From a bacterium (lineage in GTDB: Bacteria; Patescibacteriota; Minisyncoccia; UBA11713; 2-01-FULL-45-33), in NCBI GenBank assembly GCA_030648495.1, contig JAUSHV010000033.1, positions 1 to 33,248 on the forward strand: a stretch of 33,248 bases of DNA, in the 5' to 3' direction. The first letter of the stretch is position 1, and each line of letters begins with the position of its first letter. A model generated the notes under the pieces. That model searched no databases and was not told the origin of the DNA. It was given only the letters and a program-made list of their open reading frames with translations. The position numbers were made by a program, and so were the translations under genes. This document shows positions 1 through 33,248 of this stretch, piece by piece.

Positions 1-223
1 AAACTTTTATATTTTGAGACTTCAAATTTGCTACGGCTTTGTCCAGAACCTCCAAATTTTTTTCCACGGAACACAATCCGCCTGTTGAAATCGGTCCGCA
101 GACCATGGCAACCGGTCCTGGCTGCATTTTTTCAAGCACTAGCATTGCTTTGTCGGATAGGCACGGAAAACTAGAACATGGTTCAAGATTTTTTAAATCT
201 TCCGGAGTCCAAAATGGTCCCAT
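1..223 (-). CDS. Partial CDS, unknown function, C-terminus beyond window
   Basis: An open frame starts at ATG 223 and runs off the left edge, so only the first 74 codons are present. A strong purine-rich ribosome binding site (GGGGGG) sits a few bases upstream, and a good sigma70-type promoter lies at 247-275, so the start is well supported. The peptide contains the segment MVCGPISTGG followed by an amphipathic helix (VEKNLEVLDKAVANLKSQ). The GPISTGG signature loosely recalls the N-terminal nucleotide-binding turn of DUF4406/nucleoside deoxyribosyltransferase-like folds, but that is a guess from pattern only. No signal peptide or membrane segment is visible. I do not recognise the family with certainty. 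Confidence 0.75.
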   Translation of the reverse strand, partial: MGPFWTPEDLKNLEPCSSFPCLSDKAMLVLEKMQPGPVAMVCGPISTGGLCSVEKNLEVLDKAVANLKSQNIKV

Positions 224-246
224 TAAGCACCCCCCAATCTTTTTAG

Positions 247-275
247 AGTATATCACGTAATAATAATTTTGGCAA
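247..275 (-). promoter_or_regulatory. Sigma70-type promoter for the first partial gene
   Basis: On the minus strand, -35 TTGCCA (275-270), a 17-nt spacer and -10 TATACT (252-247) preceded by TGA (extended -10). The predicted transcription start near 240 leaves a leader of about 17 nt that holds the G-rich ribosome binding site of the gene at 223. Confidence 0.7.
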
Positions 276-284
276 GAGAAAAAG

Positions 285-307
285 AAAAACGCCGGAAAGG
301 CGTTTTT
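285..307. terminator. Bidirectional rho-independent terminator
   Basis: Perfect 9-bp stem AAAAACGCC / GGCGTTTTT with a 5-nt loop. On the minus strand the T-run follows the stem directly after the stop codon of the 306-680 gene, so it ends that transcript just before the next promoter (247-275). Confidence 0.85.
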
Positions 308-680
308 ATATTGCGAGTAGAAGAATTTCTACCAAGCCGAGCTTATCCAATTCTTTTCGAAGTGCGCTTTTTTTGGTTTCCAATTTTTGAATTTCATCAT
401 TTATGTCTTTTATTTTTTTTGAGAGAATTTTGGTTTTTTCAAGATCAATCTTGCCTTCAAGATATTCTGTTAACAAGTTGATATGGTTGCTCACCCTATT
501 AATAGAGGTTTGAATGTCGCTCTCGGCGCGTTCAAGCGAAGCCGCGCATAATTCGCTACCATATTCATTCCAAGCGGATTTGTTAAATTCTTTCTTAGCT
601 TTTAATTTTTTTTCAAACCGAGCCTTCTCTTCTTTAAGTCTCTCAATTTCTCGAGCTATCTTTTGATTGATTGTGGCCAC
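306..680 (-). CDS. Small coiled-coil protein, unknown function
   Basis: A 124-residue protein that is almost entirely charged heptad-like helix (Glu/Lys/Leu rich). It starts with INQKIAREIERLKEEKARFEKKLKAKKEF and ends in a second coil (IKDINDEIQKLETKKSALRKELDKLG). Two GTG codons could start it, at 686 and 680. The GTG at 680 is preferred because AAGGGG lies 5 nt upstream of it, while the same motif would overlap the 686 start. There are no membrane segments or catalytic motifs. It has its own promoter (704-731) after nusA and a terminator (285-307) at its stop codon, so it is a single-gene transcript. Its function is unknown. Confidence 0.75.
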   Translation of the reverse strand: MATINQKIAREIERLKEEKARFEKKLKAKKEFNKSAWNEYGSELCAASLERAESDIQTSINRVSNHINLLTEYLEGKIDLEKTKILSKKIKDINDEIQKLETKKSALRKELDKLGLVEILLLAI

Positions 681-703
681 GCACACCCCTTTAATCTAAA
701 AGC

Positions 704-731
704 ATTCTAACGCCTAGAAAAATTTTGTCCA
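704..731 (-). promoter_or_regulatory. Promoter of the coiled-coil gene
   Basis: Minus strand: -35 TGGACA (731-726), 16-nt spacer, -10 TAGAAT (709-704), about 23 nt before the chosen GTG start and just after the nusA stop codon. It matches the consensus well. Confidence 0.55.
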
Positions 732-734
732 GAC

Positions 735-2042
735 TTACTCCGCAGAGATGCCTTCTCCCGAAACATCCCCCTCTGTGTTGGCTTCGGCCACGGTTTCGCC
801 TGTTTTTGAACGGATATCTATTTTATAGCCCGTGAGCTTTGCCGCAAGCCGGACATTTTGTCCGCCTTTGCCTATGGCGAGTGAAAGCTGTTCTTCGGCA
901 ACGGTAACTTTGGCATGTTTTCTTTCTTCATCAATATCTACTTCCAAAATTTTTGCGGGGGAAAGAGAAGCAGAAATATATTTTTCAGAATTGTCGTTGT
1001 AAGGAATGATATCTATTTTTTCTCCGCCAAGTTCGGCGATTACAGTGCTGACCCTTACTCCCTTTTGCCCGACGCATGAGCCGACGGGATCGATATGCTC
1101 TTCGTTTGAGGCAACGGCTATTTTTGTTCGAGACCCCGCTTCGCGGGCGATATTTTTTATCTCAACCACGCCCGAGGCTATTTCAGGAACTTCCATTTCA
1201 AATAATTTTGCGACAAATTTAGGATGAGAACGCGAAAGATATATTGAGGGGCCTCTCTGACTTTTGTCTACTTTGAGAAGCAAGGACTTAATTCGCTCTC
1301 CAACGCGGTATCTTTCTCCACGGACTTGTTCGTCGGGCGGCAGAAGGCCTATTGAACGGACCAAATCCAAAAACACGAAGCGGCCTTCTATTCTTTGGAC
1401 TATGCCGCTCACTATTTCGCCTTCACGGCCGGAGAATTCATCATAAATAGAATCGCGTTCCGCTTCACGGATTCTTTGTAAAATAACTTGTTTGGCGGTT
1501 TGTGCGGCGATTCTTCCATAGTCTTCTTTTGTCTCAAGCGGAAAAGTAAGTTCGTCTCCCGGTTTTATACTCACCGCTTTCAGCGGGACCCCGCCAGCGG
1601 CGGTGGCCTTTTTTATTTTTTTGGCTTCGCCGATCATTATGTGGCGGTCTTCATTGAAGCGGACCTTTTTGATTTCATTTGTATCTCCTTCTTCTGTGAC
1701 AACGTCTTCTCTGGCTTCCCGCGCCGCTTCTCTTGCTTCGTCGCGCTCGCTTTTATATTCGGGAGCGTAAGCCCCAGCGGCTTCTCTTACGGCTTCCTCC
1801 GCTGCGATCTCTTCTCCGGACTTTATCATTGATTCATCAACCACGGTTTTAACCTGCCAAAAAGATGCCTCTCCTGTGGCAGTATCGAATTTTGACCTCA
1901 CAACTTGAGTCTTTTTGCCGTAATCTTTTTTGTAAGCGGCGGCAAGGGCCATTTCTATGGTCTCGATGATCTTTTCCTTGGAAATGCCCTTGTCCTGTGC
2001 CAGTTGGTCGAGTGCTGCGTTGAGATTTTTTAGGTCTAACAT
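735..2042 (-). CDS. nusA: Transcription termination/antitermination factor NusA
   Basis: NusA binds RNA polymerase and nascent RNA, controlling pausing, termination and antitermination. The 435 residues show the usual order: an N-terminal polymerase-binding domain (MLDLKNLNAALDQLAQDKGI..., about 1-190), an S1 domain (about 207-270, GEIVSGIVQRIEGRFVFLDL), KH1 with GQKG (325-328) and KH2 with GKGG (391-394). It lacks the C-terminal acidic repeats of E. coli NusA and ends in a short acidic tail. The N-terminal domain carries an unusually long charged stretch (about 75-150) rich in EAREAAREAR. A GC-rich palindromic stretch encodes part of this region (1585-1612). The usual partners rimP and infB are not adjacent here. 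No Shine-Dalgarno sequence precedes ATG 2042; TATAAA ends 5 nt upstream. Confidence 0.97.
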   Translation of the reverse strand: MLDLKNLNAALDQLAQDKGISKEKIIETIEMALAAAYKKDYGKKTQVVRSKFDTATGEASFWQVKTVVDESMIKSGEEIAAEEAVREAAGAYAPEYKSERDEAREAAREAREDVVTEEGDTNEIKKVRFNEDRHIMIGEAKKIKKATAAGGVPLKAVSIKPGDELTFPLETKEDYGRIAAQTAKQVILQRIREAERDSIYDEFSGREGEIVSGIVQRIEGRFVFLDLVRSIGLLPPDEQVRGERYRVGERIKSLLLKVDKSQRGPSIYLSRSHPKFVAKLFEMEVPEIASGVVEIKNIAREAGSRTKIAVASNEEHIDPVGSCVGQKGVRVSTVIAELGGEKIDIIPYNDNSEKYISASLSPAKILEVDIDEERKHAKVTVAEEQLSLAIGKGGQNVRLAAKLTGYKIDIRSKTGETVAEANTEGDVSGEGISAE

Positions 2043-2104
2043 TGGTTTTTATAAATGTTTAATAATAAAAGCCCATTTTCAAAATGGACCGTAAGCTAAG
2101 CCTA

Positions 2105-2135
2105 GCGCAAGCATAGCAATGTGTCAAGCTTGCGC
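2105..2135. promoter_or_regulatory. Inverted repeat overlapping kinase promoter, possible operator
   Basis: Perfect 8-bp arms GCGCAAGC (2105-2112) and GCTTGCGC (2128-2135) with a 15-nt spacer, between the divergent nusA and kinase genes. The right arm lies in the -35/-10 spacer of the kinase promoter and the left arm upstream of it, as a repressor or activator site would. Binding by a regulator is inferred from position only. Confidence 0.4.
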
Positions 2136-2141
2136 AAAGAA

Positions 2142-2150
2142 TGCTATAAT
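2142..2150 (+). promoter_or_regulatory. Extended -10 promoter of the sensor kinase
   Basis: TGCTATAAT, a consensus extended -10, ends 7 nt before ATG 2158. Transcription would begin at or next to the A of the start codon, giving a leaderless mRNA. There is no Shine-Dalgarno sequence. Confidence 0.75.
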
Positions 2151-2157
2151 TCTCTAT

Positions 2158-3129
2158 ATGGTGCAAAGCAGTCGGTTTGACAGCTTGAATTTGAATAAGA
2201 TATGTGGGAAATATCGGGTCAGCCTTTGGCAATGCCCGCAATTTTTGTTTTTAGTAATGGGCATGGTGATAATAGTTGCGATAATATCGGCCTATGTTGT
2301 TGCGAGCAAATACCAGGAGCCGGAGCTGGCGGCGGTTTCCGTGCTTATCCTGGCGGTGGTGCTTTTTGTAGTAGGACATATGATAATTTCAGCGTTTGAA
2401 AAAGTCGCCACAGCTTCTTTATCCAAATCAGAATTTATCAGTATTATGTCGCATCAATTAAGGAGTCCGCTTTCGGCGGTCAAGTGGCAATTAAATATGA
2501 TGCTTTCCGGTGACGGAAATGCCGCCGTGTCGAACGAGTCGCGTAACTTCCTTGAGGCCATTTACGACCAGAACGAACGCATGATACGCGCGGTAAACGA
2601 TCTTTTGGAGGTAAACCGCATAGAAGACGGAGATCTGGTTATGCGCCCATCACTTTTCTCTCTTTTTGCTCTTACCGGCCGGGTAGCCGGCGAATTTGAA
2701 AAATTTTCTTTAGTGAATAATACTAAAATCAGCATATTGGCCCAAAAAGATTTGCCGATGGTGTATGCTGATGAGGAGCGCATAAGACGGGTAATGGAAC
2801 ATTTGATAGATAACGCGGTTCGCTACAGCGCCCAAAAAGGAGATATTGCTATAAGCTTGGAGAAAAAAAACGACAATGTTCTCTGCAAGATTAGCGACCA
2901 GGGGACAGGGATATCGGATTCGGAAAAAACAAGGGTGTTCGATAAATTTTTCCGTTCAGTGAACGCAGCCAGGTACCAAACCGAAGGTAGCGGCGTGGGT
3001 TTGTTCATCGCAAAATCGATAATCAAATTATCCGGAGGGGAAATCGGATTTTCTTCTCTGCTCGGGAAAGGGTCGATTTTTTGGTTCATATTGCCTGTCC
3101 GCCGAGGAGGCGGGCCAATTAATAATTAA
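2158..3129 (+). CDS. Membrane sensor histidine kinase
   Basis: A 323-residue two-component kinase. Two membrane helices (about 29-50 and 57-77) with almost no extracellular loop are followed by the HisKA domain with phospho-acceptor His99 in SHQLRSPLSAVKW. The HATPase domain has an N-box (HLIDNAVRYS), G1 (DQGTGIS) and G2 (GSGVGLF). The tiny external part suggests that it senses a membrane or internal signal. The start at 2158 is chosen over an upstream in-frame ATG (2119) because the extended -10 at 2142-2150 places transcription at this ATG. It is followed after 12 nt by a response regulator and then by the pilus genes, suggesting control of pilus or DNA uptake (inference). The last codons include a GC-rich near-palindrome (3101-3116) and an AT repeat. 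Confidence 0.93.
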   Translation: MVQSSRFDSLNLNKICGKYRVSLWQCPQFLFLVMGMVIIVAIISAYVVASKYQEPELAAVSVLILAVVLFVVGHMIISAFEKVATASLSKSEFISIMSHQLRSPLSAVKWQLNMMLSGDGNAAVSNESRNFLEAIYDQNERMIRAVNDLLEVNRIEDGDLVMRPSLFSLFALTGRVAGEFEKFSLVNNTKISILAQKDLPMVYADEERIRRVMEHLIDNAVRYSAQKGDIAISLEKKNDNVLCKISDQGTGISDSEKTRVFDKFFRSVNAARYQTEGSGVGLFIAKSIIKLSGGEIGFSSLLGKGSIFWFILPVRRGGGPINN

Positions 3130-3141
3130 TAATTAAAAAAT

Positions 3142-3516
3142 ATGAAAAAGATACTGTTTGTGGAAGACGAAGAATCTTTGCAAAAATCATTAGGGGCGGC
3201 GCTTGAGGAGCAAAATTACCAGGTTTTCAGGGCTTTGGACGGTGAGGCCGGCCTTAGCCTGGCAAAAAAAGAACTGCCCGCCCTTATTTTATTGGACCTG
3301 ATACTGCCAAAAAAGAACGGATTCGAGGTGTTGTCCGAGCTGAAGAGCGATCCCTCCACCAAAAATATCCCGATAATAGTTTTGACCAATCTGGAGGGGT
3401 CCGCGGATGTAGAGAGGGCGCTTACCTCGGGCGCGACAACTTATTTGGTGAAAGCCAATTATACTTTGCAGGATGTTATAGCAAAGATTGAAGGAGTTTT
3501 AAGCCACTCAAAATAA
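3142..3516 (+). CDS. Single-domain response regulator (CheY/PilH-like)
   Basis: A 124-residue receiver domain with no output domain. The phospho-acceptor is Asp52 in ALILLDLILPKKNG. The acidic pocket is at E8-E10 (FVEDEE), the conserved Thr is T82 (IVLTNL) and the conserved Lys is K104 (YLVKAN). It lies 12 nt after the kinase and 15 nt before pilB, so it is most likely phosphorylated by the upstream kinase. With no DNA-binding domain it must act by protein contact, plausibly on the adjacent pilus motor as PilG/PilH do elsewhere (inference). No Shine-Dalgarno sequence is visible. Confidence 0.93.
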   Translation: MKKILFVEDEESLQKSLGAALEEQNYQVFRALDGEAGLSLAKKELPALILLDLILPKKNGFEVLSELKSDPSTKNIPIIVLTNLEGSADVERALTSGATTYLVKANYTLQDVIAKIEGVLSHSK

Positions 3517-3531
3517 TTTTTTTAATAAAGA

Positions 3532-5286
3532 ATGAAGATAGAACAGCAACAATTTAAAGCCTTTTTATTGGATTCGGAGCTTGTCAGTGCCACCGACATA
3601 GAAAAAGCCGAAAAAGAATCTAAATCCGGCGGGAAAAATATCGAAGATATTTTGCTGGCAGAAAAAAAAATCTCTGACGCAGACATAGCGCGCATTAAAG
3701 CTTATATTTTAGGCATCCCTTTTGTTAATCTTGAGGACGAGAAAATCGATCCTAAGATTTTGGCGATAATTCCCGAGCCAATTGCTAAAAAAAATAATAT
3801 TGTCTCGTTCAAAAAAAATGGAAATTTGCTGGAGGTAGCCATGCTTGATCCGGAGGACCTCGAAACCATTGAATTCATCAAGAAAAAATCTGACCTAAAA
3901 ATACTGCCTCGCCTAACCAACGCGGCTTCGATAAAAAAAGTGCTCTCGCAGTATCAAAAAAGCCTTGAAGTCGAGTTCGGCGATATTATCAAAAACGAAA
4001 CGGAAAAAACGCTGATATCGGTTGCGCAGGAAGAAGGAAAGGAAATTAGCGAGGAAGATCTGAAAAAAATAGCCGAAGACTTGCCGATAATTAAGATAGT
4101 GGATACTTTGCTGCGCCACGCAATTTTGGGACGCGCTTCCGATATACATATAGAACCTATGGAAAAAGAAGTACTTGTCCGTTACCGTATCGACGGGATC
4201 CTTCACGAGGCGATGGTTTTGCCCGCGCAAGTTGCGCCCGGAATCGTCGCCCGCATAAAAGTGCTTTCAAATCTTAAATTAGACGAACATAGGCTTCCCC
4301 AGGATGGGCGTTTCAAAATCGAAACACCGGAATATAAAATTTCTTTTCGCGTGTCGGTGCTCCCGGTTTTTGACGGCGAAAAGATAGTTATGAGGCTGCT
4401 CCCCGAAAGTAGCAAAGGATTTACTTTTGAAGAATTATCGTTTCATGGCGAAGACCTGGAAAAATTGCATAAGTATATAAAAAGGCCTGTAGGCATGATA
4501 CTGGCAACCGGGCCGACCGGCTCAGGAAAAACAACAACTCTTTACTCGGTGCTTTCTGTGCTAAATACCCCGGGGGTGAATATTTCAACCATTGAAGATC
4601 CTATTGAGTATAGAATGCCCCGTATAAATCAGACGCAAGTGCGTCCTGAAATAGGCTTTTCTTTTGCTAATGGCATGAGGACACTCGTTCGCCAGGACCC
4701 GGATATTATGATGATTGGAGAGATACGCGATGAAGAAACCGCGGGACTAGCCATCAATGCCGCTTTGACCGGGCATTTGGTAGTAGCGACCCTACATACG
4801 AATTCTGCTGCAGGCGCTCTTCCGAGACTACTCGACATGCATATTGAACCATTTTTGATAGTTTCCACGGTAAACGTTATCATTGGTCAGCGGCTTGTGC
4901 GAAAACTTTGCAAGGACAACATTGAATACAAATTGTCGGATGCGGAATTTAAGAGTCTTTCAAAAGAGGTGGATATGAACCGAGTTCTTGATTTTCTTAA
5001 GAAAGAAAAAATCGTCGCTCCAAAAACGGAATGGAAAGACATTTCGTTTTTTAAGCCAAAGCCTGCCGGAGAATGTCCAGATGGATACTCGAGCCGTATT
5101 GGCATACATGAGGTTTTGGAAGTGACTTCAACAATCAAAAATTTAATAATGCAAAACGCTACCGGTGATGATATAGAAAAACAAGCCAAGTCCGAAGGAA
5201 TGATGACCATGATGGAAGATGGCATCTTCAAATGCGTCCAAGGACTTACAACAATTGAAGAGATTTTGAGGGTGACCAGGGAGTAA
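3532..5286 (+). CDS. pilB: Type IV pilus assembly ATPase PilB (GspE family)
   Basis: A cytoplasmic hexameric ATPase that powers pilus extension. The 584 residues contain an N-terminal T2SSE_N/MshEN-type domain (about 1-150), then the secretion ATPase core. Walker A is GPTGSGKT (327-334), the Asp box STIEDPIEYR, Walker B DPDIMMIGEIRD (389-400, with E397) and the His box ALTGHLVVATLHTNSA. PilB/GspE proteins usually carry two CxxC pairs before the last helices. Here only single cysteines remain (LCKDN and ECPDGY), so the zinc site looks degenerate. It follows the response regulator by 15 nt. The next gene in the locus, pilC, begins only after a 391-nt gap that holds a minus-strand gene. No pilT retraction ATPase is in the window. 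Confidence 0.96.
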   Translation: MKIEQQQFKAFLLDSELVSATDIEKAEKESKSGGKNIEDILLAEKKISDADIARIKAYILGIPFVNLEDEKIDPKILAIIPEPIAKKNNIVSFKKNGNLLEVAMLDPEDLETIEFIKKKSDLKILPRLTNAASIKKVLSQYQKSLEVEFGDIIKNETEKTLISVAQEEGKEISEEDLKKIAEDLPIIKIVDTLLRHAILGRASDIHIEPMEKEVLVRYRIDGILHEAMVLPAQVAPGIVARIKVLSNLKLDEHRLPQDGRFKIETPEYKISFRVSVLPVFDGEKIVMRLLPESSKGFTFEELSFHGEDLEKLHKYIKRPVGMILATGPTGSGKTTTLYSVLSVLNTPGVNISTIEDPIEYRMPRINQTQVRPEIGFSFANGMRTLVRQDPDIMMIGEIRDEETAGLAINAALTGHLVVATLHTNSAAGALPRLLDMHIEPFLIVSTVNVIIGQRLVRKLCKDNIEYKLSDAEFKSLSKEVDMNRVLDFLKKEKIVAPKTEWKDISFFKPKPAGECPDGYSSRIGIHEVLEVTSTIKNLIMQNATGDDIEKQAKSEGMMTMMEDGIFKCVQGLTTIEEILRVTRE

Positions 5287-5338
5287 TATTGTTTAGTTTA
5301 ATAAAAAACACCAATTTGTTTTTGATGTTTTCTAGGTT

Positions 5339-5596
5339 CTATTTCCCAATATTTAAATAGAACTTAATGCTATTTCTGTGCGCTACTGGCAAATTACTAT
5401 AATTAGTATCAGTCCAGCGATCAATGCTTTTAAGTCCGAATCGTTTAGCGTCTGTAATAATCTGTTTTCTCTGTGTTTCGGAAACCCCAATCTGATTTAA
5501 GAATCGTTGGAATATGAGTATCTCATTTTGCCGCTCCATAGAAATACAAAAAATTATAAAAATTACGGCCAATAAAATAACTAAGGCTATACCCAT
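5339..5596 (-). CDS. Small membrane-anchored protein, unknown, antisense inside pilus locus
   Basis: An 85-residue protein with one N-terminal hydrophobic helix (MGIALVILLAVIFIIFCISM) followed by a basic soluble part (FLNQIGVSETQRKQIITDAKRFGLKSIDRWTDTNY). It is opposite in strand to its neighbours and fills the gap between pilB and pilC. It is unlikely to be a chance frame because a near-perfect Shine-Dalgarno sequence (GGGAGG) lies 6 nt before ATG 5596. A plausible promoter precedes it on the minus strand (-35 TTGCAA, 17 nt, TATGTA with a TGC extension). No family is recognised. Its strong ribosome binding site contrasts with the SD-less pilus genes around it, so it may be a later insertion. 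Confidence 0.7.
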   Translation of the reverse strand: MGIALVILLAVIFIIFCISMERQNEILIFQRFLNQIGVSETQRKQIITDAKRFGLKSIDRWTDTNYSNLPVAHRNSIKFYLNIGK

Positions 5597-5660
5597 ATAT
5601 TCCTCCCTTTTGATATTCTAACTAATACATAGCAGGAATTACATAATTTTGCAAACAAGA

Positions 5661-5669
5661 TGTTATAAT
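5661..5669 (+). promoter_or_regulatory. Extended -10 promoter of pilC
   Basis: TGTTATAAT ends 8 nt before ATG 5678, predicting a leaderless or 1-2 nt leader transcript. It restarts transcription after the antisense gene and would drive pilC and the pilin genes. Confidence 0.7.
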
Positions 5670-5677
5670 AAGTCTAT

Positions 5678-6913
5678 ATGCCGCTTTATCATTATAAAGG
5701 CAGGGATTCCTCCGGAGCCGAAACTGAGGGTGACAGAGATTCCAAAGACCAGTACGAGCTTGCGAAAACGCTTCGAGCGGAAGGATTTTTACCTACATAT
5801 ATAGTAGATGCTAAAAAGAATAAAGGAGGCTTATTCGGAAAAAAATTCAAACCCGGTGATTATATTCCTTCGTTCCTAAAGCGTATAAAGCTGGAGGAAA
5901 AAATGAATTTTGCCAGAAATACCGCCGTAATGGTTGGGGCGGGGCTTTCGCTGACCAAAGCTCTGGAAGTTATGACGCGCCAAACGGAAAACGAAAAATT
6001 TAAAGGGATAATACTTTCAATGGTGGAGACGATTAAGCGTGGAAAAACATTCGCCGAGGCGCTCAGCGAATTCCCGGCCGTTTTCCCGAAATATTTTCAG
6101 GAGATGGTGAGGGCGGGAGAAAAGTCAGGAAAATTGGAAGGGTCTTTGAAATTAGTGGCGATGCAGTTAAAAAAAGATTACACGCTGCGCCGCAAAGTAA
6201 GAAGTGCAATGATTTATCCTGCGGTTATTGTTGTTGCAATGATAGGCATAGGCATATTGATGCTTATCTATGTTGTGCCGACCTTGATTTCAACTTTTGA
6301 AGAATTAAAAGTGGAGCTGCCGCTCTCGACCAGAATTGTTATTTTCCTTAGCAGGTCGCTTTTACAAAGCGGAATTTTTGTAGCTGTCGGCGCATGCATT
6401 TTGGGTTATTTTCTGGTTCGTTTTTTAAAAAGTGTCATGGGAAAGAATTTTTTGGATTGGGGTTTTACTCACGCACCGATGTTAAAAGGAATAAATCAAA
6501 AACTGAACTCCGCGCGCACTTGCCGTACGTTAAGCTCGCTTCTTTCTTCGGGAGTAGATGTTTTGGAGGCGCTCTTAATTACCAAAGGGGTTTTACAGAA
6601 CCATTATTTCCAGAATGTTTTGAGCGATGCGAGGGAACGGATACAAAAAGGAGAAACTATTTCGAAAGCTTTTTTGGCCGCCGAATATTTTCCCCCATTG
6701 GTAGGCGAAATGATGGCCGTTGGCGAGGAGACCGGCGAACTTTCAAAAATGCTGTTGCGGCTGGCGATGTTCTATGAAACCGAAGTTTCGGCGGCGACCA
6801 AAGACCTTTCAACAGTCATTGAGCCCTTGCTTATGATAATTATCGGAATAGTAGTCGGTTTTTTCGCCATATCAATGATTTCGCCGATGTATAACTTGTC
6901 CGGAGTAATTTAA
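5678..6913 (+). CDS. pilC: Type IV pilus inner-membrane platform protein PilC
   Basis: A 411-residue polytopic platform protein that couples the PilB motor to pilin insertion. The N-terminus MPLYHYKGRDSSGAETEGDRD is typical of the family. Two T2SSF (GspF) repeats lie at about 70-192 and 274-400, each with the AGEKSGKLEGSL or VGEETGELSKML signature. Membrane helices are visible near 172-198, 228-250 and at the C-terminus (PLLMIIIGIVVGFFAISM). The pseudopilin gene starts 2 nt after the stop codon. Its own promoter lies at 5661-5669. Confidence 0.96.
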   Translation: MPLYHYKGRDSSGAETEGDRDSKDQYELAKTLRAEGFLPTYIVDAKKNKGGLFGKKFKPGDYIPSFLKRIKLEEKMNFARNTAVMVGAGLSLTKALEVMTRQTENEKFKGIILSMVETIKRGKTFAEALSEFPAVFPKYFQEMVRAGEKSGKLEGSLKLVAMQLKKDYTLRRKVRSAMIYPAVIVVAMIGIGILMLIYVVPTLISTFEELKVELPLSTRIVIFLSRSLLQSGIFVAVGACILGYFLVRFLKSVMGKNFLDWGFTHAPMLKGINQKLNSARTCRTLSSLLSSGVDVLEALLITKGVLQNHYFQNVLSDARERIQKGETISKAFLAAEYFPPLVGEMMAVGEETGELSKMLLRLAMFYETEVSAATKDLSTVIEPLLMIIIGIVVGFFAISMISPMYNLSGVI

Positions 6914-6915
6914 AT

Positions 6916-7362
6916 ATGAAGGGATTCACACTGTTAGAGGCATTGGTCAGTATTGCAATAATCGTTATGCTGGCGGCGTTAACATTTTCGGTAATGTCTT
7001 CTTTCGGAGAATCAAACAAATTAACGGAAGCAAATTCAGGGGTTATCGGCCTGTTGCGGGACGCCCGGTCCAGAACACTCGCGTCTGAATTTAGCTCCAA
7101 TTTCGGAGTGCATTTTGAAAATACCAGAGCGGTGCTGTTCCGGGGAGACGTTTATGATTCGGCAAGTCCGGCAAACGAGCCGTATTTATTGCCTCCGAGC
7201 ATAGAAATCAGCGCAATAGACCTGACCGCGGGCGCGGTTGATACTGTATTTACCAGACTCTACGGCACAACAACGGCTTCAGGCACGGTAACTCTGAGGT
7301 CCAGATCTGTTCCGGCCAAGACTCATACGGTTTCTATATATTCAACAGGCGGTATTAAGTAG
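6916..7362 (+). CDS. Type IV pilin-like protein (minor pilin/pseudopilin)
   Basis: A 148-residue prepilin with a very short leader and a class III cleavage motif: MKG|FTLLEALVSIAIIVMLAAL, with Glu at mature position 5, followed by one hydrophobic helix and a small beta-rich globular domain. The layout is like GspH/FimT pseudopilins. A prepilin peptidase is required but is not encoded in this window. The gene follows pilC by 2 nt. No cysteines are present in the globular part, so no disulfide-bonded D-region is expected. Confidence 0.88.
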   Translation: MKGFTLLEALVSIAIIVMLAALTFSVMSSFGESNKLTEANSGVIGLLRDARSRTLASEFSSNFGVHFENTRAVLFRGDVYDSASPANEPYLLPPSIEISAIDLTAGAVDTVFTRLYGTTTASGTVTLRSRSVPAKTHTVSIYSTGGIK

Positions 7363-7374
7363 CCGGGCGCGGTG

Positions 7375-7383
7375 TGTTAAAAT
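7375..7383 (+). promoter_or_regulatory. Extended -10 promoter of the second pilin-like gene
   Basis: TGTTAAAAT ends 7 nt before ATG 7391, giving a predicted leaderless start inside the pilus cluster. It would allow the later genes to be expressed independently of pilC. Confidence 0.55.
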
Positions 7384-7390
7384 TAAGCTA

Positions 7391-7885
7391 ATGGGGAAAA
7401 CTAAGATAAACAGCGGTTTCGGTGTAATTGAAGTTTTAGTGGCCGCCACGATAATCAGTACCGCCATTTTTTCGCTTTTTAATGTTTTTGTGCTGGCCGC
7501 CAGGCTGTCGGAGGAATCCGCGGATAAAATACGCGCAAATTTTTTGGCCGAAGAAGGGCTTGAAGCACTGCGGTATTTAAGAGACGAAAGCTGGCAGTCA
7601 AATTTAGCGGCCTTAAGCGCCGGCACGAATTATTATTTGTCTTTTGACGGCGGTACGTCGGAGTGGAGCATCGGAACTTCAAATCCCGGCGCGATAGATT
7701 CGGTATTTACGCGGACAATTACGCCGGCGAATGTTTCAAGGGATTCATCCGATAATATTGTTTCCGCCGGCGGAACGAACGACCCGAATACCAAACTGTT
7801 CAGTGTCCGGGTAACCTGGTTGGAGCATGGCGCGCTTCAAAGTTTAGTATTGAGCACTTATTTAGCGGATATTTATAATAAATGA
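7391..7885 (+). CDS. Type IV pilin-like protein (PilV-like)
   Basis: A 164-residue prepilin. The leader MGKTKINSG is followed by FGVIEVLVAATIISTAIFSLF, with cleavage after Gly9 and Glu at mature position 5. The helix continues into AEEGLEALRYLRDESW, the conserved region common in PilV/minor pilins, and then a Thr/Ser-rich beta domain. It is separated from the previous gene by 28 nt that contain a -10 element. It probably forms a minor-pilin tip complex with its neighbours (inference). Confidence 0.85.
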   Translation: MGKTKINSGFGVIEVLVAATIISTAIFSLFNVFVLAARLSEESADKIRANFLAEEGLEALRYLRDESWQSNLAALSAGTNYYLSFDGGTSEWSIGTSNPGAIDSVFTRTITPANVSRDSSDNIVSAGGTNDPNTKLFSVRVTWLEHGALQSLVLSTYLADIYNK

Positions 7886-7916
7886 TTCACCCCGTTAGAA
7901 AATTTTGAATCGTGTT

Positions 7917-8471
7917 ATGTTAACAAACAACTTTAAAAAAAATAGCAATAAATTTGGTGGTAATAAATTTACTAGTAAATTTTCATACGGGGTAAAAAAA
8001 CTCAAAGGTTTTTCTCTCATAGAAGTTGTTGTCTATCTCGCGCTGATAGCCGTCGTTGGAGTTGTAACCGTGGAATCGGTTTTTACCGTTTATAAGGCAT
8101 ACGCGCGTTTAAGAGTTGAGAGGCGGATAATGCTCAATGGCGATACGGCAATGGAAACAATTATCCGCAGTGTGCGCGAAGCCACAAGCACGGACTCCGC
8201 GGGAAGCGTGTTCGGGACAAATCCGGGCATTTTGAGCGCCGGCGGAAAAATATTTTCCGTAAACAGTTCAAGCGGCGCGCTTCAGATTGATGACGGGTCC
8301 GGAAATGCGGATATCACTACCGATGCCGCCATTACGAATCTGGTTTTTTACCGTCAGGCAACGACAACTTCGGAAATTATAAAAATTGAAATGACGCTCT
8401 CGGCCGGACAGGGGTCATTTAATAAAACAAGGAATTTTTCCGGAAGCGCGGTATTAAGAGGAAAGTATTAA
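7917..8471 (+). CDS. Type IV pilin-like protein (PilW/GspJ-like)
   Basis: A 184-residue prepilin with a longer, Lys/Asn-rich leader (about 31 residues) before KG|FSLIEVVVYLALIAVVGVVTV, again with Glu5. The first ATG in frame is at 7917; a longer reading from 7905 would need a TTG start. After the helix, RRIMLNGDTAMETIIRSVREATS and a beta-rich domain resemble PilW/GspJ. It ends 3 nt before the PilX-like gene, so the minor-pilin genes form one compact block. Confidence 0.84.
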   Translation: MLTNNFKKNSNKFGGNKFTSKFSYGVKKLKGFSLIEVVVYLALIAVVGVVTVESVFTVYKAYARLRVERRIMLNGDTAMETIIRSVREATSTDSAGSVFGTNPGILSAGGKIFSVNSSSGALQIDDGSGNADITTDAAITNLVFYRQATTTSEIIKIEMTLSAGQGSFNKTRNFSGSAVLRGKY

Positions 8472-8474
8472 AAC

Positions 8475-10232
8475 ATGAAACTAGAAACTAGAAATTATAA
8501 ATCGGGACAGGCGGCGCTGATAGCGGTCATATTCATGATGACAATCATGCTCTCGGCCATTTTTGGAGTTATCGGACTTTCCTTAAAAGAGGCGAGGGTT
8601 GCGGGCAAGAACTATAAATCAAGAAATTCTTTTTTTGCCGCGGAGGCGGGAATAGATGACGCCGTTTACCGGATTAAGCGAGGAAAAAATTTAAGCTCGT
8701 CTTATTCCGTTTCGCTGAACGGTGCTACGGCAGATATAGATGTTACTAATATTTCTTCCAATGAAAGAAGGATAGTCTCTTCAGGAGACGCTTCCGGCGC
8801 GAACCGCTCTTTGTCGGCCGGCCTTGTAACCGGAACAACAGACGTAAGTTTTTTCTACGGAGTTCAGGTTGGAGACGGAGGGCTTGATATGGGCGAGAAC
8901 ACGAAGATTGCGGGTAATGTTTATTCTAACGGAAATATCATAGGCGAAAACGGCTCTGCTATTACCGGCAGTGCCACTGTAGCGGGCGGGATAAATTCAG
9001 CCCCAAGCATTGAGGCGGCCGTAACTGATTCAAATTTTGCTTTCGCGACAGCTTCGGGAAACCGCGATATAGCGCAGTCTTTCATTGCGAATGCAACGGA
9101 CAAGCTAAATAAAGTCTCTGTTTTTTTGGGGAAATCCGGAGCGCCGGGCTCAAATATAACTTTGCGTATTACAAACGATGACGGCGGAGAACCGGATAAA
9201 AACGATATAGCGAGCACTGTGATTCCCGCGTCAATGGTCGGCAGTACGGTTTCATGGATAGGCGCCTCATTTGCTTCTCCGCCAAATCTGACTAACGGCA
9301 ACAAATATTGGATTGTGCTTGATTATGGCTCAAACTCAGCGAGCAATTATTGGCTGTGGGGAAAAGATTCGGCTGATAGCTATGCGGATAATACCGGAAA
9401 ATACACATCGGATTGGGACAGCCAAAACGCGAACTGGAGCAATGCCGGAGGAGACCTTGCTTTTCAGGCCTGGATCGGCGGAGTAAGCACAAAAATAGAC
9501 GGACTTACAATCGGAACTTCAACGGCCGGCACCGGGCATGCCAACGTGTTCGTAGATACGTCTGTTCACGGTTCCGCTTGCCCCAATCAATATTGTTTCG
9601 TAGAAAATCCTCCGCGTGAGGAGATGCCTATTTCAGAAGGCGTTATTCAGGACTGGCGTAATGGCGGGTCCGCGGGAGGAACTTGCGTGCCGCCAACCTG
9701 CGATTCCGACGGAAATTATTCTTTGACGGTCAACGGCGGTTCTGCTTCGTTGGGACCCATAAAAATAACCGGCGATTTAACGGTTTCTAATAATTCAACA
9801 TTGACCGTTAACGGTCTGATTTATGTTGCGGGAAATATAAATCTTTCCAACGGATGTGTGGTCAAACTTTCTTCCGGATACGGTTCACTTTCGGGGGTTA
9901 TTGTGACGGACGGAACCGTTAATGTTTCTAATAATTGTACTTTTTCCGGATCCGGTACGCAGGGGAGCTATATAATGATTATGTCTGCCAAAAATGCACC
10001 AGCCGGCGATGTTATAAATGTAAACAATAACGCCGTTAGTGTAATTTTTTATGCAAGCAACGGACGGATAAATTTTTCTAATAATGCCGCCGCGAAAGAA
10101 GCCACTGCGTACGGCATAGATCTGGAAAATAATGCTACAATTACTTATGAATCAGGCCTCTCTAATGTAAACTTTTCGTCCGGGCCGGCCGGAGGCTGGG
10201 ATATTATTGAGTGGAAAGAAATAATTCCGTAG
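8475..10232 (+). CDS. Large PilX-like pilus-associated protein with adhesin-like C-terminus
   Basis: A 585-residue surface protein. The N-terminus has a PilX_N-like feature: a short basic leader, then GQAALIAVIFMMTIMLSAIFGVIGLSL and a helix with FFAAEAGIDDAVYRIKRG. It lacks the G|F...E prepilin motif. Residues of about 190-345 form a jelly-roll-like segment with the pattern of choice-of-anchor domains (AQSFIANATDKLNKVSVFLGK ... YWIVLDYG ... FQAWIGG). The last third is Asn/Ser/Gly-rich beta-repeat sequence (SNNSTLTVNGLIYVAGNINLSNG) as in beta-helical or polymer-forming proteins. Cysteines occur in pairs (ACPNQYC, GTCVPPTC, NGC, NNC), suggesting disulfides outside the cell. AGAGGAAAG about 9 nt upstream may serve as ribosome binding site. 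It probably acts as a tip adhesin or minor component of the pilus (inference). Confidence 0.82.
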   Translation: MKLETRNYKSGQAALIAVIFMMTIMLSAIFGVIGLSLKEARVAGKNYKSRNSFFAAEAGIDDAVYRIKRGKNLSSSYSVSLNGATADIDVTNISSNERRIVSSGDASGANRSLSAGLVTGTTDVSFFYGVQVGDGGLDMGENTKIAGNVYSNGNIIGENGSAITGSATVAGGINSAPSIEAAVTDSNFAFATASGNRDIAQSFIANATDKLNKVSVFLGKSGAPGSNITLRITNDDGGEPDKNDIASTVIPASMVGSTVSWIGASFASPPNLTNGNKYWIVLDYGSNSASNYWLWGKDSADSYADNTGKYTSDWDSQNANWSNAGGDLAFQAWIGGVSTKIDGLTIGTSTAGTGHANVFVDTSVHGSACPNQYCFVENPPREEMPISEGVIQDWRNGGSAGGTCVPPTCDSDGNYSLTVNGGSASLGPIKITGDLTVSNNSTLTVNGLIYVAGNINLSNGCVVKLSSGYGSLSGVIVTDGTVNVSNNCTFSGSGTQGSYIMIMSAKNAPAGDVINVNNNAVSVIFYASNGRINFSNNAAAKEATAYGIDLENNATITYESGLSNVNFSSGPAGGWDIIEWKEIIP

Positions 10233-10236
10233 TTTT

Positions 10237-11289
10237 ATGAGAATACCTAATTTTTTAAAATTTCCCGTTTACGCGTTTGATCTTTCCGACCGGTCTTATA
10301 AATATTTGTTGCTGAAGGAGACAAAGGGCAGGATTGAGGTGCGTGATTTCGGGGAAGGCGAAATACAGCCGGGTATAATGGTCAAAGGAGAAATAATCAA
10401 GCCGGATCTTTTGATTACCTTGCTCAAGGGTATAATTTCCAAGAAAAAAATAAAATATGTCGCGTTGGCGCTTCCTGAAGAAAAGGGTTTTTTGCGCACC
10501 GTGCGCCTTACGGGTATAAAAGAAGAGGAAATCGGCCAGGCTTTGGAGCTTCAGCTGGAAGAACACGTGCCTCTTCCGGCCGCCGAGGTGGCTTTTAACT
10601 ATTCATTAGGAAGCAAAGAAAAAGATCACATTGATGTTATTTTGGAGGCTTTTCCAAAGAAGATAGTTGAGTCTTATTTGGATGTTTTTTACCGGGCCGG
10701 AGCTTTGCCCGTCTACATCGAGTCAGAGCTTAATGCGGCTATGCGCTCGATTGTGCCTGCCGATTTCAAAAAAGCGGCGATGCTTATTGACTTTGGGCGG
10801 ACGCGTACCAGCTTTTCCATTGTGGAAGGAGGAACTCTCCGGTTTGCTACGACCATTCCTATAGGAGGCTTGGCTGTGGATGAAATAATATCAAAAACTT
10901 TGAATGTGAATTTGACGCGTGCCGGCGAGCTTAAACGCGAGAATGGATTTTTGCAAAAGAAAGGCGAGGAAGGGGTTTTCGAAGCCATTGTTCCGATAGT
11001 CTCCGCTATCAAAGAAGAAGCCCAAAAATACATCGATTATTGGCAGACGCACTCCGAAAAAAAAGAAGCTCCGGAAAGGGTGTATCTTTACGGAGGGGAA
11101 GCGAATCTTTTGGGCCTTTCGGAATACCTGATGCAGGAAACCGGCATCGAAGTTTCAGTGGCCGACCCGTGGATAAATGTGGTTTTCCCTGAAAAATACT
11201 TGCCTGAGATAGAATGGAAAAATTCGATACGCTATACCACGCCTGTAGGGCTTTCATTAAATGCCATTAAAGAAGAAGAGATTTTATGA
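10237..11289 (+). CDS. pilM: Pilus assembly protein PilM (actin-like ATPase)
   Basis: A 350-residue cytoplasmic actin-like protein that binds the N-terminus of PilN and links the alignment subcomplex to the motor. The N-terminal FAFDLSDRSYKYLLL-type phosphate loop reads AFDLSDRSYKYLLL here. The family region LPEEKGFLRTVRL...EEIGQALELQLEEHVPLP is clear. The second nucleotide-binding segments are LIDFGRTRTSFSIVEGG and YLYGGEANLLGLSEYL. It overlaps pilN by 4 nt (ATGA), as is usual for the pilMNO block. Confidence 0.93.
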   Translation: MRIPNFLKFPVYAFDLSDRSYKYLLLKETKGRIEVRDFGEGEIQPGIMVKGEIIKPDLLITLLKGIISKKKIKYVALALPEEKGFLRTVRLTGIKEEEIGQALELQLEEHVPLPAAEVAFNYSLGSKEKDHIDVILEAFPKKIVESYLDVFYRAGALPVYIESELNAAMRSIVPADFKKAAMLIDFGRTRTSFSIVEGGTLRFATTIPIGGLAVDEIISKTLNVNLTRAGELKRENGFLQKKGEEGVFEAIVPIVSAIKEEAQKYIDYWQTHSEKKEAPERVYLYGGEANLLGLSEYLMQETGIEVSVADPWINVVFPEKYLPEIEWKNSIRYTTPVGLSLNAIKEEEIL

Positions 11290-11840
11290 CGTTTTTAGGC
11301 GAAAAATACGAAAGGGCGCTTCGGAGAGAAAAAATTTATAAGCTCTCATCGGCGTTTCTGATTTTGCTTTCCATATCCGCATTAATATGGATAGTTTGCA
11401 TGACGTCTTCTTATTTCACGATTATTTTTTCAAAGGACGATATATTGAGAAGGGTTGACGCCGAAGAGGCGGTTTTGGCGAGGCGCAAGCTGAACGAACT
11501 CGAGTCGGAGACGGCAAAAATAAATAAAAATATTTCAGATTATGGAATCAACGAAACCAAGAGGCGCTCTTTCTCAGACCTGCTTATAAGCATATTCCGC
11601 GCGGCGTCGCATGGAATAAACTTCGAGAACATCGCTTTATCAAAAGACAAGGATGGCTCTTTTATTTTGAATCTCGGCGGCAACGCGTCTACACGCACAG
11701 AACTCATTTCGTATATTTCCGTTTTGCAAAAGATTCCCGCATTCTCCGAAGTACGCTCCCCGATCAGCAACCTTCTGGAGGAATCGAATGCTAAATTCAA
11801 TCTGGAGCTTAAAATTAAGCCGGAAGTTTATAAATTATGA
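11286..11840 (+). CDS. pilN: PilN-like alignment-complex protein
   Basis: A 184-residue bitopic membrane protein. A short basic cytoplasmic tail (MTFLGEKYERALRREKIYK) is followed by one helix (LSSAFLILLSISALIWIVCM), a coiled-coil stalk (about 58-90) and a ferredoxin-like alpha/beta domain, as in PilN. The classic PilN motif (INLLP) at the N-terminus is not visible, so the name rests on position between pilM and pilO and on topology. It overlaps both neighbours by 4 nt, suggesting translational coupling. Confidence 0.8.
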   Translation: MTFLGEKYERALRREKIYKLSSAFLILLSISALIWIVCMTSSYFTIIFSKDDILRRVDAEEAVLARRKLNELESETAKINKNISDYGINETKRRSFSDLLISIFRAASHGINFENIALSKDKDGSFILNLGGNASTRTELISYISVLQKIPAFSEVRSPISNLLEESNAKFNLELKIKPEVYKL

Positions 11841-12358
11841 GCATGTCCAGAAAATCGTTATTTATATTGTTTGGAAACACTTTGTTGTTTTTATGTTTAG
11901 CAGCAGCAGGCTGGTTTTTGTACTCACAGATAAATACGGAGAGCAGGGCTATATCTGACGCTTCGACAAAAATCGCTCTTTTGCAGGAAAAAGAGCGCGA
12001 GTTCAACGAATCAAGCTCCAACATAATAAAATATGACGCGGAGATACAAAAACTAAAAGGAGCGTTTCTCACGGAATCTACTTTTGTTGAATTCTTAAAA
12101 ACAATGGAGGAGCTTGCGAAAAAAGCGGAAGTAAAATTTAAGGCTGTTAATGCGGTATTGCCCAAGGGTGACAACGAAAAGGCGACTTTAATTTTCGGAT
12201 TGGAAGGCAATACGGTTCAGCTTGTAAGATTTTTCATTCTTTTAGATAAGGTGCCGTATTCCGGTATGGTGGTAAATATGCAATGGGCCGAGCAGGGTAA
12301 GGTGGGCGATACGGCAAAGGTGAGCGCGGATTATCAGATTTTCAATTATACAAAATAA
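11837..12358 (+). CDS. pilO: PilO-like alignment-complex protein
   Basis: A 173-residue bitopic protein with an N-terminal helix (LFILFGNTLLFLCLAAAGWFLY), a coiled-coil stalk (about 35-75) and a small C-terminal alpha/beta domain containing FVEFLKTMEELAKKAEVKFKAV and LVRFFILLDKVPYSGMV, the pattern seen in PilO proteins. Its start overlaps the pilN stop (ATGA). An alternative ATG two codons downstream cannot be excluded. It should pair with the PilN-like protein in the membrane. Confidence 0.82.
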   Translation: MSMSRKSLFILFGNTLLFLCLAAAGWFLYSQINTESRAISDASTKIALLQEKEREFNESSSNIIKYDAEIQKLKGAFLTESTFVEFLKTMEELAKKAEVKFKAVNAVLPKGDNEKATLIFGLEGNTVQLVRFFILLDKVPYSGMVVNMQWAEQGKVGDTAKVSADYQIFNYTK

Positions 12359-12359
12359 C

Positions 12360-12635
12360 ATGAAGTTAAAATTCAAATTTTATTTTCACCTCCCGCGCTT
12401 AATAGAGATACGCAAGATTTGGACATTAGAGGTTTTTGTCGCAGGCGCCATACTGTTGGCACTCTTGGGATGGGATGTCTGGATTTATTTTAAGATTGCA
12501 GAGGCAAGTAAAAATTTTTCTGCCACGCCCGACCAGTCGAAAGTAATTACTCTCAAAAAAACCGAGCTCGAAGCCATCTCAAAAAAACTCGATGCATATA
12601 ACGCGTTCCTAAAAAATCCTAATTTTACTTTTTGA
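12360..12635 (+). CDS. Short membrane protein ending the pilus block
   Basis: A 91-residue protein with one membrane helix (LEVFVAGAILLALLGWDVWIYF) flanked by a basic N-terminus and a short coil (ITLKKTELEAISKKLDAYNAFLKN). It begins 1 nt after pilO and ends the pilus block. In the PilMNOP order it sits where PilP would be, but it has no lipoprotein Cys and no C-terminal beta domain. It is either a reduced lineage-specific component or a PilO/PilN-like stub. There is no sign of frameshift in the remaining 20 nt before the converging gene. Confidence 0.75.
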   Translation: MKLKFKFYFHLPRLIEIRKIWTLEVFVAGAILLALLGWDVWIYFKIAEASKNFSATPDQSKVITLKKTELEAISKKLDAYNAFLKNPNFTF

Positions 12636-12657
12636 TTGTGCTGTAAGCGCCAGGCCT

Positions 12658-13575
12658 CTACGCTCTAGGGCTTTCTATGTTCTCGCCCTCAATCGGGTTC
12701 ACTTCCGGTTTTATTTCGCCGGGTGGGGTTTCGCTCTTCGGGGCTTCTGGTTTTTTCTCCGGCTTAGGTTCTTCAGGCTTTTCTTCCTTTTTTTGCTCCT
12801 CTTCTAATCTCTTGTTTACACGCTCCGTCGCTTCTTTAGTCAAACCCTCATCAAATTTTTTCAAAAGTTCCGGTAAGGCTTCAAGAATTTTTGGTAGTAG
12901 CTTAATTCCTTCCTTGAAAGCTTTTGCCAGAGATTGTGCGATTTCGGCATCAAGAGAACCCATTGATTTGCTCTCAACATTTTGTCCCTTGGAAGTTTTT
13001 CCGCTCTTAAAAATACTTTCAAAGTCGCGAGGATTAAGCTCCTCAAATTCTTTGAATACTTCGTTAATTTTTTCTTGCAAGATTTTTTCTTTTTCCTCGC
13101 GAATAAGCAGTTCTTTTTCTTGCCGGCTAATGAGTTCTTCTTTTTGTTTATCTAAGCCCTCTTGTTCGGCTTGTAATTTTTCCAGTTTATCTTTTTCTGA
13201 AAAAACGCTCGGCGGGTCTTCTTCGGTCGGCGGAAGGCCAAGTTTTTCTCGTGTTTCATTGAGCTTCGCCTTTGTTCCTTCAACTGATTCGGTCAATCTT
13301 GAAATTTCTTGTTGTCGAGTTTCAATATCTCCTTCTAAATTTTTAAGCTGTTCTTCTGGAGATAATTCGGGTTGTTCTGCTTTTTGTTTTTGCGCTTCTT
13401 CCACTTTTAGCCTTTCCAATTCTTCCGGGGCAAGTTCATTCTCTAATTTTTTCGCAATGTTAAAGTCTGCCACCATTTCGCCGGGGTTTAATTTTGAATT
13501 ATTCATATTTGGAGTACTTTCAAATTTTGGCATAGTTTTTGTTGATTGGATTAAAAAATTTTCTTTCCTGTCCAC
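12658..13575 (-). CDS. Long charged coiled-coil protein, unknown function
   Basis: A 305-residue, highly charged, low-complexity protein without membrane segments. It has a Glu/Lys/Gln-rich coiled coil (about 40-180, with LSPEEQLKNLEGDIETRQQEISRLTESVEG) and a helical part (LDAEIAQSLAKAFKEGIKLLPKILEALPELLKKFDEGL). The tail is Pro/Glu/Lys-rich (EEKPEEPKPEKKPEAPK). The start is GTG 13575; it has no Shine-Dalgarno sequence but lies 20 nt after an extended -10 (13596-13604). A long frame on the opposite strand is only the Ser/Phe-rich shadow of this composition. It may be a scaffold or structural protein; no family is recognised. Confidence 0.72.
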   Translation of the reverse strand: MDRKENFLIQSTKTMPKFESTPNMNNSKLNPGEMVADFNIAKKLENELAPEELERLKVEEAQKQKAEQPELSPEEQLKNLEGDIETRQQEISRLTESVEGTKAKLNETREKLGLPPTEEDPPSVFSEKDKLEKLQAEQEGLDKQKEELISRQEKELLIREEKEKILQEKINEVFKEFEELNPRDFESIFKSGKTSKGQNVESKSMGSLDAEIAQSLAKAFKEGIKLLPKILEALPELLKKFDEGLTKEATERVNKRLEEEQKKEEKPEEPKPEKKPEAPKSETPPGEIKPEVNPIEGENIESPRA

Positions 13576-13595
13576 GCTAAAGTTTCAATAGTTTC

Positions 13596-13604
13596 ATTAT
13601 AACA
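13596..13604 (-). promoter_or_regulatory. Extended -10 promoter of the long coiled-coil gene
   Basis: Minus strand TGTTATAAT (13604-13596), giving a predicted leader of about 13 nt before GTG 13575. It lies just downstream of the tRNA-Arg gene on the same strand. Confidence 0.6.
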
Positions 13605-13610
13605 TGCTTT

Positions 13611-13682
13611 TGCCCTCGGCAGGAATCGGACCTACATATGCGCCTTAGAAGAGCGCCGTTCTATCCATTGAACTACGAGGGC
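13611..13682 (-). tRNA. tRNA-Arg(TCT)
   Basis: A complete cloverleaf on the minus strand: acceptor GCCCTCG/CGAGGGC-type pairing, D-arm, anticodon loop CTTCTAA (anticodon TCT), T-arm with a loop of the TCCGATT type, and discriminator A. The 3' CCA is not encoded. It is 72 nt long. Confidence 0.92.
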
Positions 13683-13745
13683 GTGCTGGATATAATTGTA
13701 ATATTAGCTTATTTTTTAAGGGTTTTCAAGAACCATTTGATTTAT

Positions 13746-13754
13746 TGCTATAAT
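13746..13754 (+). promoter_or_regulatory. Extended -10 promoter of the copper module
   Basis: TGCTATAAT ends 9 nt before ATG 13764, giving a leader of 0-3 nt. It is the only clear promoter upstream of the first copper-cluster gene. Confidence 0.65.
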
Positions 13755-13763
13755 TGTGCTATC

Positions 13764-14201
13764 ATGACAGCAAGTATGGATTTTGTATCAATAAATAAAA
13801 AATTCGGAAAAACGTTGATTATACTGACTGCGGTTTCTTTTTTGTGGCTTGGTACTTTTGGTTTATTTAACCACATGAATGAAACGAAGCAGGACGACGC
13901 AATGAGCGGGTGCCTGTTTAACGGTCATTTGGAAGTATGCATTATGAATGTTTCGGAGCACATTGCCGTTTGGCAATCAATGATGACAACTTTGCCTCAA
14001 AAAGCCGGATTCGCCGACTTGCTCGCTTTTGCCGTGGTATTTGCGGTAATAATTGTTTCTTATAAAAACCGTCTTTTTGATATCGCCGAATTTACCGGAT
14101 ACCGCAGGAGACTGTATATAAAACAGCACAACGAAATAAGTTTTTTTAACGCTCTCTCAGAAATATTTTCTCAGGGCATTCTCAACCCCAAAATCTACTA
14201 G
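13764..14201 (+). CDS. Small two-helix membrane protein in copper cluster
   Basis: A 145-residue protein with two membrane helices (about 17-36 and 82-100). The roughly 45-residue external loop between them is rich in possible metal ligands: NHMNETKQDDAMSGCLFNGHLEVCIMN, with C50, C59, several Met and His. The C-terminal tail (RLYIKQHNEISFFNALSEIFSQGILNPKIY) looks like a conserved lineage motif. The frame is open further upstream through tRNA-Arg, but the start is set at 13764 because the extended -10 lies just before it. Location ahead of the HMA fusion and CopA suggests a role in copper sensing or handling at the membrane (inference). The family is not recognised. Confidence 0.8.
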   Translation: MTASMDFVSINKKFGKTLIILTAVSFLWLGTFGLFNHMNETKQDDAMSGCLFNGHLEVCIMNVSEHIAVWQSMMTTLPQKAGFADLLAFAVVFAVIIVSYKNRLFDIAEFTGYRRRLYIKQHNEISFFNALSEIFSQGILNPKIY

Positions 14202-14286
14202 CCGGCAACAATATAAGCTTTGTGGTTAACAAGGCTTTTTGTAGTTGTATTTTTATTAAGTAGTTGTGGAATGTAATAAAATATTT

Positions 14287-15654
14287 ATGGATAACCAACA
14301 ATTAAAAAAAGTAAAACTCAAAATTCACGGCATGCATTGCTCAAGCTGTGAGATTCTTATTGAACGGAAATTCAAACAAGTTGCCGGAATTGAAAAAGTT
14401 AAAGTAAATCACGCGAACGGCAAAGCGGAGCTTATTTGCTCGTGCGAACCGGATTTGCACCAGCTGAATAGGCTGGTAAAAGAAGACGGCTATCAGGTTT
14501 CTTCGTGGGATGAACGCAGTAATAGTTCTCACGCCGTTGCTCATAAAAATACCTTTACGGATTATTTGCAGATAGGGTGGATTTTTCTTGTGATTGTTTC
14601 TTTGTATTATATTTTGAAACAACTGGATTTTCTGCCTGCTATTTCCGTAACACAGCGCATGAGTTACAGTCTGATTTTCGTTATCGGTTTGGTCGCCGCA
14701 GTATCGTCATGCATCGCCGTTGTAGGAGGGCTTCTCTTGGCACTTGCGGGGAAGTACAACGAAGCACATCCTAATCTCACAGGAATTCAAAAATTCAAAC
14801 CGCATATCTATTTTAATGCCGGACGCATTGCGGGGTATACCGTCTTTGGCGCCGCGGTTGGAGTATTGGGCTCCGTGATGACTCTTTCGCCAAAAGTAAA
14901 CGGCTATCTTATGATATTGGTGAGCGTAGTAATGCTTATGCTCGGATTTCAATTGCTTCATCTTTTTCCGGGATTAAGGCGGTTCAGCCCGAAAATGCCG
15001 AAATTCATCAGCCACAAAATTCACGATCTTAGTACAAAAGAAAGCAGGGGCGCGCCGTTTGTTCTTGGCTCATTAACATTTTTTCTGCCCTGTGGCTTTA
15101 CACAGGCATTGCAGCTGTATGTTTTGGCAAGCGGAGACTGGAAAATCGGAGCATTAACAATGTTTACGTTCTCATTGGGGACTTTGCCTGCATTGCTTTC
15201 GCTCAGCGCCGTTTCAAGCTTTGCCAAAGGCGTATTTCAAAAACACTTTTTGAGATTCGCCGGTGTATTGATTGTCTTGCTCGCCGTATTCAATATAAAC
15301 AACGGTTTAACACTTGCGGGATACAGTTTCGATTTTAAACAACCTGATGCGTCTCCGGTACAAATTGTGAACGGAAAGCAGATTGTGAAAATGAAAGTCA
15401 GCGGTTATACATATACGCCCAACAGATTTACAGTTGTTGAAGGTGTGCCGGTTGAGTGGCAGATAGATGGCGGTAACGCAGCCGGATGCGGCCGCGTAAT
15501 AGTAATGCCGTCTTTGGGCATTAGCAAATACCTGATACCTGAAGGAATTACCATAATTACCTTTATCCCTTCGCGCACGGGAGATATTCCTTTCAATTGC
15601 AGTATGGGCATGATGACTCGTGGCTCGGGATTTACCGTTATTAGCCGAAATTAA
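14287..15654 (+). CDS. HMA / SafE-type membrane / plastocyanin-like fusion, copper handling
   Basis: A 455-residue three-part protein. Residues of about 8-72 form a heavy-metal-associated domain with MHCSSC (C18, C21). Residues of about 90-340 form a six- or seven-helix TauE/SafE/DsbD-like membrane domain, including FFLPCGFTQALQLYVLASG. Residues of about 360-455 form a cupredoxin-like domain of the plastocyanin-domain type, with CGRVIV (C401) and FNCSMGMM (C438, M440, M442, M443). Known HMA domains pass Cu(I) between chaperones and transporters, so the protein probably moves or buffers copper across the membrane. ATG 14287 is preferred to an upstream GTG (14266) because an AT-rich -10-like hexamer ends 7 nt before it. 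CopA follows after 22 nt. Confidence 0.88.
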   Translation: MDNQQLKKVKLKIHGMHCSSCEILIERKFKQVAGIEKVKVNHANGKAELICSCEPDLHQLNRLVKEDGYQVSSWDERSNSSHAVAHKNTFTDYLQIGWIFLVIVSLYYILKQLDFLPAISVTQRMSYSLIFVIGLVAAVSSCIAVVGGLLLALAGKYNEAHPNLTGIQKFKPHIYFNAGRIAGYTVFGAAVGVLGSVMTLSPKVNGYLMILVSVVMLMLGFQLLHLFPGLRRFSPKMPKFISHKIHDLSTKESRGAPFVLGSLTFFLPCGFTQALQLYVLASGDWKIGALTMFTFSLGTLPALLSLSAVSSFAKGVFQKHFLRFAGVLIVLLAVFNINNGLTLAGYSFDFKQPDASPVQIVNGKQIVKMKVSGYTYTPNRFTVVEGVPVEWQIDGGNAAGCGRVIVMPSLGISKYLIPEGITIITFIPSRTGDIPFNCSMGMMTRGSGFTVISRN

Positions 15655-15676
15655 TATAGAAGATTAAACTAAATAT

Positions 15677-18028
15677 ATGAGTATAGACAAAATAATCATT
15701 CTCGTCGTAAGCTCTTTGGGTATGTGGTTTACCTATTGGTTTTTCCTCGCGAAAAAAGAGAAAGAGGTTCATGGCCACGATCATAAAGAAAATCATATGA
15801 ATCAAAATAAAAAAACTTTTTCGATTAAGGGCATGCATTGCGCGTCATGCGTGATGATACTTGAAGATTCGCTTAAAAAAGTAGAAGGCGTAACGCAGGC
15901 CGTTGTTAATCTTTCGACTGAAAAAGCAACTGTGACATATGATTCAGCAAAAGTTACCGACGAAAAACTTTCTTCGGCCGTTTCCAATGTCGGCTATCAG
16001 GCGTTGATTGGCGAGGAAATAAGAACAGAGGACGAGGAACAGAAAGAAAAACAGCGTGATCTCCGCGACTTGCGGCGTAAGGTTTCAGTCAGCCTTGTTT
16101 TGGGCGGGTTAATTTTGTGGGGCGCTTTCCCGGGACTTATGAAAACTGCGCCGATGATTCTGCAGAATTTTTGGGTGCAATTATTGCTTGCTACTCCGGT
16201 TCAATTTTGGGCCGGTTTTGGTTTTTACCGGGCTACGATTTCGGCTTTGAAACATAGGACTGCGAATATGGATACGTTGGTTGTAATCGGCACGACAGTT
16301 GCGTATGTGTATTCTGTTTTTGTTACTATGTCGCCGGAGCTTCTGATAAAAATCGGCATTGAGCCGATGCCTTATTTTGATACCGCGGCGATAATTATCG
16401 GATTGATTTTGCTCGGCCGTTATTTTGAAGCAAAGGCCAAGGCCGGCACATCGGAAGCAATTAAAAAACTTATCGGGCTTCAGGCAAAGACAGCCAGAGT
16501 ATTAAGAGACGGAAAAGAAATAGATATACCGATAAGCGAAGTAATAATCGGCGATATTATCCGCGTCCGTCCGGGCGAAAAAATTCCTGTCGATGGTATT
16601 ATCGTTGAAGGAGAGTCATCAATTGATGACTCTATGATTACGGGCGAGAGCATGCCGGTTGATAAGGCTAAAGGGGATGTGGTGGTCGGAGCAACAATGA
16701 ATAAGACCGGTACTTTTACTTTTAAAGCCACAAAAGTCGGGGCAGATACAATGCTGGCCCAGATTATTAAATTGGTGCAGGAGGCCCAGGGAAGTAAAGC
16801 TCCGATTCAGCGGCTTGCCGATTTGGTGTCTTCTTATTTCGTACCGGTAGTAATAATGCTTTCTTTTCTAACTTTTGCCGTCTGGTATATTTTTGGCCCC
16901 GCTCCTACGCTTCTATTCGCGTTGCTCAACACTATCGCTGTTCTTATTATTGCCTGCCCCTGCGCGATGGGCCTAGCTACCCCTACCGCCATTATGGTCG
17001 GCACAGGCAAAGGAGCGGAGCAGGGTATTCTTATCAAAGATGCCGAGAGCTTGGAAACCGCGCACAAAATTAACACAATTATTTTTGATAAAACCGGCAC
17101 GCTGACAAAAGGACAGCCGGAAGTAACTGATATCGTCGTTTTTGGTTCAATAGACAAGGATGAATTATTAAAATTAGCAGGGTCAATTGAGAAAGGCTCG
17201 GAGCATTCACTTGCCGAAGCGATTGTTAAAGCTGCAGAAGCAAAAAAATTTACATTATCTAAGGTTGAAAAATTTCAGGCCATTCCGGGACACGGAGTTG
17301 AAGGCGTTGTTGACGGTAAAAGAATTGCTTTTGGCAATAAGCGGTTGATGGATAAGGAAGGTATTGATATCGGATTGGCCGGAAATAAAATCGGCGAGAT
17401 GGAAAGTGCCGGCAAAACAGTTATGATGATTGGCATAGAAAATAAACTTGCCGGACTTATTGCCGTTGCGGATATAATTAAAGAAAGCGCTTTGGGAGGG
17501 CTCTCTGCTTTGCAGAAGCTCGGCATAGAGGTGGTTATGATAACGGGAGACAATCAAAGGACGGCCAGCGCTATCGGACACAAATTAGGTATCACCAGAA
17601 TTCTTGCTGAAGTGTTGCCTGACCAAAAAGAAGCAGAGGTGAGAAAAATTCAGGCGGAAGGAAAAGTTGTAGCCATGGTCGGCGACGGTATAAACGATGC
17701 CCCCGCGCTCGCCGCCGCGGATGTTGGGATTGCAATGGGAAGCGGAACGGATGTTGCCATTGAAGCGGCGGATATTACTCTCATTAATAAAGATTTGAAA
17801 TCAGTAGCGGCCGCGGTTGTATTGTCAAAAAAAACAATGCGTACCATCCGCCTTAATTTATTTTGGGCATTCGGATATAATGTGATTTTAATTCCCGTCG
17901 CGATGGGCGCACTTTATCCTTTTTTCGGTCTTTTGCTAAATCCGATATTTGCCTCAATTGCCATGGCCACAAGTTCAATTTCAGTGGTATCAAATTCACT
18001 TCTCCTCAAAAGGAAGAAGATTGTTTAA
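15677..18028 (+). CDS. copA: Copper-translocating P-type ATPase (CopA-like, P1B)
   Basis: A 783-residue ATP-driven Cu(I) exporter. It has one HMA domain with MHCASC (C55, C58), eight transmembrane segments in the usual P1B layout and the ion-binding CPC motif (C427-P-C429). Further motifs are the TGES-type actuator loop ([12 protein letters not shown]), the phosphorylated Asp471 in [15 protein letters not shown] and [11 protein letters not shown]. Two features are unusual. An additional N-terminal helix (about 4-25) followed by a His-rich stretch (HGHDHKENH) precedes the HMA domain, and the nucleotide-binding HP dipeptide is H510-S511 (SEHSLA) instead of SEHPLA. A later ATG at 15797 would remove the extra helix. 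The -10-like TAAACT 6 nt before 15677 supports the longer form. Confidence 0.96.
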
Positions 18029-18043
18029 AATCTCACAAATAAA

Positions 18044-18064
18044 AAAACCGAATTAATCGGTTTT
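18044..18064. terminator. Bidirectional terminator between copA and the ASCH-like gene
   Basis: Perfect 8-bp stem AAAACCGA / TCGGTTTT with a 5-nt loop, flanked by A-runs and T-runs on the two strands. It also covers the last codons and stop of the converging minus-strand gene. Confidence 0.8.
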
Positions 18065-18439
18065 CGCGTGTTCGTTAAATTGTACTACCGGCACGTCGTT
18101 TACTCGAAGGATTTCGAATATAATTACCGCTCCCATGGTGTTCCAAGTAAGATCAGGATAAAAATTTGCAAGATCTTTCAAGTATTCCTTATCGAAATAA
18201 TAACCGTTTTTTTCAGTATCTTTTTTATTTGCTCTTAGGCGTCTGAATTCGGCTATTTTTGTGTCCGCCAAAGCGCGAAGCAAAATGTTGAGCCCGTCCT
18301 TAAACTCGCCTACAAAAATCTCGTCTTTCGCAAAATCATGCGAACCTTCTCTGTATTTTCTGACAGTAAATCTTTTACTTCCGTTCAATGACGGCGACAT
18401 CAAGCCGTCTCCAAAGATCAGCCTTTTCATTTTGGTCAT
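18053..18439 (-). CDS. ASCH/PUA-like small protein
   Basis: A 128-residue soluble protein. The pattern MTKMKRLIFGDGLMSPSLNGSKRFTVRKYREGSHDF ... KDEIFVGEF resembles ASCH-domain proteins, which are PUA-fold predicted RNA-binding domains with a basic G-K-x-x-T-x-R segment. The assignment is from that motif only. A strong Shine-Dalgarno sequence (AGGAG) lies 7 nt before ATG 18439. An inverted repeat covers part of that site (18449-18468), which could allow translational or transcriptional control. Its transcript ends at 18044-18064. Confidence 0.72.
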   Translation of the reverse strand: MTKMKRLIFGDGLMSPSLNGSKRFTVRKYREGSHDFAKDEIFVGEFKDGLNILLRALADTKIAEFRRLRANKKDTEKNGYYFDKEYLKDLANFYPDLTWNTMGAVIIFEILRVNDVPVVQFNEHAKTD

Positions 18440-18445
18440 GCTATT

Positions 18446-18491
18446 CTCCTAAGAATTTAATCTCTTAGTAAAATAGCATACGCCTAAGAAT
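18446..18491 (-). promoter_or_regulatory. Leader with inverted and direct repeats ahead of ASCH-like gene
   Basis: CTAAGA (18449-18454) and TCTTAG (18463-18468) form a 6-bp inverted repeat around an 8-nt spacer, and the arm overlaps the AGGAG ribosome binding site. The 9-bp word CCTAAGAAT occurs at 18448-18456 and again at 18483-18491. A TGCTATTTT -10-like element lies within the block. It may be an operator or an SD-hiding hairpin. Confidence 0.35.
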
Positions 18492-18524
18492 GTTTAAATG
18501 AGAGAGTGTGGATAAAATCGCGCC

Positions 18525-18574
18525 CTACTCGTTCTTTATCTTGAGCTTTTGGATGCGGGTTTTGTCGAGTTTTG
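18525..18574 (-). pseudogene. Duplicated 3' end of hsp20
   Basis: This stretch repeats the last 14 codons and the stop of the hsp20 gene at 19109-19158. Of 49 aligned bases, 48 are identical. The single difference is silent (ATC to ATA), and the stop codon is TAG instead of TAA. It still reads LDKTRIQKLKIKNE followed by stop. It lies 584 bp from the original, on the far side of the toxin-antitoxin genes. Confidence 0.9.
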
Positions 18575-18597
18575 TTTAAGAACTTCGCAATGGTGGA

Positions 18598-18867
18598 TTA
18601 TTTGTATGCTCCGCCGCGCCAGTCAATGACTTCAATAAAAACAACAAAATGATCAAATTTAAACTCCGCAATAATACGGAGCTTCCCTTTTCGAATTCTA
18701 TGAAAGCCTTCCCACTTCCCGCTTAGTTTTTTAATATTAACATTAATATCTTCGCCTCTAAATTTTCCAACAGCGTCTTTAATGGCGCTAAATATCTCAT
18801 TTTGCGGGATTTGATTTCTTGCAAGAAACTTCTCAGCTTGTCTGCTGAGACCTATCCGCAAGTTCAT
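18598..18867 (-). CDS. RelE/ParE-superfamily toxin
   Basis: An 89-residue basic protein of the RelE/ParE fold: N-terminal helix pair (IGLSRQAEKFLARNQIPQNEIFSAIKDAVGKF), then beta strands KKLSGKWEGFHRIRKGKLRIIAEF and the C-terminal FVVFIEVIDWRGGAYK that corresponds to the usual ...GHRxxVY ending. Members either cleave mRNA on the ribosome or poison gyrase. The typical catalytic residues cannot be assigned firmly here. Its start overlaps the upstream antitoxin gene by 4 nt, the usual coupling in toxin-antitoxin pairs. The pair sits between two copies of the hsp20 3' end. Confidence 0.85.
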   Translation of the reverse strand: MNLRIGLSRQAEKFLARNQIPQNEIFSAIKDAVGKFRGEDINVNIKKLSGKWEGFHRIRKGKLRIIAEFKFDHFVVFIEVIDWRGGAYK

Positions 18868-19058
18868 GCTTTGAGCAAATAACTTTTAGAAACTTTTCTA
18901 GTGGGCTTTTTGTAAAGTTTTTCTATTTCTTTCTGTTCCTTTTTAGACACGTAAGGCAATAATAAAGCGCCAAATTGCATAAATTTAGAATCGAATGTTT
19001 TGGCGACACTATCTTGAATTAAGTTTTTTAGCCGTTTTTCTGTTATCTGAATAGTCAT
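18864..19058 (-). CDS. Antitoxin partner of the RelE/ParE-type toxin
   Basis: A 64-residue protein translated before the toxin and overlapping it by 4 nt (ATGA). The N-terminus (MTIQITEKRLKNLIQDSVAKTF) looks like a short DNA-binding or dimerisation strand-helix. The C-terminal, Lys-rich part (EQKEIEKLYKKPTRKVSKSYLLKA) would wrap the toxin. It is assigned as antitoxin from size and position; the sequence does not match a classical RelB or Phd pattern that I can recognise. AGGAAC before the ATG may be a weak ribosome binding site. Confidence 0.78.
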   Translation of the reverse strand: MTIQITEKRLKNLIQDSVAKTFDSKFMQFGALLLPYVSKKEQKEIEKLYKKPTRKVSKSYLLKA

Positions 19059-19108
19059 GTTCCTATTGTTGCAAGAATGAAAGAAAAAATCAATAGGTTG
19101 CGAACTAC

Positions 19109-19576
19109 TTACTCGTTCTTGATCTTGAGCTTTTGGATGCGGGTTTTGTCGAGTTTTGGGAGACGGATGGTAACAAGGCCGTTTTTGATTGTTGCTTCGG
19201 ATTCGTCGGGGTCTATCTCCTGTGGCAAGAGGACAGAACGGCTAAACGCGCCCCAGTAGAGTTCCTGGTAAAAATAATCGCTTCCCGCTACCTCTTTCAA
19301 TCTTTCGCGTTTTCCGGAGAGCGTGATAGAGTCTTGCGAAATAGACACGTCCAAATCCTCGGGTTTTACGCCCGCAACGATGCTCTGGACGATAATTTCA
19401 TCAGGCGTTTGCCAGACGTCAACCGTAAGCTGGGCCTCTTCCTCGGTTTCAACGGACGTTGCTGCTACGGTGGCGCGCACAGAACCCAAATTTGTAGGCT
19501 TTAAATGCACCGAATTCATTGCTTCGTCTATTTTTACGCTACCGGTAAGCCTTTCAAAAAATGAACGTTTTTCCAT
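19109..19576 (-). CDS. Small heat-shock protein Hsp20/IbpA family
   Basis: A 155-residue ATP-independent holdase chaperone. The alpha-crystallin domain spans about 48-145 (LTVDVWQTPDEIIVQSIVAGVKPEDLDVSISQDSITLSGKRE ... YWGAFSRSVLLPQEIDPDESEATIKNGLVTIRLPK). It has a short N-terminal arm and a short basic C-terminal tail. No CIRCE element is visible upstream. A TATAAT on the minus strand (19612-19607) would give a leader of about 24 nt, without a clear Shine-Dalgarno sequence. The last 14 codons and the stop are repeated at 18525-18574, beyond the toxin-antitoxin pair. Confidence 0.94.
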   Translation of the reverse strand: MEKRSFFERLTGSVKIDEAMNSVHLKPTNLGSVRATVAATSVETEEEAQLTVDVWQTPDEIIVQSIVAGVKPEDLDVSISQDSITLSGKRERLKEVAGSDYFYQELYWGAFSRSVLLPQEIDPDESEATIKNGLVTIRLPKLDKTRIQKLKIKNE

Positions 19577-19596
19577 AGGTTTGTTTGAAATTACTT

Positions 19597-20325
19597 TTAT
19601 ATGTTAATTATACGCCTTGCCCTTTCAAATAAGAAGAGCCCGGCTACAGCGCCCAGAAGCACGAGACCTGTCGCAATTATTTGCCCGAAGTTTTCGCCGA
19701 TATTGTCTGTATTGTTAATTATAAAAAAATTATAAGAAGCGTGCAATAAAGTGCTGAAAACTATAGCCCCTCCAAGCTCTTTCCACCTCCGTTCGTGGTG
19801 AAAATATGAGAACGCGAAGCCGGCGCCGATAAGGATGGCGGTAGAGGCATGAAGCAGTATTGCGTTTATAAAGCGAAAGGCGCTCACAAGGATTGTCTGG
19901 TTTACGCTGTACTGCAGGCTGTCCGCGATAAACAAAATATTTTCCAGTGCGGCGAAACCCATGGCAGCGGTTACCATATAGATCATTGCGTCTATCGGTT
20001 CATCGAAATATTTTGAACGGAGAGCCGTAAATATGACAGCAAGCATTTTACATATTTCTTCAATAAAAGCGAACCCAAGAAGATTTACAATCTGAAAAAT
20101 AGCAGGGCTATAACCGAAAGCTTCGCGGGAAAGCTGATTTGATTTGAAAAAATAATTTTCCAAAAATACCGCGAGCGCCACAATAGCCATGCCCGCGAAG
20201 AACACCGCCAAAATTTCTTTTCTAGGTTCAGGGTGCGGGTCTTCTTTGACCCAAAAGACGAGCCAAAGTACCGGAGGTATGAATCCGAAGAGAATGATAT
20301 ATAAAAGAAGCATTGTGAGGCTCAT
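19597..20325 (-). CDS. PrsW-family intramembrane protease-like protein
   Basis: A 242-residue polytopic protein with about eight hydrophobic segments. It carries the PrsW/Abi-like signatures: EDPHPEP after the first helices, FIEEICK (paired Glu), GFAALENILF and LHASYNFF with the conserved His. Relatives cleave anti-sigma factors or process membrane proteins. The substrate here is unknown. Its ATG overlaps the valS stop by 4 nt, so both are co-transcribed and coupled. Confidence 0.88.
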   Translation of the reverse strand: MSLTMLLLYIILFGFIPPVLWLVFWVKEDPHPEPRKEILAVFFAGMAIVALAVFLENYFFKSNQLSREAFGYSPAIFQIVNLLGFAFIEEICKMLAVIFTALRSKYFDEPIDAMIYMVTAAMGFAALENILFIADSLQYSVNQTILVSAFRFINAILLHASTAILIGAGFAFSYFHHERRWKELGGAIVFSTLLHASYNFFIINNTDNIGENFGQIIATGLVLLGAVAGLFLFERARRIINI

Positions 20326-22487
20326 TTTTGTTTATCCGCTGTGGCGGGCCAGCTCTCAACCATTAATAGTTTTTTATTTCCCATTTCCTGCCAAATTTTT
20401 TCTGTGATGAACGGCATGAATGGGTGGAGGAGTTTAAGTGATATCGAGAGAATTTCGAAAATAGTCCATTTGGCAGAAAGTATTATTGATTTATCCTCGT
20501 TTTTTATTTTTTCTTTTGACGCCTCAATTATTTTATCCGCGAAAGCGTGCCAGAAATAATGATAAAGTTTTTCCGCCGCCAGATAAAATCTAAAATTTTC
20601 CATATCCGTGGTCACGTCTTCGGAAATCATCTTTAGTTCATCAAGAAGTTTTTGATCCTCTACAGTAATCTCAGGTTTTTTAGAACGGTCAATGTCCGAG
20701 GAATTCATCAGAACAAATCTTGTCGCGTTCCAGATTTTATTTGCGAAATTTTTATATCCGCGTATACGGTCTTCGGACAGCGCGAGGTCCGTTCCCGGAG
20801 TATTTCCTACAATAAGTCCAATGCGCAGAGCATCCGTTCCATATTTTTTGGAAAGTTCCAGCGGATTTATAACATTACCTTTGCTTTTGCTCATTTTTTT
20901 GCCTTTTGCGTCGTTGACCAGGCCATGGAGGTAAACTGTGTGAAAAGGTATAATTTTTGCGCGGTATAGACCAAAAATAACCATCCTCGGAACCCAGCGG
21001 AATATTAAATCGTGTCCAGTTTCCATAATGTCGGTAGGATAAAATGTTTTAAAATCTTTATTGTCAGGGTAGCCCAGCACCAAATACGGCCATTGTCCGG
21101 ATGAGAACCAGGTATCAAAAGTATCCGTGTCAGCCACAGCTTCGCCACCGCATTTGGGGCATTTATTTATTTTGTTTTCCAGATCCGGGAACCCCACACC
21201 GCATTTTTCGCAGAGTTTCGCCGGTATTGGTATTCCCCAGACAATTTGGCGTGAGATGTTCCAGTCAATTGTGTTTTCCATCCAATATAGAAATATTTTT
21301 TTATAATTCTCAGGAATAAATTTGATTTTTCCGTCATTTACCGCATCAATCGCAAGCTTTGCAAGCGGTTTCATTTTTACGAACCACTGTTCCTTGATTT
21401 GTGGCTCAATCAGATTTTCACATTTGTAACAAACTTTCACGTTGTGTTGATAATTTTCATCAATTTTTATTAGCAACCCTTTTTCTTTCAACTTCTCAAC
21501 GATTTTTGAGCGCGCTTCTTTTATTTTCATGCCCGCGAATTCCCCGGCAACAGGCAAAAGTTTGCCCCGCCAATCAATTATCTGTTCTTTTTCCAGGCCG
21601 TGCCTTTCTGCAATTTCAAAGTCAACCGCATCGTGCCACGGGGTAATCGTCATAACCCCTGTTCCGAAGGCCATATCAATCGCCTCGTCTTTAATTACGG
21701 TAGCCGTAATTTTCCCGTTTATCCATTCGACTTCCAATCTTTGCCCGTCTTTATATTCTTTATAGCGCTCATCTTTCGGGTGCATGACAACATATTTGTC
21801 TCCGAATTTTGTTTCTGGACGCGAAGTCGCAATAGTAAATGGTCCATATTTAATATAGTAGAAAGGATCGTTCTGTTCTCTGAATTCGGTCTCTACATCG
21901 GAAAGTGAAGTTTGGTGTTTCTGGCACCAGTTGATTATTCGGTTTCCGCGGTATACCAGGCCGTCATCGAACATTTGTTTGAATGTGCGCTGGGTTTCGC
22001 GGATGATTTCCGGATCTAGCGTAAATTTTTCCCGCGACCAGTCGCAGGAAGCTCCCATTGCGCGCACATCTGCTTCCATGTATTTTTTATTTTCTAAGGT
22101 AAAAGTTAAAATTTCTTCGTAAAGCTTTTGCGGGTCCATTCCAAAACGCGAGCGTCCTTGTTTCTCAAGCTCTCTTTCGTAAACTATTTGCGTTTCAAAT
22201 CCGGCGTGGTCAGCTCCGGGAATCCAAAGAGTTTTTTTCCCGCGCATTCGCTCAAAACGGGTCATAATATCCTCAAGTGTTATAAAAAGAGTATGCCCGG
22301 CATGAAGATGTCCGTTCGCGTTGGGAGGTGGCATTATTATCGTAAAAGTTTTTTCCCGGTTCCCGGCTTGCCTCGCGGTCGGCGGGGGCAATTTATCCGG
22401 ATTGAAAAAACCGGATTCTTCCCATATCCTGTAGATATTTTCTTCGTGTTCTTTCGGTTCGTATGGTTTGTCGAAAATGCTGGGCAT
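20322..22487 (-). CDS. valS: Valyl-tRNA synthetase, short form
   Basis: Charges tRNA-Val; two tRNA-Val genes lie nearby. The 721 residues hold the HIGH motif as HLHAGH (60-65) and the Val-specific editing domain (GTGVMTITPWHDAVDF). Zn-type Cys clusters are CYKCENLI and CEKCGVGF...CPKCGG, and the signature KMSKS lies near residue 530. An anticodon-binding domain follows. The C-terminal coiled-coil arm of about 880-950-residue ValRS proteins is missing; the protein ends shortly after FMPFITEKIWQEMG. Residues 34-42 (PPPTARQAG) come from a GC-rich stretch that looks inserted. The start is ATG 22487, 7 nt after TGGCATAAT, so it may be leaderless. Confidence 0.96.
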   Translation of the reverse strand: MPSIFDKPYEPKEHEENIYRIWEESGFFNPDKLPPPTARQAGNREKTFTIIMPPPNANGHLHAGHTLFITLEDIMTRFERMRGKKTLWIPGADHAGFETQIVYERELEKQGRSRFGMDPQKLYEEILTFTLENKKYMEADVRAMGASCDWSREKFTLDPEIIRETQRTFKQMFDDGLVYRGNRIINWCQKHQTSLSDVETEFREQNDPFYYIKYGPFTIATSRPETKFGDKYVVMHPKDERYKEYKDGQRLEVEWINGKITATVIKDEAIDMAFGTGVMTITPWHDAVDFEIAERHGLEKEQIIDWRGKLLPVAGEFAGMKIKEARSKIVEKLKEKGLLIKIDENYQHNVKVCYKCENLIEPQIKEQWFVKMKPLAKLAIDAVNDGKIKFIPENYKKIFLYWMENTIDWNISRQIVWGIPIPAKLCEKCGVGFPDLENKINKCPKCGGEAVADTDTFDTWFSSGQWPYLVLGYPDNKDFKTFYPTDIMETGHDLIFRWVPRMVIFGLYRAKIIPFHTVYLHGLVNDAKGKKMSKSKGNVINPLELSKKYGTDALRIGLIVGNTPGTDLALSEDRIRGYKNFANKIWNATRFVLMNSSDIDRSKKPEITVEDQKLLDELKMISEDVTTDMENFRFYLAAEKLYHYFWHAFADKIIEASKEKIKNEDKSIILSAKWTIFEILSISLKLLHPFMPFITEKIWQEMGNKKLLMVESWPATADKQK

Positions 22488-22494
22488 TCCCTAA

Positions 22495-22503
22495 ATTATG
22501 CCA
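22495..22503 (-). promoter_or_regulatory. Extended -10 promoter of valS
   Basis: Minus strand TGGCATAAT (22503-22495), 7 nt before the valS ATG, giving a predicted leaderless transcript. The AGGGA that directly abuts the ATG is too close to act as a ribosome binding site. Confidence 0.5.
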
Positions 22504-22517
22504 ATTTTCGGGTGAAT

Positions 22518-23558
22518 TTACAATTTTAAGCCGCCTTGGGCGTTGATTGTCCGCCAGCTGGCGGACGGGTTTGAGATTTTTTTGGCCTTGGCTTTAAAAT
22601 AGGCGGCTACAGCTATCATCGAGGCATTGTCACCGGTGAATTGTTTTTCAGGGAGCAAGATGCCAGGGATTTTTTTTAAGAGTTCTTTGCGAAGCCTGTC
22701 GTTTGCGGCGACCCCGCCTCCCAGAGCTATGGTTTTTGGTTTAAATTCTGCTACCGCTTTCAATGTTTTTGAAACAAGAACATCAACGACGGCTTGTTCG
22801 AATGACGCGGCAACGTTGGCTTTTGAAAATTTTGGGTTGTCGCGAAGATAATAAAGCACCGCTGTTTTCAGCCCGGAAAAACTAAAATTTAAATCTTTAG
22901 AGTTTATTATTGGACGTGGAAAGTTTATTGCGCTTGGATTTCCTTTCTTTGCTATTTTAGAAATCTCCGGCCCGCCCGGATAAGGAAGTCCAAGCATCCT
23001 CGCGACTTTGTCAAAGGCTTCGCCGGCAGCATCATCTAAGGTTTCTCCTAAAATTTTGTAGCTTAAATGTTTTTTTACCAAAACGAGCTCGGTGTGTCCG
23101 CCCGATACTATTAATGTAAGCAAAGGAAAAATATTTTTTGGAATGATAAATTTATCCTCGTGCATGAATGCGGAGTAAATATGTCCTTCAAGGTGGTTTA
23201 CGGGAATAAGCGGTAATTTATATTCCTCCGCCAGTTTTTGCGCGAAATTTATACCCGTCCACAATGCCGGCTCAAGTCCGGGGCCTGATGTGACGGCAAT
23301 CGCATCCAACTTGGGTGCTCGGCTTCCAAGTGGGGGTGGGATTTCTTTTAAAATCTTCTTCAACAAAATCGGCAGATTTTTGATATGCTCACGCTTGGCA
23401 AGATTCGGCACAACGCCTCCGAAAGGAGCGTGAATTTTGACTTGCGATGAAATATGGCTCGAAAGAATCGTAAAATCATCGCCTTTAAGCGTTTTTTTAC
23501 CTTTTATAATTGAAATAGCAGTCTCATCGCATGATGTTTCTATGGCAAGTATTTTCAT
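22518..23558 (-). CDS. tsaD: tRNA N6-threonylcarbamoyladenosine synthase subunit TsaD
   Basis: Catalyses threonylcarbamoyl transfer to A37 of ANN-decoding tRNAs, with TsaB/TsaE/TsaC elsewhere. The 346 residues have the ASKHA signatures MKILAIETSCDETA, the metal-binding NHLEGH (H122, H126), SGGHTELVLV, GEAFDKVARMLGLPYPGG, FSFSGLKTA and GGGVAANDRLR. A short extra PPPLGSRAPK segment (73-82) precedes the conserved DAIAVTSGPGL. The C-terminal PSASWRT is encoded by an 18-bp perfect palindrome (22549-22566). Its promoter is one half of a divergent, palindromic element shared with tRNA-Glu. Confidence 0.97.
   Translation of the reverse strand: MKILAIETSCDETAISIIKGKKTLKGDDFTILSSHISSQVKIHAPFGGVVPNLAKREHIKNLPILLKKILKEIPPPLGSRAPKLDAIAVTSGPGLEPALWTGINFAQKLAEEYKLPLIPVNHLEGHIYSAFMHEDKFIIPKNIFPLLTLIVSGGHTELVLVKKHLSYKILGETLDDAAGEAFDKVARMLGLPYPGGPEISKIAKKGNPSAINFPRPIINSKDLNFSFSGLKTAVLYYLRDNPKFSKANVAASFEQAVVDVLVSKTLKAVAEFKPKTIALGGGVAANDRLRKELLKKIPGILLPEKQFTGDNASMIAVAAYFKAKAKKISNPSASWRTINAQGGLKL
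22549..22566. repeat. 18-bp perfect GC-rich palindrome inside tsaD
   Basis: GTCCGCCAGCTGGCGGAC is fully self-complementary and is translated in frame as part of PSASWRT at the TsaD C-terminus. A near-copy, CCGCCAGCGGCGG, occurs inside nusA (1591-1603). It is probably a dispersed palindromic repeat. Confidence 0.7.
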
Positions 23559-23566
23559 AAGATATC

Positions 23567-23597
23567 TTGATTTTACGCATATTTATTGTAAAATCAA
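23567..23597. promoter_or_regulatory. Palindromic divergent promoter for tsaD and tRNA-Glu
   Basis: TTGATTTTAC (23567-23576) and GTAAAATCAA (23588-23597) are perfect 10-bp arms around 11 nt. On each strand this gives -35 TTGATT, a 16-nt spacer and -10 TAAAAT. The plus strand serves tRNA-Glu, starting at 23613. The minus strand serves tsaD, 11 nt before its ATG at 23558. Confidence 0.7.
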
Positions 23598-23612
23598 TGC
23601 AAGGAATAAAGC

Positions 23613-23687
23613 GCTCCTATCGTCTAGCCTGGCCTAGGACACCGGCTTTTCAAGCCGAGAACCCGGGTTCGAATCCCGGTGGGAGCA
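23613..23687 (+). tRNA. tRNA-Glu(TTC)
   Basis: A cloverleaf of 75 nt with acceptor GCTCCTA/TGGGAGC, D-arm, anticodon loop TTTTCAA (anticodon TTC), T-arm CCGGG-TTCGAAT-CCCGG and discriminator A. The first anticodon-stem pair is a C-A mismatch. CCA is not encoded. Its 3' part from the T-loop onward is repeated at 23800-23819. Confidence 0.92.
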
Positions 23688-23819
23688 AACGCACAGTTAA
23701 AATTATAAAATAGAACGCTTGAACACGACGGGATGAGAACCGCGGGCCGCAGGCACCGAAGAGGTGCTGTAGGTTTCGAGCCGTAGCAACGGCGAGAGGC
23801 GAATCCCGGTGGGAGCAAA
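23688..23819 (+). mobile_element. Small tRNA-targeting element, copy 1 (at tRNA-Glu)
   Basis: The 3' end of tRNA-Glu (23670-23689, starting at the T-loop C) is repeated exactly at 23800-23819, 130 bp downstream. Between the copies lies an AT-rich spacer and then a conserved core (23730-23807) that recurs next to tRNA-Val(TAC) (27264-27337). The tRNA is left intact, as in site-specific integration at tRNA 3' ends. No integrase or open frame is encoded, so the element is non-autonomous. Its mechanism is unknown. Confidence 0.7.
23730..23807 (+). ncRNA. Conserved structured core, copy 1
   Basis: A closing stem GGGAT/ATCCC, then the conserved AACCGCGGGCCGCAGG, hairpin 1 GCACC-GAAGA-GGTGC (23753-23767), conserved GTAGGTTTCGAG, hairpin 2 GCCGT-AGCA-ACGGC (23780-23793) and GAGAGGC. 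Against copy 2 at 27264-27337, hairpin 1 keeps its loop while its pairs change from A-T to G-C, and hairpin 2 changes at several pairs yet stays paired. This pattern supports an RNA (or single-stranded DNA) structure. Expression is not shown. Confidence 0.65.
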
Positions 23820-23824
23820 AATTT

Positions 23825-24031
23825 ATGGAAATACCATCAAAAAAAGACCAAATTTCTTTTGAAGAATTGCAATCGTTTATAAATGATCCCGCCTTGGATT
23901 TACCCGAGCTAAGAAGAGATATGTCAAAAGAAGAAAATATCCGCTGGCTTGTGAGAAATATTTTAATTCAAAATGGCGATAAAGTATCAGAAGAGCATTA
24001 TAAGGCCCTGGGCGCTTTGCTTAAAAAATAA
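23825..24031 (+). CDS. Small acidic/basic helical protein, unknown
   Basis: A 68-residue soluble protein (MEIPSKKDQISFEELQSFINDPALDLPELRRDMSKEENIRWLVRNILIQNGDKVSEEHYKALGALLKK) of mostly helical character, with no membrane segment or known motif. It begins 5 nt after the second copy of the tRNA-Glu 3' end. No Shine-Dalgarno sequence is present. Well-balanced residue use and a proper length argue for a real gene, but no family is recognised. Confidence 0.6.
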   Translation: MEIPSKKDQISFEELQSFINDPALDLPELRRDMSKEENIRWLVRNILIQNGDKVSEEHYKALGALLKK

Positions 24032-24069
24032 TCTGAAGCATTTCTTCCGATATTTGCAATGGGAGAAAT

Positions 24070-24075
24070 TATAAT
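24070..24075 (+). promoter_or_regulatory. -10 element of tRNA-Val(GAC)
   Basis: TATAAT, 20 nt before the tRNA 5' end. No convincing -35 is seen. Confidence 0.4.
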
Positions 24076-24095
24076 CAATAATTTAAGTAATATTT

Positions 24096-24167
24096 GCGCC
24101 CATAGCTCAGTGGTAGAGCGTTCCCTTGACATGGGAAAGGTCTGAGGTCCGATCCCTCATGGGCGCA
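24096..24167 (+). tRNA. tRNA-Val(GAC)
   Basis: A 72-nt cloverleaf: acceptor GCGCCCA/TGGGCGC, D-arm GCTCAGTGGTAGAGC, anticodon loop TTGACAT (anticodon GAC), T-arm TGAGG/CCTCA and discriminator A. CCA follows directly (24168-24170), so the 3' end is encoded, unlike in most tRNAs of this window. Confidence 0.94.
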
Positions 24168-24187
24168 CCAGATAAAAATATAAATAA

Positions 24188-24514
24188 ATGGAAACAATTT
24201 CTTACGAAGAATTTAAAAAGATTGATTTAAGGGTCGCGAAAATTTTAACCGCCGAAAGGGTTGAGGGCTCTGATAAATTGTTGAAGCTTGTGGTTTCGCT
24301 TGGCGAAGAGGAGAGGCAAATTGTTGCGGGTATCGGGAAAGTCTATTTGCCGGAAGATTTGGTGGGTAAGGAAATAGTAGTAGTTGCGAATCTTGAGCCG
24401 AGAAAATTGTTGGGACTGGAATCGCAGGGGATGCTTCTTGCCGCTGATGCGGAAGATGGTCCGATTTTGCTGGCGCCGGACAAAGAGTCTCCGCCGGGAA
24501 GTATTATAAAATAA
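24188..24514 (+). CDS. Stand-alone tRNA-binding OB-fold protein (MetRS C-terminal-like)
   Basis: A 108-residue tRNA_bind domain: METISYEEFKKIDLRVAKILTAERVEGSDKLLKLVVSLGEEERQIVAGIGKVYLPEDLVGKEIVVVANLEPRKLLGLESQGMLLAA. This closely follows the C-terminal domain of bacterial MetRS and the CsaA/Trbp111 proteins, which bind the tRNA elbow. No catalytic domain is attached. It could act in trans for MetRS or as a tRNA chaperone. It starts 18 nt after the encoded CCA of tRNA-Val and ends just before a terminator. Confidence 0.9.
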   Translation: METISYEEFKKIDLRVAKILTAERVEGSDKLLKLVVSLGEEERQIVAGIGKVYLPEDLVGKEIVVVANLEPRKLLGLESQGMLLAADAEDGPILLAPDKESPPGSIIK

Positions 24515-24516
24515 AA

Positions 24517-24539
24517 CCCGCCAGAATGACTCTGTCGGG
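24517..24539. terminator. Terminator between convergent genes
   Basis: Stem CCCGCCAGA / TCTGTCGGG with one mismatch pair. On the minus strand it is followed by TTTTATTTT, so it mainly serves the HAD gene ending at 24551. Confidence 0.65.
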
Positions 24540-24550
24540 CTGGTCCCCGC

Positions 24551-25186
24551 TTACTTTGCGGGGAAATGTTTGTCTAAGAATTTTAGAAATTGTTCGTGAT
24601 TGCGCTTTCTATTAATTTTGTAAAGAAAACAAGCGTCTCGGTCATAGCCGATTTTAACAGCCGCTTCTATATTATATGGCTGGTCATCTACAAAACAGGC
24701 GTCGCTTGGTGAAAAACCGAATACGCTTGAAGCGTGCGTGAATGGCGTGCCATTTCTTTTTAAAGAATGAATATCGTGCGACAAGACAAATTGGTCAACG
24801 CCATCCTTCCTAAAAAGCGGGAAAATCAGCGTGTATTGTATGGTTGTTTGAGAAAACATAAAGTGATTGTTGTCGGTGATGCATACAAGATTTACGCCGC
24901 GCTGTTTTAAATCGGCAAGAGCGTGGTACATCGGCATATGGATTCCGTTAAGACATAGCGAATAGGCTCCGACAAAGTTTTCCCAGAGCACTTCACCCGA
25001 AAAAAATCCGTCTTTTTTCATATGCTGGTAAAGCGACCAAAGATGGAGCTCGTCTGTGTCGTGTTTTGTTATGCTGGAGTCAACAAAATCTTTTATTTTC
25101 TCTTTTTTTATCAAATCAGCAACAGGCTTACCGGTGAATTCAATGAGCACATTTCCTAAATCAACACATAAAACTTTCTTTGCCAT
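24551..25186 (-). CDS. HAD-superfamily hydrolase-like protein
   Basis: A 211-residue haloacid-dehalogenase-type protein. Motif I is DLGNVLIEF (nucleophile Asp near residue 9; the usual second Asp is replaced by Gly, as in the DLGxV subgroup). Motif II is CITDNN, a Lys/Arg-rich motif III region is HSLKRNGTPF, and motif IV is ACFVDDQPYNIEAA. The helical cap lies between about 25 and 90. The loss of the acid/base Asp in motif I suggests weak or changed phosphatase activity. Substrate unknown. It is divergent to the pseudouridine synthase, with 32 nt between. Confidence 0.82.
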   Translation of the reverse strand: MAKKVLCVDLGNVLIEFTGKPVADLIKKEKIKDFVDSSITKHDTDELHLWSLYQHMKKDGFFSGEVLWENFVGAYSLCLNGIHMPMYHALADLKQRGVNLVCITDNNHFMFSQTTIQYTLIFPLFRKDGVDQFVLSHDIHSLKRNGTPFTHASSVFGFSPSDACFVDDQPYNIEAAVKIGYDRDACFLYKINRKRNHEQFLKFLDKHFPAK

Positions 25187-25218
25187 TTTTATTGCTCTAA
25201 TTCTTTTATAAGGTTAGC

Positions 25219-25893
25219 ATGAGAGTAATGAGTGCGCAACTGGAAATAATATATGAAGATGATAATTTAGCAGCGGTAAATAAACCATGTGGCGTAATTT
25301 TTGACTGGGCTTTGGGGCAAAGACCAGATTTTTTGCCGGTTCACCGCCTGGACAAAGATACTTCAGGTATAATTCTATTTGCAAAAAATATCGAAACCCA
25401 GGAATATTTAAGAAAACTATTTCAAAATCATGAGATTAAAAAAACCTATTTAACTTTAGTTGTTGGGGAAGTTAAAGATCGCGAAGGAAAAATTGATCTA
25501 GCGATTGGCAGGAGCAAAAAAACTCCTTTAAAGCGCGTGGCGATAGGAGAGCAGAGAGGAAAGATCAGGGAGGCTGTTACTGAATATCGAGTCATCAAAC
25601 GGTTTGATGACTCGACCCGCCTGAATGTGAAAGCTTTCGGCGGGCTTACGCTTGTTGAAGCCTATCCTAAAACCGGACGGACTCATCAAATCCGTTCGCA
25701 TTTTGCAGCCATCGGCCATCCGGTGGTCTGCGATAAGCTTTACGCTGGCAAAAAATTTATTTGCCCTGCGGGGCTTACGCGCCAATTTTTGCATGCTGCC
25801 GCGATTGAGTTTACTCTCCAATCAGGCTCAAGGTTAAGATTGGAAGCCGATTTGCCGGAAGATTTGGAAGCAGTGTTAAAGCAGAACCAATGA
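25219..25893 (+). CDS. RluA-family pseudouridine synthase
   Basis: A 224-residue rRNA or tRNA pseudouridine synthase lacking the N-terminal S4 domain. The catalytic Asp45 lies in VHRLDKDTSGIILFAK. The family segments NKPCGV, KTYLTLVVGEV, LVEAYPKTGRTHQIRSHFAAIGHPVVCDKLYAG and RQFLHAAAIEF are all present. Start choice is open between ATG 25219 and ATG 25228; AAGG lies 5 nt before the first. The target uridine cannot be told from sequence. It ends in a stem-forming sequence that leads toward rplS. Confidence 0.92.
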   Translation: MRVMSAQLEIIYEDDNLAAVNKPCGVIFDWALGQRPDFLPVHRLDKDTSGIILFAKNIETQEYLRKLFQNHEIKKTYLTLVVGEVKDREGKIDLAIGRSKKTPLKRVAIGEQRGKIREAVTEYRVIKRFDDSTRLNVKAFGGLTLVEAYPKTGRTHQIRSHFAAIGHPVVCDKLYAGKKFICPAGLTRQFLHAAAIEFTLQSGSRLRLEADLPEDLEAVLKQNQ

Positions 25894-26000
25894 GACTCTG
25901 AACTGGTTTTGCTCAAGCAAGTTGAGTAATTTTTGAGCTCATTCTCGCCCCGCAGTTGCGGGGCTCCGAAGGTTCAGAGGCCTCACAAATCGCTCAAAAA
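25892..26000 (+). ncRNA. Structured intergenic region between the pseudouridine synthase and rplS
   Basis: Outer stem CTCTGAAC (25896-25903) with GTTCAGAG (25972-25979), extended by GAG (25892-25894) and CTC (25982-25984). Inside are a hairpin CTCAA/TTGAG (25912-25926) and a strong GC hairpin GCCCCGC/GCGGGGC (25947-25964), giving a three-way junction. A competing 9-bp pairing exists: TTTTTGAGC (25930-25938) with GCTCAAAAA (25992-26000). It may be a terminator region, an rplS control element or a small RNA. It lies upstream of the rplS -10, so an rplS leader role would need a longer transcript. Confidence 0.4.
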
Positions 26001-26029
26001 CCACTCACCTTGCCTTCGCTAAAAACCCG

Positions 26030-26038
26030 TGCTAATCT
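26030..26038 (+). promoter_or_regulatory. Extended -10 promoter of rplS
   Basis: TGCTAATCT ends 6 nt before ATG 26045, predicting a leaderless rplS transcript. Confidence 0.5.
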
Positions 26039-26044
26039 TTCCCC

Positions 26045-26482
26045 ATGCCGACATTAAATTTAATCTATTCTCCGGTTAACTCCGAAACCCGCAAAAATCT
26101 GGATTTTCGCGCGGGAGATACGGTACGGGTATACCAAAAAGTAAAAGAAGGGGATAAAACCCGCCTCCAGGCCTTTGAGGGCCTTGTTCTTTCCCGCAAA
26201 CATGGAGCCGAGCCAGGGGCTACATTTACTCTCCGCAAAATAATAAGCGGCGTTGGCGTTGAAAGAATATTCCCATTGTATTCGCCGGATATCGACAAGA
26301 TAGAGATAAAGTCGCGCGCGAAATATAAACGCGCCAAGCTTTATTATGTCCGTGAAAGAGCCGCGCGGGATATCCGCAAAAAAATGAAATCAGTCCGCGT
26401 CAGCTTCGCTGAAGCGCGCCGCGCCGAAATCGCCGCGAAAGAAGCGGCAGAGGCGCCGAAGGAGAAAGCGGAAAAAGAATAA
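26045..26482 (+). CDS. rplS: 50S ribosomal protein bL19
   Basis: A 145-residue L19 located at the 30S-50S interface. The core is canonical: [94 protein letters not shown]. It carries an additional Ala/Glu/Lys-rich tail (about 118-145), longer than the roughly 115-residue E. coli protein. The usual partners rpsP, rimM and trmD are not adjacent. There is no Shine-Dalgarno sequence; the -10 lies 6 nt upstream. Confidence 0.96.
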
Positions 26483-26528
26483 ATTTGCTAGACGCAACCT
26501 CTTTAACGCATTAAGATTAAATCATCAT

Positions 26529-26612
26529 GCGCGGGTGGCGAAATTGGCAGACGCACTACCTTGAGGTGGTAGCGGGGGCAACCCCTTGGAGGTTCAAATC
26601 CTCTCCCGCGCA
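26529..26612 (+). tRNA. tRNA-Leu(GAG)
   Basis: An 84-nt class II tRNA: acceptor GCGCGGG/CCCGCGC, anticodon loop TTGAGGT (anticodon GAG), long variable arm GGGG-GCAA-CCCC, T-arm GGAGG-TTCAAAT-CCTCT and discriminator A. CCA is not encoded. Confidence 0.93.
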
Positions 26613-26643
26613 AAAACATAGGCAAACAATTTAAAGGAAAAAT

Positions 26644-26670
26644 AGCCCTCGAAAATTATTTCAGGGTTTT
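26644..26670 (+). terminator. Terminator after tRNA-Leu
   Basis: Stem AGCCCT / AGGGTT (one G-T pair) with a 13-nt loop, continued by T residues. It lies just before the apt promoter. Confidence 0.5.
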
Positions 26671-26676
26671 TAGTTA

Positions 26677-26682
26677 TATAAT
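26677..26682 (+). promoter_or_regulatory. -10 element of apt
   Basis: TATAAT with 6 nt before ATG 26689, giving a predicted leaderless transcript. No Shine-Dalgarno sequence. Confidence 0.65.
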
Positions 26683-26688
26683 GTATAT

Positions 26689-27210
26689 ATGGACAACTAC
26701 CCGAACCTTAAGGCTAAAATTAGGGAAATCAATGATTTTCCTACCCCCGGAGTTCATTTTAAGGACATTACCCCTCTTCTTGAGGATCCGGTGACTTTTT
26801 GCGAAGCGATAGACGGTATCGCCGGTTTTTTTAAAGATAAAAAAATTGATAAAGTAGTCGGAATAGACGCCCGCGGATTTTTACTTGCATCCGCGGTTGC
26901 CTATCTTTTGAAAGCAGGAATGGTTGTCGTAAGAAAAAAAGGAAAATTGCCTTGGGATAAAATTTTACGCGAGCACGATTTGGAATATGGCAAGGGTTCT
27001 TTGGAGATGCATATAGATTCGATTAAGAAAGGAGAGCGCGTTTTAATAGTCGACGATGTTTTGGCAACCGGAGGGACGGCGGAGGCGGCGATTAAGTTGG
27101 CGGAAGAATTGGGAGGCAAGATTGTCGGCATTGCTGTTTTGCTCGAGCTCCCGATGGGTGGGCAAGAAAAATTGAAGAACTACAATATAAAATCGCTCAT
27201 AAAATATTAG
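26689..27210 (+). CDS. apt: Adenine phosphoribosyltransferase
   Basis: Salvages adenine: adenine plus PRPP gives AMP and pyrophosphate. The 173 residues carry the family signatures IREINDFPTPGVHFKDITPLLEDP, VVGIDARGFLLASAVAYLL, VVVRKKGKLPW (Apt flexible loop) and the PRPP-binding VLIVDDVLATGGTAEAA. Length matches the family. Salvage fits an organism that may depend on external purines (inference). It is a single gene with its own -10 and is followed by the tRNA-Val-linked element. Confidence 0.96.
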   Translation: MDNYPNLKAKIREINDFPTPGVHFKDITPLLEDPVTFCEAIDGIAGFFKDKKIDKVVGIDARGFLLASAVAYLLKAGMVVVRKKGKLPWDKILREHDLEYGKGSLEMHIDSIKKGERVLIVDDVLATGGTAEAAIKLAEELGGKIVGIAVLLELPMGGQEKLKNYNIKSLIKY

Positions 27211-27263
27211 GATGTGTAATACACCAGACTTTTAAAAACTATATAAAATGGTGCGCGATGTAG

Positions 27264-27337
27264 GGATTGCCTCTCACTTCTGTTGAAGCTCGAAACCTAC
27301 GGCGCCTCTTCGGCGCCTGCGGCCCGCGGTTCAATCC
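27264..27337 (-). ncRNA. Conserved structured core, copy 2
   Basis: On the minus strand: closing stem GGATT/AATCC, conserved AACCGCGGGCCGCAGG, hairpin 1 GGCGCC-GAAGA-GGCGCC (27317-27301), conserved GTAGGTTTCGAG, hairpin 2 GCTTC-AACA-GAAGT (27289-27276) and GAGAGGC. Compared with copy 1 at 23730-23807, changes in the hairpins are compensatory. A true promoter for it is not evident. Confidence 0.65.
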
Positions 27338-27351
27338 TCTAAACCAAACTC

Positions 27352-27398
27352 TTGGAAATAAAAAATACCTCCATAAATGGAAGTATTTTTATTTCCAA
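27352..27398 (-). terminator. Long hairpin after the tRNA-Phe/tRNA-Val unit
   Basis: An inverted repeat of about 20 bp (TTGGAAATAAAAA... pairing with ...TTTTTATTTCCAA) with a small loop and T-rich arms. It follows the tRNA-Val 3' end by 2 nt on the minus strand and can act as a terminator of the tRNA unit. It may alternatively be part of the inserted element. Confidence 0.6.
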
Positions 27399-27400
27399 TG

Positions 27401-27472
27401 TGCGCGATGTAGGGATTGAACCTACGACCTACCCGGTGTAAACGGGTCGCTCTGCCACTGAGCTAATCGCGC
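27401..27472 (-). tRNA. tRNA-Val(TAC)
   Basis: A 72-nt cloverleaf on the minus strand: acceptor GCGCGAT/ATCGCGC, D-arm GCTCAGTGGCAGAGC, anticodon loop TTTACAC (anticodon TAC), T-arm GTAGG-TTCAATC-CCTAC and discriminator A. CCA is not encoded. It follows tRNA-Phe by 9 nt in the same unit. Confidence 0.94.
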
Positions 27473-27481
27473 AGTATTTTT

Positions 27482-27553
27482 TGCCGCGGGGGTGAATCGA
27501 ACACCCGACACGACGCTCTTCAGGCGTCTGCTCTACCACTGAGCTACCACGGC
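27482..27553 (-). tRNA. tRNA-Phe(GAA)
   Basis: A 72-nt cloverleaf on the minus strand: acceptor GCCGTGG/CCGCGGC, anticodon loop CTGAAGA (anticodon GAA), T-arm GGGTG-TTCGATT-CACCC and discriminator A. CCA is not encoded. A -10-like TAATAT lies about 12 nt upstream. Confidence 0.94.
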
Positions 27554-27599
27554 ATCTTTCAATCAATATTAAAATATACTAGCAAAAAAACAGGATTTA

Positions 27600-27608
27600 T
27601 GCTATATT
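27600..27608 (+). promoter_or_regulatory. Extended -10 promoter of the 27616 gene
   Basis: TGCTATATT ends 7 nt before ATG 27616, giving a predicted leaderless transcript. It is divergent from the tRNA-Phe promoter region. Confidence 0.6.
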
Positions 27609-27615
27609 TCCATTC

Positions 27616-28185
27616 ATGATGACGGAGTATCGTGGCCATGAAGAAAATTCAGGAAAATTAAATGAACATTTTACTTTGGGTGAAATTAACCCTACGCCGG
27701 AGTATCTTAAAGAGCTCAAAGATGTTCAGAAAAAAAACGGTTATGTTTCTTATGAAGACTCGCTTCATTTGGTAAGAAAATTTAGTCCGTATGACCCGAT
27801 AAATCCCGCGAAGCCGTTTCTGAATGATTTGAGGATTGAATTTATTGATGCCCTGGGTTTCACAAAGGACGAGGACATGGATAGGATAAAAATTTTTACG
27901 GCGGTAGGTTCGCCGCTGGATCATTGGCACGGCGCGGATGTTTTTATCGAGATTGAAAACGAAAACCACAGAGGGTCTTATATTGTAATGTTTGACCTAA
28001 AAACCGACGCGAAAGTAGAGTCTGAAATAAAAAGAAATAATCTCCACGACCTGAAAGCGCATGTTTTGATTTATGATATTCCCGATAGCCGGGAAGATAA
28101 TAAAAAATATTTAGTGAGAATGGGAGAAATAGGTGAGGAGGCAGCCGAAGTTTTCAGAAAGATGGAGAATAGAGCCGCTGCTTAA
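27616..28185 (+). CDS. Unknown soluble protein, possible nuclease-like fold
   Basis: A 189-residue acidic protein without signal or membrane segment. The middle part, SPLDHWHGADVFIEIENENHRGSYIVMFDLKTDAKVESEIK, has a D...ExE...DxK arrangement as in PD-(D/E)xK enzymes, where an acidic cluster precedes a strand ending in D-x-K. This is a weak pattern match, not an assignment. The N-terminal 70 residues are helical and the C-terminus ends in a helix (EEAAEVFRKMENR). It has its own -10 element and ends 10 nt before tRNA-His. No family is recognised. Confidence 0.72.
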   Translation: MMTEYRGHEENSGKLNEHFTLGEINPTPEYLKELKDVQKKNGYVSYEDSLHLVRKFSPYDPINPAKPFLNDLRIEFIDALGFTKDEDMDRIKIFTAVGSPLDHWHGADVFIEIENENHRGSYIVMFDLKTDAKVESEIKRNNLHDLKAHVLIYDIPDSREDNKKYLVRMGEIGEEAAEVFRKMENRAAA

Positions 28186-28195
28186 AAAATAATAT

Positions 28196-28267
28196 GGTGC
28201 CTATAGCTTAGTGGTAAAGCACCGCTCTGTGGCAGCGGTCACAAGGGTCCGATTCCCTTTAGGCACC
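28196..28267 (+). tRNA. tRNA-His(GTG)
   Basis: Cloverleaf with the His-specific additional G at -1 (28196) facing C73 (28267): acceptor GTGCCTA/TAGGCAC, anticodon loop CTGTGGC (anticodon GTG), T-arm AAGGG-TCCGATT-CCCTT. CCA follows (28268-28270) and is encoded. Confidence 0.93.
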
Positions 28268-28275
28268 CCACATTG

Positions 28276-28307
28276 ACAAAATAGCGCATATGCGCTATTT
28301 TGTTTTT
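28276..28307 (+). terminator. Terminator after tRNA-His
   Basis: A 28-nt perfect palindrome (28276-28303; arms ACAAAATAGCGC and GCGCTATTTTGT around a central ATAT) followed by T residues. Confidence 0.85.
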
Positions 28308-28331
28308 AGGAATTTTGTACGGATGATATAA

Positions 28332-28565
28332 ATGGATATTAGCTTGATCGGCGCTTTGAGCGTCAATGAGTTGGCGGATTTTATAAACCATTTAGGCGAA
28401 GGCACTCTCGAAGAATTACGCAAAGAAAAATGGTTTCATCACGTAGAAAAACTTGTTCCTAAAGATATTAATACTGAAACAGTTCACACTTTGTGGGTTT
28501 TGCTGATAAATGTTCATAGCGAGCGCTATATGGCGGAAGTCACGAAGAAACGAAAAACAAAATAA
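28332..28565 (+). CDS. Small helical protein, unknown
   Basis: A 77-residue protein (MDISLIGALSVNELADFINHLGEGTLEELRKEKWFHHVEKLVPKDINTETVHTLWVLLINVHSERYMAEVTKKRKTK) with amphipathic helices and a basic tail, no membrane segment. It stands alone between two terminators (28276-28307 and 28564-28590), so it is probably a single-gene transcript. No Shine-Dalgarno sequence is visible; AT-rich sequence precedes the ATG. No family is recognised. Confidence 0.65.
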   Translation: MDISLIGALSVNELADFINHLGEGTLEELRKEKWFHHVEKLVPKDINTETVHTLWVLLINVHSERYMAEVTKKRKTK

Positions 28566-28590
28566 CCGACTGGAACAGCCAGCGGTTTTT
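28564..28590 (+). terminator. Terminator after the 77-residue gene
   Basis: Stem AACCG-CTGG / CCAG-CGGTT with a one-base bulge, followed by T residues; it begins at the stop codon. Confidence 0.75.
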
Positions 28591-28616
28591 CTTTTTGTCT
28601 CACAAAGGTTGTAACC

Positions 28617-28625
28617 TGCTATAAT
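28617..28625 (+). promoter_or_regulatory. Extended -10 promoter of the GNAT gene
   Basis: TGCTATAAT ends 6 nt before ATG 28632, giving a predicted leaderless transcript. No Shine-Dalgarno sequence. Confidence 0.7.
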
Positions 28626-28631
28626 TGCGGT

Positions 28632-29135
28632 ATGGAAATTAGGGAAGCAACTACAAAAGAATGGAAACAAGTTCGGGATTTATATCTGGCGCTTCTAAAA
28701 AATGATCCGGAGGCTTTTGTTGATCAATATGATGAGATAGCGGCACTTTCCGAAGAAAGATGGATAAGAGGCTTGGAAAATAAAGACGCAAAGGTGTTTG
28801 TTGCGGTTGAAAATGACAAATTTATCGGGATGGGGCGTATTAATTTTTATAAAGAACTTCCGGGGATTCCGGTTTTGCATAAGCTCGGAGTACTTTCGGA
28901 ATATCGTGGGCAGGGAATAGCTAGAAAATTAGTGAAGGCAAGAGAAGAATGGGCAAAATCTATGGGCGCGCACAAAGTCCGCTTGGGTATTATAGCTGAC
29001 AGGCTAAAGACTATAGAATTTTCAAAAAAGAATGGCTATAAGATTATGGAGACTCTGCGGAATCGCGCGCAAATAAAAGATGGCACATGGGTTGATGTTG
29101 TTTTTATGGAGAAAGATTTGAGCGCGGAAAGATAG
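28632..29135 (+). CDS. GNAT-family N-acetyltransferase
   Basis: A 167-residue acetyl-CoA-dependent transferase. The acetyl-CoA motif A reads HKLGVLSEYRGQGIARKLVKAREEWAKSMG (V...RGxGIA), preceded by strands FVAVENDKFIGMGRINF and followed by VRLGIIADRLKTIEFSKKNGYKIMETLRNRA, the usual motif B with an Asn/Tyr-rich end. The substrate (protein, amine or antibiotic) cannot be told. It has its own -10 element and is followed by a GAF gene after 41 nt. Confidence 0.92.
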   Translation: MEIREATTKEWKQVRDLYLALLKNDPEAFVDQYDEIAALSEERWIRGLENKDAKVFVAVENDKFIGMGRINFYKELPGIPVLHKLGVLSEYRGQGIARKLVKAREEWAKSMGAHKVRLGIIADRLKTIEFSKKNGYKIMETLRNRAQIKDGTWVDVVFMEKDLSAER

Positions 29136-29164
29136 AGATATGGGCACTCGCATACAAAATAAGG

Positions 29165-29170
29165 TATACT
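29165..29170 (+). promoter_or_regulatory. -10 element of the GAF gene
   Basis: TATACT with 6 nt before ATG 29177, giving a predicted leaderless transcript. Confidence 0.55.
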
Positions 29171-29176
29171 TAATAA

Positions 29177-29674
29177 ATGTTAAAAGCTCCGATTCCGACA
29201 GATGAAGAAAGAAGAATGGATGCCGTAAAAAGGCTGAATATACTTGATACCAAGCCAGAAGCGAGGTTTGATGAATTAACAAAAACCGCCATAAAGCGTT
29301 TTAATGTTGCCATTTCGACAATTACGGTAATAGACAAAGACAGAGAATGGTATAAATCCTGTCAGGGCACACAATCACATTCAGAGCTAAGAGAGATTTC
29401 TTTTTGCGGACACGCCATGTTTTCGCGTGATATATTTATAGTTGAAAATACATTAAAAGACGAAAGGTTTGCGAATAACCCTATGGTTGTCGGGCCTCCC
29501 TATATTCGTTTTTACGCCGGTGTTGCGATACATGAAAGGAAAAGCGACCAGCCAATAGGAGTTTTTTGCATAAAGGATACGCAGCCGAGGACCATGTCTC
29601 CGGAGGATATAGTTTTTTTGGTGGAATTAGCCAAAAAAGCGGAAGATATGCTGAACGGCGAAGCGTCAAAGTAA
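29177..29674 (+). CDS. Stand-alone GAF-domain protein
   Basis: A 165-residue GAF domain: DELTKTAIKRFNVAISTITVIDKDREWYKSCQG ... REISFCGHAMFSRDIFIVENTLKDERFANNPMVVGPPYIRFYAGVAIHE ... PIGVFCIKDTQPRTMSPEDIVFLVELAKKAEDML. This is the pattern of GAF domains attached to kinases and cyclases, but no output domain is present here. It may sense a small ligand or redox state (C121 and C61-type residues are visible, but their role is unknown) and act on a partner protein. The terminator at 29680-29717 follows. Confidence 0.88.
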   Translation: MLKAPIPTDEERRMDAVKRLNILDTKPEARFDELTKTAIKRFNVAISTITVIDKDREWYKSCQGTQSHSELREISFCGHAMFSRDIFIVENTLKDERFANNPMVVGPPYIRFYAGVAIHERKSDQPIGVFCIKDTQPRTMSPEDIVFLVELAKKAEDMLNGEASK

Positions 29675-29679
29675 TAAAA

Positions 29680-29717
29680 AAATCCCGTCTCGCGACTATA
29701 CGTCGGGGACGGGATTT
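29680..29717. terminator. Bidirectional terminator between GAF and por genes
   Basis: Stem AAATCCCGTC / GACGGGATTT (perfect 10 bp) with an 18-nt loop, T-rich on both outer sides; it serves both the GAF gene and porB. Confidence 0.8.
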
Positions 29718-29731
29718 ATTCTTTGTTTTTT

Positions 29732-30700
29732 TTACACTCCACATTTAGTAAGTAGGGTCTGCCATTCTTGGTCGATACGGTTTTGGATGTAGGCAACTTT
29801 TTCTTTATCGCCGAGAACGCCTTTGAATTTTTCCTGCGCCGAAAGGAATTCAACAACAGGCATCTTGGCTTTTGGTTTGTAATTCAAGGTCCACTTCCCT
29901 TCGATTATTTCGAAAAGCGGCCAGTAGCATGTTTCTACTGCGAGCCTTGCGAGTTTTATCGTGTCTCCTTCAGGAAATCTCCATCCGCGACTGCAGGGCG
30001 AAAGAATATTCATGAATGCGGACCCCTCTGCTTCGAATGCCCGGCCAACTTTTTCGTAAAGGTCGCGCGGCTTCGTTGAAAATGGTGCGGCTTGCGCGAC
30101 ATACGGAATTCCGTGCGCGGCGATTATTTCCGTGAGATTCTTCCGCCATTCGACTTTTCCGGCATTTGTCGTCGTGGTCCAGGCGCCGTAAGGCGTTGCT
30201 GAAGAGCGCTGGATTCCGGTATTCATGTAGCCCTCGTTGTTGAGGCACACATATAAAAATTTGTGGCCACGCTCAAGAGCTCCTGAAAGCGACTGGAAAC
30301 CGATGTCGTAAGTTCCTCCGTCTCCGGCAAACGCGACGAACCGGTATTCTTTTTTTGAGGCAAGCCTGCCTTTTTTTCTCATGACCGAATATGCTTCCAC
30401 TACTCCGGACATCGTGGCGGCAACATTCTCGAATGCATTATGGAGAGTCGGAACTCCCCATGATGTATACGGACACGGAGTAGTTGCAACCTCAAGGCAT
30501 CCCGTTGCTACGCCTACAACGACCGGATAAGGATCTTTTAAATCAGTTTTCGCTCCGTCAAATTCCGCATATCTAGCGGCATCCAATACTTGCCGTACAA
30601 TTGTTCCTTCGGCGCAACCGGCGCAAAGGCGATGCCCGCCATAAAACGCAGGTTCTGCAGTTTCCAATTCTTTCAGTGTAGGTATTTTTACATTGTTCAT
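29732..30700 (-). CDS. porB: 2-oxoacid:ferredoxin oxidoreductase, beta subunit
   Basis: The thiamine-diphosphate subunit of pyruvate (or related 2-oxoacid) ferredoxin oxidoreductase, which yields acyl-CoA, CO2 and reduced ferredoxin. The 322 residues have the N-terminal cluster ligands LCAGCAEG and a later Cys (VATGCLEVATTPCP). The ThDP motif is GDGGTYDIGFQSLSGALERGHKFLYVCLNNEGYMNTG, and the C-terminal Cys region is ILSPCSRGWRFP. The AGGAAG ribosome binding site precedes ATG 30700, which overlaps porA by 4 nt. It is the last gene of the unit. PorB is preferred over KorB because of the PCP-YTSWG type sequence, but substrate is inferred. Confidence 0.92.
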   Translation of the reverse strand: MNNVKIPTLKELETAEPAFYGGHRLCAGCAEGTIVRQVLDAARYAEFDGAKTDLKDPYPVVVGVATGCLEVATTPCPYTSWGVPTLHNAFENVAATMSGVVEAYSVMRKKGRLASKKEYRFVAFAGDGGTYDIGFQSLSGALERGHKFLYVCLNNEGYMNTGIQRSSATPYGAWTTTTNAGKVEWRKNLTEIIAAHGIPYVAQAAPFSTKPRDLYEKVGRAFEAEGSAFMNILSPCSRGWRFPEGDTIKLARLAVETCYWPLFEIIEGKWTLNYKPKAKMPVVEFLSAQEKFKGVLGDKEKVAYIQNRIDQEWQTLLTKCGV

Positions 30701-31890
30701 AATACACTTCCTTTTTTGCGGACGGCAATGAATAATTCTTCATTCGGCGGCTTTCCATTTTTTACGGTTTCAAGAAGCATTTTAAATAAACTCATCGCAT
30801 CATCAGGCATTAATTCGCGGCCGCCAAGACCGTAGATATTCGGTACGAGGACAGGCTGAACATGCATACCATAAAGCGCCGAACATATATCCGCAAAGAG
30901 CGGGCCGCCGGGAGTTCCGGGAGAATCAGCCCTATCGAGCACCGCAACGGCTTTTACATACATCAAAGCTTGGCGTAATTCTGCCGACGGGAACGGACGA
31001 AAAGACCTGACGCGCAAAACTCCTGCGCGTATGCCTTTTTCACGAAGCTCGTCAACCGTATCTTTAAGGGTTGCTGAGGTCGAACCGATGACAATCGCAG
31101 CGACATCCGCGTCTTCCATTTTATAATTATCAACAAGGCCGTAATTTCTTCCGAATTTTTTGCCAAATTCCTGCCCGACGCTAATAATAACATTCTTCGC
31201 TTCGCACATTCCTTGCCTTACCTGTCTTCTATACTCCATGTAGTAATCGGGAAGCGCAAAAAGTCCGAATGTGGCGGGATGTTCCGTATCAAGAACTGAA
31301 TGTTCAGGAACATATTTGCCGACGAAATTTTTTACTTCATCGTCTTCCAATACCTCAACGCGGCTGACGGCATGGCTGACGGTGAAACCGTCGAAGCCGA
31401 TTATTATCGGAAGAAGTACATTCTTATGTTCCGCGATGCGGAAAGCCTGGATTACCGTGTCGTAGACTTCTTGCACGGTTTCGGAGTAGAGATGGAGCCA
31501 GCCCGCATCACGCGAACCCATCGTATCAGAATGGTCGGCGTGAATATTGAGTGGGGCGGACAGTGCGCGGTTTGCGACAAGCATGACAACCGGAAGGCGC
31601 GAGCCAGCCGTGATGTACAATATCTCGTGCTTTAGTGCAATGCCTTGCGACGCAGTCGCATCCACGACTCTAGCGCCGGCAAGAGCAGCTCCATGGGCCG
31701 CGCTGATAGCCGAATGTTCGGATTCTGTCCGTATCATTACGGTATCAACTTTTTTTTGAGCAATTAACTCATCAAAAAGTTCAGGAATCTGTGTGCTTGG
31801 AGTGATAGGGAACATCGCGAATATGTCAGGATTTATCTGGCGCAATGCTTCCACCGCGGCTTCATTGCCGGTCAGAGCTTTAACTTTCAT
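30697..31890 (-). CDS. porA: 2-oxoacid:ferredoxin oxidoreductase, alpha subunit
   Basis: A 397-residue alpha subunit. The pyrimidine-binding domain reads TGNEAAVEALRQINPDIFAMFPITPSTQIPELFDELIAQKKVDTVMIRTESEHSAISAAHGAALAGARVVDATASQGIALKHEILYITAGSRLPVVMLVANRALSAPLNIHADHSD. The second domain follows (VIGSTSATLKDTVDELREKGIRAGVLRVRSFRPFPSAELRQAL ... VLDRADSPGTPGGPLF), as expected for the CoA/transketolase-C part. A clear ribosome binding site (AGGAG) stands 7 nt before ATG 31890. It overlaps porGD by 11 nt and porB by 4 nt, giving tight coupling. Confidence 0.93.
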   Translation of the reverse strand: MKVKALTGNEAAVEALRQINPDIFAMFPITPSTQIPELFDELIAQKKVDTVMIRTESEHSAISAAHGAALAGARVVDATASQGIALKHEILYITAGSRLPVVMLVANRALSAPLNIHADHSDTMGSRDAGWLHLYSETVQEVYDTVIQAFRIAEHKNVLLPIIIGFDGFTVSHAVSRVEVLEDDEVKNFVGKYVPEHSVLDTEHPATFGLFALPDYYMEYRRQVRQGMCEAKNVIISVGQEFGKKFGRNYGLVDNYKMEDADVAAIVIGSTSATLKDTVDELREKGIRAGVLRVRSFRPFPSAELRQALMYVKAVAVLDRADSPGTPGGPLFADICSALYGMHVQPVLVPNIYGLGGRELMPDDAMSLFKMLLETVKNGKPPNEELFIAVRKKGSVL

Positions 31891-32770
31891 TTTGCTTCTC
31901 CTTTTTTATTTCCATCTTGATGGCATCGAATTTTTTTGGGCAGACTTCGGAACAAACTCCGCATCCTTTGCAATGCTCTTCGTCCAAAACAAGTTTACCG
32001 CCCATGACCCTGAAAGAATTTTCAGGACACATTGCCCAGCATATCATGCACATTTTGCATTTATCGAGATCAATAACCGGTAGCGAAATGCCCCATCCGC
32101 CGGTTTTATAATTTCTGGAATTTCCGGCGTCGGTTTGAACGGCTCCCGGAATTATTTCATTCCAGGCCGGTTTTGCCGGAGTCTCGGTGGAAAGGCAGAC
32201 GCATGGTTTAGAAAGTTCTCCGATTGTCCGCACTGCTTCGAAACCGCGGTGTGCGGCGCGAAGATTGCCTCTCAGGTTTTTTTTCGGGATATTATTGCGG
32301 ATTGCCAGGAACATGCTGTTTCTACCGACAATGCCGGTCGCTTTTACCAAAGCCCCGAATAGCGCAATGCCCGGAAGCGCTTTGCCGAGTTCAGTTTTTG
32401 ATATTCCGGAAGCATCCAGAGACCAAATGGGACGACCAAGCGCCTTGGCAATTTTTATCGCTGGTTCCGGGGAATCAACGATAACGACGGAATTTTCTCC
32501 TATGCCGCCGAACACGCCATCATCCTTCAAGGCTGTTTTAAAAACAACTATGATATCAGGATTTTCAATAGGAATCGGCAGGGGTCTTTCGCAAATACGG
32601 ACGGAACACACAACCGGAGCGCCCGACCGTTCGGGGCCGAATGTTGGGAACATTTGGGCATTCTTTCCTTCACCTTCGATAACTCCCCAAGCCAGTATTT
32701 TTGCGGCCGTAACAACTCCATCGCCTCCATGACCATGAATTCTGATGTTCAAGCGTTTTGCATTTTTCAT
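31880..32770 (-). CDS. 2-oxoacid:ferredoxin oxidoreductase, fused gamma-delta subunit
   Basis: A 296-residue fusion. Residues 1-190 are the gamma subunit (LNIRIHGHGGDGVVTAAKILAWGVIEGEGKNAQMFPTFGPERSGAPVVCSVRI). Residues of about 225-290 are a delta-type ferredoxin domain with two [4Fe-4S] motifs: CKMCMICWAMCPENSF and CKGCGVCSEVCPKKF. This part passes electrons from the ThDP centre to ferredoxin. ATG 32770 is chosen over an upstream TTG (32776) because AGGGAC lies 7 nt before it. The gene is first in the unit after the promoter at 32793-32821. Confidence 0.93.
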   Translation of the reverse strand: MKNAKRLNIRIHGHGGDGVVTAAKILAWGVIEGEGKNAQMFPTFGPERSGAPVVCSVRICERPLPIPIENPDIIVVFKTALKDDGVFGGIGENSVVIVDSPEPAIKIAKALGRPIWSLDASGISKTELGKALPGIALFGALVKATGIVGRNSMFLAIRNNIPKKNLRGNLRAAHRGFEAVRTIGELSKPCVCLSTETPAKPAWNEIIPGAVQTDAGNSRNYKTGGWGISLPVIDLDKCKMCMICWAMCPENSFRVMGGKLVLDEEHCKGCGVCSEVCPKKFDAIKMEIKKEKQNES

Positions 32771-32792
32771 TTTCAAAGTCCCTTTCTAACTC

Positions 32793-32821
32793 TTGTTACC
32801 ACAAACATTACACAATGTCAA
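32793..32821 (-). promoter_or_regulatory. Sigma70-type promoter of the por unit
   Basis: Minus strand: consensus -35 TTGACA (32821-32816), 17-nt spacer, -10 TAACAA (32798-32793). The leader contains AAAGGGAC as ribosome binding site, in contrast to the leaderless genes of the window. Confidence 0.65.
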
Positions 32822-32852
32822 AATATTTTGCCGGCGGACACGGCAAAAAAAT

Positions 32853-32870
32853 ACCGCATTTAAATGCGGT
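32853..32870 (-). terminator. Terminator after the 32903 gene
   Basis: A perfect 18-nt palindrome ACCGCATTTAAATGCGGT, followed on the minus strand by ATTTTTTT. A second weaker stem (TTGCCG...CGGCAA, 32829-32846) lies beyond it. Confidence 0.8.
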
Positions 32871-32902
32871 GATTTTGTATGAGGCAAGGCGTTATTGTCG
32901 GA

Positions 32903-33248
32903 TTAACGGCAACCTTCGCCGGTGACTGGTACTTTTAGACAAATTGGACAATGTTGATTAGGTTTATGGTACGCTTCTTTTAGTTTATTCAATGCGCCTA
33001 ACTCTTCGGCCATCCGTAATGCATTAGCAAATAACATCGCGTCATTCATTGGACCATGGTGATATTGGACGTCTTCTGGTTTAGTATCTCCGCGCAATAT
33101 TCCGAATAGAACAATTGCCTTATTATTATTGTCCAATCCAAGTCCGGCATATTCTACCAGATTTATGGCTGCAAGTTCATGTTGTTTATTTAACTGTCTT
33201 TCGCTTTGGGTAACGTTTTTCTCCCTCAAAAGAGAGTTATCGTATTCT
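32903..33248 (-). CDS. Unknown protein, probably partial at the right window edge
   Basis: An open minus-strand frame with no stop before the window end, so the true start may lie outside. Inside the window the best alternative start is TTG 33229. No in-frame ATG or GTG fits the purine-rich GAGGGAG at about 33221-33227. The visible part reads NKQHELAAINLVEYAGLGLDNNNKAIVLFGILRGDTKPEDVQYHHGPMNDAMLFANALRMAEELGALNKLKEAYH and ends in a CPIC...C tail that could bind a metal. No family is recognised. A terminator follows at 32853-32870. Confidence 0.6.
   Translation of the reverse strand, partial: EYDNSLLREKNVTQSERQLNKQHELAAINLVEYAGLGLDNNNKAIVLFGILRGDTKPEDVQYHHGPMNDAMLFANALRMAEELGALNKLKEAYHKPNQHCPICLKVPVTGEGCR

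What the first reader, a model, noticed from the sequence alone, without database searches (positions are those of the whole stretch)
18525..19158. hsp20 3' end duplicated on both sides of a toxin-antitoxin pair
Seen: the last 14 codons and stop of hsp20 are repeated 584 bp away with 48 of 49 bases identical; the one change is silent and the stop changes TAA to TAG. The 534 bp in between hold only the toxin and antitoxin. Inference: the pair entered downstream of hsp20 and brought or created a replacement gene end, as integrative elements do at gene 3' ends.
Basis: partly seen in the sequence, partly recalled or inferred. Interest (0 to 1): 0.7.

Follow-up and report, generated by a model that had tools for sequence, protein, structure and literature searches.

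The report
Toxin-antitoxin cassettes swapped at gene ends
In a tiny uncultured bacterium a toxin-antitoxin gene pair sits between two copies of the end of a heat-shock gene, and the same scar recurs around other toxin-antitoxin pairs at other genes, where the pattern of differences shows that the pair usually arrived joined to a donor's gene end while the old end was left behind as a remnant.

Summary
In detail: 49 bp of the hsp20 3' end (18526-18574) are repeated at 19110-19158 (98%, E about 1e-17), on either side of a RelE-fold toxin and its antitoxin. It is not a single curiosity. In the same genome HicAB, HicBA and a RelE-like pair are fenced in the same way (by ends of rny and comM, and an unassigned 36-bp repeat). 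In other Patescibacteria the ends of rplB, gap, fba, uvrB, doxX and rpiB do the same, sometimes in arrays. The decisive result: over 18 such gene-end pairs the two copies differ at 112 synonymous but only 28 non-synonymous codons (20%; 66-80% expected for a duplicated, decaying fragment). So the copies are ends of two functional alleles, not a target-site duplication. In one genome the intact comM carries a foreign end, and the genus-typical end is the remnant. Best explanation: small cassettes, often toxin-antitoxin pairs, enter by homologous recombination at a conserved gene end, bringing the donor's end; the recipient's old end survives beyond the cassette. No integrase or common site was seen. 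A relative has the same pair after hsp20 without the repeat, so pair and scar are separable. Closest precedents: homology-facilitated illegitimate recombination; 'long target duplication' of restriction systems.

The parts
19109..19576 (-). hsp20 (small heat-shock protein), 155 aa, intact
   Evidence: Pfam HSP20 E=3.2e-17; orthologs in 51 of 55 relatives
19110..19158 (-). TA-proximal copy of the hsp20 3' end (end of the intact gene, stop TAA)
   Evidence: direct repeat D1
19059..19108 (-). spacer holding the presumed TA promoter, abutting the hsp20 stop codon
   Evidence: sequence; in G003 the homologous pair also starts directly after the hsp20 stop; promoter function inferred
18864..19058 (-). 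antitoxin, 64 aa, no Pfam family; overlaps the toxin start (ATGA)
   Evidence: conserved beside the toxin in 10 homologous loci
18598..18867 (-). toxin, 89 aa, RelE fold
   Evidence: no Pfam/NCBIfam hit; AlphaFold2 model pLDDT 89.7; Foldseek best PDB hits RelE1, YafQ and RelE2 toxins, E 7e-5 to 2e-4
18526..18574 (-). distal remnant of an hsp20 3' end (untranslated fragment, stop TAG); by analogy with comM the recipient's old gene end
   Evidence: direct repeat D1; analogy
18053..18439 (-). 128-aa ORF of unknown family between the remnant and copA; also absent from G002, a separate insertion or part of the recipient's flank
15677..18028 (+). copA-type P-type ATPase, convergent; directly abuts hsp20 in G002
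   Evidence: family assigned from sequence, not by a domain search

Best explanation
The hsp20-TA-hsp20' structure is the scar of a recombination event between related genomes. A donor fragment carrying [end of hsp20]-[TA pair] was joined to the recipient's hsp20 by homologous recombination in the conserved gene end. The donor's end now completes the gene. The other end of the fragment was joined, without homology or by homology to the gene end itself, about 50 bp inside the recipient's own hsp20 3' end, so that the recipient's old end survives as a remnant beyond the TA. The same process, usually but not only with TA pairs, has acted at many gene ends in Patescibacteria and places different TA systems at the same gene ends (comM, rny, rplB). 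The lethal cost of losing a TA may explain why repeat-flanked, hence unstable, cassettes persist. Shown: the repeats, their recurrence, empty sites, the synonymous excess, and the foreign end of G003 comM. Inferred: DNA uptake, the order of the two junctions, the role of addiction, and that hsp20 follows the class rule.
For: 1) Recurrence in the same genome: HicAB between 47-bp copies of the rny 3' end, HicBA between 36-bp copies of an unassigned sequence, a RelE-like pair between 53-bp copies of the comM 3' end. 2) Recurrence elsewhere: rplB with HicBA and RelE-TA, three copies; gap, three copies; rpiB 5' end; fba; uvrB with a MazF-like pair; doxX with HicBA; a 796-aa gene with HicAB and ParE, three copies. 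3) Detected fences around 10 of 76 toxin loci of three families, 8 of 500 random positions, 0 of 27 hsp20 loci (Fisher against random p = 1.7e-5). 4) Copy differences in 18 gene-end pairs: 112 synonymous, 28 non-synonymous codons (20%). Neutral expectation 79.5% (minimum 67.8% of 2000 simulations), and 66% even if the gene collects only silent changes; p = 9e-29. 5) G003 comM: remnant r1 matches genus-mates G006/G009 at 14 and 13 sites where the intact end does not, the reverse at 1 and 1 (p = 0.001, 0.002); the intact end is nearest another genus, G005. 6) The most distal remnant in G007 and G003 is followed by the downstream sequence of the empty site in G006. 7) Different TAs at one gene end: comM in G000 and G007, rny in G000, G009, G008. 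8) All ten genomes of the family encode a ComEC-type competence protein; competence and recombination genes are reported for Patescibacteria (PMC12455944).
Against: For hsp20 itself there are only two differences, both silent, so donor and recipient cannot be told apart and a fresh duplication is not excluded. The right-hand junction always falls 36-230 bp inside the same gene end, which plain illegitimate joining does not predict (selection against losing downstream genes, or homology with the gene end, must be assumed). Non-TA cassettes are fenced too (recG with a methyltransferase, rodA, uvrA with GIY-YIG), so TA is not required, and the excess over GIY-YIG plus hsp20 controls is not significant (p = 0.07). 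In G007 and G000 the comM comparison does not show which end is foreign, nor does doxX in G008.
Confidence: 0.64

Rival explanations
1. Insertion with long target duplication: the TA pair inserted into a staggered break about 50 bp wide at the end of hsp20, and filling-in duplicated the target; the copies then diverged.
For: The geometry is the same, and restriction-modification systems have been described as inserting with long, variable target duplications of the order of 100 bp (PMC3874152; PMC3031569). In the window the copies are nearly identical.
Against: The class shows 80% synonymous differences, impossible for decay after duplication. In nine gene-end cases the repeat ends within 4 nt of the stop codon, which a random staggered break does not explain. 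The G003 comM copies have different affinities.
Confidence: 0.17
2. Site-specific integration of a small element at attB sites in gene 3' ends, as for integrative elements, with an integrase acting in trans or lost.
For: Displaced 3' ends that restore the gene are typical of such elements (established knowledge).
Against: No recombinase seen between the copies in the cassettes read; targets are at least ten unrelated genes, including two 5' ends (rpiB, Pyr_redox_2 gene); no common motif seen at junctions by eye.
Confidence: 0.06
3. Pair and duplication are unrelated: the pair has long sat behind hsp20, and a recent local rearrangement copied the gene end.
For: G003, another genus, has the homologous pair (toxin 74% identical) directly after hsp20 with no copy, while the copies in G000 are 98% identical, hence young.
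Against: Repeats hugging the TA at both sides recur at many other loci, so a causal link is likely; G003 could have lost its remnant. A young exchange between TA+ and TA- alleles fits both facts.
Confidence: 0.1

Closest known systems
Insertion with long target duplication of restriction-modification systems (Nobusato et al. 2000 Gene 259:99; Furuta et al. 2010 NAR), known here through PMC3874152 and PMC3031569
   Same: A two-gene addiction module flanked by direct copies of host sequence of about 50-150 bp, without a recombinase; empty sites in relatives.
   Different: Here the copies differ mostly at synonymous sites and one end can be foreign, so they are two alleles' gene ends rather than a duplicated target; the cargo is type II toxin-antitoxin, and different TAs occupy the same gene end.
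Homology-facilitated illegitimate recombination in natural transformation (PMC2884548, PMC3240628)
   Same: One end of incoming DNA recombines by homology, the other joins without it; invoked for small variable segments of bacterial genomes.
   Different: It has been described for S. pneumoniae, Acinetobacter and others; a systematic scar of conserved gene ends around TA pairs was not found in the papers searched.
Single reports of TA pairs between direct repeats: Microcystis MaOC1 locus (152-bp repeats, PMC7935541) and Mycoplasma mycoides (PMC8562856)
   Same: TA module fenced by two direct repeats; ParE/RelE superfamily in Microcystis.
   Different: There the repeats start after the stop codon and hold inverted repeats (Microcystis) or are left unexplained; no gene-end identity or synonymous test was reported in the passages read.
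RelBE/YafQ-DinJ type II toxin-antitoxin systems
   Same: The toxin model matches RelE-family toxins; small upstream antitoxin overlapping the toxin.
   Different: No Pfam or NCBIfam model recognises either protein; toxicity untested.

Membership tests
Insertion with long target duplication | Direct copies of host sequence of tens to about 100+ bp on both sides of the module | tested here: met
   49 bp in the window; 36-230 bp elsewhere
Insertion with long target duplication | Uninterrupted single-copy site in a relative | tested here: met
   G002 hsp20-copA without TA or copy; comM empty in six relatives
Insertion with long target duplication | Both copies derive from the one target, so later differences are neutral in the non-functional copy | tested here: not met
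   112 synonymous against 28 non-synonymous over 18 pairs, expected 66-80% non-synonymous; inconclusive for hsp20 alone
Homology-facilitated illegitimate recombination | One junction within homologous sequence, donor sequence from there on | tested here: met
   G003 comM: mosaic with foreign end; synonymous excess; not resolvable for hsp20
Homology-facilitated illegitimate recombination | Second junction without homology, or with a few bp only | tested here: inconclusive
   Right junction lies inside the same gene end; donor sequence unknown, so microhomology cannot be scored
Homology-facilitated illegitimate recombination | Uptake of DNA by competence | not testable with these tools
   ComEC family present in all ten genomes; activity unknown
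Site-specific integrative element | Tyrosine or serine recombinase in the element | tested here: not met
   Only toxin and antitoxin between the copies in the window; none seen in other cassettes read
Site-specific integrative element | Common attachment core at different integrations | tested here: inconclusive
   Junction sequences of 14 cases compared by eye, none shared; no formal motif search
RelE/ParE superfamily toxin | RelE fold | tested here: met
   pLDDT 89.7; Foldseek to RelE1/YafQ/RelE2, E 7e-5 to 2e-4, TM 0.60-0.63
RelE/ParE superfamily toxin | Toxicity neutralised by the partner | not testable with these tools
   needs expression assay

The most novel reading that the evidence does not exclude
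Conserved gene ends act as portable homology arms for a class of recombinase-free mobile cassettes. A repeat-cassette-repeat unit can loop out as a circle bearing one gene end and re-enter any relative at that gene by ordinary homologous recombination without breaking it. Toxin-antitoxin addiction holds the repeat-flanked unit in place, and arrays grow by successive entries at the same gene end.
Probability: 0.25. Interest if true: 0.82.

Novelty: new variant of a known kind. Interest (0 to 1): 0.62.

Why it matters
Chromosomal toxin-antitoxin pairs are scattered and clearly move, yet many carry no sign of a mobile element. The scars described here are directional records of single transfers: they name the gene used, can tell donor end from recipient end, and can be read in any genome. 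The synonymous-difference test separates gene-end exchange from target duplication and can be applied at once to the older restriction-modification cases. It also gives sequence evidence of recombination between related ultra-small bacteria that mostly cannot be cultured.

Tried and rejected
Viral contigs hold no relative of the toxin, so phage carriage found no support. Pfam, NCBIfam and PADLOC do not name the two proteins. Terminal inverted repeats of the cassette were considered (TTCGCAA near both ends in the window), but they are short and no transposase is present. Random target duplication was the working idea until the synonymous count. The first count includes spurious ORFs and intergenic repeats (for example L092) and gave 42% non-synonymous; the curated set was chosen by gene identity, with three pairs aligned by hand. 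Some enclosing repeats are tRNA genes, palindromic repeats or internal protein repeats and are not used as cassettes in the argument. The doxX comparison with G004, G006 and G007 did not show which copy is native, and hsp20 against G002 shows no clear mosaic break. uvrB relatives in family f29 were located but their DNA could not be fetched.

Full report
What is in the window. On the minus strand hsp20 (19109-19576) is followed by an antitoxin (18864-19058), an overlapping toxin (18598-18867) and a 49-bp copy of the hsp20 3' end (18526-18574), 48 of 49 bases identical to the gene's own end at 19110-19158. The chance value is about 1e-17 to 1e-19. Neither small protein has a Pfam, NCBIfam or PADLOC match, but the toxin model (pLDDT 89.7) matches RelE-family toxins such as M. 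tuberculosis RelE1/RelE2 and YafQ. The gene order, 4-nt overlap and size are those of a type II TA pair. The closest named relatives are Candidatus Giovannonibacteria, Patescibacteria.

Empty site and relatives. In G002, of the same genus (hsp20 91% identical), hsp20 runs straight into the convergent copA: no TA, no copy, and no 128-aa ORF. G003, of another genus, has a homologous pair (toxin 74% identical) starting directly after the hsp20 stop, but no copy beyond it. G006, a genus-mate of G003, lacks the pair at that place. So the pair is mobile or often lost at this gene end, and pair and scar can be separated.

The scar is not unique. The toxin has about ten clear homologs in 384 same-class genomes and 47 tblastn-confirmed loci in the named genome set. 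Comparing 3 kb on each side showed direct repeats hugging several of these pairs: rpiB 5' end (47 bp), a phosphomannomutase-like 3' end (77 bp, decayed), gap 3' end (70 bp, three copies), ribosomal protein L2 3' end (99 bp, three copies, with a HicBA pair in the first interval and the RelE-type pair in the second), and the fructose-bisphosphate aldolase 3' end (82 bp) (families). A self-comparison of nearly the whole window genome found the same around HicAB at RNase Y, HicBA at an unassigned 36-bp repeat, a RelE-like pair at comM, and a two-gene unit with a DUF5674 protein at the 5' end of an FAD oxidoreductase gene. Non-TA inserts are fenced too: a methyltransferase at recG, several ORFs at rodA, two ORFs at a phosphomannomutase 5' end. 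A second genome (G103) gave a MazF-like pair at uvrB, a HicA locus at a 434-aa gene, and HicAB plus ParE units at a 796-aa gene present in three copies of its end (toxin loci). Names for recG, uvrA, uvrB and the MazF-like pair rest on reading the sequence, not on a domain search.

How common. With one automatic rule, a detected fence encloses 4/29 HicA, 3/30 ParE and 3/17 window-type toxin loci of this phylum (window excluded), 2/28 GIY-YIG loci (one of them tRNA genes), 0/27 hsp20 loci and 8/500 random positions. TA loci exceed random positions (p = 1.7e-5); against the two gene controls p = 0.07. So TA pairs are over-represented relative to the genome at large, but the mechanism is not shown to be TA-specific. 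Most TA loci show no detectable scar.

Two alleles, not one duplicated target. If the scar were a target duplication, the copies would start identical and the untranslated one would decay neutrally, mostly by amino-acid changes. Over 18 gene-end pairs (one per cassette, chosen by gene identity) the differences are 112 synonymous and 28 non-synonymous codons. Simulated neutral change gives 79.5% non-synonymous (minimum 67.8% in 2000 runs), and 66% even when the gene itself adds only silent changes. A wider uncurated set points the same way (42% against 78%). Both copies were therefore shaped as parts of working genes before they came to lie side by side. Stop codons differ too (TAA/TAG in the window, TGA/TAA at uvrB), and in nine gene-end cases the likeness stops within 4 nt of the stop codon, as expected if what follows is the cassette on one side and native flank on the other.

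Which end is foreign. At comM the family offers a natural experiment. Six genomes have an empty site. G000 and G007 carry different RelE-like pairs, each followed by a comM remnant; G003 carries two remnants with other ORFs between. The most distal remnant in G007 and G003 is followed by the flank seen at the empty site of G006, so it is the native end. In G003 the remnant r1 matches genus-mates G006 and G009 at 14 and 13 sites where the intact end does not, against 1 and 1 the other way (p = 0.001 and 0.002), and the intact end is nearest to G005 of another genus. Here the gene wears a foreign end. RNase Y shows the same traffic: HicAB with remnant in G000, a RelE-type pair directly before ymdB in G009, a MazF-like unit further down in G008.

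Mechanism. The simplest account is uptake of DNA from a relative, homologous recombination in the conserved gene end, and a second junction inside the recipient's own gene end, leaving gene-cassette-remnant. ComEC is encoded in all ten genomes of the family, and competence and recombination genes have been reported for Patescibacteria (PMC12455944). Homology-facilitated illegitimate recombination is known from competent bacteria (PMC2884548; PMC3240628, abstract). What it does not explain well is why the second junction stays within about 36-230 bp of the same gene end. Re-entry of a circle carrying one gene end, by homology on both sides, would explain this and the arrays, but no circle has been seen. 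Addiction may explain the persistence of otherwise unstable repeat-flanked units; this is inference.

For hsp20 itself. Two silent differences in 49 bp agree with a recent exchange between TA-positive and TA-negative relatives, but cannot by themselves exclude a fresh duplication. I file hsp20 under the class by anatomy and mark that step as inferred.

Known or new. Restriction-modification systems with long, variable target duplications (reviewed in PMC3874152; PMC3031569) are the nearest precedent by anatomy, but the defining expectation of one duplicated target is not met here for the class. Single TA loci between direct repeats are reported in Microcystis (PMC7935541) and Mycoplasma (PMC8562856), unexplained in the passages read. 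In the open-access papers searched I found no account of TA pairs carried with a donor gene end. The library lacks most subscription journals, so this is not proof of novelty.

Noticed in passing
window 18438-18479: A 17-bp near-perfect inverted repeat (ATGCTATTCTCCTAAGA ... TCTTAGTAAAATAGCAT) spans the start of the 128-aa ORF 18053-18439, like an autoregulatory operator.
   Followed up: no
L145 (G000 contig C2) 4037-4169 and 4874-5006: 133-bp direct repeats, 100% identical, enclose a single 119-aa ORF without Pfam match: a possible very recent cassette.
   Followed up: partly
L318 (G103 contig C1, record 151484-153078): Three copies of a 107-113-bp repeat, 100% identical, enclosing ORFs of 129 aa and of 180+110 aa; not a gene end.
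   Followed up: no
L150 700-2609 and L152 6839-10284 (G000 contigs C7, C9): Three copies each of the recG and rodA 3' ends with non-TA inserts (methyltransferase, DUF5671 protein, aspartyl-protease-like protein, 578-aa ORF): the process also carries other genes.
   Followed up: partly
L091 2093-3423: Two different RelE-type TA pairs in tandem, each followed by a copy of the 3' end of the same 300-aa gene.
   Followed up: partly
L082 4478-5380, L098 4487-6034, L077 1150-2092 (Ignavibacteria): The same toxin family between direct repeats near the ends of large genes in another phylum.
   Followed up: partly
L296 (G074 contig C36) 1317-1858: A GIY-YIG gene between 87-bp copies of a uvrA-like 3' end; the last codons differ silently (TACCTCCGAAAG / TATTTGAGAAAG), again two alleles.
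   Followed up: yes
G003 contig C36 3220-3843: A second, diverged RNase Y gene (68% identical) in G003.
   Followed up: no
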